Numbered from the stretch's first letter, positions 1-64,000 are shown. The stretch is 64,000 nt of DNA from Gemmatimonadota bacterium (GCA_002712305.1 PATE01000063.1:44019-108018); one strand, 5' to 3'. A program made the numbers and translations. The notes: generated by a model not told the origin, from the sequence alone.

Positions 1-47
1 CTTTGCTCTTGTCGCTGCTGGAGAAATCCCTCCGACAGGAGACTTGA
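1..47 (+). CDS. Possible C-terminal tail of an upstream flagellin (partial)
   Basis: The third forward frame is open from the window edge and ends at a TGA just before the flagellin start. It reads LLLSLLEKSLRQET. Flagellins typically end in a hydrophobic ..LSLL motif, and the complete flagellin that follows ends in ILSLLS. A tandem flagellin copy is therefore plausible, but only 14 codons are visible and the match is short. It could be chance. Confidence 0.3.
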   Translation, partial: LLLSLLEKSLRQET

Positions 48-52
48 GCGAG

Positions 53-1219
53 ATGCCCACGGCCCGAATCAACCACAACACTCATCTTCAAGATGTCCAT
101 CGCATGTTGGCCGTTCATTCTGCCAACATGAGCAAGGAGATCGGCCAACTGTCCTCTGGTCTGCGTGTCGAGCGGGCCAGTGACGATCCAGCCAGCCTCG
201 CTCTTGCCGACGGAATCAGATCAGAAGTACGTGCCATCACCGAAGGCACACGCAATATCCAGCAGACTTTTTCTCTGCTGCAGGTGGCCGACGGGTCGCT
301 GAATGAAATCGCCGCGATGGTCAATCGTATGCGGACCCTCGCTATGCAGGGAGGATCGTCGATCTTCAACGACGTCGATCGACAGAACATCAACTCTGAG
401 TTCGAACAGTTGCGCGAAGAGATCGATCGCATCGCCGGTTCGACGACGTACAATGGGCGCCAGCTGTTGACGGGGGGCAACAACAGCCTCGGTCCTGGTT
501 CAACGGCCGCCGATCTGGCCTCCACCACGGGTCTGTCGGATATCCGTATCGATGAGGCCATTCCCGGCACGTACACATTCATCGATGAACCCGGCGACGG
601 TCTACTGACGATCGGCAATGGTGTTCAGACGCAAACGGTCAGTATCGGCGAAGACCTGCAGCCCGATGGTAGTGTGGGAGACACGGAATTCTTCCGTGTT
701 ATCTTCGATCGCCTCGGCGTGCGCGTCAGTCTGACCGGTGCAGATGTGGCCGGTGCGCCCGGTGTCTACATCGATGGTGCCTTGGACGGTCAGCAGCTTG
801 TCGTTGAGGAAGAGTCTGGGCTTACCTTCCAGATGGGCCCGTCTGAAACCAGCAATGATGTGAGTCGCGTGGACATCATGGACATGCGTGCCAGTGGCCC
901 GATCCTGAATCTCACCGACATTTCCATCGTGACCATCAACGACGCACACAATGCCCTCGAACGTCTCGGGAACGCGATTCAGTCCATCACAACAGAACGC
1001 AACCTACTTGGGGCGTTTCAGAATCGACTTCAACTGAGTGTCGCCACGAGTGACGCGGTGGTGGAGCGGATGGTGAATACGGAGTCCGAGATTCGAGAGG
1101 TCGATGTGGCGCGTTCCATCACCAACCTCTCTCGTTCGCAAGTGCTGTCGCAGGTTGCCACGCAGGTCGCCATCGAGGCCGACACAGATATCGAGCGGAT
1201 TCTCTCGCTGTTATCCTGA
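53..1219 (+). CDS. fliC: Flagellin
   Basis: Structural subunit of the flagellar filament, exported by the flagellar type III apparatus. The N-terminal D0/D1 helices (about residues 1-140) carry the family signature ELSSGLR-like (QLSSGLRVERASDDPASLA) and MVNRMRTLAMQGG. The C-terminal helices (about 300-388) include ERNLLGAFQNRL and end in ADTDIERILSLLS. The central 150 or so residues are variable and Gly/Asp-rich, so the protein is of medium length for the family. I chose ATG at 53: an AGGAGA lies 10 nt upstream, whereas the in-frame TTG at 44 sits only about one base from that motif. No other flagellar genes are in view. The convergent neighbour is an unrelated membrane protein. Identity is secure; the start is likely. 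Confidence 0.95.
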   Translation: MPTARINHNTHLQDVHRMLAVHSANMSKEIGQLSSGLRVERASDDPASLALADGIRSEVRAITEGTRNIQQTFSLLQVADGSLNEIAAMVNRMRTLAMQGGSSIFNDVDRQNINSEFEQLREEIDRIAGSTTYNGRQLLTGGNNSLGPGSTAADLASTTGLSDIRIDEAIPGTYTFIDEPGDGLLTIGNGVQTQTVSIGEDLQPDGSVGDTEFFRVIFDRLGVRVSLTGADVAGAPGVYIDGALDGQQLVVEEESGLTFQMGPSETSNDVSRVDIMDMRASGPILNLTDISIVTINDAHNALERLGNAIQSITTERNLLGAFQNRLQLSVATSDAVVERMVNTESEIREVDVARSITNLSRSQVLSQVATQVAIEADTDIERILSLLS

Positions 1220-1246
1220 TCAACGCTACGACGCAGATCGGTCTTC

Positions 1247-2263
1247 CTACATATACAGCAGATACAGTCGCAGACTCGGGTAGATCCGGATCGCGGGTGC
1301 TGGCAAGTGCAGCCAGTTGAGTTGTTCTTTGAACAGCGACCAGATCTCTCCGTCGCCGGGCAGGTATCGAGTGTCGGCGTCCAGAGACAGGATAATCTCC
1401 GGCCGGGAGTCGGGAAGATGCAGATACTCGCGTTCTCTTCCTTTGCTCTTGACGTTGGCGCCATGCATCCCCGTCGCACCATAACCGATGGCGAGACCCA
1501 GCCAGTCCGGCCACATCTGTTTCGCGTGTCCTCGCAGCATAGGCTCAACGGCGATGGTCATCCAGAACGTCATGCCCTCATAGTCATCGATGGCATACTG
1601 TGTTCGCGGGCGATCCACAGCCAGACGGGCATCATAGTCCCGATACAGGGATGAAGGAAACCAACTGAACTTGAAGTCAACGATCCGCGTTGCGGGAATC
1701 CATGCATGCAGCAGGGGCACCGACACACCCGCCGTGTTGGCAACGAAATCAGGAACGCTGAACCCCCACTGATCGAAATAGGCGTCACGCATCTCGATCT
1801 CGAACAGGAGTCCCCAACTGGTCAAGGCTCCGAGCAAGGCGGCCGTACGTGGGGCGAAACCCGTCCACACGAAGGCATCGTTCATACTGCTCGACAGGAA
1901 CAGTCCTGACATGAAATGACCGCCCTTGTCGACGTGCAGATAGGTATTTCCCGACCAATCCTGCAACCATCGAATACTGTCACGCTTCTGGCCCTGATAC
2001 CAGGCGCGGTCGAAGTAGCGAAATCCGACATAGTGGGCTGTAGCTCCCAGGCCACCGAGCGCCACCAGTCGACGCGGTCGGAGTCCCACAGGCCTGCGTT
2101 CTGAATCACCCGAATCCGCAGCGCCAGCCAAGTGTGGTCCGGTGACATCGTCCGATTCGGCCCATCCCATCGTGCCAAGCAGTAGCAGGCAGACTATCGA
2201 GCAGCGAAAAGCAACCATCGAGCATTGCAGCGCAGAACGATACAGCGGGTCGGGTGGACTCAT
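1247..2263 (-). CDS. DUF2279 (YfiM-like) membrane-associated protein
   Basis: Predicted exported or membrane protein of unknown function. After a hydrophobic N-terminal segment (about residues 18-33, VAFRCSIVCLLLLGTMGWA) comes the family pattern: an aromatic WY..., then WLQDW, then VDKGGHF (about residue 110), then a Trp-rich helix and FEIEMRDAYFDQWGFS...PDFVANTAG. This matches my memory of DUF2279/YfiM-type proteins (lysozyme-inhibitor/rescue-lipoprotein-like annotation, role unproven). The C-terminal half is beta-rich and aromatic. The start at 2263 has a GGGA three bases upstream and fits a candidate promoter at 2291-2318; an internal ATG at 2218 would give a cleaner signal peptide. Convergent with flagellin, divergent from the kinase. 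The family call is moderate. Confidence 0.65.
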   Translation of the reverse strand: MSPPDPLYRSALQCSMVAFRCSIVCLLLLGTMGWAESDDVTGPHLAGAADSGDSERRPVGLRPRRLVALGGLGATAHYVGFRYFDRAWYQGQKRDSIRWLQDWSGNTYLHVDKGGHFMSGLFLSSSMNDAFVWTGFAPRTAALLGALTSWGLLFEIEMRDAYFDQWGFSVPDFVANTAGVSVPLLHAWIPATRIVDFKFSWFPSSLYRDYDARLAVDRPRTQYAIDDYEGMTFWMTIAVEPMLRGHAKQMWPDWLGLAIGYGATGMHGANVKSKGREREYLHLPDSRPEIILSLDADTRYLPGDGEIWSLFKEQLNWLHLPAPAIRIYPSLRLYLLYM

Positions 2264-2290
2264 GTGTCCCAGATCGTTGACGTACGTGGT

Positions 2291-2318
2291 AGTATCGGTC
2301 TTCGGGGGGGCGTGTTAA
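2291..2318 (-). promoter_or_regulatory. Candidate sigma-70 promoter for the DUF2279 gene
   Basis: On the minus strand TTAACA (5/6 to consensus), a 16-bp spacer and GATACT (4/6) lie about 30 bp ahead of the start codon. The spacer contains a C7 run. Pattern match only. Confidence 0.35.
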
Positions 2319-2346
2319 TTTAGAGGTAGACGACAATGATGAAACC

Positions 2347-4110
2347 ATGACCCCTTCTTCTCAAGATCCCACGACCGACGCCGGTGCGCCCGAACCGGGT
2401 CGCCGACGCCGACGTCGCCGGACCGATGACGCCAAGAACGCCCCCCCGGCCAAGCGGGGCGAGACCCCCAACGGTCGTTCTCGAGGAAGTTCCGGCGGTG
2501 GAGGACTCATCCCTGCATCCTGGGGATTGACGCCGACTTTCCGTGTCCTGCTCTTCCTTGGCGCCATCGTCGCCGTCATGTCCTTCCTGCTGTACAACGA
2601 GTATCTGATTCGCGAGGTGAGTGAGCAGGAGCGTTTTCGTGCCGAGCTCTATGCCAATCTGTATGGATTGGCTGTCTCGGAGGCACTTCCACCAGAATAC
2701 TCGGCACTGATCGCCGATCGCATCCTCATCAACCCGACGATCGATCTGCCCCTGATCGTCACCAACTATCGTGGCGAGATCATTCTGGAAAAAGGGACTG
2801 GTTTGCTCGCGGGGGACGAGCACCCCGAGACACGACGCAAATTAGAAGAGTTGATGGACAGGATGGATGCGGTCAACGAGCCAGTGAAGGCCCACTGGAC
2901 CACGCAGGCTCGAGGGCGCGTCTATATCGATGGGACACACGTAATCGTAACTGATCCCACCCATTATCCCGTCGCCTGGGCAGGTGAAGATCTTCCCGCT
3001 TTGGTCGAGGAAGGGGATCCGGCACCAATTCAAGTGGCCAATACCCTGCAAGAGATGATGGAGGCCGGTGTGCAACCGAAAGACTTCACGGCCCAGGCCT
3101 CCAACACCTGTTATCTCGCCCAATCCGGCGACGAATTCATCATCATCGAGATGGGGAACGCCTCTCCCCTTGTCTGGGGCGGAGATCAACTGCCCGCTCC
3201 AACCGACACGACTGCCTACAGCCTGGTGCGGTCCAGCTACGACGCGCTAGCCGCCGAGCACGCCCCTGTGGCATTTCAACTCCGCACGGAACACTTCATC
3301 CACTTTGGTGATACGGAACTATTCAACAGGATCTCTCTGGCACCGGTCGTAACCCTCGGGGTGCTGTGCCTGTTCGGGCTGATCGGATATGTCGGATTCC
3401 GCAACATGCGTCGCAGCGAGCAACGTTCGATCTGGGTGGGCATGGCAAAAGAGACGGCCCACCAACTCGGCACGCCGCTCTCTTCTCTGTCCGGCTGGCT
3501 AGAGCTGATGCAGCAGCGACTCGAAGATCTGCAGCAACGGGGAGACAAGCGTGAAGCCGAGGCGGTAGCGAGTATCGCCACCGAGATGCAACGCGACATG
3601 GGCCGACTCAATCAGATCGCCTCCAGATTCAGTCAGATCGGCTCGGTGCCCGAACTCCAGTCAGGGGATCTCGGGGAAGTGGTCACCGATTCGTTGAACT
3701 ACTTCCGGGGAAGGGGATCCCAGTTCGGGCGTCATACCTTTGAGGCGGATGTGCCGCCTCTGCCGAAGATCCCCCTGAACGCCGAGTTGATGGGATGGGT
3801 TTTCGAGAATCTGTTCAAGAATGCCATCGACGCGATGATCGGACAGGACGGCCAGATCCGTGTTCTTGCCCGCCTTGACGAGGAGCGTGACGAAGTTGTC
3901 GTCGTCGTCGAGGACAATGGGTGCGGCATCAAGGCTGAACACCTACCTCGAGTCTTCGAACCCGGTTTCAGCACGAAGAAGAGAGGCTGGGGCCTCGGAC
4001 TGGCTTTCGTCAAACGAATCATCGAGGAGTATCACAGCGGTCGCATCCAGGTGATGCAGAGCGAACGTGGGCAGGGGACGACTTTCGAGATCTCGCTGCC
4101 TACGAGTTGA
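2347..4110 (+). CDS. Membrane sensor histidine kinase (PorY-like)
   Basis: Autophosphorylating sensor kinase of the inner membrane. In order: a basic cytoplasmic N-terminus rich in Arg (about 18-60), a transmembrane helix (about 58-82), a periplasmic sensor region of roughly 245 residues, a second transmembrane helix (about 329-352), and a HisKA dimerisation helix with the H-box ETAHQLGTPLSSL (phospho-accepting His372). The ATPase follows, with N-box ENLFKNAIDAM, G1 DNGCGI and GWGLGLAFVKRI. No recognisable PAS or HAMP domain. The next gene is a PorX-type regulator, so this is very probably its cognate kinase, as PorY is for PorX in Bacteroidota. That pairing is inferred from adjacency; in P. 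gingivalis porX and porY are unlinked. The periplasmic domain is unassigned. Confidence 0.88.
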   Translation: MTPSSQDPTTDAGAPEPGRRRRRRRTDDAKNAPPAKRGETPNGRSRGSSGGGGLIPASWGLTPTFRVLLFLGAIVAVMSFLLYNEYLIREVSEQERFRAELYANLYGLAVSEALPPEYSALIADRILINPTIDLPLIVTNYRGEIILEKGTGLLAGDEHPETRRKLEELMDRMDAVNEPVKAHWTTQARGRVYIDGTHVIVTDPTHYPVAWAGEDLPALVEEGDPAPIQVANTLQEMMEAGVQPKDFTAQASNTCYLAQSGDEFIIIEMGNASPLVWGGDQLPAPTDTTAYSLVRSSYDALAAEHAPVAFQLRTEHFIHFGDTELFNRISLAPVVTLGVLCLFGLIGYVGFRNMRRSEQRSIWVGMAKETAHQLGTPLSSLSGWLELMQQRLEDLQQRGDKREAEAVASIATEMQRDMGRLNQIASRFSQIGSVPELQSGDLGEVVTDSLNYFRGRGSQFGRHTFEADVPPLPKIPLNAELMGWVFENLFKNAIDAMIGQDGQIRVLARLDEERDEVVVVVEDNGCGIKAEHLPRVFEPGFSTKKRGWGLGLAFVKRIIEEYHSGRIQVMQSERGQGTTFEISLPTS

Positions 4111-4176
4111 CCTTTCGACCAACACGGAGGGCCGCCCCGGCGAGCGACACAGTGGGCCCCCTTACAGGAGACGCAG

Positions 4177-5745
4177 TTGGAAACACCCCGCCATAAGGTT
4201 CTTTGGGCAGATGACGAGATCGACCTGCTTCGTTCCCACCACATGTATCTCAACGAGCGTGGCTACGAGGTCACGCCAGTCACCAACGGCGAAGACGCTC
4301 TGGAGATGTTTGCCAAGGAGCGCTTCGATCTGGTACTGCTCGATGAGATGATGCCGGGTCTCGATGGCCTTTCCACCCTGGAGCAGCTGAAGCACCGGGA
4401 TCCGAATGTGCCCGTCATCATGATCACCAAGAACGAAGAAGAACACTTGATGGACGAGGCCATCGGTCGCCGCATCGATGACTACCTCACCAAACCGGTC
4501 AACCCGAGCCAGATCTTCATGGCATGCAAGAAGATTCTCGATGCTCGCCAGATCCGGCAGAGCCAGGCGGGTCAGACGTACGTCACCCGGGCCCAGCAGA
4601 TCCGTGAATGGCTCTCAGGTGAGATCACATGGCGCACGTGGATCGACGTGCATCGCATGTTGTGCGAATGGGATATCGAGGTGAGCCGCATCGGCGATGG
4701 CAGCCTGCAGCAGATGATCGAAGACCAACGCCGAGAGTGCAATCATGAGTTCGCCCGCTTCGTCGAGACTAACTATCCCGGATGGGTGAAGGACGAGAAC
4801 GACTCGCCGCCTCTCTCGGTCGATGTGGTTCCCGAGGCCCTGGCCCCGCAATTGGAGACGGGGGTGCAGACGTTCTTCGTCGTGATCGACTGCCTTCGTC
4901 TCGATCATTGGATGATCCTGGAGCCGAAGATCTCCGAGTTTTTCAACGTCAAACGAGACTATCACTACTCTGTGTTGCCCACAGCCACACCGTACTCGCG
5001 CAATGCCTTATTTTCAGGCTTGTTTCCCTTGGAGATCGCCGCCAAATACCGAGAGTTGTGGTCGCCAGCGGTGGGCAAAGACGACGAGACCAGTCTGAAT
5101 CGCCACGAGCATCAATTCCTTGACGATCAGATCAAGGACATGGGCATCGATCTGAAGGGCGAGTCGAGATACGTGAAGGTCATCGACCCGGAGGAGGGTC
5201 GATCTCTGGCGAGGAAGGCAGACAGCATGGCGGAGATCCCCCTCGTGGCGGTGGTGTACAACTTCCTGGATATGCTCGTCCACGGCCGATCGCACTCTGC
5301 ACTCCTGAAGGAAATCGCCCCCGATGAACGGGGGTTCCGCTCACTCGTTCTGTCCTGGTTCGAAAACTCTTCTCTTTTCGAGTTGCTGAAGAAACTGGCT
5401 CGTTCGGGGTCTCGCGTGGTCATCACCACCGACCACGGCGCGGTGCGGGCTCGACAGGCAACGCTGGTCCATGGTGATCGGCAGACCTCGACCAGTCTCC
5501 GGTACAAACATGGCCGGAACCTCCGCTGCGAAGAAAAGGACGCTCTACGCATCGACGACCCCGAGAAATACGGTTTGCCTCCCTCAGGTCTCGGTGCCAA
5601 CTACATCATCGCCAGGGAAGACTATTTCTTCGTGTACCCGACGAAGTTCAATGAATACTCCAGACAGTATCGGGATAGTTTCCAGCACGGTGGTATCTCT
5701 CTGGAGGAGATGATCCTCCCCGTGGCAACCCTCATACCGCGATGA
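4177..5745 (+). CDS. porX: PorX-like response regulator with PglZ phosphodiesterase domain
   Basis: Two-domain cytoplasmic regulator. Residues 1-125 are a CheY-like receiver with acidic pocket D12/D13, phospho-acceptor D56 (LLDEMMPG), T84 and K106 (YLTKPV). A helical linker (about 130-215) joins an alkaline-phosphatase-fold PglZ domain with VVIDCLRLDHW, the nucleophile region TATPYSRNALFSGLFP, the metal motif TTDHGA and the C-terminal QHGGISLEEMILP. This is the architecture of PorX, which in Porphyromonas controls type IX secretion and whose PglZ domain is a metal-dependent phosphodiesterase on oligonucleotides. The start is TTG, supported by AGGAG six bases upstream. It follows a kinase by 66 bp and overlaps tsaE by four bases. 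The family call is strong; a type IX secretion role here is inference. Confidence 0.92.
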   Translation: METPRHKVLWADDEIDLLRSHHMYLNERGYEVTPVTNGEDALEMFAKERFDLVLLDEMMPGLDGLSTLEQLKHRDPNVPVIMITKNEEEHLMDEAIGRRIDDYLTKPVNPSQIFMACKKILDARQIRQSQAGQTYVTRAQQIREWLSGEITWRTWIDVHRMLCEWDIEVSRIGDGSLQQMIEDQRRECNHEFARFVETNYPGWVKDENDSPPLSVDVVPEALAPQLETGVQTFFVVIDCLRLDHWMILEPKISEFFNVKRDYHYSVLPTATPYSRNALFSGLFPLEIAAKYRELWSPAVGKDDETSLNRHEHQFLDDQIKDMGIDLKGESRYVKVIDPEEGRSLARKADSMAEIPLVAVVYNFLDMLVHGRSHSALLKEIAPDERGFRSLVLSWFENSSLFELLKKLARSGSRVVITTDHGAVRARQATLVHGDRQTSTSLRYKHGRNLRCEEKDALRIDDPEKYGLPPSGLGANYIIAREDYFFVYPTKFNEYSRQYRDSFQHGGISLEEMILPVATLIPR

Positions 5746-6248
5746 ATACGCGCACGGTTCCGTTCCAGCGCGAGGTCACCTCGAGCCCTGAACAGACCCA
5801 GGCCCTTGGCGCTGCTCTTGCGACGCATCTGCACCCCGGAGACCTGATCGCGCTGGAAGGAGATCTTGGGAGTGGCAAGACCTGTCTGATTCAGGGACTC
5901 TGCCGGGCGCTGGGGGTGACATCACGTGTGAACAGTCCGACCTTCGTACTGATCAACGAATACGATGGCCGCCGACCAGGAGGTGAGCAGTTGCTGATCA
6001 GACACTTTGATCTGTATCGCCTCAGTGGGTCTGAGGAGCTGGAGGAGATCGGCGTGCGTGAATTCTTTCACGATCCGGAGTCGCTCTGTTTAGTAGAATG
6101 GGCAGACCGCGTGCCCGATCTGCTGCCGGCCAAGTACTGGTCCATCGAAATGTCTCATCTGGAGGATCCAGCGGATCGGCAGGTCTGCTGTCGCTGGGTC
6201 ATGGCACCGAGTGCCGCAATGGCGACTGCGAGAGGATCCGAGGCGTGA
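5742..6248 (+). CDS. tsaE: tRNA threonylcarbamoyladenosine biosynthesis ATPase TsaE
   Basis: ATPase partner of TsaB-TsaD in making t6A at position 37 of ANN-decoding tRNAs. The P-loop GDLGSGKT is at residues 40-47, followed by the family motifs NSPTFVLINEY, HFDLYRL, EELEEIG and LVEWADR. The length (168 aa) is normal. The start ATG overlaps the PorX stop (ATGA) and its stop overlaps the next gene (GTGA), so translation is probably coupled. tsaB and tsaD are not in the window. PorX-tsaE adjacency is, from memory, also common in Bacteroidota. Confidence 0.95.
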   Translation: MNTRTVPFQREVTSSPEQTQALGAALATHLHPGDLIALEGDLGSGKTCLIQGLCRALGVTSRVNSPTFVLINEYDGRRPGGEQLLIRHFDLYRLSGSEELEEIGVREFFHDPESLCLVEWADRVPDLLPAKYWSIEMSHLEDPADRQVCCRWVMAPSAAMATARGSEA

Positions 6249-7033
6249 GCGAAATTCGAGGTGGTTTCCAGGCCCTTGTGCAGTGGGCGATCGTGGCGAT
6301 GGTCGTCACCTTCATTCCCATCGCCTCACAGGCTCAGGATCCCGTGGAGTTGATTCGGCTCATCGACAACCCCACGGCCGGTCTGGTAGACAAGGGGCGT
6401 TTCGCCGCCGATTTCCGACTGTTTCCACAGGGTGGGCTTCAAGGCCAGTTGACGGCAGGGATTATGCGTCGGCTCGCGATCGGTCTGTCCTTCGGGGGCG
6501 AAGGGATCATCGGCGATGGAAACGTCGACTGGTACCCTCGTGTCGAAGTGGCGGCGCGTTATCGGGTTATCGAGGAAAGCGAAGCCCTGCCGGCCTTCAC
6601 GTTGGGCTACGAAACCCAAGGATACGGGCGATACGTGGGCGAGCGGTATCAGGTGAAATCGAAAGGGTTCTTTCTCGCCATCAGCAAGAACTATGTGTCG
6701 GGATTTGGTCAGTTTGGAGTTCATGCCGGTGCCAATCGCAGTCGCGAAGACGAGGATGACGACGGCCTCAACGGATGGGTTGGCCTCGACAAGTCGATCA
6801 ACGAGGAACTGATCGTGGCGGGCGAATACGACTTCGCCCTCAACGACAATGGTGACGATGCTCTCGGGTCCGGTCGCGGGTATCTCAATCTGGGCGCTTT
6901 CTGGGCCCCCACCGACGGGCTCTATCTCGGTTTCCTGCTCAAGAACGTTTTAGAGAACGGTGATGGGGGTGGGATTGGTCCCGACCCTGAGTTGAGTCGT
7001 GAACTCGTCGTCCGGTACACGGAGAGATTCTGA
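6245..7033 (+). CDS. Exported beta-barrel outer-membrane protein, YjbH-like
   Basis: Unrecognised exported protein of 262 aa. The GTG start overlaps the tsaE stop by four bases. It is followed by a signal peptide (hydrophobic about 9-27, cleavage after SQA near residue 29). The mature part has alternating hydrophobic/polar strands rich in Gly and aromatics (LTAGIMRRLAIGLSFGGEG, FFLAISKNYV, FGQFGVHAGANRS, YLNLGAFWAP, LYLGFLLKNVL) and ends in Phe, as BAM substrates do. The opening DNPTAGLVDKGRFAADFRLF followed by GGLQGQL resembles YjbH/YjbF-type exopolysaccharide-associated barrels, but I cannot name a family securely. It overlaps the next barrel gene (TGATG), so both probably come from one transcript with PorX and TsaE. 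Confidence 0.65.
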   Translation: MSEIRGGFQALVQWAIVAMVVTFIPIASQAQDPVELIRLIDNPTAGLVDKGRFAADFRLFPQGGLQGQLTAGIMRRLAIGLSFGGEGIIGDGNVDWYPRVEVAARYRVIEESEALPAFTLGYETQGYGRYVGERYQVKSKGFFLAISKNYVSGFGQFGVHAGANRSREDEDDDGLNGWVGLDKSINEELIVAGEYDFALNDNGDDALGSGRGYLNLGAFWAPTDGLYLGFLLKNVLENGDGGGIGPDPELSRELVVRYTERF

Positions 7034-8364
7034 TGACGTGCGTACGGGCCTTGATGGCGGTGACGCTAACGATCCTCATCGCCGTGCCCGCCTCGACGCA
7101 GGAAGAACGCGCCGTCGGCAATTTCGCCGGCGTGGGCGTACGATCTATGGCGATGGGGGGTGCCTTCGTCGGGGTGGCCGACGATTTCACGGCCGTTTTC
7201 TGGAACCCGGCTGGGCTGGCACAGATCCAACAGCGTGAAATCTACGTTGGGTTGAATCGCAACGGCTTTGAGAATCAATCGAGCATGGACGGCGCCTCGG
7301 CCACAGCGAATGTGAACAACACTCACTTTGGTTCTCTTGGCGCAGTCTTCCCCTGGCCTGTCGCGCGTGGCAGTTTCGTGATTGCTGCCGGTATCAATCG
7401 TGTTAGCGATCTGGACTGGGGTCTGGAGAGCAGCGGACACCTCGACAGTCTCCACATCGAAGACCGCTTCCGACACGAAGGGAAACTCACTACAACGACT
7501 CTCGCAGCGGCGGTCGATGTGAGCCCATCGGTTTCTCTGGGACTGGCCGTGAACATCGTTTCCGGTGAAGACGAATCAAGCAACGAGTTTATTTCTCTCG
7601 ACACCGAGGACCACTTCTTTGAGAGGCGGTTCGTGGACAGAGAGGAATTCGTCGACGACTACGAACGGGCCTTCACCGCCACCCTCGGTGCCATGGTGCG
7701 ATCCGAGAGGGTTGATCCCCGTCTCCGTTTCGGTCTGGCTGTGACCACTGGGGCGACGCACAAGATTTCCTACGACTTTCTCGCTCCACCAGACACGGCC
7801 TTTAGCATCGTCGAATTCGACGATGGCAGGGTGTTCACGGCGCCTGGTGTCGAATTCAGCGATCGGTATAAGCTGTCCCTGCCCCTGTCTCTCGCCATTG
7901 GCGGCTCCTATCGCCCGCTTCCACAGCTTCTGCTGGCGGCGGGTCTGCACTCGACGGAGTGGTCGCAGACTGAGTACGATGGCAGTGACGCCGCCCAACT
8001 TCGGACGAACGCCGACTTTGAGCGTCAATACGACGACATCGTCCGCTGGCACCTGGGGGCCGAATACCAGCTTCCGAACATGGGTGTCGATCTGAGGGTT
8101 GGGGCGTATGCCGACCCCATTCCCTTCGTGGGGCCCCGCGACCCTGAACGGGCGGACGACCCCGAGACGAATCCTCCCGTAGTCTCCATCCAGGATCGCA
8201 GATTCTTGACGGCCGGTGCCGGTTTCTTCCTCGAAGAAACGGTGCGTTGCGATATCACGATGAGTCGGGGCAACTACGAACAGGTCGAAGGGGAGGGCGC
8301 CTCCAGGCTTCGGGAGGAAGCCACCCTGACTCGCTGGTCTCTGGGCGTCTCCTACCGATTCTGA
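7033..8364 (+). CDS. PorV/PorQ/FadL-like outer-membrane beta-barrel protein
   Basis: Outer-membrane barrel of 443 aa. A signal peptide (about 1-23, ending PASTQ) precedes the family's N-terminal signature GVGVRSMAMGGAFVGVADD followed by FWNPAGLAQIQ. That signature is shared by the PorV/PorQ and OMPP1/FadL/TodX families. The rest is amphipathic strands, ending in SLGVSYRF with terminal Phe. In Bacteroidota PorV is the shuttle of type IX secretion, while FadL-type barrels import hydrophobic molecules; the sequence alone does not separate them. Lying in the same overlapping gene string as a PorX-type regulator makes the PorV reading attractive but unproven. The start ATG overlaps the previous stop. 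Confidence 0.75.
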   Translation: MTCVRALMAVTLTILIAVPASTQEERAVGNFAGVGVRSMAMGGAFVGVADDFTAVFWNPAGLAQIQQREIYVGLNRNGFENQSSMDGASATANVNNTHFGSLGAVFPWPVARGSFVIAAGINRVSDLDWGLESSGHLDSLHIEDRFRHEGKLTTTTLAAAVDVSPSVSLGLAVNIVSGEDESSNEFISLDTEDHFFERRFVDREEFVDDYERAFTATLGAMVRSERVDPRLRFGLAVTTGATHKISYDFLAPPDTAFSIVEFDDGRVFTAPGVEFSDRYKLSLPLSLAIGGSYRPLPQLLLAAGLHSTEWSQTEYDGSDAAQLRTNADFERQYDDIVRWHLGAEYQLPNMGVDLRVGAYADPIPFVGPRDPERADDPETNPPVVSIQDRRFLTAGAGFFLEETVRCDITMSRGNYEQVEGEGASRLREEATLTRWSLGVSYRF

Positions 8365-8388
8365 GACGCCTGCCGTATCAGGGGATCT

Positions 8389-8416
8389 TTGACGAGGTGC
8401 CAAGCATCTGTACATT
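8389..8416 (+). promoter_or_regulatory. Candidate sigma-70 promoter
   Basis: TTGACG (5/6), a 16-bp spacer and TACATT (4/6 to TATAAT), about 60 bp upstream of the Tyr/Gly-rich lipoprotein start and after the barrel gene's stop. It suggests that gene is transcribed separately. Confidence 0.5.
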
Positions 8417-8474
8417 GAAAGCAGGTGCCAGCTTTGAAGCTCGGTTATCGAGAGAAAGACCAGAGGAGGGAGCC

Positions 8475-9188
8475 ATGATCCGCCGACCCATTGTCGCCTG
8501 GATCGCCACCGCCATCAGCGCGCTGGCGCTGAGTGGCTGTTACACGGTGCTCCAAGCGCCCGGCTTCGCGACCCGACCATCCGAACCGGAATCACAGGCC
8601 TACACATGGGATGGCGAAGGCGCCACTGCCAGTCCCACTGTGGGCGATTTCGACAACTCGAGCCAGTATCCCTATGGATACGGTCCGACACGTTCGGCCG
8701 GGGTTCCGGTTTTCGGCTATGACACCCTCTACGGTCTCTATGGATATGGATCCCCCTACGCCTATGGCCGCTATGGAGGCCTCTATTCGGGCGGTTACGG
8801 ATATGGATACAGTGCGGGTCCTCATGGATACGGCTACGACCCCTATTACTACGGCTCGCGCGGTTCGTACATCCCGCCCGGTTACGAACTGATCACGACG
8901 GACGCACTGCAGGCGTTGCGCAATCAGCAGCAGGGAATCGGGACTGTCAGCGATCCAATCAGCGACGCCGAACGGGCGACCCAAGTCCGTCGCCAACAGC
9001 GCGATGCGGAACGGGCCTGGACACAGAGGACCGAACCCGAGCGTCGATCGACCACCGCGGTCCGGACACCACGTCCGGCACCTTCCAGTGGTCGTGTGAC
9101 GTCATCCTCGTCTTCTTCCTCTTCATCGTCGTCGTCTTCCGAGAGCAGCGGTAGTTCCGCAGCGAAGCGGCGTAAGAAGAAGCGGTGA
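8475..9188 (+). CDS. Tyr/Gly-rich lipoprotein with poly-Ser and basic tail
   Basis: Unknown 237-aa lipoprotein. The start is fixed by a strong AGAGGAGG seven or so bases before the ATG. The signal peptide ends in the lipobox LALSGC (acylated Cys22). Residues about 60-140 are low-complexity Tyr/Gly/Pro (repeats of YGYG, YGGLYSGGYGYGYS). A short structured part follows (about 145-190, IPPGYELITTDALQALRNQQQ), then a basic/Arg-rich segment, a run of 13 serines encoded by mixed TCN codons, and a terminal KRRKKKR. The composition suggests an extended surface or periplasmic protein whose basic tail could bind peptidoglycan, LPS or nucleic acid. That is inference; I recognise no family. Confidence 0.7.
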   Translation: MIRRPIVAWIATAISALALSGCYTVLQAPGFATRPSEPESQAYTWDGEGATASPTVGDFDNSSQYPYGYGPTRSAGVPVFGYDTLYGLYGYGSPYAYGRYGGLYSGGYGYGYSAGPHGYGYDPYYYGSRGSYIPPGYELITTDALQALRNQQQGIGTVSDPISDAERATQVRRQQRDAERAWTQRTEPERRSTTAVRTPRPAPSSGRVTSSSSSSSSSSSSSESSGSSAAKRRKKKR

Positions 9189-9226
9189 GATCAGACGCAG
9201 ATTCGCAAAGACAGATTCCCGTAAAA

Positions 9227-9266
9227 GACACAGGGCGCCTCTCCGGTTGGAGATGCGCCCTGTGTC
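9227..9266. terminator. Bidirectional intrinsic terminator
   Basis: An 18-bp inverted repeat with one mismatch (GACACAGGGCGCCTCTCC and its complement) around a GGTT loop lies between two convergent genes. On the minus strand it is followed by TTTT. The plus side lacks a clear T-run. Confidence 0.7.
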
Positions 9267-9306
9267 GTTGGCTCAAGCGTTTCGGACGACGGCATTTTGC
9301 CGATCG

Positions 9307-10008
9307 TCAGTCTCCGCTGATATCGAATTGACGCAATTGGCGACTCGGAGGGGGTGACACGCGTCTGAGGAAATCTCGCATCGGGCCTGCCAGTGCCGTG
9401 AGCAGCTGTTGCTCGGTTCGATCCCCACCACCGACCACATCCTGCTGGACTCGCTCCCAGCTGCTTCGTTTCCCACGTTGTGTCCAGCGATCACCCGTCT
9501 CGAGATTGATTAGCGTCAGCTCAAGCTCGACCGTCAGATTGACGCCAGGCGCATGCACGGCGCTGCCGTGGGGTCCGGGTGAGACCGGGGTCATGTGCGC
9601 TTCCATCCCCCGTAGGGACACGTGCACGAGCGCGTCAAGTTCCAACTCCTGCTGCATCTGAAGCAGGACGCTGTCGCTGAAGACATGGGCTGAATCGAGG
9701 ACCACGTCCTTGAAGTGCCAGCGAATCTCGTCCTGACTCACGACTCGACGATGGGGAAGGTTGCTCAGGCCTCGAGCTGTGGCGTCGCTCAGCCGCCCCA
9801 TGATGCGTTCGATGTCGACACTTCGCTGTGGTTCGATATTGGTCTCGGAGACCACACCCAGAACCGTCACATTCTGCAGCAGGGGCAGCACTTCAGCATC
9901 GGGCTCTGAGGGGGCACGGAACTCGACGGGAACCGTATCCCGTCCGGGAACGCGACCCGCACATGCAGCCAATCCGAGGGCCAACACAGCAATCAGACAT
10001 CTGCGCAT
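9307..10008 (-). CDS. Small lipoprotein of unknown function
   Basis: 233-aa lipoprotein with signal LIAVLALGLAAC (lipobox LAAC, Cys16). The mature region has alternating alpha/beta character: NVTVLGVVSE, a helix ERIMGRLSDATARGL, RRVVSQDEI, then DALVHVSLRGME and NLTVELELTLINLETGDRWTQ. This layout (regulator helix, query of redox/time-like strands ending in LINLETG..) is reminiscent of periplasmic lipoproteins that assess outer-membrane assembly (LpoB/CsgG-like fold), but I cannot assign it. Its ATG overlaps the stop of the large protease-barrel gene (TGATG), so it is the third cistron of that operon and probably works with it at the outer membrane. Confidence 0.7.
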   Translation of the reverse strand: MRRCLIAVLALGLAACAGRVPGRDTVPVEFRAPSEPDAEVLPLLQNVTVLGVVSETNIEPQRSVDIERIMGRLSDATARGLSNLPHRRVVSQDEIRWHFKDVVLDSAHVFSDSVLLQMQQELELDALVHVSLRGMEAHMTPVSPGPHGSAVHAPGVNLTVELELTLINLETGDRWTQRGKRSSWERVQQDVVGGGDRTEQQLLTALAGPMRDFLRRVSPPPSRQLRQFDISGD

Positions 10009-13000
10009 CAGAACGCCTTACCGAAGCTGAAGTGCATACGCCAGTCGGAGTATTCGCGAAAGTCCGTTCGTCGTGCGAATTCGAAGTTGAGCGGCGCGAG
10101 GAAGTAGACGAGGAAGCTGAAACCCATGCCGCCCTGCAGTCGGGCTTCGTCGGTGGCTGGATTGTAGGGCACGAGCGGATCCTGCAAAGGCCACAGATCC
10201 AGATCCTGTCCCTTGTTCCAGGCACTGCCGATGTCGACGAAGAAAGCTCCATCCACAGCGGGAATGGCGAAGGTTCCCGGCCATCCAAAGGTGATGTTCC
10301 GAATAAAGGGAACCCGCACCTCCGAGTTCAGCAACACAACGCGGCTGCCAGTCAACTCAGAGAAGGAATATCCCCGGAGCGGACCCAGATTGAGATTGTA
10401 CCCCGGGTAGAAGGGGAGGAACCACGCCGGACCGCCGAGATTGTAGGCGAGTCCGTCACGTCCGAGAGAGCCCATTCCTACGCCGCGGATTCCCAGCACC
10501 GACCACCGACCCAGGCGGAAATAGTGACGGTAATCGGCCTCCAGGTGCGTAAATGAGCGATCGCCTTCGACCAACTCGAAGGCTCGTCCCACCGACACAT
10601 AGTAACGGCGGCCAGCGGTAGGACCGAGCAGCCCGTTGTTGAGTGAATCGTGCACGTAGGCGGTCTTGACCAGATGTGTACCAAAGGCTTCAACCGGCTC
10701 GGTCACGGGCCACGCGATTTCGCGAACTTCATCGACAAAGGAGTAGGAAAGCTCCATTCGACGGAAGACATCGAGGGGATAACTGATGTCGGCCAGCAGG
10801 CCACTCTGTCGAGACCGGATCAGACCCTGTGTGAGATTTGTGCTGCCCACCGGGTAATACCCCCCGATCGGCCCGCGTCCCTGAGTGTCATTGAAGTACT
10901 GATTCCAGTTGAAGATCGTCGCACCGTAGGTCGCTCTCCGGCTGAAGTACGCATAACTGACGGCGAAGGTGAAGTCATTGCTGATCTCCTGTGAGCCCAC
11001 ATAATCAGTGAACATGCTCGCCGAGTGGTTTCCCAGTAGATCACTCATGCTCAGGTGGGCGATTCCGGAGAGGAATCCAGAGTAGTATCCCATCTGCAGC
11101 GATACACCATCGAACTCCAGCTTCGGTCTGTATCGACGCCGAGGAAGTCCGTCCACATTGTAGGCGTCGTCGAAGAAACTGGAGAGTTCGATCGCCGCCG
11201 GATTACCGTGGTTCACCGTGGGTGGCGTGGCTGATGCAGCTGTCTCGTTGAGATCGGTGCGTGTGTCAGCCAGTTTCACCGCCGTTTGTCCCCGCGCCTT
11301 CTGTGCCAGCAGAGCCACTGCTTCGTCGAGGCCTAACCGAGGCGTTGTCGTCGAGTCCATCTCGGTCGGAGCTGATTCGGTCTCTTCCTCGAACTCGTCG
11401 TCGACGCGAGGCACAGGAGCGACACCACCAGAACGAGCCGCCAGCGTCTCATCCTGGCGTCGGATCTCGGGCCAGGAGGGCATGTCCATCAGGTAGAGTT
11501 CCCGCCGGCCGTGGTAGTATGTACTCATCACCAGCTGCTTGCCGTCGGGCGACAGTCGAGGCGCCATGATGCCACTGACGGTCTGTGTCAGGCGATACTC
11601 CCGATCCTGTTCGAGGTGGTAGACGAACAGATCATTGATGCCCTCCCGTGTCGATACGAAGAGAATCTTGTTGCCTGCGGGGAGCCACTCGGGCCACAAA
11701 TCGTCGGTCGGAGTTGCCACCAGTGTAGAAACGGTATCGTTTTCGAAATTGTAGGCGCGGATATCGAATTGGTGGCCCTGCTTGGCGCTGTAGGCGAGGT
11801 AACGCCCGTCGGGGCTGAAGGAGGGATAGCTGTCGCGCTGTGGCGTACCGGTGATCTGCTGCAACTCACCAGTGAGGGTATCGACGACGTAGATATCGCT
11901 CTGGCCATAGCCTGTTCCGACGAAGGCCAATCTCCCGCTGGTGGGGTCAAAATCGAGACCCTCGATGACTTCCACGCCCTCAAACTGAAAGGCCTTGCCC
12001 AGTTCCTTGTCGTACAGATCCCACAGCAGAATGCGATCAGCGGGTCCGGCCTTGGCGACGAACGCGATCGTGCGACCGTCTGCGCCCCAGGCAACCGTAC
12101 CATCGTTGAAGGTCAGATCGTCATACTGGCGCGTCCGCATTCCACTGCTGACACGCTCGACAAGCTTGCCACTGCTGATGCGGATAATGTCGACATGCTG
12201 CTCGACACCATCGGTGCTGAGGACGGCGAGCATGTCACCGCCTAAAGACCAGTCTGGTGAGGTATACAGCCCAAAGAAATCGTCGGACTCAATGATCCGT
12301 TCAGCGAACTCGGACACGTAGTCACGGGTCTGCAGCAGAGGCCAGTACTTCTTGCGCATGTGTGCTTGCCAGCGCTCATCGAGGGACTCCATATCCATGT
12401 CGATGAGGCGTTCAAGCAAACGGTCCGATCCACTTTGTCGATCCCAAGCACGCAACAACCGGCTCACCTTCTCAGGGCCGAAATTGTCGGCGATATACTC
12501 GATGAGACTGTGGCTCTGCTTGTAGGCGAGGAACGGATTTGGCAGATAGTGCCAGCTGGCATCCATGACCTCGAGTGGAATCAGGCCGTCGGTGAGAACG
12601 GCATCACGCAGGACCATTTCATCGACAGTGTTCATCTCCTGCGTCGAATACTCGGCCATGCCTTCCATAATCCACGTGGGTGGACTGGCAATCGGATTCG
12701 AGATGCGACGCACGGGGCCCCGGTTGACGACATCGTATTGGAAGATGTGCATCAACTCGTGAGTGAGGACGTTGTTGAAATCATCCAGATCCCCATTGAA
12801 GGGGATGACCATCCGGTATCTCAGCGGCTCTGCAAAGCCGGCAACACCGGGGGGAAGGAAGGCCTGGATAATGTTGTTTTGCTGGAACTCGTAGTGCGAC
12901 TTGAAGATGACGATGGGAGGCTTCGTCGACAGCTCGTGACGCATGATCGTGCTGATATGGCCATAGGCATCTTCCAGATAACCCACAGCGCGATCGGCGA

Positions 13001-13202
13001 GATCCTCAAATTCCGGCTCGTAGTGCAGCAGCAGATGCTCACTCTCAACGAAATGCCAATCGAACTCCTTGTACCGGACTTTGTTGCGTCCGAATCCCTG
13101 CCGCAACTGCGAGGAGACGATATCCTGGGCAATCGATGGCAAGGGCAGCATGAGACAGGCCGCAAGCAGCACAAGAATGGGACGCAGTCGGGGAAGCATC
13201 AT
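10008..13202 (-). CDS. Metalloprotease / beta-propeller / Omp85-like barrel fusion
   Basis: A 1064-aa exported protein combining three modules. After a signal peptide (to about residue 26) comes a Peptidase-MA-like gluzincin: LTHELMHIFQYD supplies HExxH (about 148-152) and WIMEGMAEY the third zinc ligand, so the catalytic set looks complete. Residues about 310-580 form a TolB/PD40-type propeller with repeated SPDGRYLAYS-like blades. An acidic, Thr-rich linker (about 585-640) leads to a C-terminal BamA/TamA-type D15 barrel (about 690-1064: GPTAGRRYYVS, NLGPLRGYSFSEL, GMGFSFLVYFLAPLNFEFAR) ending in Phe. I chose ATG 13202, behind GAGAGGA and 20 bp after the TPR gene's stop; an adjacent ATG at 13199 is equally good. 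It may be a barrel-anchored periplasmic protease or self-secreted passenger (inference). Downstream lipoprotein is coupled. Confidence 0.88.
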   Translation of the reverse strand: MMLPRLRPILVLLAACLMLPLPSIAQDIVSSQLRQGFGRNKVRYKEFDWHFVESEHLLLHYEPEFEDLADRAVGYLEDAYGHISTIMRHELSTKPPIVIFKSHYEFQQNNIIQAFLPPGVAGFAEPLRYRMVIPFNGDLDDFNNVLTHELMHIFQYDVVNRGPVRRISNPIASPPTWIMEGMAEYSTQEMNTVDEMVLRDAVLTDGLIPLEVMDASWHYLPNPFLAYKQSHSLIEYIADNFGPEKVSRLLRAWDRQSGSDRLLERLIDMDMESLDERWQAHMRKKYWPLLQTRDYVSEFAERIIESDDFFGLYTSPDWSLGGDMLAVLSTDGVEQHVDIIRISSGKLVERVSSGMRTRQYDDLTFNDGTVAWGADGRTIAFVAKAGPADRILLWDLYDKELGKAFQFEGVEVIEGLDFDPTSGRLAFVGTGYGQSDIYVVDTLTGELQQITGTPQRDSYPSFSPDGRYLAYSAKQGHQFDIRAYNFENDTVSTLVATPTDDLWPEWLPAGNKILFVSTREGINDLFVYHLEQDREYRLTQTVSGIMAPRLSPDGKQLVMSTYYHGRRELYLMDMPSWPEIRRQDETLAARSGGVAPVPRVDDEFEEETESAPTEMDSTTTPRLGLDEAVALLAQKARGQTAVKLADTRTDLNETAASATPPTVNHGNPAAIELSSFFDDAYNVDGLPRRRYRPKLEFDGVSLQMGYYSGFLSGIAHLSMSDLLGNHSASMFTDYVGSQEISNDFTFAVSYAYFSRRATYGATIFNWNQYFNDTQGRGPIGGYYPVGSTNLTQGLIRSRQSGLLADISYPLDVFRRMELSYSFVDEVREIAWPVTEPVEAFGTHLVKTAYVHDSLNNGLLGPTAGRRYYVSVGRAFELVEGDRSFTHLEADYRHYFRLGRWSVLGIRGVGMGSLGRDGLAYNLGGPAWFLPFYPGYNLNLGPLRGYSFSELTGSRVVLLNSEVRVPFIRNITFGWPGTFAIPAVDGAFFVDIGSAWNKGQDLDLWPLQDPLVPYNPATDEARLQGGMGFSFLVYFLAPLNFEFARRTDFREYSDWRMHFSFGKAF

Positions 13203-13222
13203 GCGGTCCTCTCTGTCAGTTC

Positions 13223-14026
13223 TCAATCGTGCACCATGATTCTGAGCAGGTCGTCCGGCTCTTCGTCTTCGCCGTACTCACTACGTCTACGGACGCGATC
13301 CTCTTCCTGAACCCGACTGACCTGTGCCCCGTCGAGTCGACGCAGGTTGCTCTGATAGGCCGTTTTGCCCGGCTGTAGGGCCAGGGCTCGCTCGTAGGAC
13401 AGGCGCGCCTGATCGGACTCGCCAAGGCGTTCGTACAGAATCCCAAGATTATTGTGCAGACTCGCGGCGAGGTTGTCCCGAGCGATGGCCTGTTCCAGGT
13501 GTGTGCGTGCCTCGGCCCACATGTCTCGTTCCAGACACCAGAGGGCATAGGCGTTGACCTGCTCAACCCGCTCGCGATCCTCTCCGCTGCGTTCGGCGTA
13601 AGCATCGCGAAGTAGCTGTCTTTCGTCGTCGCTCAACTCTACGACGGTCGGACGTTCCGGCTCTGCAGAACGTTTGATCGGGCCGATGCCGTAGATCCGG
13701 GGGCCTGCCATGGGAAGCCGCGTTGAGTCTGTGATCGATGCAGAGGCTGCGGTACTCGCCAGTGAATCCGATCTGCTCGAGTCGGCTGAGACCTCGGCCG
13801 TCACGTCCTGTGCCATCTCGGATGTTGCACTGGCCGGCGTCTCGGCCGGTGTCTCAGCCGGTGTCTCAGTCTGGGCATCGACGTCGACGGCGGGCGACAC
13901 GGCCCACCACGGTGGGCTTTGACTCGGACGACGGATGGCTTGCGTACAGCTGGTCCAACCCATGCTCGCCACAACGAAGGCGGCAACACCAAGGCTCAGA
14001 ACTCTTTTATGATCGACGAAGGGCAT
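13223..14026 (-). CDS. TPR-containing exported protein (putative lipoprotein)
   Basis: 267-aa protein. A hydrophobic N-terminus (about 8-24, VLSLGVAAFVVASMGWTSC) ends in a Cys, but Trp at -3 makes a poor lipobox. A low-complexity linker with a triplet ETPAETPAETPA repeat follows, then RIYGIGPIKRS and a basic/acidic helix. The C-terminal TPR pair includes WAEARTHLEQAIARD, ASLHNNLGILYERLG and DQARLSYERALALQPG. ATG at 14026 is preferred, since earlier in-frame codons add no credible signal. It is the first gene of the operon with the protease-barrel fusion and the small lipoprotein, so a scaffold for that machine is likely (inference). Confidence 0.75.
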   Translation of the reverse strand: MPFVDHKRVLSLGVAAFVVASMGWTSCTQAIRRPSQSPPWWAVSPAVDVDAQTETPAETPAETPASATSEMAQDVTAEVSADSSRSDSLASTAASASITDSTRLPMAGPRIYGIGPIKRSAEPERPTVVELSDDERQLLRDAYAERSGEDRERVEQVNAYALWCLERDMWAEARTHLEQAIARDNLAASLHNNLGILYERLGESDQARLSYERALALQPGKTAYQSNLRRLDGAQVSRVQEEDRVRRRSEYGEDEEPDDLLRIMVHD

Positions 14027-14123
14027 GGGAGACTTTTCGAAGAATGACCGAATGTGAGGACCGATGGGCCTGTCTGGAAATACGGAATATATGCACCAGT
14101 AACAAGACAGATGTCCTCCCCAC

Positions 14124-15536
14124 TCAGACGTCGGATGCAGAAGACCGTTCCGGGGGTACAGATGCTCGTCTCCAGCCACGGAGCAGTTCGAGGGCCAGCA
14201 ACAGGAAGAACGGGCCATACTGAGCCCACAGGGCCCACGAGGCTGGCTCCCAAGCGCCAGTGAGTCGGTATCCCGTCAGAACCTCGTAGGACAGGAGAAT
14301 CGTCCAACTCCACACGACCCAGGCCGGTCGCGGAAACAGCGGGAGAAAGGGCAATACCCAGATCAGATACCATGGATGGACCGTCGGAGAAATTACGATG
14401 TATGCACCAAGCAGACAGAAGCTGATTCGCACCGGGTCTCGCCACCGAAGCGCCCAGATCAGGATCCCAAACCAGAGAAAGGCACAGACCTGCCGTGCAA
14501 CCAGAAGAGCTCCGTCATCCCATTTGAGGCTGCGATCACGAAGCACCTCATAAACGAGAGCGAAGACGCCATCGTTGAAGCGCCACTTGAGGGCATATGT
14601 CTGCAGACCGCGAAACAGATCGGTACCATCTGTCATGAACAGGGCATAACCCGCCGCCACCACACCGATGGTCAGCATCAGAGGGGCTCGAGGTCGCGGA
14701 TCAAACCAGCTCCACGGACCCGACCCCTGCCAATGACGCCAGTATGCAGCCGCGCACATGGCTGGAATCAGTTTTGACAGGATTGCAGCACCCAGGGCGA
14801 CAGCGGCCCAGCCACGCCGGGATCGAACGACCCACAAAAGGCTGGCCATCAGCGCCGCCACACTCAGGGCATCCACATGGCCTGACCCGGCGATCTCGAG
14901 CACGGGCAGCGGATGCCATGCATACAACAGAATCCAGCCTGGATCCCGTCGCCGGAAGCCGAGCAATCCCAGCACTGCATAGACCACCACGGCTTCGCAC
15001 AGCAGCAGTGCGACTTTCAGCCCGAGGACACCGCCACCGATTCCGACGACGATGGCGAACATCCACTGGGCCAGGGGAGGATACACGGTGGGCACCTGGC
15101 GATGGTTGATCTGTTCCCAGGTCTCATGTCTCAGGTGCGACACTGATGGGTCGTCAGGTGCATATGCGTAGGGATTGATCCCAGCATTTTGCACACGGCC
15201 ATCCCACAGATACCGATAGATGTCGTCAGACAGTGTGGGTTCCGTCGTCAGCAGGGCCAAACGCATAATGACGGCCACCGACAGGATGACGGATATCGGA
15301 AGGCGTGTCGTGTGCCTCACACACCAAGCACCAAGTGCATAACCCGTCAGGCCCACGAGACACCAGATCCACATCTGACCAACGTGATCGGCGAGATTTC
15401 CCACGGTGCACAGACCGATCGATGCGAGCACACACAACAGCGCGGCCAGCCACATCAGTCGAGACGGAGAGGGAGAAGCGTGCGCTGGATCCGCACCAAG
15501 TTCAGTCGAGAAGGATGCGGCGGGCGCCGGCATAGC
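14124..15536 (-). CDS. Polytopic membrane glycosyltransferase (GT87/GT-C-like)
   Basis: Integral membrane sugar transferase expected to use a polyprenyl-phosphate sugar donor. About ten transmembrane helices are visible. The first extracytoplasmic loop has the acidic motif DDIYRYLWDGRVQ followed by GINPYAYAPDD, typical of GT-C mannosyltransferases of the GT87/MptB type. YPPLAQWMF and HPLPVLEIAGSGHVD follow, and later HPWYLIW. Catalytic acid would be in the DDIYRYLWDG loop. The start is uncertain: ATG 15536 overlaps the upstream NlpC/P60 gene by 35 bp, while ATG 15458 begins at the first transmembrane helix with no overlap. Neither has a clear ribosome binding site. Substrate unknown. Confidence 0.75.
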   Translation of the reverse strand, partial: AMPAPAASFSTELGADPAHASPSPSRLMWLAALLCVLASIGLCTVGNLADHVGQMWIWCLVGLTGYALGAWCVRHTTRLPISVILSVAVIMRLALLTTEPTLSDDIYRYLWDGRVQNAGINPYAYAPDDPSVSHLRHETWEQINHRQVPTVYPPLAQWMFAIVVGIGGGVLGLKVALLLCEAVVVYAVLGLLGFRRRDPGWILLYAWHPLPVLEIAGSGHVDALSVAALMASLLWVVRSRRGWAAVALGAAILSKLIPAMCAAAYWRHWQGSGPWSWFDPRPRAPLMLTIGVVAAGYALFMTDGTDLFRGLQTYALKWRFNDGVFALVYEVLRDRSLKWDDGALLVARQVCAFLWFGILIWALRWRDPVRISFCLLGAYIVISPTVHPWYLIWVLPFLPLFPRPAWVVWSWTILLSYEVLTGYRLTGAWEPASWALWAQYGPFFLLLALELLRGWRRASVPPERSSASDV

Positions 15537-16071
15537 GCTTGTCGAAGTAGGAAGATCCGAGCGGATCAATCACCGCCCCTCGACTTGAACTGGCATGGGC
15601 AAAGCGCCCGTCGCCCACATAGATGCCCACATGGGAAATGCCAGGTCCGGAGTCGTCGATACGGAAAAAGACGAGGTCGCCTGCTCGCAGAGCCTGCCGG
15701 TCCATGGGTTTACCGAGCTGGTACATCTGGCGAGAGGTCCGAGGAAGTTCCACGCCATAGGCTTCACGCAAGACAGCTCGTGTCAGAGCCGAGCAGTCCA
15801 TTCCCTGGCGGGTCGTGCCTCCCCACAGATAAGGAACGCCTATATAGCTGTCGATGACCTTCATCAAGCGGCGGTCGCCGCCCTGCAGCCGAGCGTGCTG
15901 GCGCGTGGCCAGTTCAGGACCGACCGCTTCCTCCTGACCAGACCCCGTCGAGGCAACCCCCGTATACCGAGGCGCCGGGGAGATTCCGGCGCATGCCCCA
16001 AGCAACAGACACGCGGCAACAGACAACCGTCGACGGATTCTCTTCGTCGTTGTATTCGTTCGGAGATTCAT
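15502..16071 (-). CDS. NlpC/P60 family peptidoglycan endopeptidase lipoprotein
   Basis: Exported cysteine peptidase cleaving cell-wall peptides. A basic N-terminus and hydrophobic stretch end in the lipobox LLGAC. The catalytic domain covers the last 120 residues: VPYLWGGTTRQGMDCSALTR (catalytic Cys), RAGDLVFFRID, SHVGIYVGDGRFAHAS (catalytic His) and a third polar residue shortly after. The length (189 aa) is usual for Spr-type lipoproteins. ATG at 16071 gives the best signal peptide; an ATG at 16089 is possible. It overlaps the downstream glycosyltransferase. Confidence 0.9.
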   Translation of the reverse strand: MNLRTNTTTKRIRRRLSVAACLLLGACAGISPAPRYTGVASTGSGQEEAVGPELATRQHARLQGGDRRLMKVIDSYIGVPYLWGGTTRQGMDCSALTRAVLREAYGVELPRTSRQMYQLGKPMDRQALRAGDLVFFRIDDSGPGISHVGIYVGDGRFAHASSSRGAVIDPLGSSYFDKRYAGARRILLD

Positions 16072-16195
16072 GAGGAAGTAGATCAACATTCTAAGGTAAC
16101 CGGCATCTTGTCGAACGGGCAATCGAATCAATGGGTCTGAGCTTGACGAAGGCGGCGGTCCAACTCAGGTTGCGCACTGATAAACAGACGTTTGA

Positions 16196-16211
16196 AGCCT
16201 GATATCAGGCT
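16196..16211. promoter_or_regulatory. Perfect 16-bp palindrome, candidate operator
   Basis: AGCCTGATATCAGGCT is a perfect inverted repeat 20 bp upstream of the Gfo/Idh/MocA start, just before its AAAGGA ribosome binding site. This is the position expected for a repressor of the oxidoreductase gene. The cognate regulator is not evident. Confidence 0.45.
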
Positions 16212-16231
16212 CCCGGCTTGAAAGGACCCCC

Positions 16232-17251
16232 ATGCCACATCGGATCGCCTTCATTGGTTTTCGCCACGGTCATATCCTCTCGCTGTATGATGCAGCTCAG
16301 CAGCGCGACGATCTCGAGATTGTAGCCGCCTGCGAGGAGCACTCGTCCACGCGAGCAGACCTGACCGATTCGGGCCGAGTCGAATTCACCCACGATTCTG
16401 CCACGGATCTGCTGCGCGATAGCGACTGCGACATCGTCGCCGTGGGAGATACCTATGCTCGGCGAGGCAGCCTGCTCCTTGCCGCCCTGGAGGCTGGTCG
16501 GCATGTCATTGCCGACAAGCCGGCGTGCACTCGTCTCTCTGAAGTGCATCAAATCGAAGAGGCGGCGGCAGAAAGTGGCCTGCAGGTGGGATGCATGCTC
16601 ACCATGCGCGACAGTCGATTTATGCGCACGACGCGACGATTGGTGATGGAAGGTGCCATCGGCGAGGTCCATGCGCTTCAATTCGGTGGACAACACCCAC
16701 TGCTTCTGGGCTCACGTCCTGACTGGTATTTCGAACCGGGCGAACACGGCGGAACGATCAATGACATCGGCATACACGCCATCGACGCCATTCCCTGGGT
16801 AAGTGGCCATCAGATCGCAAGGATCGAGGCAGCTCGATGTTGGAATGCCTTTGCTCCACAGTACCCCCACTTCGGCGATGGGGCCCAGATGATGCTGACC
16901 CTCGACAACGGAGCCGGTGTGATGGGGGACGTGTCCTACTTCGCGCCCGACGCCCCCGGCTACAGCATGTTCTACTACTGGCGCATGACCTGGTGGGGTC
17001 GGGAGGGTGTCCTGGAGGCGGGCGTAAACCTGCCGACCGTGCACCTGTTGCGAGCTGACGACAAGGAGGGAGAACATCTGCCTCTCGATGAAGGCGGCGA
17101 CAACTACCTCGACGCCTTTCTGCGAAGCGTCGATGGAGAACCCGCAACGGACGGCGCGCTCACGACGGCCCAGGTGATCGCTTCCTCGCGACAGGCCATT
17201 CGGATTCAGGCCGCCGCCGATGCCGGCGAGACGTCCGTCGATCTCGCTTAG
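16232..17251 (+). CDS. Gfo/Idh/MocA family NAD(P)-dependent oxidoreductase
   Basis: Predicted sugar or cyclitol dehydrogenase of 339 aa. The N-terminal Rossmann domain begins RIAFIGFRHGHILSLYD, a variant of the usual GxGxxG loop with His in place of some glycines. The family EKP motif appears as IADKPACT (about residue 96). The C-terminal alpha/beta domain has GGTINDIGIHAIDAI, which holds the usual catalytic His/Asp region (DxGxHxxD). The start is set by AAAGGA five bases before ATG. It is monocistronic and convergent with rluD (the stops overlap by four bases). The substrate cannot be told from sequence. Confidence 0.88.
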   Translation: MPHRIAFIGFRHGHILSLYDAAQQRDDLEIVAACEEHSSTRADLTDSGRVEFTHDSATDLLRDSDCDIVAVGDTYARRGSLLLAALEAGRHVIADKPACTRLSEVHQIEEAAAESGLQVGCMLTMRDSRFMRTTRRLVMEGAIGEVHALQFGGQHPLLLGSRPDWYFEPGEHGGTINDIGIHAIDAIPWVSGHQIARIEAARCWNAFAPQYPHFGDGAQMMLTLDNGAGVMGDVSYFAPDAPGYSMFYYWRMTWWGREGVLEAGVNLPTVHLLRADDKEGEHLPLDEGGDNYLDAFLRSVDGEPATDGALTTAQVIASSRQAIRIQAAADAGETSVDLA

Positions 17252-18216
17252 ATCATCTCACCCCGGGCGGTGTCCAACAGGTTGTTGAAATCGTCGGGAG
17301 GCGGGCATGTAAACTCCACGTGACGGCCATCGGGGTGCTCAAACCCCAGAAGCCGGGCGTGGAGTGCTTGCCGATCGATGCGAGCTAACAAATGCCGCGC
17401 CATAGGTCGCAGAGCTGGATCTATCCCATTAACTTGGGTGCGCCCCCCGTAGACCGGGTCACCGAACACCGGATGACCCACGTGCTGTAAGTGCACGCGG
17501 ATCTGGTGGGTTCGACCGGTTTCCAGTCGGACATCGATCTGCGTCGCCATCGAGAATCGATCACCTGGCGACACATGTGTCACCGCGTGTCGACCGTCCG
17601 GTACGACGGCCATGCGGAGCCGGTCCTTTGGGTGACGGGCAAGGCGGGCCTCGATGCGAAGGGCGTCGTCAACTCGCCCCCACACGACAGCAATGTATCG
17701 ACGGACCATCTGCCGTTCCTCCAACTGTGCCGCCAGGACCCGATGGGCCTCATCGTTCTTGGCGACCACCAGAAGACCTGTCGTGTCCCGGTCGAGACGA
17801 TGGACGATTCCGGGCCGCAAGACGCCGTTGATTCCTGATAGATCCTTGCAGTGGTGGAGCAGGGCATTGACCAGCGTCCCCGAGGGTGTGCCGGGCGCAG
17901 GATGGACGGCCATGCCCGACGGTTTATCAACCACCAGAAGCGCCTCGTCCTCGTAGACGACATCGAGAGGCAGGTCCTGAGCCTCAGCGCCCAATTCGAC
18001 CGGCTTTGGGACACGAAGTTCCACCGTGTCTCCCGATCGAACGCGATAGCTGGACCGAACGTGGGCACCATTGACCGACACGTCACCATCTGCGATCAAT
18101 CCCTGCAATCGGCTGCGTGACAGGTCCTCATGACGCGATTGCAGAAACACATCCAATCGCAAAGATGCTTCGGCATCGTCAACGGTATGCAGCTTGGTGA
18201 TGGGAACCGATGACAC
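17248..18216 (-). CDS. rluD: Ribosomal large-subunit pseudouridine synthase RluD-like
   Basis: Isomerises uridines in 23S rRNA (positions 1911/1915/1917 for RluD). An N-terminal S4 RNA-binding domain (about 15-75, RLDVFLQSR...SRSRLQGLIADGDVSVNG) precedes the RluA-type catalytic domain with VVDKPSGMAVHPAPG and the active-site motif HRLDRDTTGLLVVAK (catalytic Asp). ETGRTHQIRVHLQHVGHPVFGDPVYGG follows. Full length. Last gene of the lspA run, 24 bp after lspA. RluD and RluC cannot be fully separated by eye, but the S4 domain and lspA linkage favour RluD. Confidence 0.93.
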   Translation of the reverse strand: MSSVPITKLHTVDDAEASLRLDVFLQSRHEDLSRSRLQGLIADGDVSVNGAHVRSSYRVRSGDTVELRVPKPVELGAEAQDLPLDVVYEDEALLVVDKPSGMAVHPAPGTPSGTLVNALLHHCKDLSGINGVLRPGIVHRLDRDTTGLLVVAKNDEAHRVLAAQLEERQMVRRYIAVVWGRVDDALRIEARLARHPKDRLRMAVVPDGRHAVTHVSPGDRFSMATQIDVRLETGRTHQIRVHLQHVGHPVFGDPVYGGRTQVNGIDPALRPMARHLLARIDRQALHARLLGFEHPDGRHVEFTCPPPDDFNNLLDTARGEMI

Positions 18217-18240
18217 AGGCAGCTCCCGCGTCGGAGTGGA

Positions 18241-18771
18241 TCAGTCGTTGCCGTCGCCCACGGAGTCTACCGGTGGCTCGACAGCCGGTGGCTCTGCGGC
18301 GGGCGTTTCTTCGGTGGGCTCGGCGACGCGAGAATAGGTGAGAGCAAGCACCAGAACACCGACGGTCACGAACGAATCGGCCACATTGAAGACGGGCCAC
18401 CGCAAGTCACCGAAGCCAACATCGACGAAGTCGATCACTTCGTGGAGTCGAATCCGATCGACGATGTTGCCAATAGCACCTCCCAAAACCATGGCCAGAG
18501 CCGAGCGCTGTAATCGCGCATTTGCAGGGAGCGTGTACAACATCCAACCGAGAAGACCGAGGGCGGCGATGGCGATCACCGTGTGGACGACAGGGCTGCC
18601 AAGGTTGAGGCCGAAAGCAGCACCCCGATTGTGGATGTAGGTCAGGCGGACCAGATCACCGAGGACCGGCTGAGGGTCATAGGGCGGCAGGGTGGACACG
18701 ACCACCAACTTCGTGACCTGATCCAGGACCAGCGCCAAAGGGACCCACAGTAGATCCGTCCAAGGACGCAC
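18241..18771 (-). CDS. lspA: Lipoprotein signal peptidase (signal peptidase II)
   Basis: Inner-membrane aspartyl protease that removes signal peptides from diacylglyceryl-prolipoproteins, consistent with the many lipoproteins nearby. Four transmembrane helices; N-terminal LDQVTKLVV, NRGAAFGL, and the catalytic aspartates in GAIGNIVDRI and FNVADSFV. The last 30 or so residues are an unusual Pro/Glu-rich tail (repeats of EPPAVEPP) not needed for catalysis. It starts three bases after the dksA-like stop. Confidence 0.95.
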   Translation of the reverse strand: MRPWTDLLWVPLALVLDQVTKLVVVSTLPPYDPQPVLGDLVRLTYIHNRGAAFGLNLGSPVVHTVIAIAALGLLGWMLYTLPANARLQRSALAMVLGGAIGNIVDRIRLHEVIDFVDVGFGDLRWPVFNVADSFVTVGVLVLALTYSRVAEPTEETPAAEPPAVEPPVDSVGDGND

Positions 18772-18774
18772 GAT

Positions 18775-19152
18775 TCAGTCCTTGGCCTTGTCGTCCTTGC
18801 TCTTGCACTCGATGCACTGTGGCGCTGTGGGCACGGCCTCAAGACGTGCGCGGCCAATCTCGCCACCACACGTGCGACATGTGCCGAAGCGGCCGTCTTC
18901 TACCCGCTGCAGCGCTTCATCCAGGTAGTCGATATAGCTGCCTTCGCGTTGAGCGAAGAGGAGGTTCTTCTCTCGCTCCATCGCATCGGTGCCCCGATCA
19001 GCCATGTGCAGGGAATACGCCGAGCGGTCTTCTGCGGACTCCTGGGCGTCGGCGCTGCGCGAGACACGCTCGAATTCCTGCAGATCACCTGCAGCCTGTT
19101 CTCGTCGTTCCAACAACAGCTTCTTGAAGAAATCCAGGTCTTCCTGGTTCAT
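18775..19152 (-). CDS. TraR/DksA-family zinc-finger regulator
   Basis: 125-aa protein with an N-terminal coiled coil and a C-terminal four-Cys zinc finger (CRTCGGEIGRARLEA...CIEC). DksA-type proteins insert the coiled coil into the RNA polymerase secondary channel. The coil tip here reads HMADRGTD where E. coli DksA has DxxDxA, so the acidic tip is only partly conserved and ppGpp-dependent DksA function should not be assumed. Located between ileS and lspA, a frequent arrangement. Ends in a Lys/Asp-rich tail. Confidence 0.9.
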   Translation of the reverse strand: MNQEDLDFFKKLLLERREQAAGDLQEFERVSRSADAQESAEDRSAYSLHMADRGTDAMEREKNLLFAQREGSYIDYLDEALQRVEDGRFGTCRTCGGEIGRARLEAVPTAPQCIECKSKDDKAKD

Positions 19153-19205
19153 CGATTCACTTTCTCAGGTTCCAATGTGCGATTCGACTCGATTACGTGA
19201 ATCGA

Positions 19206-22200
19206 TCAAACGACTCTGGTGATCGAAATCTGGCATTCAGTGCCATTTACATCCCACGTGCGAGACGCAGTCACATCTTCCGGTGCAGCACCTACATGTG
19301 TTTCGGCAGCCAAGGTCTCACCGGCCACATACGTCTCGTGAGCACTCATCGACTGAGCGACCGGGTCGGGTCCCTCGATCCACAACTCGATCCGATCGGC
19401 CACATCGAGGCCGGCATCCTTGCGCATGTTTTGCACACGATTCACCAACTCTCGAGCAAATCCCTCGAGACGCAGATCGTCAGTGACCTGAACATCGAGA
19501 CCGACGCACAGATTCTCGTCTACAGCGACCACGACGTCTTCTCGTTCACGGCGTTGAATATCCACATCTTCGATGCCGATGTCGCCATCAGCCACATCGA
19601 GCCGGCCACCACGAGCCAGACCTTGCACCTGTTCGGCACTCAGAGAGGAGACGAATGCGCCTACCTCTTTCATTCGTTTGCCAAAGCGAGGACCGAGGGA
19701 ACGGAAGTTCGGCTTGTACGACACCTCACTGATCTCGGCTTCGTCTTTTACGAGTACGACTTCCTTGATATTCAACTCGTCGGCGATCAGACCGGAAACC
19801 TGCGTCAGTTCCTCACGACTGTGTTCGTCTGGTGGTAGCAGAAACACACGCTGCAAGGGCTGGCGCGTCTTGAGGTTGTGCTTGCTGCGCAGGGCACGAC
19901 CCAAGGTGACGGCTCGTGTGGCCAGCTCCATCTGTTCTTCGAGCTCGCCGTCTCGCAGAGTCTCGTCGGCCAGTGGCATATCACACAGATGCACACTCTC
20001 TGGTGGGCCATCGGTGCCATTCTGCGTCGCCTCCACCCCGGCGGCACCTGCCTGGGGAGCGACCAGATTTTGATAGATCGCCTCGGTGACGAAGGGTAGA
20101 ACCGGTGCCAGGGCGCGGATAAACGTGGTCAGTACCTGATACAACGTCGCATACGCAGAGGCCTTGTCCGCATCGTCATCCGACTTCCAGAATCGACGAC
20201 GGCTACGTCGGATATACCAGTTCGTCAGTTTCTCGACGAAGCCGACCATGGCCGGCACCGTGCGATAGAGGCGGTAGGCCTCCATCTCCTGGTTGATGTT
20301 GTGCAGCAAGGTCTGCAACTCGGACAGGATCCAACGATCCAGACGATGGGCGACCGGGGCAGAGGTTCCCTGAGCTGGATCCCAACCGTCGATCCGAGCA
20401 TAGGTGACGAAGAAACTGTAGGCATTCCACAGTGGCAGAATGACATCACGCAGACTCTGCTTGATGCCGTCCTCACTGAGCCTCAACTCTTCTCCCTTCA
20501 TGGAGGGCGAGTTGAGAAGATACAGTCGCAGGGCGTCCGCCCCATAGGTCTCCAACATCTCCGACGGATCGGGGTAGTTCTTCAGGCGCTTGCTGAGCTT
20601 GCGGCCGTCTTCAGCCAGCAGCATACCTCCGACGATGCAGTTCTTGAATGCAGGTCCATCAAACAGCGCCGCCGCGAGGATTGTCAACGTGTAGAACCAA
20701 CCGCGTGTCTGATCCAGGTTTTCGGAAATGAAATCGGCGGGAAAACTCGCTTCGAAGTCTTCTCGTGGGCCAAAGGGATAATGGCTCTGCGCATAGGGCA
20801 TGGAGCCCGACTCGAACCAGCAATCCAGGACCTCCGGCACGCGACGCAGCACACCATCACCGGATGGGGCGGGAATCTCCAGATCATCGATACAGTGTTT
20901 GTGAAGATCGTCGACGTCTTTACCCGTCAGTTCACTCAATTGCTGACGGCTGCCGACACAGACGGCCTCGCCCGTCTCCTCGTTGCGCCAGATGGGCAGG
21001 GGTGTCCCCCAGTAGCGATTTCGACTGATTGCCCAGTCACGGGCTCCTTCCAGCCACTTACCGAACCGACCGTCACGGATGTGTTCTGGGATCCACCAGA
21101 TCTGCTGATTGGCGGCCAGCATCTTGTCTTTCACCTCTCCCTCTACCTTGACAAACCACGTCGAGATCGTGCGATAGATGAGGGGGGAGTCGCAGCGCCA
21201 GCAGAACGGATACGAGTGCATGAGCGAGGTCTCGGCAAACAACTGCCCAGATGCGCGCAGGCGTCGGATGATCGGTGTATCCACGTCCTTTACGAACTCG
21301 CCTTCGAAATCACTTACTTCGTCGGTGAATCGACAATCGGCATCGATGGGGCAGACAACGGGAAGATTCTCCCGAAGACCGAGTTGGTAATCGTCCTCAC
21401 CAAAGCCTGGTGCGATATGGACGATGCCCGTGCCGTCCTCGGTGGATACGAAGTCGGCCTGCACAACTTTGAACGCACCCTCTTCGGCGAGGGAGCTGAA
21501 GTTGTCGAACAGCGGCTCATATCGCAGACCGATCAGTTCATCGACACTGATGGGATCGACGTGATCGATCTCATTCTCTCGCTTGCGGAACACCGCTTCC
21601 AAACGAGCCTTGGCCAGGATCAGTTCCTCGCCTTCGACAGTGGTTACGCAGACGTATTCGACATCTGGCCCGACGGCCAAACCCATGTTGGATGGCAAGG
21701 TCCAGGGCGTCGTCGTCCAGGCGAGCAATGAGCGTCTTTCAGTGTCACGCACGCGAAAACGGACGGTGATGGAAGGGTCCTGCGTGTCCTGGTAGCCCTG
21801 ATTGACTTCGAAGTTGGACAGGGGCGTGGCACATCTGGGACAGTAGGCGAGCGACTTATAACCCTCGTAGATCAGTCCCTTGTCCCACAGAGACTGGAAA
21901 ACCCACCACACGGACTCCATGAAGTCCACGTCCATCGTCCGATACTGACGATCCCAATCGACCCAACGCCCGAGGCGCTGGATCAATTCCTCCCATTCGC
22001 TGGTATAGCGCAGGACGACGGAACGGCAGAATTCGTTGAAACGAGGGATGCCGTATTCGAGGATGTCGCGCCGGGTCTTCAGGCCAAGCTGCTGTTCGGC
22101 CTCGTTCTCTACCGGCAGACCATGGCAGTCCCAGCCCCACCGGCGCTCGACACGGTAGCCCCGCATCGTCCAGTATCGAGGCACCACGTCCTTGGTGATC

Positions 22201-22400
22201 GATGCCAACAGATGGCCGTAGTGAGGCAGTCCGGTGGCGAAGGGAGGACCATCATAGAAACGGAAGGGCTTCGTGCGCTGCTCAACGGATTTGCGGTAGA
22301 GATCAGCCGACTTCCACCCAGAGAGGATCTCTCGCTCCTGGGCGGCAAAGTCGACGTTCGCGGCGACGTCGGCGAACACGGGTTTACGCTTGGCAGCCAT
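19206..22400 (-). CDS. ileS: Isoleucyl-tRNA synthetase, type 2 (eukaryote-like)
   Basis: Charges tRNA-Ile. The class I HIGH motif is GPPFATGLPHYGHLLAS (HYGH at 60-63) and the second signature is GRKLSKRLKNYPDP (about 600), i.e. KLSKR rather than the KMSKS of common bacterial enzymes. A CP1 editing domain is present (SLLAWTTTPWTLPSNMGLAVG and DGTGIVHIAPGFGEDD). The long C-terminal region (about 850-1064) lacks a terminal Cys4 zinc site. Length 1064, the PPFATGLPHYGH context and KLSKR place it in the IleS2 clade, whose members often tolerate mupirocin. Starts two bases after yggT's stop. Confidence 0.96.
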   Translation of the reverse strand: MAAKRKPVFADVAANVDFAAQEREILSGWKSADLYRKSVEQRTKPFRFYDGPPFATGLPHYGHLLASITKDVVPRYWTMRGYRVERRWGWDCHGLPVENEAEQQLGLKTRRDILEYGIPRFNEFCRSVVLRYTSEWEELIQRLGRWVDWDRQYRTMDVDFMESVWWVFQSLWDKGLIYEGYKSLAYCPRCATPLSNFEVNQGYQDTQDPSITVRFRVRDTERRSLLAWTTTPWTLPSNMGLAVGPDVEYVCVTTVEGEELILAKARLEAVFRKRENEIDHVDPISVDELIGLRYEPLFDNFSSLAEEGAFKVVQADFVSTEDGTGIVHIAPGFGEDDYQLGLRENLPVVCPIDADCRFTDEVSDFEGEFVKDVDTPIIRRLRASGQLFAETSLMHSYPFCWRCDSPLIYRTISTWFVKVEGEVKDKMLAANQQIWWIPEHIRDGRFGKWLEGARDWAISRNRYWGTPLPIWRNEETGEAVCVGSRQQLSELTGKDVDDLHKHCIDDLEIPAPSGDGVLRRVPEVLDCWFESGSMPYAQSHYPFGPREDFEASFPADFISENLDQTRGWFYTLTILAAALFDGPAFKNCIVGGMLLAEDGRKLSKRLKNYPDPSEMLETYGADALRLYLLNSPSMKGEELRLSEDGIKQSLRDVILPLWNAYSFFVTYARIDGWDPAQGTSAPVAHRLDRWILSELQTLLHNINQEMEAYRLYRTVPAMVGFVEKLTNWYIRRSRRRFWKSDDDADKASAYATLYQVLTTFIRALAPVLPFVTEAIYQNLVAPQAGAAGVEATQNGTDGPPESVHLCDMPLADETLRDGELEEQMELATRAVTLGRALRSKHNLKTRQPLQRVFLLPPDEHSREELTQVSGLIADELNIKEVVLVKDEAEISEVSYKPNFRSLGPRFGKRMKEVGAFVSSLSAEQVQGLARGGRLDVADGDIGIEDVDIQRREREDVVVAVDENLCVGLDVQVTDDLRLEGFARELVNRVQNMRKDAGLDVADRIELWIEGPDPVAQSMSAHETYVAGETLAAETHVGAAPEDVTASRTWDVNGTECQISITRVV

Positions 22401-22402
22401 GG

Positions 22403-22687
22403 CTACGGACTAAGGTTGCGAAGGAAGGAAGACAGGACCTGGATCAGCAACATCAGGATCAGGGGACTGAAATCCAGACCCGTTGACCACAGAGCTTGAG
22501 GCATGAAGCGGCGCAATCCGTTCAATGCCGGATCGGTCAAGCCACACAACACCTGAACAATCCGGTTGTACGGATCGGGATTGACCCAGGAGATGATGAC
22601 TCGTGCCGTCAGAATCCAGAAATACAGCCACAGCAGTCCGTCAAGAATGCGGATGATGTCTTTGACGAAGCCAGTGTGGTCGAACAT
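22403..22687 (-). CDS. yggT: YggT family membrane protein
   Basis: Small 94-aa membrane protein with two hydrophobic segments and the family pattern LLWLYFWILTARVIISWVNPD, then LTDPALNGLRRFMP and a second helix SPLILMLLIQVLSSFL. Function undefined; YggT proteins often follow yggS, as here (10 bp), and have been linked to cell division or osmotic balance. ATG at 22687 is chosen because it lies after the yggS stop; the upstream open frame overlaps yggS. Confidence 0.9.
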   Translation of the reverse strand: MFDHTGFVKDIIRILDGLLWLYFWILTARVIISWVNPDPYNRIVQVLCGLTDPALNGLRRFMPQALWSTGLDFSPLILMLLIQVLSSFLRNLSP

Positions 22688-22697
22688 GATGATCCGA

Positions 22698-23378
22698 TCA
22701 GGAGCGGGTGCCGAAAATTGCAGTGCCAATGCGAACCATCGTCGAGCCCTGTTCGATGGCCAATTCGAAATCTCCACTCATCCCCATCGACAACGTCGAC
22801 AGGTCGAGGTCGCGACGCTGAGCTACCAAGGCGTCGCGGCAAGACCGCAAAGATTGGAAACAGCGCTTCACCTCTGTTTCATCTGCCTGGCTGGCAATCG
22901 TCATCAGCCCACCCAGTCGCAACCACGGACTCAGCAAGATCTGATCAGCCAATTCAGGCAGTTCGTCGGGCGCGGCACCTGCCTGGTGCTCGACGCCAGA
23001 GGTATTGACCTGGATCAGTACGTCCATGGTCCGATCTGAACCTTCGGCCCGCTGAGCCAGGGCCTTGGCAAGTCGCGGACTGTCGACGGACTGCACGCAG
23101 TCAAACAACTCGACGGCTTTGCCCGCCTTGTTGCGTTGGAGTTGGCCGATCAGATGCCAACGTCCGCCCTGAATTGCAGGCCGCTTCTGTGTCGCTTCCT
23201 GGACACGATTCTCACCCAGGTCGGTGACGCCAGCTGCCAATGCAGCCTCGATATCCTCGGCGGGTCGGGTCTTGCACACGGCGACGATGGTGATTTCGTC
23301 AGGTTGACGGCCAGCACGTTGCGCAGCCTCCTCCACCCGATCGCAGACTCGAGTCCAGTTGTCTTGGATATCGCTCAT
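22698..23378 (-). CDS. yggS: YggS-type PLP homeostasis protein (PLPBP)
   Basis: Single-domain alanine-racemase-like TIM barrel that binds pyridoxal phosphate and balances PLP and amino-acid pools. The PLP lysine is K36 in IVAVCKTRP. Other family motifs are LGENRVQEA, WHLIGQLQRNKAG, VQSVDSPRLA, VLIQVNTSG and LSMGMSGDFELAI..GSTMVRIGTAIFG. Length 226 aa is normal. First gene after a 190-bp gap, so transcription of yggS-yggT-ileS may restart here. Confidence 0.95.
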   Translation of the reverse strand: MSDIQDNWTRVCDRVEEAAQRAGRQPDEITIVAVCKTRPAEDIEAALAAGVTDLGENRVQEATQKRPAIQGGRWHLIGQLQRNKAGKAVELFDCVQSVDSPRLAKALAQRAEGSDRTMDVLIQVNTSGVEHQAGAAPDELPELADQILLSPWLRLGGLMTIASQADETEVKRCFQSLRSCRDALVAQRRDLDLSTLSMGMSGDFELAIEQGSTMVRIGTAIFGTRS

Positions 23379-23568
23379 CAAGTGCGATCCCGCGCCATGT
23401 CTCTCCTAAATGAGCGCCTGATCTCGAGACTCAAGCACGCCAGCCAGCATCCCTATGTAGAGAGTTCAGATAAGATTTCGGGCAATCCATAGGAAACAGA
23501 CAAATATAGCCCTGGGCTGAACCCTACACAACGAAGAGACTCGCCACCGGCCAGTGGTGCCGGATCTC
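23379..23568. other. Intergenic gap between antiporter and yggS
   Basis: AT-richer than its surroundings on the yggS-proximal side. I see no convincing terminator hairpin and no promoter with good spacing on the minus strand. It probably carries a start site for the yggS-yggT-ileS genes, but I cannot place it. Confidence 0.3.
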
Positions 23569-24795
23569 TCAGGCAGGCGATCCTTCTTCGGCAGGGCGCA
23601 TCATCCAGGCGGACAAGGTCGTGGCCACCAATCCGTAGATCAGCAGATCCACGACCACGATCTGCTGCAGCAACAAGGCGTTGGACGGTTGCAACAGATC
23701 GGTCAGTCCACCACCGACCAGCACCAGTTCGATCGCCACGATTCCCTTGGGCAGCAAGAGCCAGCTATTGAGGCTGGTGGCACGGGAGATTCGCGGTTGC
23801 CAGAGGATCGGCCCGAGTCCCCGGATCGAAAAAAGCACGATCACCTGAAGAAGGACGATCTCGAACAGTCCGGCGGAGGGGGCGGACAACAGCACCTTCA
23901 CATCCACGCGACTCATGGCGAGGGCGACGAAAAGGAACGATGCCAGCGGACGGGAGGCGCCGAAAAGCCGATCGAGAGCACGCCCAGATTGGGGACGGAA
24001 GGACAAGGCCAGGCCGGCGCCCAGGCCCACGCCGATCCCCAGCAGATCGTAGTGGTCGATGGCAACGGCACCGAGACTCGACATGAGCAGCAGGGCCACG
24101 AGCGCAACAGATCGCCGTTTCAGCACGCTCAACAGCTGCAGAAGCCAGCCAATTGCGATACCTACGGCTGGCGAGATCCAGACACGTGTGGCGAAGGCGA
24201 GCCCATCACCGGCCAGTAGTTTTGACTCATGGAGCCAACCGATCACCCATGTGAGCAGCACGGTGGCCACGAGTGTACCCACGAGTGCTGCCCCCGCCGA
24301 CTCATCATCGCGCCAGACACTGGATACGAGCACCGGCCCCCACAACGCCGACAGAGCGCCCACCAGCAGAGCTGTCGTCCAGACCTGGTCGGCGATCAGG
24401 AAACAGCCCAAGGTGACGACCAGAGCGCCCACCACCGTGGATGCGGTGACGATGCCGAGGAAGTGACCATGCGTTGAAGAGGAGGGCCAGCCAAACCCGA
24501 TGCCCACCAGCAAACCAGCCCACAGGCCGACGAAACGCAGCACGAGTTCCTGCATGTCGGGGGATGGATTTCCCACACTCAGGCCGGTGGCACCGACAAT
24601 CAATCCGGCGCCAACCCACCCCCACAACGTGGGCAGGCTGAGCCGCTCGCACACGCGCTGCATCGTCAGAGCCAGGAGCAGAACGGTCCCTGTCACCCAC
24701 AGGACATCGATCCGCGAATCATTGCTGATTTGCGGATCAGAGGCCGAGAAACTGGCCAGAGCCAGCAGGATGACACAGACGGCCAGAGTTCGCAC
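23569..24795 (-). CDS. Cation:proton antiporter (CPA2/KefB-like membrane protein)
   Basis: 408-aa polytopic protein with roughly 11-12 hydrophobic segments, no soluble RCK/TrkA domain. The pattern of LWVTGTVLLLALTMQRVCERLSLPTLWGWVGAGLIVG at the N-terminus and the broken helix region RPLASFLFVALAMSRVDV near residue 280 resembles the Na+/H+ exchanger (CPA) fold. The usual acidic ion-binding pair is not obvious, so transport activity and ion are unproven. Same strand as secDF, 57 bp downstream of it across a strong hairpin. Confidence 0.7.
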   Translation of the reverse strand: MRTLAVCVILLALASFSASDPQISNDSRIDVLWVTGTVLLLALTMQRVCERLSLPTLWGWVGAGLIVGATGLSVGNPSPDMQELVLRFVGLWAGLLVGIGFGWPSSSTHGHFLGIVTASTVVGALVVTLGCFLIADQVWTTALLVGALSALWGPVLVSSVWRDDESAGAALVGTLVATVLLTWVIGWLHESKLLAGDGLAFATRVWISPAVGIAIGWLLQLLSVLKRRSVALVALLLMSSLGAVAIDHYDLLGIGVGLGAGLALSFRPQSGRALDRLFGASRPLASFLFVALAMSRVDVKVLLSAPSAGLFEIVLLQVIVLFSIRGLGPILWQPRISRATSLNSWLLLPKGIVAIELVLVGGGLTDLLQPSNALLLQQIVVVDLLIYGLVATTLSAWMMRPAEEGSPA

Positions 24796-24817
24796 GCGGC
24801 ACCGGCTCCGGTGGTGG

Positions 24818-24841
24818 CCGGAGGCCGGGAATGGCCTCCGG
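24818..24841. repeat. Perfect 9-bp inverted repeat between secDF and the antiporter gene
   Basis: CCGGAGGCC and GGCCTCCGG flank a 6-base loop. No T-run follows on the minus strand, so it is more likely an mRNA processing/stability element or weak terminator than a classical intrinsic terminator. Confidence 0.45.
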
Positions 24842-24852
24842 TATCTCGATGG

Positions 24853-27504
24853 CTACTTCTTTTCGTTCGCCTCAGCGCGCATGTGACCGTAGTACAGTGT
24901 CGGGCTGGCGATAAAGACCGACGAATACGTACCGACGAAGACGCCGATGACGAGAGTGATGGTGAAGTCGCGGATGACCTCTCCACCCCAGATCATCAGC
25001 ACGACGACGGCCAACAACGTCGTCAGCGATGTCACCACGGTACGACTGAGACACTCGTTGATACTGACATTCAGTAAGTCGCCAAAGGCCAGTTTCTTAG
25101 AGGACAGCAGATTCTCACGGATTCGATCGAACACGACAATCGTGTCATTGAGCGAATAACCGACGATGGCAAGAATACCGGCAACAACGGCCAGGGTCAC
25201 CTCCACATTGAGCAGAGACAACACGCCCATTGTTAGCAATACGTCGTGGAATAGCGCGACAACGGCGGCGATCCCGTAGAGGAACTGTTTGAAGCGCCAC
25301 GCCATGTAAACGAGGATCAGCGCAAGGGATACAAGCACAGCGCGCACAGCAGCTCCCGTCAGTTCCTCACCGATTCGGGGTCCAACCTTCTCCTGGCGTC
25401 GCACCCATTCAAACTCGCTAATGCTCTGCCCGAGGCCGGCGCGCAAGGAGGCCTTGATCCCGTCTGCCACGTCGGTACCGGACTCACTTTCGGTCACGCG
25501 AATCAACACATCCTGATCCGATCCAAACTGCTTGATCTCGCTGGCACTCAAGTCAGCCGTCCGATCGCCGATCTGAACGGAACGCAACTCCTGGCGAATG
25601 TCCTCGATCTCCACTGGAGGATCGAAATGCAGCTCGAGAAGGGTGCCTCCGGCAAAGTCGATGCCGGGCTTGAGACCATTGATGGTACCGATGGAAACCA
25701 GACCGACCGTCAACACCGCAGCTGAGGCCAACAGGGCCACTTTGCGCAGATTGATAAACGGAATGGCCACCTTCGACAACACATCGACGGGACCGATGCT
25801 GAGACTCGTCGTGCTGCTGCGAGACGTGATCAGATTCAAGATCGCTCTGGTCACGACGAAAGCGGTGAACAAACTGGACACGATACCGACGCAGAGGGTC
25901 AATGCGAATCCGCGAATGGGGCCGGTGCCGAATTCGTAGAGGACGATACCGACCATGAAGGTCGTGATATTCGCGTCGACGATGGCCGACAATGCGTTGC
26001 TGTAACCGGAATCGATGGCGGCGCGCACGGTCTTGCCCGTACGCAATTCTTCTCGAATCCGCTCGAAGATCAGCACGTTGGCGTCGACGGCCATACCGAT
26101 GGTCAGGATAATGCCGGCAATGCCCGGCAGGGTCAGGGTCGCATGGAATCCGGCGAGGATTGCCAATACGAAGATCATATTCAGCGTCAGCGCCACATTG
26201 GCGACGATGCCCACAACACGGTAGTAGAGGATCATGAAGGTGACCACAGTGATCAGACTGATCAGGCCTGCGACCTTGCCTTGCTCGATCGAATCATGAC
26301 CCAGAGAGGGGCCGACCGTTCGATCTTCGATGATCTCGACCTTCGCTGGCAGTGCGCCCGCTCGCAGGACGATGGCCAGATCTTTGGCCTCTTCCTGCGT
26401 GCCCGATCCGGTAATGATCGAACGACCGTCCATGATCTTGGTCTGAATGACGGGTGCGGAGTAGACGGCCCCGTCGAGGACGATGGCCAGACGGTCCTGG
26501 ATATGGGCTCCCGTGATTCGCCGGAAGAGACGCACACCCTCATCGGTGGTTCGCAGATCGACGATCGGCTGGCCCATGTATTCGACACTCTGGCCGATGG
26601 AAACCTGAGCGTCAGCGATCATGTTCCCCGTCATCTCGGCTTTCGTGCGCGCCAGATACAGGATGTAGTACCGATTGCCCTCGGGCCCCTCGGCTTTGCT
26701 CGTGAAGAGGAATTCCACGTCATCGGGAATCACGCCCTGCGCGCGCTCATCGGCGAGCATCGCCTTTACGGCCGTCACGTCCCGCTGCATCACGGCAACT
26801 TCGCTACCCAGGCGCACCAGACGCGCCAACAGGCGTCGGGAATCGTCCTCCGGTGTGGTGACCTCGTCTGTAACGTCGAACAAACCCGACTCGCCCTCAG
26901 CACTCTCTTCACCGAACAAACTGGGTGCGACGGCGGCCGTATCGGCGGCAGCGTCTTGTGTGGACGCCTCCTGGGCGTCATCGACGGCATCGACCTCAGC
27001 AGGTGCCGTGTCACCATCAAGCCTCGCGGCCAGCACCGCATCGATTCTCTGTAGAAGTCGATCGCGATCCTCGTCGGGTTCCACGAGCTGGAACTCGAGC
27101 AGGGCCGTCTGCCCAATGAGATTCTTGGCGCGCTCGACATCCTGAAGACCGGGCAATTCAACGATGATCCGCGTTTCACCCTGTCGCTGAATGGTCGGTT
27201 CGGCTACGCCGAACTGATCGACTCGATTGCGGATGACTTCCTGCGCACGATCGACCGCATCGCGAGCCTCTTCAGGGCTCAGACCCTCCGTGACCACCTC
27301 CATGACCAAGTGGATGCCGCCTTGCAGGTCCAGGCCCAGATTGATGGACTTGCGCTGCAGATCGTAGTAGGTGGCCGGCGTGTCGTGCTCAAGTGCTTCG
27401 CGCTGGTCGGGGGCCATTCCGTAGAATTCGACCGTCGGATACAGGTACATCACGGCCGTCACCAGGAGGGCGAGGATGAGCAGGGGTTTCCAATTCTGTT
27501 TCAT
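24853..27504 (-). CDS. secDF: Fused protein-export membrane protein SecDF
   Basis: RND-superfamily proton-driven accessory of the SecYEG translocon that pulls proteins across the membrane. SecD half: TM1 at 7-24, LGLDLQGGIHLVMEV (D1), P1 domain, then five helices with GIAGIILTIGMAVDANVLIFERIREEL. SecF half begins about 585 (GIDFAGGTLLELHFDP) and contains NVEVTLAVVAGILAIVGYSLNDTIVVFDRIRENL. A single-polypeptide SecDF of 883 aa is usual in Bacteroidota and relatives and in some Bacilli. An Asp/Ala/Glu-rich insertion (about 155-225) lies within the periplasmic domain and looks like a linker. Start ATG at 27504. Confidence 0.96.
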   Translation of the reverse strand: MKQNWKPLLILALLVTAVMYLYPTVEFYGMAPDQREALEHDTPATYYDLQRKSINLGLDLQGGIHLVMEVVTEGLSPEEARDAVDRAQEVIRNRVDQFGVAEPTIQRQGETRIIVELPGLQDVERAKNLIGQTALLEFQLVEPDEDRDRLLQRIDAVLAARLDGDTAPAEVDAVDDAQEASTQDAAADTAAVAPSLFGEESAEGESGLFDVTDEVTTPEDDSRRLLARLVRLGSEVAVMQRDVTAVKAMLADERAQGVIPDDVEFLFTSKAEGPEGNRYYILYLARTKAEMTGNMIADAQVSIGQSVEYMGQPIVDLRTTDEGVRLFRRITGAHIQDRLAIVLDGAVYSAPVIQTKIMDGRSIITGSGTQEEAKDLAIVLRAGALPAKVEIIEDRTVGPSLGHDSIEQGKVAGLISLITVVTFMILYYRVVGIVANVALTLNMIFVLAILAGFHATLTLPGIAGIILTIGMAVDANVLIFERIREELRTGKTVRAAIDSGYSNALSAIVDANITTFMVGIVLYEFGTGPIRGFALTLCVGIVSSLFTAFVVTRAILNLITSRSSTTSLSIGPVDVLSKVAIPFINLRKVALLASAAVLTVGLVSIGTINGLKPGIDFAGGTLLELHFDPPVEIEDIRQELRSVQIGDRTADLSASEIKQFGSDQDVLIRVTESESGTDVADGIKASLRAGLGQSISEFEWVRRQEKVGPRIGEELTGAAVRAVLVSLALILVYMAWRFKQFLYGIAAVVALFHDVLLTMGVLSLLNVEVTLAVVAGILAIVGYSLNDTIVVFDRIRENLLSSKKLAFGDLLNVSINECLSRTVVTSLTTLLAVVVLMIWGGEVIRDFTITLVIGVFVGTYSSVFIASPTLYYGHMRAEANEKK

Positions 27505-27546
27505 CTCGTATCGCTTCTGTGTTTCGCGACCCAGCTCGGGCCGAAC

Positions 27547-28584
27547 CTATTCCTGTGAGGCGACGCGGTTTGGTTCCTCGTCGCCCTGTAGTTGGGCACG
27601 AACGCCATCGGAGGCGACGCGCTGTAATTGTCCATCTTCCTCGTAGTACACCAACACCTCAAGGCTGTCATCTTCGGCGGCCCATTCCAATGCGACTCTC
27701 GGGCCCGCAACGAACGCTGCCGTGGCCAACATGTCCGCCGCTGCGGCTGAGGTGGCCCAGGCGGTGGCAGAGACCGCCCGACGGGAAGGGTACCCCGTCT
27801 GTGGATCGAGGAGATGGTGGAATCTTGTCCCCTCAAACTCAAAAGTCTGTTCGTAGTCACCCGACGTGGCCAATGCCGGCAAACCGAGATCGTCGATGAC
27901 GATGATTCGGTCCGGCTCCCGCGGGTGTTGTACGCCAAATCGCCAAGGCCGCCCATCCGGCTTCACACCCCAGAAGCGAATGTCGCCCCCCGCTTCGATC
28001 ATCCCTGCCGAAACGCCGGCTCCGCGCAGTTGAATCACCGCCTGATCGACGGCATATCCCTTTGCCGCGGCGCCCAGATCGAGCCGGACATTCGCATCGA
28101 GAAAACGTACATCCACTCCGTTCCACGCCACCAGGTGCCAGCCACTGTGTTGGCGACCTGAGGCGACCTGCTCACCAGCTGGCGGTCTCACCGCCTCAGG
28201 AAAACCCCATACCGCCGTCAGCGCACCGAGGGCGGGATCGAATCGATTCTCCGTCTGCTCCGTCCGCCGCTCAATGCGCTGCAGCAGGTCGGCCATGGAC
28301 CGAGACACGATCACCGGCTGCTGTGCTGCCAGCCGATTGATTTTCGACAACTCGCTACTGCTGTCATAGTTACTGGCGATGGCTTCGACATCGGCGATCG
28401 CCTTTCGACCGAGTTCCACGACCCGGGTCGTCATCTCCGGATCGTCGACATACAATGTCATGCGCACCATGGTGCCCATGGCAATGTGGTAGTCGTCTAC
28501 TGGTTCGACCGATGGCGAGCGCAGAAACCACAACAGGACCAGCAGCCCAGCAACGGGTGCCAGCCATCGACGCACCGCCCTCAC
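27547..28584 (-). CDS. apbE: ApbE-family FAD:protein FMN transferase
   Basis: Attaches FMN from FAD to Thr of target flavoproteins (e.g. NqrB/C, RnfG) outside the cytoplasm. N-terminal hydrophobic anchor or signal (about 9-23). Motifs: AMGTMVRMTLY, SNYDSSSELSKINR, DLGAAAKGYAVDQAV, AGGDIRFWG, ALATSGDYEQTF and HHLLDPQTGYPS, with the flavin/Mg-binding residues in the last. Length 345 normal; no lipobox Cys. Lies four bases after the polyprenyl synthase stop and 42 bp before secDF. Its flavoprotein client is not in the window. Confidence 0.95.
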   Translation of the reverse strand: MRAVRRWLAPVAGLLVLLWFLRSPSVEPVDDYHIAMGTMVRMTLYVDDPEMTTRVVELGRKAIADVEAIASNYDSSSELSKINRLAAQQPVIVSRSMADLLQRIERRTEQTENRFDPALGALTAVWGFPEAVRPPAGEQVASGRQHSGWHLVAWNGVDVRFLDANVRLDLGAAAKGYAVDQAVIQLRGAGVSAGMIEAGGDIRFWGVKPDGRPWRFGVQHPREPDRIIVIDDLGLPALATSGDYEQTFEFEGTRFHHLLDPQTGYPSRRAVSATAWATSAAAADMLATAAFVAGPRVALEWAAEDDSLEVLVYYEEDGQLQRVASDGVRAQLQGDEEPNRVASQE

Positions 28585-28588
28585 TCCC

Positions 28589-29578
28589 TCAACTGTCGCG
28601 TTCGACCACGAGACGCACTGCTGTCTCCAGTATGCTGCGGGCGACGGAGGGCTCTACCACCTCCAGGCACTTGAGAGCCTCCGCCGCGTAGTCATGGGCC
28701 GTGGCACTGGCGGCGGCAACACCGTCGTGCCGATGCACAAACTCCAAAATCTGCTGCCGATCGCTCTCGCCCGCATCTTGAGTGCCCAGCAGGGTGACGA
28801 TCGATTCCCGTTCACCTGTCTCTGCCGCAGCCAAGGCGCGGATCAGGGGCAAGGTGATTTTTCCCTCCCGCAAGTCGTGTCCGACGGGCTTGCCAAGAGT
28901 GGCCGCATCACCGGTGAAGTCGAGGATGTCATCGGCGATCTGAAATGCCAATCCCAGATACTCACCGTAGCGGGTCAGACCCTCTACGACCTGTTTGTCT
29001 GCCCCCGTCATCAGGGGGCCGATCCGACAAGCAGCAGAGATCAGCGACGCCGTCTTGTCACCGACCATGGAGAAATAGGACTCCTCCGCCGTATCCGTCT
29101 GCTGTCCGATCTGAACTTCATGGATCTCGCCCTGACTCAACCGTTCTGTCGCGTGCGACACGGCGCCAAGGGCTTCCAGATTGCCCAAGCTGACCAGCAG
29201 ACACAAAGCGCGGGCCAACAGGAAGTCACCCATCAGGACGGCGATGTGGTCATCCCAGCGAGCATTGACCGAAGCCTTGCCCCGCCTGGTGGTGGCGGCA
29301 TCGACGACGTCGTCATGAACGACCGTCGCCGCGTGAATCATCTCCACGCCAACACCCGCGTCGATCACCCGATCGTCCCAAAGACCCGTGGCACGAGCAC
29401 ACAGAATCGTAAGGGCGGGACGCAGGCGTTTGCCCTTGAGACCCGCCATATACCGGGCCACGTCATGAACCATAGCCACGTCTGACTGGAGGATCTCATC
29501 CAGTCGATGCTCAAATTGGTCGATTTCGCTCTGGATCGGCCCCAGCAGGGGATCCATCGAGCCCGGAGAGGCGGTCAT
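28589..29578 (-). CDS. ispB: Trans-polyprenyl diphosphate synthase (octaprenyl/heptaprenyl type)
   Basis: Builds the long isoprenoid chain of quinones by adding isopentenyl diphosphate. Motifs: GKRLRPALTIL, first Asp-rich motif VHDDVVDAATTRRG (DDxxD), second FQIADDILDFTGD, GDKTASLI and GKPVGHDLREGKITLP. Ala rather than bulky residues just before DDVVD suit a long product (inference). ATG 29578 chosen; ATG 29557 is also possible, while the in-frame extension upstream lacks conservation and would overlap the promoter. Confidence 0.93.
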   Translation of the reverse strand: MTASPGSMDPLLGPIQSEIDQFEHRLDEILQSDVAMVHDVARYMAGLKGKRLRPALTILCARATGLWDDRVIDAGVGVEMIHAATVVHDDVVDAATTRRGKASVNARWDDHIAVLMGDFLLARALCLLVSLGNLEALGAVSHATERLSQGEIHEVQIGQQTDTAEESYFSMVGDKTASLISAACRIGPLMTGADKQVVEGLTRYGEYLGLAFQIADDILDFTGDAATLGKPVGHDLREGKITLPLIRALAAAETGERESIVTLLGTQDAGESDRQQILEFVHRHDGVAAASATAHDYAAEALKCLEVVEPSVARSILETAVRLVVERDS

Positions 29579-29648
29579 CGGTGGGGCAAAAAGGGCCGCG
29601 GGCGACGAGAAAAACGGGCAAAACGCCCGTAAGTACACGAAAACGCAG

Positions 29649-29677
29649 AAATTAGCGCTCGAAAGAGAAAGTGTCAA
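29649..29677 (-). promoter_or_regulatory. Strong sigma-70 promoter for the ispB-apbE-secDF run
   Basis: Minus-strand TTGACA (6/6), a 17-bp spacer and TAATTT (4/6), about 70 bp upstream of the polyprenyl synthase start. Best promoter match in the window; it heads the long minus-strand gene series. Confidence 0.65.
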
Positions 29678-29822
29678 CGCGTTGCTAGAGTGTGTTTTGG
29701 CGATCTGATCCCCGGATCGGTGGAGTCCATCGCTGCCTTTGCCTACCCTGTATCACCGACAAAGAAGCGACTTGTGGTCGCGCATGTTGTGACTGGTCAA
29801 ACCTCCATCGCGAGAAACACCT

Positions 29823-31007
29823 GTGAAGATCGACCGAATCGAAACGTTCCTCATGCATGCCGCTCCACCGGGCCAAGGCGGCTGGGCGGCGCGAAACTGG
29901 CTGTTTGTTCGTGTGCACACGGACGACGGCCTCTATGGGATCGGCGAAGCCAGTGGCTGGCCACGTGTAGTGGAGACAGCCATCCAGGATCTGACACCAC
30001 TGCTGATCGGTGAGGACCCGCAGAATATCGAGCGGCTATGGAGCAAGATGCTTGCGGCCATGATGGGGCATGGTATGACGGGCGTGGTGGGGGCCGGCGC
30101 CATGACGGGCATCGAGATGGCGTTGTGGGATCTGAAGGGGAAAGCTCTCGGCGTCCCCGTCTGGAATCTGCTCGGCGGAAGGGTTCGAGATCGCATCCGG
30201 ATTTACGCGCATGCCCACACGACGCAGGCAGCGCGGGGTCTGGTGGACGCAGGATATGACGCCATCAAGACCGGCGGTATTCAGAACTGTGTCGACACCG
30301 TAGCCGTCATCCGAGACGAGGTGGGTCCCAAGGTGGATCTGATGGTGGATGTCCATGGGCCGCCGTGGTTGACGACGCGCGACGCCATTGCTCTCGGCAA
30401 ACGTCTGGAACCCTTTGATTTGCTCTTCTACGAAGATCCAGTGGCGCCAGAAAACATCGACGCCATCGCCCGTGTCGCCGACGCAGTCGATCTACCCATC
30501 GCTGCCGGTGAACGGCACGCCATGATCTGGGGCGTGCGTGAACTCATCGAGCGCGAGATCATCGATGTCGTCCAGCCCGATACGGGACGTGCCGGCGGCC
30601 TGTCGCAGATGAAGAAGATCGCCGCCATGGCGGAGGCGCACTATATCACGATGGCCCCACACGATGGGTCCCTCGGCCCCGTAGCAGAGATGGCTGCCGT
30701 CCATCTGCTGGCCACCATTCCCAACTTCCTCATCCTCGAACACCTGGCTGACGATGTACCTCAGAGGTATGAGGTGATGATGGGTCAGCCCGTCATCGAG
30801 GCGGGGCACATCCTGGTTCCGGATACACCCGGCCTCGGAATCGACATCGTGGAGGAGGCGATCGCAGCCTATCCGTCCGAGACGAATGTCTCGTTCCCCG
30901 AGGACACCTACGACTACGCCTACGTTCAGGCCCGTCAGGGCAGGGCGCACTGGCTTTCCAGCGAGGTCAAGCCACCGCCATCGTATCGCGCCGGACATAT
31001 CTTTTAG
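29823..31007 (+). CDS. Enolase-superfamily acid-sugar dehydratase (mandelate racemase/galactonate dehydratase-like)
   Basis: Predicted dehydration of an aldonic or uronic acid to a 2-keto-3-deoxy acid. N-terminal capping domain (about 1-120) with FVRVHTDDGLYGIGEAS and GMTGVVGAGAMTGIEMALWDLKGKALG. Barrel domain with Mg ligands in MVDVHGPPW (Asp), LFYEDPVAPEN (Glu) and AAGERHAM (Glu), and the catalytic His in MAPHDGSLGPVAEMA. Those features match the D-galactonate/gluconate dehydratase subgroup. The start is GTG (no better ATG). Convergent with glcE. The exact sugar is unknown. Confidence 0.9.
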   Translation: MKIDRIETFLMHAAPPGQGGWAARNWLFVRVHTDDGLYGIGEASGWPRVVETAIQDLTPLLIGEDPQNIERLWSKMLAAMMGHGMTGVVGAGAMTGIEMALWDLKGKALGVPVWNLLGGRVRDRIRIYAHAHTTQAARGLVDAGYDAIKTGGIQNCVDTVAVIRDEVGPKVDLMVDVHGPPWLTTRDAIALGKRLEPFDLLFYEDPVAPENIDAIARVADAVDLPIAAGERHAMIWGVRELIEREIIDVVQPDTGRAGGLSQMKKIAAMAEAHYITMAPHDGSLGPVAEMAAVHLLATIPNFLILEHLADDVPQRYEVMMGQPVIEAGHILVPDTPGLGIDIVEEAIAAYPSETNVSFPEDTYDYAYVQARQGRAHWLSSEVKPPPSYRAGHIF

Positions 31008-31039
31008 GTCGCAGTACAGGTCGGGTCTTAGAGTCGGAT

Positions 31040-32218
31040 CTACAACCCGGATCGGCCTGGATTCAGGATCCCTCCAGGGTCACAAGCAGTCCTCAGTCGC
31101 TGATTGAGGCGCTTCAATCCCGGTTCAAGGGACGGCATGCCAAGCTCATTGGGATCATCGGGCGAAGTGGCGACACGCCAAGCGATCGCGCCATGGCGTT
31201 CGGCGATGCGGTGTCCATCGAGGGTTTGTTCAGGTGGCGCAAGGGCCCAGACCAGACCGCCTCCCCAATCCACGAAATAGTCGTCCACCTGTGCCGCCTG
31301 CAGGTCGTGTACCAACGCAACCCAATGACCTGCGGGCAACACGAACCGCCACACCCTGCCGGAGGACTGGCGCAGGGCTTCGACTTCGCGCAGTTGCGAC
31401 CAGAAGTTGGCAGACTCGATCTGGGGCAATTCCTCTTCCACATCCACATCGCGTGCGATCGCATCGATCTGCGGCTGCAGGCCGCGATCACTCCCCTCAA
31501 GTCGTAGGGACACCCCGCGGTGAGGGGCGAATGCGATACCCGTGAGGTCCTCAGGTCTCTGAGCCAGCTCGAGCATGACCCGCCGCGCCGTCTCCAGGTC
31601 CTGCCTGGCCAGCAGCAGCGTGCGTTGTGTCTGTGGACGTGGCCATAACTTGAAACAGATCTCCGTGATCAGGCCCAGTGATCCGAAACTCCCCGTCAGC
31701 CCGCGCCACAGGTCGAATCCCGTAACGTTTTTTACGACCCGACCGCCGGTGCGGACCAAACGACCCTGACCGTCGACGAACTGGAGTCCCAACACGAAGT
31801 CTCGAACGCCGCCGGCGCGGAATCGCCGTGGCCCCGCCAACCCCACAGCGACGGTACCGCCGGCAGTGGCGGTGTCGCGCCAATGAACCGGCTCGAAGGC
31901 AAGGTGCTGACCCTCATCAGACAGCAACTGCTCGATCTGCCGCAGAGGAGTACCTGCACCCACGACCAGAACCAATTCACCTGGCTCATAGCTGACGATG
32001 CCTGACAGGGCATCCAGCGAGATGACCTGCTCTGTAGGTTGCTTGGACCCTCGACAACCCAGATCCCATTTGCTGTTACCGGCTCTCGTGGTGAGGACGG
32101 TCTGCTTTTGCGCCGCCTCTTTGACGAAACCCGCAAGTTGTGATGCGTCCTGTGGGCGCAGGATCTGGTTGGCCACCTCAGAAGCGGTCCAGTTCGGGGA
32201 ACGGGCGCTGGCCTCCAT
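31040..32218 (-). CDS. glcE: Glycolate-oxidase FAD-binding subunit GlcE-like
   Basis: Truncated FAD_binding_4 partner of GlcD. It has TTRAGNSKWDLGC in place of the longer GlcD loop, FEPVHWRDTATAGGTVAVGLAGPRRFRAGGVRDFVLGLQFVDGQG, GGRVVKNVTGFDLWRGLTGSFGSLGLITE and a C-terminal PGGILNPGR. 392 aa from ATG 32218, overlapping the 3' end of glcD by 41 bp. No GlcF iron-sulfur subunit follows; the next gene is convergent. The pair could oxidise glycolate, lactate or another 2-hydroxy acid. Confidence 0.9.
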   Translation of the reverse strand: MEASARSPNWTASEVANQILRPQDASQLAGFVKEAAQKQTVLTTRAGNSKWDLGCRGSKQPTEQVISLDALSGIVSYEPGELVLVVGAGTPLRQIEQLLSDEGQHLAFEPVHWRDTATAGGTVAVGLAGPRRFRAGGVRDFVLGLQFVDGQGRLVRTGGRVVKNVTGFDLWRGLTGSFGSLGLITEICFKLWPRPQTQRTLLLARQDLETARRVMLELAQRPEDLTGIAFAPHRGVSLRLEGSDRGLQPQIDAIARDVDVEEELPQIESANFWSQLREVEALRQSSGRVWRFVLPAGHWVALVHDLQAAQVDDYFVDWGGGLVWALAPPEQTLDGHRIAERHGAIAWRVATSPDDPNELGMPSLEPGLKRLNQRLRTACDPGGILNPGRSGL

Positions 32219-33650
32219 GCACGTGAGTTCTCCCCTCGGCACACAGCCGCAGCTGGGGGTAGACCTTGCCCGGATTCAGCAGGTGATCCGGATCGAAGGT
32301 ATCACGAATCTCCTCCTGCAGATCCAGATCGTCGTCGGTGAACATGCACGGCATGAGGTCTCTTTTCTCGACGCCGATTCCATGTTCGCCCGATAGCACA
32401 CCTCCTACTGCGACGCAGAGCTTCAGGATTTCTGCACCCAGCTCCTCGGCCTTTTCAAGATCTCCCGACTTGTTCCCGTCATACAACACCAGCGGATGAA
32501 GATTGCCATCCCCGGCATGGAAGACATTGGCCACCTGCAGGCCAAAGATCTGAGACAACTCTTCGATCCTGCCCAACACCGCAGACAGTTGTCCCCGCGG
32601 AATCGTGCCGTCCATGCAGTAGTAGTCAGGTGATACGCGCCCCATCGCAGGAAAAGCAGCCTTGCGACCTGCCCAGAGTTTCTGACGCGCTTCGGTGGTT
32701 GTCGCATGCGTCAACTGTGTTGCCCCGGCATCTCGCAGACACTGTTCGACGGCTTCGATCTGGGCAGCCACCTCCGATGAAGGGCCGTCGATTTCGACCA
32801 ACAGAAGGGCCGCCACACCACGCGGATAGCCGCATCCTATAAAATCCTCCACCGCTTCAATCGACAGCCGATCCATGATTTCCATCCCTGCCGGAACGAT
32901 TCCGGAACCGATCACACTGGCTACGGCGCCACCGGCCGCTTCGACGCTGTCGAAGGCAGCCATCATCGCCTGCGAAGACTCAGGTGTTCGCAGGATGCGC
33001 AGTGTGGCCTGCGTGATGATGCCGAGCAGTCCCTCTGAACCGGTAAACAACGCCAACAGGTCGAACCCTGATCGTTCAAGCGCAGGTCCCCCGAGTTCGA
33101 CGATTTCGCCATCGCTGAGCACGAGTTGCAGACCCAGAAGATTGTTGGTCGTGGTTCCGTACTTCAGACAATGGACGCCACCAGAATTCTCGGCGACGTT
33201 GCCACCGACGGTGCACGCAATCTGGCTCGACGGATCAGGGGCGTAGTAATAACCCTCGCCCGCTACGGCGTGGGTGACGGCGAGATTGGTGACGCCCGGT
33301 TCGACGGTGACGCAACGATGATCGTAGTCGATGTGCAGAATTCGGTTCATGCGGGCGAGGCTCAACACCAGACCATCGGCAACGGCCAACGCACCCCCTG
33401 ACAGTCCGGTGCCAGCACCCCAGGGAACGATGGGGACCGCCAACTGCCCGCAAGCGATCACGACTGATTGGACCTGCTGTGTCGTGGCCGGTAGGGCGAC
33501 GGCGATCGGCGCCTGTCGATAGGCGGCCAAGCCGTCACACTCGTACACGGCAAGCTCTTCATCGCTCAACAGCAACTGCCCGGAGCGGGCAAGGTCGGGC
33601 AACGCCTTTCGTAACGCTTTCCGCGTCGACTCGCGCTGGTGCCTGCCCAT
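32178..33650 (-). CDS. glcD: Glycolate-oxidase-type FAD-linked dehydrogenase GlcD-like
   Basis: Catalytic FAD subunit that oxidises a 2-hydroxy acid. FAD-binding loops: PWGAGTGLSGGALAV, VEPGVTN, YYYAPDPSSQIACTVGGNVAENSGG (PSS..CTIGGN type) and FTGSEGLLGIIT. C-terminal metal/substrate site: NVFHAGDGNLHP (two His), VLSGEHGIGVEKRD and DHLLNPGK. ATG 33650 places the start 20 bp after the PLP-enzyme stop; upstream in-frame ATGs lie inside that gene. 490 aa, normal. Substrate not predictable by eye. Confidence 0.93.
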   Translation of the reverse strand: MGRHQRESTRKALRKALPDLARSGQLLLSDEELAVYECDGLAAYRQAPIAVALPATTQQVQSVVIACGQLAVPIVPWGAGTGLSGGALAVADGLVLSLARMNRILHIDYDHRCVTVEPGVTNLAVTHAVAGEGYYYAPDPSSQIACTVGGNVAENSGGVHCLKYGTTTNNLLGLQLVLSDGEIVELGGPALERSGFDLLALFTGSEGLLGIITQATLRILRTPESSQAMMAAFDSVEAAGGAVASVIGSGIVPAGMEIMDRLSIEAVEDFIGCGYPRGVAALLLVEIDGPSSEVAAQIEAVEQCLRDAGATQLTHATTTEARQKLWAGRKAAFPAMGRVSPDYYCMDGTIPRGQLSAVLGRIEELSQIFGLQVANVFHAGDGNLHPLVLYDGNKSGDLEKAEELGAEILKLCVAVGGVLSGEHGIGVEKRDLMPCMFTDDDLDLQEEIRDTFDPDHLLNPGKVYPQLRLCAEGRTHVHGGQRPFPELDRF

Positions 33651-33669
33651 GCTGTGCGGGCCGGCTCGT

Positions 33670-34704
33670 TCAGTCGAGTCCATCGAGGGCGGGTGTTTCC
33701 AACCCGAGTTCATCGGCGTAGGCAAACAGCGCCGGTGTTCCTCCCGTGTGGAGGAAGACGATGGTATGGTCCTTCGTCCACCATCCCCGATCGATGTGGG
33801 CCATCAGGCCTGCCATGGTCTTGCCCGAATAGCAGGGATCCAGCAGCAACCCTTCGGTCTGTGCTGTGACCTGCAAGGCCTGTTGGGAACCTTCGGTGAC
33901 AATCCCGTATCCCTCACCGACAAACTCTGCATAACTCTCCAGATCTTTTGTTGTCACCTCGACATCAAGGTCGAGAATCCGGGCATGTCTTTCGGCCAGT
34001 TCCACATGTTGTTTCGCCGCCTTCTCGTCGTCGCGCTCGCTTGGGCTGACCCCCACAACTCGCCACGGCAGGCCCAAGGCACGCGCCGCCACGACAAGCC
34101 CAGTATGCGTGTGGGCACCTGAGCAGACGTAGATCGCATCGGGTGTTACGTCCATCGACTGCAGTTGATCGTAGAGTTCGCAGAAGCCGTCTACATAGGC
34201 GATTCCCCGATAGTCGGCACCGTCAGACGAGGTGTTGAAGGGGCGGCACCCTTCGTCGCGAAGACGCTGCATCGTCGCCTTCACCGTGTCGCCTTGCTCG
34301 TTCATGGGCGGCAGGTTGATCTCGGCCCCAAACAGGTGACTCAGCAACAGATTACCCTGCAGTTGAGCATGAGAATCCTGCCGACCGACGATGACAGATC
34401 GCAAGCCGAGACGGGCGGCGACGGCGGCGGTCTGACGGGACTGATTCGATTGGGCCGCTGCGCTGTGAAGCAAGACATCGCACTTGGCTTCCACGGCCTG
34501 GGCGATGGAGTATTCGAACTCTCGGATCTTGTTTCCACCCATGGCCATCCCCGTCAGATCCTCTCGCTTGATGAGGATTCGGGGACCGCCGAGGGACTCA
34601 CTCAAGCGCGGGGCCTCCTGCAGGGGGGTCGGCAGCGTCGCCAGCGACAGCCGTGGCAAGCTCGCCAGTCGCTGCCGCAGTTCAGAGACATCATACGTGG
34701 TCAA
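33670..34704 (-). CDS. D-cysteine desulfhydrase / ACC deaminase-like PLP enzyme
   Basis: Fold-type II PLP enzyme. The Schiff-base lysine lies in GMAMGGNKIREFEY. The phosphate/substrate loop reads HSAAAQSNQSRQTAA, with Gln where D-cysteine desulfhydrases have His (QSNH.RQ) and as in ACC deaminase. The later DPCYSGKTMAGL has Ser where ACC deaminase has Glu (YEGK), so true ACC deaminase is unlikely. Candidates are D-cysteine desulfhydrase, a cysteate sulfo-lyase (CuyA) type or a related lyase/deaminase. It heads an operon with glcD and glcE, suggesting a carbon/amino-acid breakdown route ending in a 2-keto or 2-hydroxy acid (inference). Confidence 0.8.
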   Translation of the reverse strand: MTTYDVSELRQRLASLPRLSLATLPTPLQEAPRLSESLGGPRILIKREDLTGMAMGGNKIREFEYSIAQAVEAKCDVLLHSAAAQSNQSRQTAAVAARLGLRSVIVGRQDSHAQLQGNLLLSHLFGAEINLPPMNEQGDTVKATMQRLRDEGCRPFNTSSDGADYRGIAYVDGFCELYDQLQSMDVTPDAIYVCSGAHTHTGLVVAARALGLPWRVVGVSPSERDDEKAAKQHVELAERHARILDLDVEVTTKDLESYAEFVGEGYGIVTEGSQQALQVTAQTEGLLLDPCYSGKTMAGLMAHIDRGWWTKDHTIVFLHTGGTPALFAYADELGLETPALDGLD

Positions 34705-34739
34705 GGGCGTTTTCTCCTCGAGAGGCAGGGCATTGCCAC

Positions 34740-34770
34740 GCGTAACTTCACGCCCTACATTCAGTTACGC
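34740..34770. repeat. Inverted repeat in the divergent promoter region
   Basis: GCGTAAC and GTTACGC are separated by 17 bp, between the divergent PLP-enzyme and ABC-transporter genes. A regulator half-site pair or a hairpin is possible; spacing of about 24 bp centre to centre is compatible with a dimer on two helical turns. Weak evidence. Confidence 0.25.
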
Positions 34771-34856
34771 AAATCGACTACCCCACCCGCTTGGGTCAAT
34801 AGTGTCTAATCCGTTGTCCCGCAGGGGGTTGAGATCGTCCTCCCATCCTCAGGACG

Positions 34857-37220
34857 ATGCCAACACCGACCCCCCGAACCACAGGAGTCCGGCCCCCAGT
34901 TTTGGATCTCGTCGAGCCCATCCCCGAGCATCTCGACACCCCTCTGAGGCAAGAACTCCACCCGGGCGAACTACCCCTCGTCCTTCTGATCGCCGACATC
35001 GCTACTGACGGCAACTTTGCCGAATCGGTCCTCACCGTCACCGATGAGCGACTGCTGATCCTGCACGCCAACGGATCCGACGTGCCCGTCGTGGAGAGTA
35101 TCTCCATCGATCGTGTTTTGCGCGTGCAGACACGGAATCACGTGGGCAGTGGGTCTCTGGTGGCCGACCTCGACGAAGGAACGCGCGAATTGGTGCGTTT
35201 CTCGCAGGGCGCCTACTTCAAGTTCTCTTCTGTGCCGCAGGCGGTCGAGGCACTTCTGACCCGTCCGTCTGAAGAGATTGCCGAAGAGCCTGATGCGGAA
35301 CGCGCCATACCGCCGCGCCGCATCGAACACTGTGAAACGTGCGGCCGTGCCCTCAAACAAGGCACGAAGGTCTGCCCGAACTGCATCAAGAAACGGGAGA
35401 CATTCTGGCGCCTGTTCTCTTACGTTCGACCCTACAAGAAGATCGCCCTCTTCGGCTTCGGGCTGACCCTGACGATGACCTTCGTCGGTCTACTGCCGCC
35501 ACAGTTGAACCTGATCCTCATCGACGATGTGATCACGCCCGTCATCGTCGAATACATGGAGACAGGCGCCGACGGCATTCCGAAGCAGAAGCTCACTCCC
35601 GATGATCCAAAAACGCCACCCGCCGAGCAGGCAAAGCTGCTGATCTGGGTCGTGGCAGGGCTTTTCAGCATTCACTTCGGCCGCTTGCTCATCAACGCCA
35701 CCCGCTCCTATACCCTGGGCTGGCTGGGCCAGCGCATCACCTACGATCTGCAGACGGAGATCTTCAACTACCTGCAGTTCCTGTCCCTGTCGTTCTATTC
35801 CCAGCACAGTACGGGCCGCATTATGACGCGGGTGACCAGCGACACCGAGCGGATGCGGGGCTTCATCACCACCGGCTTTCAGGACATGGTCATCGCCATC
35901 CTGACCCTGATCGGCATCGGTGCGATGCTGTTCTGGATGAACTGGGAGCTGGCCCTGCTGGCCTTGATCCCCACGCCGATCATGCTCATCGTCACCCAGA
36001 TCTATCGCAAGCGCATCCACTGGACCTTCCATACGATCTGGCGCCGCATCGCTTCGTTGAACTCACAGCTGGCCGACACGATTCCCGGCGTGAAGGTGGT
36101 CAAGGCCTTCGCGCAGGAAGATCGCGAAAGGAAGCGCTTCGATCGGCGCAACACCGAGCTGCGTGACTCACGCATGGAGTCGGTGAAGATGAAGGCGTAT
36201 TTCGTTCCCGGCATCGCCTTCATCACCGCCATGGGATCGGTGATCCTGTGGTGGTTCGGTGGCAACCGTGTTTTGGAGAACACCCTTTCTCTCGGTCAGC
36301 TGCAGGCATTCATCGCATACATGGTCATGTTCTACGGTCCAGTGCGCGAACTGAGCGTCCTGTCCGATCAACTCGAATCGGCGGCGACGACGGCAGAGCG
36401 GGTCTTCGAGATCCTCGACACCGAACCCGACGTGACCGACCCCGTCGACGCCACCGACCCGGGCGTTCTGCAGGGACACGTCGAGTTTCGAAATGTGTCG
36501 TTTACCTACGACGGTTTCGCCCGAATTCTCGACCGCGTCACCTTCGATGTCGAACCGGGTGAAATGATCGGCCTTGTCGGTCCTTCCGGTGCAGGCAAGT
36601 CAACTCTCGTGAATCTGATCTCCCGCTTCTTCGACGCCTCCGACGGCGACGTCTACATCGATGGTGAACCGATCACCTCATTACAGCAGGGCAAGCTTCG
36701 CTCGCAGATCGGTGTGGTCTTGCAGGAGCCGCTTCTGTTCCAGGGATCGATCGCACAGAACATCGCCTATGGTCGACCCGACGCGCCGCACGCCCGCATT
36801 ATCGCCGCCGCGCGTGCTGCCAATGCCCATGACTTCATCATGAGATTCCCGGACGGCTACGATACCGAAGTCGGTGAACGTGGCGGACGACTATCCGGCG
36901 GTGAGCGCCAACGGATCTCTATCGCCCGGGCTCTGATCTGCGAACCTATGATTCTGATTCTCGACGAAGCGACCAGTTCAGTGGATACGGAAACCGAACA
37001 CGAGATCCAGGAAGCCCTCGAGCGACTCACCGAGAATCGCACGACCTTCGCCATCGCCCATCGCTTGTCCACACTCAAGAATGCCGATCGGCTCTTCGTC
37101 ATGGACAAGGGACGTATTGCCGAGGTGGGCACACACGCCGAATTGCTCGAGAAAGAAGATGGCGTCTATCGACGACTCGTCGATATGCAGACCGAGTTGG
37201 CGAAGGTGAGAGCCGTGTGA
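34857..37220 (+). CDS. ABC exporter half-transporter with N-terminal PH-like and zinc-ribbon extension
   Basis: 787-aa transmembrane-ATPase fusion. Residues about 1-150 are extra: a beta-rich region (VTDERLLILHANG..., TRNHVGSGSLVADL) resembling a PH-like domain. A Cys4 ribbon (CETCGRALKQGTKVCPNC, about 160-178) follows. Six-helix type I exporter domain about 185-520. The nucleotide-binding domain has Walker A GPSGAGKST, Q-loop VLQEPLLF, signature LSGGERQRISIAR, Walker B ILILDEATSSVD and H-loop IAHRLST, so it should hydrolyse ATP. It overlaps a DUF1854 gene by four bases. NCBI families annotate similar ABC/DUF1854 pairs as cyanophycin-metabolism-associated (from memory), but no cyanophycin gene is seen here. 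The ATG has AGGA only two bases upstream, so the start may be slightly off. Confidence 0.88.
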   Translation: MPTPTPRTTGVRPPVLDLVEPIPEHLDTPLRQELHPGELPLVLLIADIATDGNFAESVLTVTDERLLILHANGSDVPVVESISIDRVLRVQTRNHVGSGSLVADLDEGTRELVRFSQGAYFKFSSVPQAVEALLTRPSEEIAEEPDAERAIPPRRIEHCETCGRALKQGTKVCPNCIKKRETFWRLFSYVRPYKKIALFGFGLTLTMTFVGLLPPQLNLILIDDVITPVIVEYMETGADGIPKQKLTPDDPKTPPAEQAKLLIWVVAGLFSIHFGRLLINATRSYTLGWLGQRITYDLQTEIFNYLQFLSLSFYSQHSTGRIMTRVTSDTERMRGFITTGFQDMVIAILTLIGIGAMLFWMNWELALLALIPTPIMLIVTQIYRKRIHWTFHTIWRRIASLNSQLADTIPGVKVVKAFAQEDRERKRFDRRNTELRDSRMESVKMKAYFVPGIAFITAMGSVILWWFGGNRVLENTLSLGQLQAFIAYMVMFYGPVRELSVLSDQLESAATTAERVFEILDTEPDVTDPVDATDPGVLQGHVEFRNVSFTYDGFARILDRVTFDVEPGEMIGLVGPSGAGKSTLVNLISRFFDASDGDVYIDGEPITSLQQGKLRSQIGVVLQEPLLFQGSIAQNIAYGRPDAPHARIIAAARAANAHDFIMRFPDGYDTEVGERGGRLSGGERQRISIARALICEPMILILDEATSSVDTETEHEIQEALERLTENRTTFAIAHRLSTLKNADRLFVMDKGRIAEVGTHAELLEKEDGVYRRLVDMQTELAKVRAV

Positions 37221-37714
37221 CCGAGTCGACTCAATCCACGGACGGATTTCTCGATGCCAAGTCGATCCGCATCGAACGCAGCGAAGCCCGTACCCTGACC
37301 GTCCATATCGCTGAGGAGCGATACGAAGACGTCAGCGTCCGCCGTGCCTTCCCACTGGAGATGGCTGACGCCTTTATCGGTTTGATCGGTGCTGATGGGA
37401 AGGAAATCGGGATTATCGAGGACATGGCCTCGATGGAAAGCGGCAGTCGAGAAACCCTTGAAGCGGAGTTGCAGCGAACCTACTTCCTCCCCGTGATCAC
37501 CGACTTTGGTCACTTGGATGAGGAGTTCGGTGTCATCCACGCAGAGGTGGAGACAACCAGCGGCCCACGCCACATCGAGATCCGCGGCATTCGCAGCAAC
37601 ATCCGACTTCTGTCCCGGCAACGAGCATTGATCGAGGACACGGATGGCAATCGCTACGAACTGCGCGACTATCACCGACTCCCAAAGCTTACGCGCGAGA
37701 TCCTCGGACTTTAG
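37217..37714 (+). CDS. DUF1854 family protein
   Basis: 165-aa soluble protein. The GTG start overlaps the ABC transporter stop (GTGA). Family features: RRAFPLEMADAFIGLIGADGKEIGII, YFLPVITDFGHLDEEFGVIHAEVET and RGIRSNIRLL...LIEDTDGNRYELRDYH. DUF1854 proteins are typically encoded right after an ABC transporter of this type, so it is probably a cytoplasmic accessory or regulator of it. Mechanism unknown. Confidence 0.85.
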   Translation: MTESTQSTDGFLDAKSIRIERSEARTLTVHIAEERYEDVSVRRAFPLEMADAFIGLIGADGKEIGIIEDMASMESGSRETLEAELQRTYFLPVITDFGHLDEEFGVIHAEVETTSGPRHIEIRGIRSNIRLLSRQRALIEDTDGNRYELRDYHRLPKLTREILGL

Positions 37715-37745
37715 CCGTCCCCGCTGTTGACGCTAGTTCACAAGT

Positions 37746-38352
37746 TCATCCGCATCGAAGTCCGACCGGTAGCTGCGTATAGGCCTGGCTCTGACGCATG
37801 AACTCGGCGCGGGTCTCGGTCGTCGGCTCAGCGCGCCACGCATTGTAAGCGTCGAGCATGCGATCCAGGGCATGCTCCTGGATCGCGGGCAGTGCCGCCT
37901 CGTGCGCACCGTGCTCCAGATGAAAGGCTTGTCCCCGAGATAACCGCGGAAGCAGATCGAGGTGGTGGCGAGCCATGTGATCGAGGACGCCATGGTAGGT
38001 CTCGAAATCGTTGGCGAGAGGATCGTTCGCCCCAACCATCGAACAATCCAAACGCGATCATCCGATGGTCGGCGTTGGCGCGATAGACATCTGCCTTGGA
38101 CCGATCGGATCCGCCATCCTCCGCCTTACGCTGCACGTCCGTCGGAGACATGGCCAGATGATCGGTGGTCTCTGTATAGAATTTCCCATCCACCACGCCG
38201 TGCAGCAGTCCCGCCATATAGACATTGACCTCCTCATCACCATCAGACTCGCAGTCGGTTTCGATTCGAGACGTCAGATAGGCGTTGAGGAGGAAGAAAA
38301 ACATGTTTTTCTGTTCACCGTTGTTGAGATCGACATACGTGGGACTGTCCAT
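37746..38352 (-). pseudogene. Frameshifted gene of unknown family
   Basis: Starts at ATG 38352 with GGAG eight bases upstream ([16 protein letters not shown]), reads through [36 protein letters not shown] and ADHRMIAFGLFDGW. It then shifts frame in a GGGG run (plus-strand CCCC at 38030-38033). Removing one G restores FDGWANDPLANDFETYHGVLDHMARHH..., continuing to GQAFHLEHGAHEA and LDAYNAWRAEPTTETRAEFM. Repaired, it would be about 200 aa, helical and His-rich (metal-binding is a guess). I recognise no family. The first bases overlap the remnant macrodomain gene. Either a real pseudogene or a homopolymer sequencing error. Confidence 0.6.
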
Positions 38353-38851
38353 CGGACCATCTCCGTATCGACGGCGATAGGTGCTGCATCTTCGATAGGA
38401 TAGCCATAGATCCCGCAACTGATGGCGGGGAATGCGATCTGGGCGATCCGGGCCTCGGCGGCTATGGCTAGGCTCTGGCGATAATAACTGGCCAGTAGCC
38501 GTGCGTCGTCATCAGTGCCTGAATAGATGGGGCCGACGGTATGGATGACATGACGGGCGGGAAGGAGGTGGCCACTGGTCAGGCGAGCCGCTCCAGTGGG
38601 GCAGCCCCACCCAGGGCTCGACATTCGGCAAGCAACCCTGGCCCGGCGGCACGGTGAATGGCACCGTCCACACCACCACCGCCGAGAAGACGCGAATTGG
38701 CCGCATTCACGATCGCATCAATGTCCAGGCGGGTGATATCACCCCGCAGGATCTCTACGCGATCGGCGACGTCTCCCGGGTAGTCCCGGCGTGTCTCGAT
38801 GGCACTCTGCATGCGCACTCCATCAGCGAGCGGGGCGACGGAAGGTATCAC
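38274..38851 (-). pseudogene. Frameshifted and truncated macrodomain (ADP-ribose hydrolase-like) gene
   Basis: The first frame encodes the macrodomain N-half: [41 protein letters not shown]. The frame changes at a G4 run (plus-strand CCCC at 38605-38608). The other frame continues [47 protein letters not shown]. Those are the ADP-ribose-binding loops of YmdB-type hydrolases. The final 35 or so residues of the domain (last strand and helix, xxVxFVCFDxENYxxY) are missing; the frame instead runs into the start of the next gene. Both frameshift and truncation argue for a nonfunctional gene, though one error in the G run could hide an intact N-half. Confidence 0.75.
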
Positions 38852-38954
38852 CCAGATTCAGAAGCGGATGTCCGGTACAGAGCGTGAGCCATTGGTACCC
38901 ACAATCGGCTCGAATGCGCAAGCATGACATCGGTCATGGCAACCGTGACGCCGA
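38852..38954. other. Gap between macrodomain remnant and glycosyltransferase
   Basis: No gene, terminator or promoter with good matches is visible in these 100 bases. Confidence 0.4.
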
Positions 38955-39977
38955 TCACGCAACGCAGAGGAAATCGTCACCTTCGTGCCAACCCCACTGG
39001 TCCAACTGCTGCCGGATCAGTTCTCGTGCGCCGCGAGAGCCGACGGCCGCCAACAGAATCGGATGGGAGAGCTGAGACCACCGAGCTGGCAGATCCTGGA
39101 CGCCGATGATCTCCACGTTGCGCATTGTCCGGCCGATCTTGTCCTGTGCGATGTCGACGAACAGGTCGGGACGGTGACCGCCTCGAATCAGATGTTTCGA
39201 CAGACGTCGCCCCGTCTTTCCCGCACCCCATACCACGACCGAACCACGTTCCACCAGTGGGCCCGAACACAAATAGTGGGCCTTGGCGCGCAGGAAGTTC
39301 TCCACTGAGTAGCGGCTGTCGGTGCGTGTGGCGCGTGATTCATGTTCGCGCCAGTCGAGCAGGACTTCGGGGACCTTGGCGAAGTGGCGGCCGGCTGCGT
39401 GATAACGAAGCCACAGATCGTAATCTTCGGGCCAGCCGCGTTCCTGATACCCCCCCATCTCAACCAGTTCCTGACGCCGCATCATAGCCGACGGATGAGC
39501 GATGGGGCTTTCGATGAAGATCTCGCGGACGATCTGCTCGTGTTTGATCAACTGGTTCTGCCACTGCTCGTAGATTCTGAATCCTTCGGCCACGTCCTGT
39601 GCTGGGAAAGAGCGTACGAGGGTCCCCACGACGCCGATGCGATCGTTTTCAGCGGCCAGGGCAACCTGCTTCTCAAGCCGCGTCGGATGGCATCGGTCAT
39701 CGGCATCCATCCTTGCGACGTAGCACCCCCGACAGGCCTTCAGGCCTTCGTTGAGTGCCGGCAGCAAACCCGCATGTGGTCGTCGCACGACACGCAGTCG
39801 AGCGTCGTTTCGGCCAGCGAGGAGCGATGCGGTATCGTCTGTCGATCCATCATCTACCACGACGATCTCAAAATCCTCCAGAGACTGACTTGCCAGACTG
39901 TCCAGCGCTTCCTCGATGGTCGTCGCACCATTGTAGACGGGCAACAGAACGGAGACGAGAGGGGTGGTCACAGGCAC
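38955..39977 (-). CDS. Family 2 glycosyltransferase with C-terminal Rossmann-like domain
   Basis: N-terminal GT-A domain: PLVSVLLPVYNGATTIEEALDSL, VVVDDGSTDDT, ARMDADDRCHP (DxD) and RGWPEDYDLWLRY (catalytic ED). About residue 230 onward is a second domain, LVERGSVVVWGAGKTGRRLSKHL, with a GxGxxG dinucleotide or PglD-like fold, ending IRQQLDQWGWHEGDDFLCVA. A similar C-domain occurs in some bifunctional polysaccharide enzymes; its role is unknown. The start is probably GTG 39977 (or 39971, 40046); no ATG upstream fits. Transfers a sugar to a surface glycan (inference). Confidence 0.85.
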   Translation of the reverse strand: MPVTTPLVSVLLPVYNGATTIEEALDSLASQSLEDFEIVVVDDGSTDDTASLLAGRNDARLRVVRRPHAGLLPALNEGLKACRGCYVARMDADDRCHPTRLEKQVALAAENDRIGVVGTLVRSFPAQDVAEGFRIYEQWQNQLIKHEQIVREIFIESPIAHPSAMMRRQELVEMGGYQERGWPEDYDLWLRYHAAGRHFAKVPEVLLDWREHESRATRTDSRYSVENFLRAKAHYLCSGPLVERGSVVVWGAGKTGRRLSKHLIRGGHRPDLFVDIAQDKIGRTMRNVEIIGVQDLPARWSQLSHPILLAAVGSRGARELIRQQLDQWGWHEGDDFLCVA

Positions 39978-40063
39978 ATCCAGGGCAAGATCTTGACAGG
40001 CCTTCCTGCGGCAGTGATACTGCGAGCCTCCGAAAAATGTCGCCACCGAACCGGATCCAACCG

Positions 40064-40822
40064 ATGCATCTGAAGTCCTCCGACGAAATCGAAAAGATTC
40101 GCGCCAGTTGTCGTATCGCCGCTGATGCCATGGCCCGTGTTGCTGACCTTGTCACCCCGGGTGTGACCACGGCTCACCTGGACGAAGTGGCAGACGAGTA
40201 TATCCGACAGCAGGGGGCCGTGGCCAGTGCACTCAATTATCGGGGATACCCGCGCAGCATCTGTGCCTCGATCAACGAGGAGGTCGTCCATGGTATCCCA
40301 GGGTCAAGGCAACTGGTGGAAGGGGATATCATCTCCGTCGACATCGCCGTGAAGAAGGACGGCTACCACGGAGACATGAATGTCTCTTTTGCCGTGGGGG
40401 AGATCGACATGGAGACGAGACGGCTGCTCGAGACCACCAAACAGGCACTGGAGATTGGTCTGGCGGCCAGCGAACCGGGGACGCGGCTTGGTGACGTGGG
40501 ACATCGGATACAGACACATGTCGAGACAGCTGGATTCTCTGTCGTGCGCGACTACTGCGGCCATGGCATCGGACGAAACTTTCACGAAGAGCCTCAGTTG
40601 CTGCACTTCGGCACTGCGGGAACGGGACGCCGCCTGCAACCAGGAGTCGTGTTCACGGTAGAACCGATGGTAAATGCCGGGGTGGCCGATGTCCGCGTCC
40701 TCGACGATGAATGGACCGCTGTCACGGTGGATGGTGCCCTCTCGGCGCAATTCGAGCACACCGTCGCCGTCACCGACGCGGGTCCCGACGTTCTGTCCCG
40801 CTTCGCAGATCTGCCCTTTTAG
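40064..40822 (+). CDS. map: Methionine aminopeptidase, type I
   Basis: Removes the N-terminal Met. 252 aa with metal ligands in ISVDIAVKKDGYHGDMN (two Asp), YCGHGIGRNFHEEPQ (His), FTVEPM (Glu) and QFEHTVAV (Glu), and substrate His in HGIPGSRQL. ATG 40064 gives MHLKSSDEIEK, the standard N-terminus; ATG 40037 would add nine residues. Divergent from the glycosyltransferase. Confidence 0.96.
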   Translation: MHLKSSDEIEKIRASCRIAADAMARVADLVTPGVTTAHLDEVADEYIRQQGAVASALNYRGYPRSICASINEEVVHGIPGSRQLVEGDIISVDIAVKKDGYHGDMNVSFAVGEIDMETRRLLETTKQALEIGLAASEPGTRLGDVGHRIQTHVETAGFSVVRDYCGHGIGRNFHEEPQLLHFGTAGTGRRLQPGVVFTVEPMVNAGVADVRVLDDEWTAVTVDGALSAQFEHTVAVTDAGPDVLSRFADLPF

Positions 40823-40855
40823 GTGAATGGTCATAGGTGTGAGCAGCGTCGTGCG

Positions 40856-40883
40856 TTGCGATTGTCGCTTGGTGACCTATATT
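40856..40883 (+). promoter_or_regulatory. Candidate sigma-70 promoter
   Basis: TTGCGA, 16-bp spacer, TATATT (5/6), about 50 bp before the small-protein gene. Supports separate transcription of that gene. Confidence 0.5.
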
Positions 40884-40932
40884 CCTGAGCCTGAATCATT
40901 TACCAACTTGGAACCGCAAGAGAGACCATACT

Positions 40933-41211
40933 ATGGCCAAGTCTAAGGACGAAGACGGCGAAGAATCGACTGATTTCGGGTTTCATCCCGAATCTCAGCA
41001 AGAGCTTGAACTGGAAGACACGTGCTGTGTCACCGGTGAAGCCATTACGTCGAGCTTCTGCCGGTTTCCCGACTATCGCAGTGGAACGATGATGGTGATG
41101 GCGAAGACCGTTGCCCTCGAGCAACTGCGCAAAGGGATCTCATTGGCGACGTTCAAAGAGATCCTCGTCAAGCGTCACGGCAAACGGATTCTGGCAGAAT
41201 ACGCGAGCTGA
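40933..41211 (+). CDS. Small conserved-looking protein of unknown function
   Basis: 92 aa, soluble. Acidic N-terminus (KSKDEDGEESTDFGFHPES, LELEDTCC) then a Cys-containing core TCCVTGEAITSSFCRFPDYRSG, followed by a helix LEQLRKGISLATFKEILVKRH. Three Cys and a His could bind metal but no finger pattern is complete. Good reasons to call it real: own promoter candidate, own terminator, biased codon use. I do not recognise the family. Confidence 0.6.
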   Translation: MAKSKDEDGEESTDFGFHPESQQELELEDTCCVTGEAITSSFCRFPDYRSGTMMVMAKTVALEQLRKGISLATFKEILVKRHGKRILAEYAS

Positions 41212-41271
41212 TTCGCCTGCCGGTCCTTAGCCGGCCACAGACACAGCGGCCGACACACGGCGAGCACAAGA

Positions 41272-41310
41272 AAGGGGCACTCCCATCAGAGGGGTGCCCC
41301 TTGTTTCGTT
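41272..41310 (+). terminator. Intrinsic terminator
   Basis: AAGGGGCACTCC and GGGGTGCCCCTT form a 12-bp stem with one wobble, followed by TTGTTTCGTT. Lies 60 bp after the small-protein gene. Confidence 0.75.
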
Positions 41311-41346
41311 GGTGCCTACCGATAGATCGCCGGGCCGCTGACTGAC

Positions 41347-41931
41347 CTAGCCGTCGAGCAATCGCTGGATGTCCTCGCTGAGAATACCATGCGGGTCCGG
41401 CCGACCATCGCGAAAAGGCACGCCCAGTTGTCGTTTGTGGACCCGGCCCTGTTGATCAAGGATCAGGGTCGCGGGGATTCCGATATTGATGAAGGGTGCC
41501 ATCTCGTTGTAGTGGAGGGTGACTTCGGTCGTCTCGTCGTAGTAGATGGGGTAGTTGATGTCGCTCTGCCCGATGTAGGTGGCCAGTCGCTGGCGAACCT
41601 GATCCGGTGCGCCATACTCTGCCGTGGAGATACCGACGATAGTGACATCTTCTGTGGAGAAATCCCTCCGCAACTGAGCAAGGGCCGGAATCTCCCGTCG
41701 ACAAGGTACACACCACGTCGCCCAGAAGTTGACGAGCACGACCTTCCCTGCATGATCGCCGAGAGCAAACTGCTTTGCATCGGGAACCGGAATCTGCGGC
41801 GCCTGTGAAGCCAGATCGGTGTTGCTCGCCCCCTCGCTGTCACCACACCCGACAGTGACGAAACTCACCAGGAGCAGGGCCTTGACCAACATGGCCTGCA
41901 GACGTTCGATACGCAGAAGGGGAATCATCAT
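41347..41931 (-). CDS. TlpA/ResA-like thioredoxin-fold lipoprotein
   Basis: Periplasmic thiol:disulfide oxidoreductase. A signal peptide with lipobox FVTVGC, then a thioredoxin fold with FWATWCVPCRREIP (redox CxxC), the cis-Pro region GIPATLILDQQGRV. An insert DINYPIYYDETTEV between them is typical of ResA/TlpA proteins. ATG 41931 (or the next codon) is likely. A role in cytochrome c or other disulfide reduction is usual; no cytochrome genes lie nearby. 118 bp downstream of dnaE, same strand. Confidence 0.9.
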   Translation of the reverse strand: MMIPLLRIERLQAMLVKALLLVSFVTVGCGDSEGASNTDLASQAPQIPVPDAKQFALGDHAGKVVLVNFWATWCVPCRREIPALAQLRRDFSTEDVTIVGISTAEYGAPDQVRQRLATYIGQSDINYPIYYDETTEVTLHYNEMAPFINIGIPATLILDQQGRVHKRQLGVPFRDGRPDPHGILSEDIQRLLDG

Positions 41932-42048
41932 GCGAGGAATATACGGTTCGGTCGCCACTTGTCAGCCGCTCCATCTACCGTCGTACGGGCGCACCAAGGA
42001 CCTACTGTGGCTCAACGGCGTTGTGGGTCTGACCGGTGTACGTTTGTC

Positions 42049-45000
42049 CTATGCCTGCGCCAGCCTCGCGTGAGGGGGCACGGCCGTCAGCCATGTCTCC
42101 GGGGAGCCTTCAAGAGCATCCACACTCGAGAGCAGTTCGTCACATGGATTGACGCGGATACTACGCGAGCGAATGAGTGTTTCCCGCTCCAATTCATCGG
42201 CGCCCTTCAGGTGGATGACCAAATCGCAGCGACCCGTGAATTGTTGGCAGACCGTCCGAAGATCGGCCAGCAACTCCTCACACAGATGGTTGGCCGGTAG
42301 CGCCACATTGACGGCCCGCGTAAGACGTTCACGCGCCTCTTCCAGGCCGATGGCCGCATCGGCGAGGATGCTCATCATTCCTTTGCGTTCGTTCAGCCGC
42401 CCTTCAATCAGAATCACTCGATCGTTGACGAGGAGTTCACGGCTGGCGGCGAAGGCATCGGCGAAGAACACGATGTCGGCAGAGCCACGCAGGTCTTCGA
42501 GTGTAACAAAAGCGATCGGATTGCCTCGGCGGTCATTGGAGGTGCTGATCCGAGTGACGAGCCCTCCTACTCGAATCGCTTCACCATCGTTTCCCGTCAG
42601 TGCTTCTGACAGCGGCGTCGCGAACATGCGCAGGTCGCGTTCGAAGCGACTCAACGGATGTGAGGTCACGTAGAATCCGAGCAGGTCTTTCTCGTGTGCC
42701 AACTGCTCGGTCTCTGTCCAGGGCTCGATGTCAGGCAGATTCAACTGCTGATCAAGTTCCGGCGCTGACGAATCACCACCGAAGAGGCTGAATTGTCCTC
42801 GGCCTCTCTCCTCCTGCACGGTCTGAGCATTGCGCAGGGCCATGTCGAGGGTTTCCAACATCTGCGCGCGATGACCACCGATCTGATCGAGACCGCCTGC
42901 GGCGGTCAACGACTCGACGACACGTCGGTTCACAGCACGCAGGTCTAGTCGCTCGCAGAAGCTGAACAGATTCTCGTAGGGACCATCCTGAACGCGGCCA
43001 TCCACGATCGATTGCGCCGCACCCTGTCCAACATTCTTGATCGCGGCCAGGCCAAAGCGGATTCCATCCGGTGTGGGTGTGAAGTTGGGCGCACTCTCAT
43101 TGACGTCCGGGGGCAGGACGGGAATCTCCATGCGCCGACACTCATCGAGAAGCACCGTGACCTTGTCCGTATCACCGATGGAGGTGGTCATACTTGCCGC
43201 CATGTATTCGCCGGGCCAATTCGCCTTGAGATAAGCGTTCTTGTAGGCCAATTCAGCATAGGGTGCCGCATGGCACTTGTTGAAGCCGTAGCCCGAGAAC
43301 ACATCGATTTCCGCAAAGAGTTGCTCGGCGATGCTCTTGTCCACATCCCGCTCGAGACAACCGTCGATGAAGGCCTTCTTCTGTTTGGCCATCTCCTCCG
43401 GCTTCTTCTTGCCCATGGCTCGTCGCAGAATGTCGGCAGATCCGAGGGTGAATCCGGCCATCTTCTGCGCGATCTGCAGGACCTGCTCCTGGTAGACGAT
43501 CACGCCATACGTCTCGTCGAGAATCTCCTCCAGATCCGGATGTAGATACACGACCTCCTGTCGGCCCTGTTTCCGGGCGACATAGTCAGGGATCTTGTCC
43601 ATCGGACCAGGTCGATATAGCGCATTCATGGCGATGATGTCGCCAATCTTGTCGGGCTCCAACTGCGACAGATACTCCCGCATCCCAGCGGATTCAAACT
43701 GGAACACACCGACTGTTTCGCCACGACTGAACAGCTCGAATGTGGTCGCGTCGTCCCAGGGGATGGCTTCGATGTCGAAGTCCGGCTGCTGCAGACGGAT
43801 CAGCCGGACTGCTTCGTCCATCAGATTGAGTTCATTGAGACCGAGGAAGTCCATCTTGAGGAAGCCAAAGTCCTCACACGTAGGGCCATCCCACTGCGTC
43901 GTGATCTTGCCATCCTTGGGGGCCCTGTAGAGAGGCATGTAGTCGGACACATCGCTGGGAGCGATGATGACTCCGGCCGCGTGGATGGAGGCGTGTCGGG
44001 CCAGTCCCTCTAGTTTTCGCGCATGTGTCAGCAGCTGGTGTTGCTGGGTGTCACCCTTTCCCTCGGCCATCTGTTTGAGTTCGGGGGTCTTCTCGATGGC
44101 TTTGTCGAGGGTGATCTTCAACTCGTTGGGAACCAGTTTGGCGATGGCATCCACGTCACCGAAACCCATACCCAGTACTCGACCCACATCACGAATCACC
44201 GCCTTGGCACCCATCGTGCCGAACGTAATGATCTGACAGACATTGCTTTCGCCATACTTGTCGACCACATACTGCACGAGCTTCTCGCGGTCGGCGAAGT
44301 CGATGTCAAAGTCGGGGGGACTCACACGTTCGGGATTCAGAAAGCGCTCAAACAGCAGCGAGTGTTTGATCGGATCCGTATTGGTGATACCCAGACTGTA
44401 GGCGACCAGAGATCCGGCGCCTGACCCGCGACCGGGCCCGACGGTCATGCCGATGCTGTGAGCGTAGTGGACGTAGTCCCAGACGATGAGGAAGTAGTCG
44501 ACAAATCCCATCTGCTGGATCACACCCAACTCGTAGTCCACGCGGTTGATCAGCGCATCGTCCGTGCGATCATACCGTCGCTTGAGGCCCACATGTGCCA
44601 GATGGGTCAGGTAGGCGAAGGCGTGTTCGAATTGCTCGGGGATACTGAATTCGGGAAGGATCAGGTTGCCGAATTCAAGTTCCACATCACACTTGTCAGC
44701 GATGGCGACGGTGCTTTCGATCGCCTGGGGCAGGTCGGCGAACAGTTTTTGCATTTCGGCGGGGCTCTTCATGTAGAGTCCCGTCGGGTAGCACATGCGC
44801 TGGGTCTCTGCGAGCATCTTCCCCGTCTGAATGCACACGAGCGCATCGTGAGCTGCATGATCGTCTGCATGCAGGAAGTGGAAGTCGTTGGTTGCCACCA
44901 GCGGCACACCGAGCCGATCGTGCAACTTGAGCAATCCGTCGTTGACCTTGGCCTCAATGTCGATACCGTGCCGCTGAATCTCGAGGTAGTAGTCGTCACC

Positions 45001-45510
45001 GAAGATGTCCATGAACTCGCGCGCCGCCGCTTCGGCGCTATCGAGGCCCTCTTCCTGAATCAGGTGCGCCACCTCCCCGCTCACGCAGGCGGACAGGCAT
45101 ACGAGACCCTCCGAATACTTCCGCAACAGCTCTTTGTCGATGCGCGGGTTGTAGTAGAACCCTTCGGTGTAGCCCTTCGACACGAGCTTGATCAGATTTT
45201 TCCAACCCGTGTGGTTCTTGGCCAGTAAGACCAGGTGGTTGGAGCCATGGGTCAGCCCTCGGGCCCCCTTACGCTCATGTCGGCTGCCGATGGAGACATA
45301 GGTCTCACAACCCAGAATCGGTTTCACACCGGCATCGCGGCACGACCGATAGTGAGAGATGGCACCAAAGAGATTGCCGTGATCGGTCACTGCCAGTGCG
45401 GACATACCTTGCTCAGCTGCAGCCGGGGCCATGGCCTTGACATGACAGCCACCGTCCAGCAACGAGTATTCACTGTGACCGTGCAGATGTACGAATTCAG
45501 GTGATGCCAT
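42049..45510 (-). CDS. dnaE: DNA polymerase III alpha subunit
   Basis: Replicative polymerase. The N-terminal PHP domain opens FVHLHGHSEYSLLDGGCHVKAM and AVTDHGNLFGA. Polymerase active site: RGSGAGSLVAYSLGITN and PDFDIDFAD (catalytic Asp pair), with KYGESNVCQIITFGTMGAKA. Then HhH (LYRPGPM... GYGFNKCHAAPYAELAY) and an OB fold (VGGLVTRISTSNDRRGNPIAFVTLEDLRG). 1153 aa, full length, DnaE1 type (not PolC, no exonuclease). The C-terminal tau-binding end is present. Confidence 0.98.
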   Translation of the reverse strand: MASPEFVHLHGHSEYSLLDGGCHVKAMAPAAAEQGMSALAVTDHGNLFGAISHYRSCRDAGVKPILGCETYVSIGSRHERKGARGLTHGSNHLVLLAKNHTGWKNLIKLVSKGYTEGFYYNPRIDKELLRKYSEGLVCLSACVSGEVAHLIQEEGLDSAEAAAREFMDIFGDDYYLEIQRHGIDIEAKVNDGLLKLHDRLGVPLVATNDFHFLHADDHAAHDALVCIQTGKMLAETQRMCYPTGLYMKSPAEMQKLFADLPQAIESTVAIADKCDVELEFGNLILPEFSIPEQFEHAFAYLTHLAHVGLKRRYDRTDDALINRVDYELGVIQQMGFVDYFLIVWDYVHYAHSIGMTVGPGRGSGAGSLVAYSLGITNTDPIKHSLLFERFLNPERVSPPDFDIDFADREKLVQYVVDKYGESNVCQIITFGTMGAKAVIRDVGRVLGMGFGDVDAIAKLVPNELKITLDKAIEKTPELKQMAEGKGDTQQHQLLTHARKLEGLARHASIHAAGVIIAPSDVSDYMPLYRAPKDGKITTQWDGPTCEDFGFLKMDFLGLNELNLMDEAVRLIRLQQPDFDIEAIPWDDATTFELFSRGETVGVFQFESAGMREYLSQLEPDKIGDIIAMNALYRPGPMDKIPDYVARKQGRQEVVYLHPDLEEILDETYGVIVYQEQVLQIAQKMAGFTLGSADILRRAMGKKKPEEMAKQKKAFIDGCLERDVDKSIAEQLFAEIDVFSGYGFNKCHAAPYAELAYKNAYLKANWPGEYMAASMTTSIGDTDKVTVLLDECRRMEIPVLPPDVNESAPNFTPTPDGIRFGLAAIKNVGQGAAQSIVDGRVQDGPYENLFSFCERLDLRAVNRRVVESLTAAGGLDQIGGHRAQMLETLDMALRNAQTVQEERGRGQFSLFGGDSSAPELDQQLNLPDIEPWTETEQLAHEKDLLGFYVTSHPLSRFERDLRMFATPLSEALTGNDGEAIRVGGLVTRISTSNDRRGNPIAFVTLEDLRGSADIVFFADAFAASRELLVNDRVILIEGRLNERKGMMSILADAAIGLEEARERLTRAVNVALPANHLCEELLADLRTVCQQFTGRCDLVIHLKGADELERETLIRSRSIRVNPCDELLSSVDALEGSPETWLTAVPPHARLAQA

Positions 45511-45944
45511 TAGACAGCCTCAAGATCACCGACGACGCGGTGGGGTAGATGAAGAAATCTGACATGCGCGGCCACGCGAGGAAGACCGGAATCTCACGAG
45601 CCACACGCGGGAGACCAAGGCCCGGGTGTGGCCATGAAACCCGTCGAGACTCGAATGCCCAGAACTCGAGCGCCCAGTTCTGAAATGTTAGTCCTACGGG
45701 TCTGGAACCGCAGGCCCGGATCTATGGGGAGAAGTGGTGGGAAATGGGGATCATCCGGTCACCTGTGGCTAACGTATGACCGCCCGTCAAGAGCGTCAAC
45801 GGGCATCGGCGGCGTCACATTGTAACTGTATTGCTGCCCCCAGTTGCCCTTGCGCTCACTGGCCCTGTATCTTCAACAGCTCGCCGTCCTTACCCTCGTC
45901 CTCCTGTCGAAATCTGCGCAGTTCGTGATCGAAAACTCACCATC
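45511..45944. other. Intergenic region between dnaE and wecB
   Basis: 434 bp without a credible gene. A short plus-strand frame (65 codons) has no recognisable protein character. An inverted repeat GCCCGT/ACGGGC at 45782-45804 overlaps a minus-strand TTGACG-17 bp-TACGTT (45771-45799), a weak dnaE promoter candidate about 260 bp upstream. No ribosome binding site for wecB is clear. Confidence 0.35.
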
Positions 45945-47054
45945 GTGAAGGTTCTTCTGGTCGCCGGGGCACGCCCAAACTTCCCCAAAATTGCCCCGAT
46001 TGCCGCCGCCCTGCGTCAGGCGGGAGACCCCTTCACACCGCCCGTGGTAGTTCATACCGGGCAACACTACGACTACCAACTCGCGGAGATCTTTTTCGAC
46101 GAGCTTGAGCTCGGACCGCCGCAATATCACCTGCAAGCGCGCAGCGATGCCGGTCCCGTGCGACAGATGGCGGACATTATGGACAAGTTCGACCCCGTTC
46201 TGGCCGAAGAAGCACCCGACCTCGTGCTGGTCGTGGGAGATGTGTCCAGCACCGTCGCTTGCAGCCTGGCCGCGGCGACACGACAGATTCCAATTGCCCA
46301 TGTGGAAGCAGGACTGCGAAGTGGCGATCGCACCATGCCCGAAGAGATCAATCGCGTCGCTGTAGACTCCGTGGCCGATATGCTCTTTACGCATTGCGCC
46401 GAAGCCGACGATCATCTGCGATCGGAGCACGTTCCTGAACGCTGCATCTTCCGCGTCGGCAATGTCATGATCGACACCTTGCACCGTTTCCTCCCGAAGG
46501 CCAGAGCCAGCAACACCTTGGATCGCTTCGGCGTTCAAGCGGGGCAATACGGCCTGGTCACCCTTCATCGACCCTCGAATGTGGATGATGCTCCGACCCT
46601 CGAGGGCATTCTCGACGCCTTGCTGGAACTCTCCAAACGAATGGAGATCGTCTTCCCCGTTCACCCGCGCACACGCCAGCGTCTGGACACATTCGGCTTC
46701 ACCTCCCGATTGGAATCTGCACCGGGCGTACATCTATGCGACCCTGTTGGCTATCTCGACATGCTGGCCCTGCAGGCCTCGGCGCGACTGGTCCTGATCG
46801 ATTCCGGTGGTATTCAGGAGGAGACGACGGCTCTCGGGGTGGCCTGCATGACATTGAGACCCAACACCGAGCGGCGGGTCACCATCGATGAGGGCACAAA
46901 CACCCTTGTTGGCCCATCGCCTGACCAGATCGTGGCCGTTGCGACGCAGATTCTCGACGAGGGTGGAAAGGCGGGGCGGATTCCAGATCTGTGGGATGGT
47001 CACGCCAGCGATCGACTCGTCGACATTCTGCGCGAGGGGATCATTCGTCGGTGA
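45945..47054 (+). CDS. wecB: UDP-N-acetylglucosamine 2-epimerase, non-hydrolysing
   Basis: Interconverts UDP-GlcNAc and UDP-ManNAc for surface polysaccharide. GT-B fold: VAGARPNFPKIAPI, THTGQHYDYQL-like VVHTGQHYDYQLA, VVGDVSSTVACSLAA, HVEAGLRSGDRTMPEEINR, FLPKAR..., TLHRPSNVDD and DSGGIQEETTALGVACMTLR..ERRVTIDEGTN. GTG 45945 yields the standard 369-aa form starting VKVLLVAG; a longer frame lacks homology. Start of a sugar-nucleotide gene set with UDP-glucuronate decarboxylase. Confidence 0.95.
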   Translation: MKVLLVAGARPNFPKIAPIAAALRQAGDPFTPPVVVHTGQHYDYQLAEIFFDELELGPPQYHLQARSDAGPVRQMADIMDKFDPVLAEEAPDLVLVVGDVSSTVACSLAAATRQIPIAHVEAGLRSGDRTMPEEINRVAVDSVADMLFTHCAEADDHLRSEHVPERCIFRVGNVMIDTLHRFLPKARASNTLDRFGVQAGQYGLVTLHRPSNVDDAPTLEGILDALLELSKRMEIVFPVHPRTRQRLDTFGFTSRLESAPGVHLCDPVGYLDMLALQASARLVLIDSGGIQEETTALGVACMTLRPNTERRVTIDEGTNTLVGPSPDQIVAVATQILDEGGKAGRIPDLWDGHASDRLVDILREGIIRR

Positions 47055-47104
47055 TGGTCAGCCAAGTGTTTCACACATCCACTCTTCAACGATAGGGGAC
47101 TGCC

Positions 47105-48064
47105 GTGCGCATTCTTGTCACTGGCGGTGCCGGCTTCATTGGGTCCCATCTGACGGACCGTTTTCTGGATGAAGGTCACGATGTGATCTGTATGGACAAT
47201 TTGTTGACCGGACGGGCAGACAACATCGCCGCCCACATCGGCCACCCGCGATTCAGATTCATCAACTACGACGTCACCGAATACATCCACATCGAAGGCT
47301 CTCTCGATTACATCCTGCACTTCGCCAGTCCGGCAAGTCCCGCCGACTTCGAGCGTCTCGGAATCCGAATTCTGAAGGTCGGCGCCCTTGGCACCCACAA
47401 GACACTGGGTTTGGCTCGCGCGAAGGGGGCCAAGTTTCTGCTCGCCTCGACGTCAGAGACCTATGGCGATCCGAAAGTACACCCGCAGAACGAGGATTAT
47501 TGGGGGAATGTGAATCCGATCGGTATCCGTGGTGTTTATGACGAAGCGAAGCGCTTCGCCGAATCGATGACGATGGCCTACAACCGACTTCACGACATCG
47601 ATACGCGAATCGTCAGGATTTTCAACACCTACGGGCCACGCATGCGCCGTGACGACGGACGAGCCATTCCGAATTTCATCACCCAGGCCATGGCTGGAGA
47701 AGATGTCACCGTTTATGGAGACGGCAGCCAGACGCGCAGCATCGGCTTTGTCAGCGATCTGGTCGAGGGGATTCGTCGTCTGATGGATTCTTCCGTCAAT
47801 ACCCCCGTCAACATCGGGAACCCAACAGAGCTGACGATGAAGCAACTCGCCGAAACGATCATCAGCTACACAGAGTCCTCGAGTCGAATCGTGCACAAGG
47901 AACTACCCGAAGATGATCCCAAGGTGCGTCTTCCAGACATTACCAAGGCGAGACGTGAACTCGGCTGGGAGCCCGTTGTGGCGCCCGAGGACGGATTGCG
48001 CCGCACGATCGACTGGTTTCGTGAAGAGGTCGCGCGTGAAGGCCAGCAGGGCACGTCAGGATGA
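47105..48064 (+). CDS. UDP-glucuronate decarboxylase (UXS-like, extended SDR)
   Basis: Makes UDP-xylose from UDP-glucuronate. NAD loop [10 protein letters not shown] (7-16), D33-type [11 protein letters not shown], catalytic TSETYGDP and YDEAKR (YxxxK), with the UXS signature [29 protein letters not shown] and [20 protein letters not shown] start. The stop is overlapped by the next gene's ATG. Could also serve a 4-epimerase role, but the GNVNPIG motif favours UXS. Confidence 0.92.
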
Positions 48065-48945
48065 CTCTCATCGTGAGAGAGAGTCCGCTTGGCGTGGACG
48101 TGATGGACGCCGATCGCCCACTGGCGCTGTACAGAGTGCGAGACCAGGTGTCGCGATGGGAGTCTCCGAAACCATCCTTCGCCCCGATTTTCTTCGGCGA
48201 TGGGCGACAACTCACCGAGCACCGGCCCTGGGATCACCTGTGGCACACGGGGTTGTTCTTCGGATGGGTTCACGCGAACGACTCAAATCTCTGGGGTGGA
48301 GCTTGGTACACACCCGAGACGGGCAAATACGAACGAGTCGAAACGCACGGTATTCAGCGTCACGATCAGTTCAATGAACTGGGATCGACCGATGCGGGGG
48401 GTGTGCGAATCGATCATCATCTCAGTTGGCTGGATGCAGAAGATCACACATTTGCCACGGAGCAGAGAGTGTGGGACATCGAGCCTTTCGATGGTGGGAC
48501 ACGCTGGTGCGTGGATACGACCATCCAACCTGTCGGTAGACCATTAACCCTTGGAGCGACCCGGGCAGAAGCTCGCTACAGCGGACTGGTGTTGCGCATG
48601 GGCCCCACCTTTGGTCATCCAGAAAGTCCCGCGAGCGAATCACACGCATGGTGCAGCGAGGGTCGAGAGGGTCACGCGCAGATTATGGGGCAACCTGCCC
48701 GCTGGGTTGCGGCCGCGGGCGCATCGGGAGGTATGGTGGCCATGTTCGACCACCCCGCCAATCCTCGATACCCGTCGACCTGGTTTTGTCGGGCGAACCT
48801 GCTCGGTCCTGCCTTGTTGGCCCCCGGTGACCTGGTCACCGATCTGGGCGAGTCACTCCAGCTTCGATACGCGATGCTCCTCAGTGACGAGTCGCTGGGC
48901 ACCACGGCCATCGAGGCCGAGTACAGCAAGTTCGCAGCCTCCTGA
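48061..48945 (+). CDS. PmoA-like family protein (DUF6807)
   Basis: 294-aa protein of the so-called methane oxygenase PmoA family, misnamed: it is a soluble beta-sandwich, not methane monooxygenase. Motifs: [49 protein letters not shown] and the C-terminal [14 protein letters not shown]. Homologues lie in sugar-utilisation loci of Planctomycetota and Latescibacterota; a carbohydrate-processing role is likely, unproven. No signal peptide. Overlaps the decarboxylase stop by four bases (ATGA). Confidence 0.85.
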
Positions 48946-49013
48946 ACCTGACCCATCCTGAGATGATACAATGCAAAAAGGGGGGGGTTGACTCTCAGCA
49001 AACGGTGGTTCAT

Positions 49014-49033
49014 TCAAACGGTCATTTGTTTGA
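49014..49033. promoter_or_regulatory. Candidate TetR-family operator
   Basis: TCAAAC and GTTTGA half-sites around an 8-bp centre form a 20-bp palindrome about 100 bp upstream of the TetR gene. It overlaps the weak -10 of a TTGACT (48988-48993) promoter with a 17-bp spacer, which itself follows a G8 tract (48980-48987). Placement fits autorepression of the efflux operon. Confidence 0.5.
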
Positions 49034-49131
49034 GAGATCGGCTCGATTATTGGGCGAGGACATCCGCTGGCTGAAGAACCGCATTTCTGAAGCCTCCCTC
49101 CCTCACCGGCAAAGACACCGCATGCGAATTC

Positions 49132-49812
49132 ATGGCACATGATGGCACGGCAATGACGGGAACGAAGGTCGGCACCGACACACGCGCCCGCATTCTGGAC
49201 ACGGCGGAGAGGTTGTTCGCCGAGACGGGCCTGGCCGCAACCAGTCTGCGCCAGATTACGACGGCTGCAGGTGTGAATCTGGCGGCCGTTCACTACCACT
49301 TCGGTTCCAAGGACGGACTCGTCCAGGCGGTTTATGAGCGACACATTGCACCGGTGAATCGTGAACGACTGCGGCTTCTGGATCTCTACGAAGCGACGCC
49401 ATCGCCGGGAGCTGCTCAACTCGAACAACTGGTCGAAGCGCTCGTGGGTCCTGTGTTGCGTCTGAAAAAGGATGATCCAGTTGCGGCTCGATCGGTTCGC
49501 TGCCTTATCGGCCGGATCTACTGCGAGCCCGGCGACCAGATGAAATCTGTCCTGTGCCAGTTCGATGAGATTCGTGAGAGGTTTCCAGCCGCTTTCTCTC
49601 GCGCTCTCCCCCACCTGAGTCGAACGGAGCTTCTGTGGCGCGTCCACTTCATGATCGGGGCGACTCTCCATACAACTGGAGCCAGGCAACTGTTGGAGCA
49701 GGTTTCGGAAGGTCCATGCGACCCCAACAACACGGAAGAGACCGTCAGACAGTTGGTCCACTTTCTGTGTGCGGGATTGCGTTCCGCATCGACTGCGGCG
49801 GAAGAGGTCTGA
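49132..49812 (+). CDS. TetR/AcrR-family transcriptional repressor
   Basis: 226 aa. N-terminal HTH domain with RILDTAERLFAETGLAATSLRQITTAAGVNLAAVHYHFGSKDGLVQAV (residues about 20-66). The ligand-binding C-domain resembles the CecR/YbiH (DUF1956) group. Directly followed (4 bp) by an efflux operon it probably represses in response to a toxic ligand. ATG 49132 used; ATG 49153 is an alternative. Confidence 0.93.
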   Translation: MAHDGTAMTGTKVGTDTRARILDTAERLFAETGLAATSLRQITTAAGVNLAAVHYHFGSKDGLVQAVYERHIAPVNRERLRLLDLYEATPSPGAAQLEQLVEALVGPVLRLKKDDPVAARSVRCLIGRIYCEPGDQMKSVLCQFDEIRERFPAAFSRALPHLSRTELLWRVHFMIGATLHTTGARQLLEQVSEGPCDPNNTEETVRQLVHFLCAGLRSASTAAEEV

Positions 49813-49816
49813 CGCC

Positions 49817-51307
49817 ATGAGAGTGGCTTTCGTTTTGATCGGTTTGACCCTGACCTGCTGTGCGAAGATTCCCGCTGTGCAATACCCAATCCTGGAAATC
49901 GAAACACCTGACCGATGGACAGCGACCGCCAACCAGTCGCCAGATCAGCAGGCGGAAACACACCAGGCCGATTCGATCGGGGTGAGCAGAGAGGCTCCCT
50001 CCACCGCGTGGTGGGCAGACCTGGGCGATTCGGTGCTGACGGCGCTGATCGTCGAAGGCCTGCGCAGCAACCACGACTTGAAAGCCGCGGCGCATCGACT
50101 TGAGATCGCCGTTGCACAAGCGCGCATCGCGGGAGCTCCCATCACACCGCAGGCGACGGCCGGTGTCGATGCCAGCCGATCGCGTCGCAACTTCATCGGG
50201 TTCCCCCTCGGTGGCGGTGCCGGTGACGGTGTCGTCGCTTCGGAGACGACCGGTCTCAACGCCAACATCCTGATCTCCTGGGAGGTCGACCTGTGGGGGA
50301 GAATGCGTGCCGGTCACGCAGCTGCCCTGGCCGATGTCGGCGCGGCCCAGGCGGACCTAGCCGGCGCACGGGTGTCCCTGGCGGCACAGATTGGGCGACT
50401 GCTTTTCTCCGTCATCGAGGCCCAAAATCAACTCGATCTGGCGATCGCCACCGCCGCCAATCAAGATCGTACGGCTCGTCAGATCGAGGACCGCTATGAC
50501 CGCGGTCTGCGTTCGTCTCTCGATCTGCGTCTGGCGCGATCTGGCGCGGCCAGCTCTCGGGCTGCTGTCGCGGCTCGACGGAGCCAGCTTGACGCCACAA
50601 AGAGAAGTCTCGAGACCCTGCTGGGACGTTATCCGTCGGCGACACTGTCTTCAATGCCCGACCTGCCGGTGGTCGATGGTCCCGTTCCGGCAGGCATGCC
50701 AGCACAGCTCATTCAGCGCCGACCCGACCTGGCCGCCGGTGAGCGCCGGATTCGTGCCGCTCAATTGCGAGGCAAACAGGCCCGACGATCCCTGCTGCCG
50801 AGAATCAGCTTGACCGCGTCCGGAGGCCGATCCAGTGAGTCGCTGGGGGATCTGCTCGACGGTGACTACAGCGTCTGGAATCTTGTGGCCAATCTCTCCC
50901 AGCCCCTGCTGCAAGTAGGCCGACTGCGCGCTCAGGTTGATCTGACGGCGGCCGCCGAGGAAGCGGCCCTGGCAGAGTATGCGGCGATCGCGCTGCGCGC
51001 CTACGCACAGGTTGAGGGGGCCTTGGAGGCCGAACTGTCCCTGGCAGAGCAAGAGCAGGCCATGCGAGTGGCTGCATCGGAGGCTCGAGCCGCAGAGAGA
51101 GTCGCCCAGGACCGATACGCACGTGGGCTCATCAACTACATCGCTCTGATGGAATCCCAACAGCGGGCTTTCTCTGCCCAAAGCCAACTGCTCAGCGTTC
51201 GTAGGTCACGTCTCGAAGCGCGGGTTGATTTGTACGTCGCTCTGGGGGGAGGGTTTTCCCTTTCCCCCTCATCCTCAGCACCTGACACCCAAGAGACCGG
51301 TACATGA
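49817..51307 (+). CDS. NodT-type RND efflux outer-membrane lipoprotein
   Basis: TolC-like exit duct for the pump. 496 aa; lipobox LTLTCC (Cys14 or 15), N-terminal WWADLGDSVLTALI, DVDLWGRMRAGHAAA motif (WEVDLWGRMR), the NodT signature QRRPDLAAGERRIRAAQ and YARGLINYIALMESQQRA. ATG 49817 is four bases after the tetR stop. The C-terminal tail is Ser/Pro-rich. Overlaps the adaptor gene start by four bases. Confidence 0.95.
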   Translation: MRVAFVLIGLTLTCCAKIPAVQYPILEIETPDRWTATANQSPDQQAETHQADSIGVSREAPSTAWWADLGDSVLTALIVEGLRSNHDLKAAAHRLEIAVAQARIAGAPITPQATAGVDASRSRRNFIGFPLGGGAGDGVVASETTGLNANILISWEVDLWGRMRAGHAAALADVGAAQADLAGARVSLAAQIGRLLFSVIEAQNQLDLAIATAANQDRTARQIEDRYDRGLRSSLDLRLARSGAASSRAAVAARRSQLDATKRSLETLLGRYPSATLSSMPDLPVVDGPVPAGMPAQLIQRRPDLAAGERRIRAAQLRGKQARRSLLPRISLTASGGRSSESLGDLLDGDYSVWNLVANLSQPLLQVGRLRAQVDLTAAAEEAALAEYAAIALRAYAQVEGALEAELSLAEQEQAMRVAASEARAAERVAQDRYARGLINYIALMESQQRAFSAQSQLLSVRRSRLEARVDLYVALGGGFSLSPSSSAPDTQETGT

Positions 51308-52557
51308 GCAAGATGGCACGAGTCGTGTCTCCCATCGTCATCGTCATCGGCGGCGTGGCGCTCTTCTTTCTTCTCAGTTCGATGCGAGCCGCACCCGAAC
51401 GGGTCGAGCGGGTGGACCTGGGTCCTCTCGTGCAATCGATCCATGCCGAGGCCAGCCCACTACAGGTGAGTGTGCGTGCTCAGGGTACGGTGAGACCGGA
51501 TCGAGAGATCGACCTGGTGCCGCAGGTCTCGGGTGTCATCGAATGGATCTCACCGGAGTTGGAAGCCGGTGGTTTCTTCGCCACCGCAGATGCGCTCATG
51601 CGCATCGAGGCTGAGGACTATGAACTCGCCCTCGAACAGGCCCGCGCGGAGGTCGAACGCAGTCAGTTCCACCTGCAGATCGAACAGGGCGAGGCCGAGG
51701 TGGCGCGTCTGGAGTGGGAGCGCCTTCGTCCCGACCAGGTGGCCGATCCCCTGGCACTTCGACTGCCACAGGTGCAGGCATCGGAAGCGGGGCTGCGAGC
51801 GGCACAGGCCAGGTTGCGAGAGGCCGAGCTTCGCCTGGAGCGAACCACCTTGCGAGCTCCCTTTCATGGGCGGGTGCGGGCCGTGAATGTCGATGCGGGT
51901 CAATTCGTTGGCGCGGGTCAGCCCATCGGCCGGATCTACAGCATCGAAAAGGCACAGATCGTTGTACCCGTCCCCGATGAAGAGTTGGCGTGGATCGACG
52001 TGCCCAAGATGGACAGGCAGGTCTCGTCCGATCCGGTCTCGACCGACCCGTCACCGGGCGTAGCGTCCGTCGATTCGGAAGTGCCCACACCCGAACCACC
52101 GGTCACCATCCGTGCTCGGTACGCAGGGCGTGATCATCGGTGGGAAGGGCGCATCCTTCGCAGCGAAGGCGAGCTGGATCCGCGCAGTCGAATGGTGCGG
52201 CTCGTGATCGAAGTCAGCGATCCGTACCGACGGGTGACTCCCTCTGTACCCCAGCAGGGAACGGCGGAGTTCTCACCCTTGATGGTGGGCTTGTTCTGCG
52301 ACGTGGAAATTCGCGGACGAACACTGCAGAATGTCGTGTCCCTTCCACGATCGGCCATCCATGATGGCAACCAGGTATGGGTGGCCACCCGACCTGGAAC
52401 GCTTCGTGTTCAGTCTGTAGACGTGGTGCGCACGGATCGCGAGCGAGGACTGGTCAGAATGGTCCTGAACGAGGGTGATCGCATCATCACCTCTCAACTG
52501 CGCGGCATCACCGACGGTATGCGGATCCGTGTTACCGATGACGGAGGCCGTCCATGA
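51304..52557 (+). CDS. RND efflux periplasmic adaptor (MFP/HlyD family)
   Basis: 417 aa. N-terminal membrane anchor (about 6-23), lipoyl-type half motifs around VRAQGTVRPDREIDLVPQVSGVIEWISPELEAGG and LRAPFHGRVRAVNVDAGQFVGAGQPIGRI, an alpha-hairpin between them (ALEQARAEVERSQ...LRAAQARLREAELRLE), then beta-barrel and membrane-proximal domains. A short loop rich in Ser/Pro/Asp interrupts the barrel. Overlaps both neighbours by four bases (ATGA), so translated with the pump. Confidence 0.95.
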   Translation: MSKMARVVSPIVIVIGGVALFFLLSSMRAAPERVERVDLGPLVQSIHAEASPLQVSVRAQGTVRPDREIDLVPQVSGVIEWISPELEAGGFFATADALMRIEAEDYELALEQARAEVERSQFHLQIEQGEAEVARLEWERLRPDQVADPLALRLPQVQASEAGLRAAQARLREAELRLERTTLRAPFHGRVRAVNVDAGQFVGAGQPIGRIYSIEKAQIVVPVPDEELAWIDVPKMDRQVSSDPVSTDPSPGVASVDSEVPTPEPPVTIRARYAGRDHRWEGRILRSEGELDPRSRMVRLVIEVSDPYRRVTPSVPQQGTAEFSPLMVGLFCDVEIRGRTLQNVVSLPRSAIHDGNQVWVATRPGTLRVQSVDVVRTDRERGLVRMVLNEGDRIITSQLRGITDGMRIRVTDDGGRP

Positions 52558-55500
52558 TCAAGTCCGTCACCTGGATGGCCCGCAATCACGTAGCAGCCAA
52601 CCTGTTGATGATCTTCGTCATGGTCGCCGGGATCCTCGGCATCGTCCGGATGAAAAAAGAGACCTTCCCCGAGTTCGATCTCGACATCATCCAGATCCAG
52701 GTGCCCTATCTGGGTGCCAGTCCCGAGGACGTGGAAGATGGCGTTGTGCGTCGAATCGAAGAGCGACTCAACGGATTGGAAGGGATCCGTCGAGTGTCCG
52801 CTACAGCAGCAGAGGGAATGGCCATGGTCAGCGTCGAACTGGATCTTGGCGCCGACGGTGAGCAAGTCCTCGAGGACATCAAGAACGAAATCGATCGAAT
52901 CGACACGTTTCCCGCCGAGACGGAGACGCCCATCATCAAGGAGATGACGCGCCGTAATCGCGTTATCGACATCGTTGTCTTCGGCGATGTCACTGAACGG
53001 GCCCTCAAGGTGGCCGCCGAGCGCGTCCGTGAAGATCTGCGCGCCTCGCCGCTCGTGTCGCAAGTCGAATTGGTCGGAGTCCGTATCGACGAGATCTCCG
53101 TCGAGGTCTCAGAGGCATCTCTGCGGCGTCACTCACTCACGCTGGACGACATCGCCCTCGCTATCCGCCGAACCAGCCTCGACCTGCCTGCGGGCAGCGT
53201 CAAAGGAGAGGGCGGCGAGATCTTGCTGCGCACGAAGGGTCTGCTCTATGACGGGCGCGACTACGAATCGATCGTCGTACAAACCGCACCCGACGGGACA
53301 CAGCTGAGGCTGGGACAACTGGCCACGATCGTCGACGGATTCGAGGACAGCGACCTCATCTCGCGTTTTGAAGGGCGGCCTGCTGCGGTGATCGGGGCCT
53401 ATCGTACGGGCAACGAGAGCGCCCTCGAGATCTCGGACTTCGTGAAATCCTATGTGGCCGATCAACGATCGATGATGCCGGTTGGCGTCGAGATCGACTT
53501 CGTACGCGATGACGCACGACTATTGCGAAGCCGCCTGGACCTACTGATTCGCAATGCCCAACTCGGGCTGATCCTCGTCTTCATTGTGCTGAGTCTGTTC
53601 CTCGATCTGCGGCTTGCCTTCTGGGTGATGATGGGGATCCCCATCTCCTTCCTGGGAAGTTTCCTGCTCATCGAACCCTTCGATGTCTCGATCAACATGC
53701 TCTCCCTGTTCGCCTTTATCGTCGCTCTCGGCATCGTTGTGGACGATGCGATTGTTGTTGGCGAGAACATCTTCGCCCACCGCGAGCGGGGGAAACCCTT
53801 CCTGCAGGCGGCCATCGATGGAACGTTGGAGGTCGGCAAACCGGTCATCTTTACGATCCTTACCTCCATCGTTGCTTTCATGCCATTGGCCTTCGTCGAC
53901 GGTGTGATGGGCAAGTTCATGTTCGTCATTCCCATCATCGTTGTCTCCGTTCTCGTGCTGTCCCTCGTCGAAGCCCTCTACATCCTGCCCGCGCACCTTT
54001 CGAGCCAGGCAGGAAGGGTGAGCAGACTTCTCGGCTTCCTCTTCTCGCGACCCCTTCAGTGGCACGGCCGCACATCGGCTGCAGTCAATCGGGGTATGCG
54101 GCACGTGATCGACCATTGGTATACACCGCTGGTGCGCTCGGCCGTACGCAATTCGCCGACGACCATGGCCATCGGAATCGCCGTCATGCTGGCGACCTTC
54201 GGCTGGGTCGCAGGAGGCCACATCAAGTTTGTTTTCATGCCGACCATCGATTCCGACTGGGTCACTATCGCCATCGAAATGCCCCAGGGCACGACCGTCG
54301 ATCAGACGCGACGGGTGGTGAGTCACATCGAGCGGGCAGCCATGGATGTAAGGGACCGACTCGATGCTGAACGAGGCGTTGCAGATGCCGACGCATCGAT
54401 TTACCGAAATGTCTTCAGCCTCATCGGTGATCAGCCGATGGGGGCCCGCTCGCGCTTCACCCCCACCGGCAGTGCCGGTGGCCAGGCGCACCTGGCCGAA
54501 ATTGTGATCGAGCTGCTGCCTTCGGAGGAACGCACCGTGTCGAGTTCCTCAATTGTCGCCCACGTCAGGGCCGCTGCCGGCGACCTGTCCGGACCTGAAT
54601 CGGTGACCTATACGGCCAGCCTGTTCACCATCGGCAATGCGATCGAAATCCAGCTTGCGTCAGCGGATTTTGAGCAATTGCTGGTCGCCGTCGAGCGACT
54701 CAAGGACGAGATCGCCAGTTATCCAGGAACCAGCGAAATCCAGGACAGTTTCAAAGAGGGCAAGTTGGAGATGCGGCTGGACCTCAAGCCCCAGGCTCGC
54801 GTGCTCGGTCTGACTATGGCTGATCTGGCTCGCCAGGTGCGTTCCGGTTTCTACGGTGCCGAGGCACTGCGTATTCAACGGGGGAGCGATGACGCGCGCG
54901 TGATGGTGCGTTATCCGGCAGACGAGCGACGGGCCCTGGGTGACATCGAGGGGATGCGGATCCGCACGCCTGCGGGTGATGAGGTGCCCTTCTCCTACGT
55001 CGCCGACGTGAGCCTTGGCCACGGATACGCATCCATTCAACGCAGCGATGGCCAGCGCATCGTCAACGTCACCGCAGATGTGGACGACCGCGTCGGAAAC
55101 GCGGAACAGATCAATAGCGATCTGCAGTCGCGCTTCCTGCCGCGACTGATTCAGGACTATCCAGGCCTCCGGTTCAGTTACGAGGGCGAGCAGCGGGAGC
55201 AGGCGGATTCCTTTGCAAGTCTCGCTCAGGGGTTTCTGGTGGCCATGCTGGCCATCTATGCGTTGCTGGCCATCCCTTTCAAGTCCTACACGCAACCCCT
55301 CGTCGTGATGAGCGCGATCCCCTTTGGTATGATCGGCGCGGTCTGGGGTCACGTCGTGATGGGACTCGATCTGGCCATGTTGAGCATGTTCGGTGTTGTC
55401 GCCCTGTCTGGTGTGGTGGTCAACGACTCGCTGATTCTGCTAAGCTTCTACAATAGCCTTCGCGACCAGGGGCTGACCCGTGACGAGGCCATCGTCGAGG

Positions 55501-55766
55501 CGGGGCGCGCTCGATTCCGCCCCATTGTGCTGACCTCAGCGACGACCTTCTTCGCCCTGTTGCCGATGATCCTGGAGAAGAGTGTTCAGGCCCAATTCCT
55601 GATTCCCATGGCCGTGAGTCTCGGATTCGGCATTCTCTTTGCGACCTTCATCATTCTGATCGGTGTCCCTGCAGGCATGAAGAGCCTGGACATGGTGCTC
55701 AGTCAGGTAGAGCGGCGCCGATCCCCCGATCCGGAGGCCCCGTTGGGCGCCGATCCCGCGATCTAA
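52554..55766 (+). CDS. RND efflux pump inner-membrane transporter (HAE1-type)
   Basis: 1070-aa proton-driven exporter. TM1 near 12-30, two large periplasmic loops, TM4 relay aspartates in LGIVVDDAIVVGENIFAHRERG, GTKV... replaced by FLGSFLLIEPF, a QGTTVDQTRR docking region and C-half GMIGAVWGHVVMGLDLAMLSMFGVVALSGVVVNDSLILL. It is the hydrophobic/amphiphilic (HAE1) class, not a heavy-metal pump. Substrate unknown; partners and repressor lie directly upstream. Confidence 0.96.
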   Translation: MIKSVTWMARNHVAANLLMIFVMVAGILGIVRMKKETFPEFDLDIIQIQVPYLGASPEDVEDGVVRRIEERLNGLEGIRRVSATAAEGMAMVSVELDLGADGEQVLEDIKNEIDRIDTFPAETETPIIKEMTRRNRVIDIVVFGDVTERALKVAAERVREDLRASPLVSQVELVGVRIDEISVEVSEASLRRHSLTLDDIALAIRRTSLDLPAGSVKGEGGEILLRTKGLLYDGRDYESIVVQTAPDGTQLRLGQLATIVDGFEDSDLISRFEGRPAAVIGAYRTGNESALEISDFVKSYVADQRSMMPVGVEIDFVRDDARLLRSRLDLLIRNAQLGLILVFIVLSLFLDLRLAFWVMMGIPISFLGSFLLIEPFDVSINMLSLFAFIVALGIVVDDAIVVGENIFAHRERGKPFLQAAIDGTLEVGKPVIFTILTSIVAFMPLAFVDGVMGKFMFVIPIIVVSVLVLSLVEALYILPAHLSSQAGRVSRLLGFLFSRPLQWHGRTSAAVNRGMRHVIDHWYTPLVRSAVRNSPTTMAIGIAVMLATFGWVAGGHIKFVFMPTIDSDWVTIAIEMPQGTTVDQTRRVVSHIERAAMDVRDRLDAERGVADADASIYRNVFSLIGDQPMGARSRFTPTGSAGGQAHLAEIVIELLPSEERTVSSSSIVAHVRAAAGDLSGPESVTYTASLFTIGNAIEIQLASADFEQLLVAVERLKDEIASYPGTSEIQDSFKEGKLEMRLDLKPQARVLGLTMADLARQVRSGFYGAEALRIQRGSDDARVMVRYPADERRALGDIEGMRIRTPAGDEVPFSYVADVSLGHGYASIQRSDGQRIVNVTADVDDRVGNAEQINSDLQSRFLPRLIQDYPGLRFSYEGEQREQADSFASLAQGFLVAMLAIYALLAIPFKSYTQPLVVMSAIPFGMIGAVWGHVVMGLDLAMLSMFGVVALSGVVVNDSLILLSFYNSLRDQGLTRDEAIVEAGRARFRPIVLTSATTFFALLPMILEKSVQAQFLIPMAVSLGFGILFATFIILIGVPAGMKSLDMVLSQVERRRSPDPEAPLGADPAI

Positions 55767-55816
55767 AGGGTCCGACGTTTCCAGGTCGGTTCCCGGATTT
55801 GTAGGTCGGCAATTGC

Positions 55817-55844
55817 TTGACAGCAGCCCCGCCTCGGGTAACTT
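55817..55844 (+). promoter_or_regulatory. Candidate promoter of the molybdenum hydroxylase operon
   Basis: TTGACA (6/6), 16-bp spacer, TAACTT (3/6), about 110 bp upstream of the FAD-subunit start. The -10 is weak. The surrounding 186-bp gap holds no gene. Confidence 0.4.
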
Positions 55845-55952
55845 TCCCGGCCCGTCGGTCCGTTTCTACGATCGGCAACCGGTTTCGTAAACTGCGTCCG
55901 CCTTTGAGCGGGCGTTTCTCCAACGACCCTGCAACAATTCAGGAGCTACCCG

Positions 55953-56885
55953 TTGAGAGATTTTGAGTACACCGCACCCAGCACGCTCAGGGAAGCGGTC
56001 AAACTCCTGTCCGAGAAGGGGGAGGCCGCCCGTGTTCTTGCGGGAGGTACCGACTTGATCGTGCAGTTAAGGGCGCGTCGCTTCCAGCCAGAACGCGTCG
56101 TCGATGTCAAGAACATCCCCGAAGTCAATGAACTGTCCGTCAGCCCTCGAAAGGGTCTGCGAATCGGTGCAGCGGTTCCCTGTCACCGCATCTACGCCGA
56201 TGAGGGGGTCAAAGAGCAGTTCGCCGGACTCACCGACGCGTCGATGATCATCGGTGGTATCCAGATCCAGGGACGGGCCAGCCTCGGCGGCAACCTTTGC
56301 AACGCCTCGCCGAGTGCCGACAGCATTCCTGCCCTCATCGCCTACGGTGCCGAGGCGGAAGTCATCGGCCCCGACGGAAAACGCAAGATCGCCGTCGAAG
56401 ATTTCTGCACAGGCCCTGGATCCAACGCCCTGAAGCCCGGGGAAATGTTGGTGGCCATCCGGATGCCCTTGCCCAAGAACAACAGCGGTGGACATTACCT
56501 GCGATTCATCCCACGCAACGAAATGGACATCGCCGTCGTAGGCGCTGGTGCGTTCGTCGAGTTGGGTGGACGCAGCAAGACACGCGTGTTCAAGTCAGCT
56601 CGTATTGCCCTGGCGGCTGTCGCCCCCACACCATTGCTGGTCGCTGAGGCGGGAGCTTCCCTCGAGGGGCAACCCGTCACAGAAGAAACCATCGCCGCCG
56701 CTGCGGCGATCGCCCAGGAGGCGGCGCGTCCGATCAGCGACATGCGCGGGCCGGCCGAGTATCGCCGACATCTCGTCGGTGTGCTGACCAAGCGTGCTCT
56801 GATCGGTGCTGTGAAGCGCGCCAATGGCGAATTTGTGCCCAATGCCGTGCAGTCCAACGGCCATCCTGTCTATCAACTGTCCTGA
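55953..56885 (+). CDS. Xanthine-dehydrogenase-family FAD-binding subunit (CoxM-like)
   Basis: Medium subunit passing electrons from the [2Fe-2S] subunit to FAD. N-terminal AGGTDLIVQLRARR (FAD pyrophosphate loop), GGIQIQGRASLGGNLCNASPSADSIPAL (second FAD loop) and a C-terminal CO_deh_flav_C domain ending near RRHLVGVLTKRAL. The start is TTG, supported by AGGAG seven bases ahead (at 55941). 310 aa, slightly longer than CoxM. Confidence 0.95.
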   Translation: MRDFEYTAPSTLREAVKLLSEKGEAARVLAGGTDLIVQLRARRFQPERVVDVKNIPEVNELSVSPRKGLRIGAAVPCHRIYADEGVKEQFAGLTDASMIIGGIQIQGRASLGGNLCNASPSADSIPALIAYGAEAEVIGPDGKRKIAVEDFCTGPGSNALKPGEMLVAIRMPLPKNNSGGHYLRFIPRNEMDIAVVGAGAFVELGGRSKTRVFKSARIALAAVAPTPLLVAEAGASLEGQPVTEETIAAAAAIAQEAARPISDMRGPAEYRRHLVGVLTKRALIGAVKRANGEFVPNAVQSNGHPVYQLS

Positions 56886-56919
56886 CGCACGACGCTCTCA
56901 CCGACAAAGGCTACTTAGC

Positions 56920-57390
56920 ATGAGCAAGATCCACGTCCAATGCACCATCAACGGTGAGCCCACGGAGTTTCTCTGCGAGGCACGTCAGAGTCTTCTGGAG
57001 GTCCTGCGTGAGGAACTTGGTTTCACCGGCACGAAAGAAGGCTGCAACGACGGCAATTGCGGGGCTTGCAGCGTCACCGTCGACGGTGTCCTCGTCGACT
57101 CCTGCCTCATTCTTGCAGCCGAGGTTCAGGACAAGACCGTCGGCACCGTCGAAGGACTAGCCAGCGCCGAGGGGCTACATCCACTCCAGCAGAAGTTTCT
57201 GGAGCATGCGAGCCTTCAGTGTGGTATTTGCACGCCCGGTTTCCTGGTGGCAAGCAAAGCCCTGCTTGACGCCAATCCCAATCCCAGCCAGCACGAGATT
57301 CGGCACTGGTTGGCCGGCAATCTGTGTCGTTGCACCGGTTACGACAAGATCGTGCGCGCCGTCCTCGACGCCGCTGGAACCGCCGAGTAA
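56920..57390 (+). CDS. Xanthine-dehydrogenase-family [2Fe-2S] subunit (CoxS-like)
   Basis: Small electron-transfer subunit of 156 aa. Plant-ferredoxin-like cluster Cys in EGCNDGNCGACSVTVDG and a later Cys (VDSC), then the second cluster in QCGICTPGF and NLCRCTGYDKI. ATG 56920 gives MSKIHVQCTINGE; no Shine-Dalgarno is strong. 34 bp after the FAD-subunit gene. Confidence 0.96.
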   Translation: MSKIHVQCTINGEPTEFLCEARQSLLEVLREELGFTGTKEGCNDGNCGACSVTVDGVLVDSCLILAAEVQDKTVGTVEGLASAEGLHPLQQKFLEHASLQCGICTPGFLVASKALLDANPNPSQHEIRHWLAGNLCRCTGYDKIVRAVLDAAGTAE

Positions 57391-57430
57391 CGGCGCCAGC
57401 ACAGGGCACGCGAACGCGGTATCGATCTCG

Positions 57431-57469
57431 ACGGCGCTGGTCTCCCACGGAGGCTGGCGCCGTCTTTTT
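57431..57469 (+). terminator. Strong intrinsic terminator inside the molybdenum hydroxylase operon
   Basis: A 15-bp stem (all paired, three G-U wobbles) around a CAC loop, from ACGGCGC to GCGCCGT, followed by CTTTTTC (T5). It sits between the [2Fe-2S] and molybdopterin subunit genes, 40 bp after the former's stop. Partial read-through would limit expression of the downstream genes. Confidence 0.8.
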
Positions 57470-57522
57470 CGCATGGATCGATTCACAAAGGGTCCGACAC
57501 CCGAACTCGGAGATGACAACCC

Positions 57523-59841
57523 ATGACAGACCATGGTGAGACGACCCGCAAGGGTGGTGAAATCCGCAATTTCGGCACACAGACCTACAAGGTCGTGGGC
57601 ACGCGGCCCATTCGGCACGATGGAACAGACAAGGTGACGGGGCGCGCCGTCTACGGCGGAGACATACGGCTGCCGGGCATGCTCTACGGCCAGATCCTGC
57701 GATCGCCCCACGCCCACGCCAGGATCCAGCGGATCGATACCTCGCGAGCTGAAGCCCTGCCTGGGGTTCACGCCGTCGTGACCGCCGCCGACCTGCCGGA
57801 CACCACCGGTGGCCGCATCGATCTTGGTGAGGGGCATGCAGATACGAAATACATGCGAGACAATATCCTGGCTGGTGACAAGGTCCTCTATCGAGGTCAC
57901 GCTGTGGCCGGGGTTGCTGCCGTTTCCCTTCACGTTGCCGAAGAGGCATTGGCGCTGATCGATGTGGACTACGAACTCCTCGAGCCCGTGATCGACGTCG
58001 AGACGGCTATGAAGGACTCGGCCCCCCTGTTGCACGAGGGGCTTACGACGACCGAACTCAACGAAGACACCGGCCGCAAAAGCAACATTGCCATGCACAT
58101 CCGGCATGAGATGGGCGATGTGCAACAGGCCTTTGCCGGGGCAGCCCATGTGGCCGAAGCGGAGATCCGAACGGCGACGGTGCACCAAGGTTACATCGAG
58201 CCGCAGAACGGTACCGCCTCATGGAGTGAGGATGGCCAGCTGACGATCTGGACCAGCACGCAGGGGTCCTTCACGGCGCAGAAGCAGTTGGCGACGATCC
58301 TCGACATTCCCGTGTCGAAAGTGCGTGTCATTCCTCAAGAGATCGGTGGCGGTTTTGGCGGTAAGATCCCCGTCTACGTCGAGCCTGTGGCTGCCCTGCT
58401 GTCCCGCAAGACCGCTCATCCGGTCAAGATTATCATGACACGGGCCGACGTCTTTGAGAGCACCGGACCCACACCCGGTTCCTATGTGCGTGTGAAGATG
58501 GCCACCGACGCATCTGGGAAACTCGTTGCCTCTGAGGCCCATATCGCTCTGGAAGCGGGTGCTTTTCCTGGCGCTGAGATCGGTGCTGCTGCGATGTGTG
58601 TGTTCTCCTGCTACGACATTCCGCACGCGGTCGTCGATGGCTATGACGTCGTTGTGAACAAACCGAAATCGGCGCCATACCGAGCACCGGGGGCGACACA
58701 GGTCACGTGGCCCGTGGAAAAGGTGATGGATGATCTGGCCCGTCAACTGGGTAAGGACCCGGTCGCGTTCCGCCTCGACAACGCAGCCGCAGAGGGCACA
58801 CGGCGCGTCGACGGGATCGTCTATCCACGCATCGGTGGTCGTGAATGTCTGGAGGTTGCCCGCGATTCCGACCACTATCAGTCCGAGTTGTCTGGCCCCT
58901 ATCGGGGGCGTGGGATGGCGATTGGATACTGGTTCAACATCGGCCTGAAATCAGCGGTTACGGCCAGCGTCAACGCCGACGGCACCGTCCATCTCGTGGA
59001 AGGGTCGACGGATATTGGTGGCACACGCACCTCCGTGGCGATGCAGTTTGCCGAAACTCTCGGGTTGGATGCGGCCGACATCTATCCGAGCGTCGGCGAC
59101 ACGAGCGCCATCGGCTATACCGACGTCACCGGTGGCAGTCGGGTGACCTATGCCACGGGTTGGGCGGCCTATGAAGCGGCAGAAGACGTGAAACGTCAGA
59201 TGATCGAGCGCGCCGCGATTCTGTGGGAATCGAGTGCAGATCAAGTCGAATACAGCGACGGAGTGTTCAAGACCAGAGACGGTTCGAAATCGGCCGACTT
59301 CAAACAGTTGGCCCAGAAGCTCGAGGATACGGGAGGCCCCGTCGTGGGCAGAGCGACCGTTCATCCCGACACGGGCGTCGGTGGGTCGTTCGCGGTGAAT
59401 ATCGTGGACGTGGAGGTCGACCCCGACACGGGGAAAGTGGACATCCTGAGATTCACCGTCATTCAGGACGCTGGCAAAGCGATCCACCCCAGTTATGTAG
59501 AAGGTCAGATGCAAGGGGGCAGCGTACAGGGCATCGGTTGGGCGCTGAACGAGGAGTATGCTTACACCGAGGAAGGCCGTATGGCGAATTCGACATTCCT
59601 CGACTATCGCATGCCCACCAGCCTCGACCTTCCCATGATCGAAACGATCATCGTCGAAGTACCCAATCCTGGACATCCGTATGGCGTGCGGGGCGTGGGT
59701 GAGGCGTCGATTGCGCCGCCGCCGGCCGCCGTTGCCGCCGCCGTTGAGAACGCGACTGGTACTCAGCTAAATGTCCTGCCTCTGCGTCCAGATCGCATCA
59801 TCAATGCCATGGAAGATTCGATTCCAGCCGCTGCTGGCTGA
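57523..59841 (+). CDS. Xanthine-dehydrogenase-family molybdopterin-binding subunit
   Basis: 772-aa catalytic subunit. Aldehyde-oxidase alpha/beta hammerhead first (VGTRPIRHDGTDKVTGRAVYGGD), then the Mo-pterin domain with GGGFGGKIPVYVEP, PYRAPGATQVTWP, GGSRVTYATG and the catalytic Glu in GVRGVGEASIAPPPAAV. The form I CO dehydrogenase loop (AYxCSFR) is absent (YRAPGAT instead), so this is not aerobic CODH. Substrate could be a purine, aldehyde or N-heterocycle. Separated from its partners by the internal terminator. Confidence 0.94.
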   Translation: MTDHGETTRKGGEIRNFGTQTYKVVGTRPIRHDGTDKVTGRAVYGGDIRLPGMLYGQILRSPHAHARIQRIDTSRAEALPGVHAVVTAADLPDTTGGRIDLGEGHADTKYMRDNILAGDKVLYRGHAVAGVAAVSLHVAEEALALIDVDYELLEPVIDVETAMKDSAPLLHEGLTTTELNEDTGRKSNIAMHIRHEMGDVQQAFAGAAHVAEAEIRTATVHQGYIEPQNGTASWSEDGQLTIWTSTQGSFTAQKQLATILDIPVSKVRVIPQEIGGGFGGKIPVYVEPVAALLSRKTAHPVKIIMTRADVFESTGPTPGSYVRVKMATDASGKLVASEAHIALEAGAFPGAEIGAAAMCVFSCYDIPHAVVDGYDVVVNKPKSAPYRAPGATQVTWPVEKVMDDLARQLGKDPVAFRLDNAAAEGTRRVDGIVYPRIGGRECLEVARDSDHYQSELSGPYRGRGMAIGYWFNIGLKSAVTASVNADGTVHLVEGSTDIGGTRTSVAMQFAETLGLDAADIYPSVGDTSAIGYTDVTGGSRVTYATGWAAYEAAEDVKRQMIERAAILWESSADQVEYSDGVFKTRDGSKSADFKQLAQKLEDTGGPVVGRATVHPDTGVGGSFAVNIVDVEVDPDTGKVDILRFTVIQDAGKAIHPSYVEGQMQGGSVQGIGWALNEEYAYTEEGRMANSTFLDYRMPTSLDLPMIETIIVEVPNPGHPYGVRGVGEASIAPPPAAVAAAVENATGTQLNVLPLRPDRIINAMEDSIPAAAG

Positions 59842-59848
59842 GTCCGCC

Positions 59849-60121
59849 ATGGCGATGGTCTGGATTCCCGCGCCCTGGCGAGAGAAACTGACGCAGGGTC
59901 AACAGCAGGTCGATGTCGAGGGAGCCACAGTGCGGCAGGTGATCGAGGCCCTCGATGCACGTTTTCCGGGGATGCGGCAGAGAATCATCGATCCGGAACA
60001 CGATCGAATTCGGCACGATATCGCCGTCTCCGTCGATGGCGAGATCTCTGTCGAAGGTCTACGACGCAAGGTCGGTGAAACCAGTGAGGTCCACTTCCTG
60101 CCTGCCATGGCGGGCGGCTGA
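59849..60121 (+). CDS. MoaD/ThiS-like ubiquitin-fold sulfur carrier
   Basis: 90-aa beta-grasp protein ending in the diagnostic Gly-Gly (MAGG). The body VDVEGATVRQVIEALDARFPGM...HDIAVSVDGEISVEGL fits MoaD. ATG 59849 starts seven bases after the Mo-subunit stop. Likely supplies sulfur for molybdopterin, or modifies the hydroxylase as a dedicated carrier. Which activating E1 (MoeB-like) it uses is not shown. Confidence 0.85.
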   Translation: MAMVWIPAPWREKLTQGQQQVDVEGATVRQVIEALDARFPGMRQRIIDPEHDRIRHDIAVSVDGEISVEGLRRKVGETSEVHFLPAMAGG

Positions 60122-60147
60122 GGCACGCCAGGAACCCTAAAGAAAAC

Positions 60148-60176
60148 GGGCCCCGCGAAATCGAATCGTGGGGCCC
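60148..60176. terminator. Bidirectional intrinsic terminator
   Basis: GGGCCCCGCGA and its near-complement (10 of 11 paired) around a 7-base loop, between convergent moaD-like and dut genes. The minus side is followed by TTTTCT, the plus side only by a short TTT. Confidence 0.7.
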
Positions 60177-60208
60177 TCACCTTTGCCCTTCGGCAGAGTC
60201 CATTGAGG

Positions 60209-60655
60209 TCAAGTGCGTCCGGTGGAGCCGAAACCTCTCTCGCCTCGTCGCGTGTCTCCCAACTCATCGACCAGCTCCCATTCTGCTCGGGTCACCGGCG
60301 CGAACACGAGTTGGGCGATGCGCTCACCCGGTTCGATCACCTGCTCTTGTCCAGATAGATTCACCAGGATGACCCCCACGTCGCCCCGGTAGTCGGCATC
60401 GATCGTGCCCGGCGCATTGAGCACCGTGAGTCCACGTTTGAGGGCCAAACCGCTGCGGGGCCGTACCTGACCTTCGTATCCGGTGGGAATCTCAATCTTC
60501 AAGCCCGAAGCAATCAACGCACGCTCGCCCGCAGCCAGGGTCAGCGCCTCGGCGAGATGCGCACGCAGATCCATGCCCGCACTGTCGATCGTTTCGTAGG
60601 CGGGCAGGGCTCCTTCGGTCTCTTGTACAACACGCACACGAATTACTGTGCTCAT
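60209..60655 (-). CDS. dut: dUTP diphosphatase
   Basis: Hydrolyses dUTP to dUMP, keeping uracil out of DNA. 148 aa trimeric dUTPase with the five motifs: SAGMDLRAHL (1), RPRSGLALK (2), LNAPGTIDADYRGDVGVI (3), GERIAQLVFAPV (4) and RGERGFGSTGR (5, the C-terminal arm). ATG 60655 overlaps the Wzz-like stop (ATGA). Confidence 0.97.
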   Translation of the reverse strand: MSTVIRVRVVQETEGALPAYETIDSAGMDLRAHLAEALTLAAGERALIASGLKIEIPTGYEGQVRPRSGLALKRGLTVLNAPGTIDADYRGDVGVILVNLSGQEQVIEPGERIAQLVFAPVTRAEWELVDELGDTRRGERGFGSTGRT

Positions 60656-61860
60656 CGCGAAGCCACGTGCTGACTGTATTCGACTCGCCAACGAGCGCGC
60701 AGTGCCGACACATAGGTGGCGGCGAGCACATAGAAGATGGAGGCGAATAGACTCAAGGTAGCGGCGATGAGGACCATCAGCAGACGGCGCGGCCCTGCGG
60801 GCTTCTCCGGTACCATGGCGTGATCGAGTACCTGAATCGTAGACGTCGTGTTGCTCGCCTCGATAAGGGATTCGGCCTTCTGCTCCAACAACATCTTCAT
60901 CAATGCGCCCTGGACAAGCACGTCCTTCTCGATGTTCGCATACTCCTGCGATACGGAGGGGATGTCGCGCAACGGCAGGAACAGATTCTCTGAACCGAAG
61001 ACCTGAGAGATAGGCGAGTCGCCGACGGGGTCCATCACCGATGCATCGCCATCGCGCAGATAGCGTAAAGCCAACTGTCGATTCTGCGCTTCCTTTTGTA
61101 ATCGGCGGACGTCTGGGTGTGACTCGCCAAAACCGGACTGCATCAGACTGAGTCGTTTGATGATCAGTTCCATGAACGCCATCTGCATTTCGGCGGCTGT
61201 GCGGATCGTCGCCCGCGCCTGGTCCGCCAAGGAGATCGCGTTGTGCTCTTCCTGGAAGACCTGCAACTGCTGCATCGCGTCCTGCAGCTTCACGTCCTCG
61301 CGCTCCTCTAACAGCGAGATGAACTCAAAGCGTTCCTGGGCCGATTCGTTCGACAACAGCTGATTGGTCGTGTCCAGATAGATGACATACTGATTGGCCA
61401 TGTCCGTGGCTTGCTGAGGATCACGATCGGTGACGGAGATCATGATCGTGCCCTCTTCGCTTTTGCCGATCTCCGTTCGTCGTTCGAGTGCCTCCAATGC
61501 ATCTTCGATGCCTTCGGTCTTGTATACTTTGGTCAGGTCGAATCGATCCACCATTTTTCGCCGCATGGTGGGACTCTTGAGAATGGCAACGAAGATGTCC
61601 GCAGGTGTGCCCTTCTCTCCCAATCGCAGAGACGGAATCGGAAGGGCGGATAACAGCTCCGCGAAGCCGAATCCCTTCTTCGCTTCCTTCGGGGGCAACA
61701 GCTGGACAACACTCTTGTATTCGTCTTCCAGCAACAGGCTCAGGGCGCCCGTGGTGACGCTGACGATGAGGGTTCCCACGACGATCATCCGCCACCCGGA
61801 GACGAGGGCGGTAATCAGATCGAGAATGCTGACGTCTTGGCGTTCGGTGCTCTGTGTCAT
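60652..61860 (-). CDS. Wzz-family polysaccharide chain-length/export protein
   Basis: Inner-membrane regulator of capsule or exopolysaccharide length. Two transmembrane helices (about 25-45 and 365-385) bracket a periplasmic coiled coil (KEAQNRQLALRYLRD..., LEEREDVKLQDAMQQLQVFQEEHN). The proline-rich segment PEKPAGPRRLLMVL before TM2 is the Wzz signature. No C-terminal kinase, so it is not a Wzc. ATG 61860 starts just after the upstream stop. Operon with Wza-like gene. Confidence 0.92.
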   Translation of the reverse strand: MTQSTERQDVSILDLITALVSGWRMIVVGTLIVSVTTGALSLLLEDEYKSVVQLLPPKEAKKGFGFAELLSALPIPSLRLGEKGTPADIFVAILKSPTMRRKMVDRFDLTKVYKTEGIEDALEALERRTEIGKSEEGTIMISVTDRDPQQATDMANQYVIYLDTTNQLLSNESAQERFEFISLLEEREDVKLQDAMQQLQVFQEEHNAISLADQARATIRTAAEMQMAFMELIIKRLSLMQSGFGESHPDVRRLQKEAQNRQLALRYLRDGDASVMDPVGDSPISQVFGSENLFLPLRDIPSVSQEYANIEKDVLVQGALMKMLLEQKAESLIEASNTTSTIQVLDHAMVPEKPAGPRRLLMVLIAATLSLFASIFYVLAATYVSALRARWRVEYSQHVASR

Positions 61861-61862
61861 GG

Positions 61863-63572
61863 TCAAATCGCGCGCACGAGGAGGATGAGGGTCAGCGCTT
61901 CAGCGGTGGTACGCATCGTGCCCTGCACGAGGGCCCACCAGTCACGGTATTCTTTTTCGGGGACCCAGATCTCGTCACCCGGTAAAACGATCAGATTCGC
62001 ATTGTAGGCTTCTCGCTGACCCGTACGGGCGCGGATCAAACGCGCACCGCCCTTGTCGGCGTCAAAGGAGTAACCACCGGCTCTTTCGAGATAGTACGCG
62101 GCGCGGCGCCCCTCTTCGAAATTGAGGAGGCCCGGCTTGAGGAACTGGCCACTCATGCTCACCGTGGCTCGTTGCTGCGGCACGTGAATCACGTCCCCGC
62201 CTTTGAGCAGGATGTTCTGTGTTTCGTCGCCCTCAAACAACAGCTGAAAGTCGATGGTGAGGCGACCCTTCTCTTCACGCTGTTTTGTCTTCAGGTATGC
62301 ACGCTCTTCCGGAATCAGGTCCGCCAGACCTGTGGCGGCGACGATGTCCTGAAGTCGAGCAAGTTCGGGATCCTGGATCGCTCGATACTTGGTCCGAATC
62401 ACGCGTGCCTCCAGGAGGTTGGCTCGGTTCGTTAAACCTCCGGCCTGCTCGATGAAATCCCGAATGCGGGTCTTGCCCTCGACAATTCGGTAGCGGCCGG
62501 TATAAAGAATCTCGCCGTGGGCATGCACGGTCGGCGTCTGCTGCCAGTCAGAGCGGGAGCGAATGAACAGCATGTCCTTCGGCTGCAGAGGCACGTGGGC
62601 AATGTCGGCACTTGTGTGTAACCGGTCACTATCCTCCGTCACCAGCGGAACCACGGTTATCGAATCCGTGCCGGCGACGAAGCGCCAGATCTCCGCGTGG
62701 GCGAGGGGCGCACTGCCCGCAACGCCTTGGGCAAGACGCAACAGGTCGCCTACCGTGTCTCCGGCGCGGAATTCCTGGGAGCCCTCTGCGTTCACGGTAC
62801 CGTAAACGAAGATCTGATGTTTGCGAAAGCCAACGTGAACGACATCCCCCATCCGCACGTAGGGATTCTGTCTGATATCACCGGTAGACAGGAACATGGC
62901 CAGATCCACCTCCTCCGCCGACCCATCCTGATGCAGGATCTTCACCGACCGGCGTGCCGTGGGCTGTTTCGCCACCTTACCGTCGTCCAGAAAACCACCG
63001 GCCTTCTCGATGAGGTCAGAGACGCGCGTGACGGGGGAGATAACGTGCGCTCTCTCACTTTCGAGGACGGCGCCTGTCACATAGGCGGTAAAGAAACGCA
63101 TGCTCTGCAGCGTCAGTGAGATTTCCACACTCGGATACTTCTCATGGGCCACGTCGCCGATCATCTGCTTTGCCGTGGCGAGCGTCTTCCCAGCGACCTT
63201 AAATGTGCCGATTGTCGGTACCAGGGCCTGTCCCTCGGGATTCACCTCGAACCGAATGTCCTGGTCGAATTCGCCCCAGATATACAGTTGCAACACATCG
63301 CCTGGACCGACGATGTACGTATCTGGGTCGATTTCGCGATCCTGAGCGATCCGCAATCGCTGAACACCCTCGTCCTCCGGCAGGCGCAGCCGGCTGTCCA
63401 TGCCTTCTGGCATGAAGCCCGGTGTCTTGGTGCCGGGAATGCGTCGGATCTCGGCTTCTTCACGCTCGCTTTCATCGACGAGCTCTTCCAATTCTTGCGC
63501 ACCAACGGGGCTGGCGAGGGTGAACAGCACCCCGCAGCCGGCGGCTATGGCGCCGATCCATCGTCGTCTCAC
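61863..63572 (-). CDS. Wza-like polysaccharide export protein with multiple SLBB domains
   Basis: 569 aa outer-membrane or periplasmic export channel. Signal peptide to about residue 25 (ends VGAQE, no lipobox Cys). Poly_export domain about 85-160 (YIVGPGDVLQLYIWGEF...VNPEGQALVPTIGTFKVAG), then SLBB repeats near 160-260, 255-330, 345-430 and 470-545, e.g. VYGTVNAEGSQEFRAGDTVGDLLRLAQG. It ends in a hydrophobic stretch that may cross the membrane. Extra SLBB copies exceed the two of Wza. Confidence 0.93.
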   Translation of the reverse strand: MRRRWIGAIAAGCGVLFTLASPVGAQELEELVDESEREEAEIRRIPGTKTPGFMPEGMDSRLRLPEDEGVQRLRIAQDREIDPDTYIVGPGDVLQLYIWGEFDQDIRFEVNPEGQALVPTIGTFKVAGKTLATAKQMIGDVAHEKYPSVEISLTLQSMRFFTAYVTGAVLESERAHVISPVTRVSDLIEKAGGFLDDGKVAKQPTARRSVKILHQDGSAEEVDLAMFLSTGDIRQNPYVRMGDVVHVGFRKHQIFVYGTVNAEGSQEFRAGDTVGDLLRLAQGVAGSAPLAHAEIWRFVAGTDSITVVPLVTEDSDRLHTSADIAHVPLQPKDMLFIRSRSDWQQTPTVHAHGEILYTGRYRIVEGKTRIRDFIEQAGGLTNRANLLEARVIRTKYRAIQDPELARLQDIVAATGLADLIPEERAYLKTKQREEKGRLTIDFQLLFEGDETQNILLKGGDVIHVPQQRATVSMSGQFLKPGLLNFEEGRRAAYYLERAGGYSFDADKGGARLIRARTGQREAYNANLIVLPGDEIWVPEKEYRDWWALVQGTMRTTAEALTLILLVRAI

Positions 63573-64000
63573 TTCAGTCGCTCTCCATACTGACGTTTGT
63601 AGTAGGCCTGATAGTCATCGCTCGCTTTGATGTCGCGCCACCAGCCTTCATTGTCCACATACCACTGAATCGTCCGACGCATCGATTCGGTTACATCTAC
63701 CTCCGGTTGCCAACCCAATTCGCGAACCTTGGATGAATCGAGGGCGTATCGTTGGTCGTGTCCGGCGCGATCCTCAACGAACTGCAGCAAGGACTCGGGT
63801 TTGCCCAGTTGCTCCAGAATCGCGCGTGCCACTCCGATGCCATTGGCGTCGTTTTCACCCCCCACATTGTAGGCCTCACCGGCGACGCCGTCATGGTACA
63901 CCAGGTCGATGGCGCTGCAGTGATCGTCCACATACAGATGATCTCGCACCTGAAGCCCGTTGCCATAGACCGGCAGTGGTTGATCGTCGATGGCATTGGT
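63569..64000 (-). CDS. rfbB: dTDP-glucose 4,6-dehydratase (3' part, runs off the window)
   Basis: Only the last 144 codons lie in the window. They carry the extended-SDR C-terminal segment: LPVYGNGLQVRDHLYVDDHCSAID, GEAYNVGGENDANGI, RAGHDQRYALDSSKVRELGWQP and the tail WYVDNEGWWRDI. The R-D-(H/W)-L-Y-V-D-D-H motif is typical of RfbB. It overlaps the Wza-like gene by four bases, so the operon continues upstream of the edge; dTDP-sugar synthesis feeds the exported glycan. Confidence 0.93.
   Translation of the reverse strand, partial: TNAIDDQPLPVYGNGLQVRDHLYVDDHCSAIDLVYHDGVAGEAYNVGGENDANGIGVARAILEQLGKPESLLQFVEDRAGHDQRYALDSSKVRELGWQPEVDVTESMRRTIQWYVDNEGWWRDIKASDDYQAYYKRQYGERLK

Follow-up and report, generated by a model that had tools for sequence, protein, structure and literature searches.

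A two-component system that very probably governs type IX secretion (T9SS) is encoded by a porY-porX operon in a T9SS-bearing bacterium of the phylum Latescibacterota. We found this operon in a stretch of 64,000 nucleotides (the window), which is part of a 4.77 Mb draft genome (contig 84). The identities of both proteins by sequence, the adjacency of their genes throughout the phylum, the co-occurrence of PorX and PorY in the FCB group, and the presence of both the T9SS translocon and its cargo directly support this assignment. Phosphotransfer, dimerization and the control of T9SS would apply to this phylum by analogy with the work on P. gingivalis and F. johnsoniae.

The genome belongs to the Latescibacterota and not to the Bacteroidota, and the named PorX loci of the same set are titled Latescibacteria or Latescibacterota. 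Our analysis therefore agrees with the earlier note, made from the window alone, in which a non-Bacteroidota, flagellated host had been proposed. A flagellin gene lies near the porYX string, at positions 44-1219, and other loci of the window's family likewise have one upstream. The PorXY circuit, T9SS cargo and the translocon are hereby placed outside the Bacteroidota, the phylum of P. gingivalis. No paper joining Latescibacterota to T9SS was found in the literature searched under 'type IX secretion'.

The porX gene and its neighbours

The five open reading frames from the kinase gene to the second barrel gene, which had been delimited in the earlier note, were recovered with the same boundaries (Table 1). 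The spacing described there was likewise confirmed: the kinase gene and porX are separated by a gap of 66 bp, and the downstream genes overlap by 4, 4, and 1 bp, in this order. The start codon of porX is TTG and is preceded by an AGGAG-like site. A divergent DUF2279 gene lies upstream of the kinase gene. At the other end, the small lipoprotein-like gene is the next in the string within the window's family, with homologues at the matching place in 14 loci.

Table 1. Features of the porY-porX gene string, in positions of the window.
Feature	Position	Strand	Evidence
PorY-orthologous histidine kinase, 587 aa	2347..4110	+	HATPase_c 83 bits; kinase profile A3
PorY periplasmic sensor unit, three in tandem	2743..3333	+	iterated profile; AlphaFold2 model
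PorX response regulator: receiver (D56) and PglZ/alkaline-phosphatase-type effector	4177..5745	+	NF052313; PDB PorX
tsaE (t6A ATPase)	5742..6248	+	TIGR00150 111.6 bits; PF02367 135.7 bits
Outer-membrane β-barrel, ~12 strands, no family assigned	6245..7033	+	AlphaFold2 model
FadL/TodX-type barrel	7033..8364	+	PF03349 57.1 bits
Small lipoprotein-like gene, LSGC lipobox	8472..9188	+	open reading frame and lipobox read directly

Judged by its sequence, the regulator is a genuine PorX. It scored 667.9 bits against the NF052313 equivalog model, which has a curated cut-off of 300, and it matched the solved PorX proteins in the PDB from end to end with E values of 1e-133 to 1e-135. The zinc-binding and catalytic residues of F. 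johnsoniae PorX have been named together with its phosphorylation site (PMC11320123). In an alignment of 11 Latescibacterota PorX proteins, D56 and the counterparts of this set (D238, T271, D365, H369, D419, H420, and H504) are invariant. The receiver with D56 and the intact PglZ motifs, from which a PorX-like regulator had been proposed, thus belong to an orthologue that shares all catalytic residues with PorX of P. gingivalis, and it combines a receiver with a predicted zinc phosphodiesterase effector, like the F. johnsoniae protein (PDB 8ted, 8p6f), the residues of which are conserved. In the phylum, 59 of 64 genomes contain a PorX match over the cut-off; what scored lower in the others was for the most part a receiver domain or a fragment.

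The linkage of tsaE was rejected as a special feature of this string, since the porX-tsaE adjacency is FCB-wide: of the 78 named FCB loci, 60 have tsaE after porX at a distance of at most 300 bp. The gene is a neighbour throughout this group and is probably simply co-transcribed.

The linkage of the two barrel genes to the string is narrower. For the protein encoded at 6245, no Pfam or NCBIfam match was obtained, and the AlphaFold2 model of the barrel has a mean pLDDT of 81. Among solved structures, the amyloid secretion barrel FapF was the best match (Z 17.5, 13-14% identity), with which it has only the 12-strand barrel fold in common; other barrels scored nearly as high, and the protein is therefore assigned to a fold only. 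In the class, 27 loci have this gene after tsaE, and in another family (L046) the two lie apart. The barrel encoded at 7033, for which linkage to the string is confined to 16 loci of the window's family, exceeded the cut-off of 29.7 bits for PF03349 (FadL) and in this respect resembles the FadL/TodX transporters. It is also weakly similar to the PorV-family and BamG models, in both cases under the cut-off (46.5 versus 90, with 32 bits in the genome search, and 60.8 versus 250, respectively), and the PorV equivalog is absent among its NCBIfam matches. PorV as the identity of this protein, a candidate of the earlier note, was therefore rejected in favour of a FadL-like barrel, an outcome that the earlier note had listed among those speaking against its reading.

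It is unlikely that the five genes form a dedicated circuit, in which PorXY would control the two co-encoded barrels or receive feedback from them. The overlapping genes do suggest a single transcript, and the positions of the first barrel in the class and of the second barrel and the lipoprotein-like gene in the family are kept. But porX-tsaE occurs without barrels across the FCB group, the first barrel has no match to a T9SS family and can be located away from tsaE, as in L046, and the second is FadL-like instead of PorV. Two barrels are indeed encoded in the string, one FadL-like and one recognized from its model, but linked only at the level of family or class. Either one would at most be a candidate target of PorXY, and we consider the barrels local passengers or possible outputs.

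Further downstream in the window, positions 10008-13226 on the minus strand encode a single protein in which a peptidase MA domain is combined with a TolB-like propeller and an Omp85 barrel.

Type IX secretion in Latescibacterota

The earlier note had called for a search for T9SS core genes and CTD sorting domains. Sov/SprA is encoded in the window's genome (658 bits, cut-off 200) and in 63 of the 64 genomes of the phylum. In addition, the window's genome contains 46 CTD cargo matches over the cut-off, and five of its loci, none of them in the window, passed the PorV-family cut-off. From these three components, identified by profile matches, we conclude that a T9SS is present in this genome. 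Three of the PorV-family genes were inspected and lie beside genes for CTD or T9SS-like proteins. At these places (L240:4285-7858, L241:1715-6209, and L242:3586-6302), the PorV-family genes overlap or abut the CTD-bearing or T9SS-like genes, as though every shuttle came with a cargo of its own.

The PorM/GldM model TIGR03517 gave no match in any of the 64 Latescibacterota genomes, but was also silent in every control genome and is thus uninformative. The genes beside sprA in the window's genome encode ObgE, DprA, ComEA, and a PilM-like protein, and T9SS motor genes are absent from this neighbourhood.

In another part of the FCB group, porX is tied by position to the T9SS translocon. In six Ignavibacteria-type loci (L093, L100, L101, L107, L108, and L115), sprA/sov is located directly upstream of porX-tsaE, at a distance of 9 to 88 bp; the SprA_N domain was confirmed in two of the six. 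This arrangement bears on the possibility that PorXY regulates something other than T9SS in Latescibacterota and that the presence of T9SS is incidental. Such a separation would be in line with the failure to detect PorM, albeit with one model that is silent in the controls too. We consider it quite improbable, given that Sov/SprA is found in nearly all genomes of the phylum, that CTD cargo is abundant in the window's genome, and that other lineages have sprA just upstream of porX.

The kinase and its linkage to porX

The regulation of T9SS by PorX and PorY remains our preferred reading. The predicted phospho-acceptor of the kinase encoded upstream of porX is H372, within the motif AHQLGTPLSS. 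Orthologues were searched for with a profile (A3) built from the kinases adjoining porX in Latescibacterota and other lineages. In 31 of the 34 named PorX-bearing FCB genomes, A3 detected a single clear full-length orthologue with 306-578 bits, and the next-best kinase reached no more than 134 bits; of the other three genomes, two gave partial matches and one a weak match. Exactly one match was present in 25 of the 26 genomes of the Porphyromonas-genus group. In genome G445, PorX shows 100% identity to the PDB chain that carries P. gingivalis numbering, and the sole A3 match is a kinase of 395 aa with the H-box histidine at position 193 and hydrophobic segments at residues 13-37 and 146-176. 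These features agree with the published PorY (395 aa, transmembrane segments 14-36 and 149-173, H193; PMC5005315). The match to P. gingivalis PorY (PGN_2001) was made via length, histidine position, and transmembrane layout in G445 and not via the PGN_2001 sequence itself. Taken together, profile, score gap, length, histidine position, topology, and sensor domain identify the kinase of the window as the single orthologue of P. gingivalis PorY, with which it shares the H-box. The PorY-like kinase of the earlier note can therefore be named more firmly than had been claimed.

The distribution of the two proteins is also in agreement with a cognate pair. Among 344 Bacteroidales, 295 genomes encode both PorX and the kinase, 25 neither, 13 only PorX, and 11 only the kinase (Fisher p 3e-20, for counts uncorrected for relatedness, in a table compiled by hand from two result lists over the same genomes). 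The two discordant classes are as large as would be expected from incomplete genomes.

The gene order found in the window is conserved across the phylum, as a comparison with relatives revealed, and its conservation indicates more than chance. Of the 40 Latescibacterota loci compared, 36 have the kinase gene immediately before porX, and in the remaining four it does not adjoin porX. Outside the phylum, adjacency of porY and porX was observed in L088, L092, L113, L116, L118, L122, and L139, but in none of the Bacteroidota loci examined; the pair of the window differs from porX and porY of P. gingivalis, which lie ~1000 genes apart. In a tree of 45 kinase cores, which was quick, unrooted, and with long branches, one branch separates the linked from the unlinked kinases, and none of 500 shuffles gave a value as low.

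Two records of this comparison carry unexpected names. L118 is titled Ignavibacterium, yet its kinase groups with the linked kinases of the Zixibacteria type, which may reflect misnaming or a binning error. L083 (PBRM01000100.1) is titled Gemmatimonadetes but, by the identity of its PorX, corresponds to one of the Latescibacterota genomes.

PorX and PorY have been described as orphans, and it has been questioned by some authors whether PorY is the main kinase. This doubt is based on the observation that in P. gingivalis the deletion of porY is milder than that of porX (PMC8050853), which would leave room for a second PorX input. The abundance of histidine kinases and this milder phenotype would also be compatible with a different envelope kinase placed upstream of porX by chance, with the true PorX kinase encoded elsewhere, but this is very improbable for a single-copy PorY orthologue the gene of which is found next to porX across the phylum and in a clade formed by other lineages. 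Instead, the phylum-wide adjacency, the single split between linked and unlinked kinases, and the co-occurrence provide independent genomic support for PorX and PorY as an old cognate pair.

Proposed signalling and the PorY sensor domain

According to the model derived from the known systems, PorY would read a periplasmic or envelope signal through its three tandem sensor units, autophosphorylate at H372, and in turn phosphorylate PorX at D56. In this state, PorX would dimerize and, with its zinc phosphodiesterase effector, act on the expression or activity of T9SS. PorL is the reported partner of PorX, and the PorL/SigP branch is known from P. gingivalis. Latescibacterota might run a T9SS with Sov, PorV-like shuttles, and CTD cargo, but without a recognizable PorLM motor. 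In that case, the PorXY pair with its three-unit sensor would act on an output other than the PorL/SigP branch, possibly including the barrels, but we regard this idea as unlikely.

The sensor of the kinase had appeared novel in the earlier note, but turned out to be the ordinary PorY sensor domain in a tandem triplicate. In an alignment of 60 kinases, the periplasmic domain between the two transmembrane helices can be aligned from Latescibacterota to Porphyromonas. An iterated profile detected three units in the window's kinase, at residues 133-198, 199-258, and 265-329, with i-E values of 3e-19, 3e-6, and 3e-13, respectively; the middle one is the weakest and was found only after one round of iteration. 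In agreement with this, the AlphaFold2 model of the region consists of three successive β-β-α-β-β units (mean pLDDT 82). A Foldseek search with this fold gave no match at E 0.001. In a second look, the best match was a periplasmic domain of the LapD type with a Z score of 5.8, which is within the chance level, and no fold was therefore assigned.

Most families have one sensor unit, as does PorY of P. gingivalis, whereas three are present in the window's family. Natural single-unit and triple-unit forms of the PorY sensor can now be compared. Three units are likewise found in PorY of three loci (L046, L053, and L074) from another Latescibacterota family.
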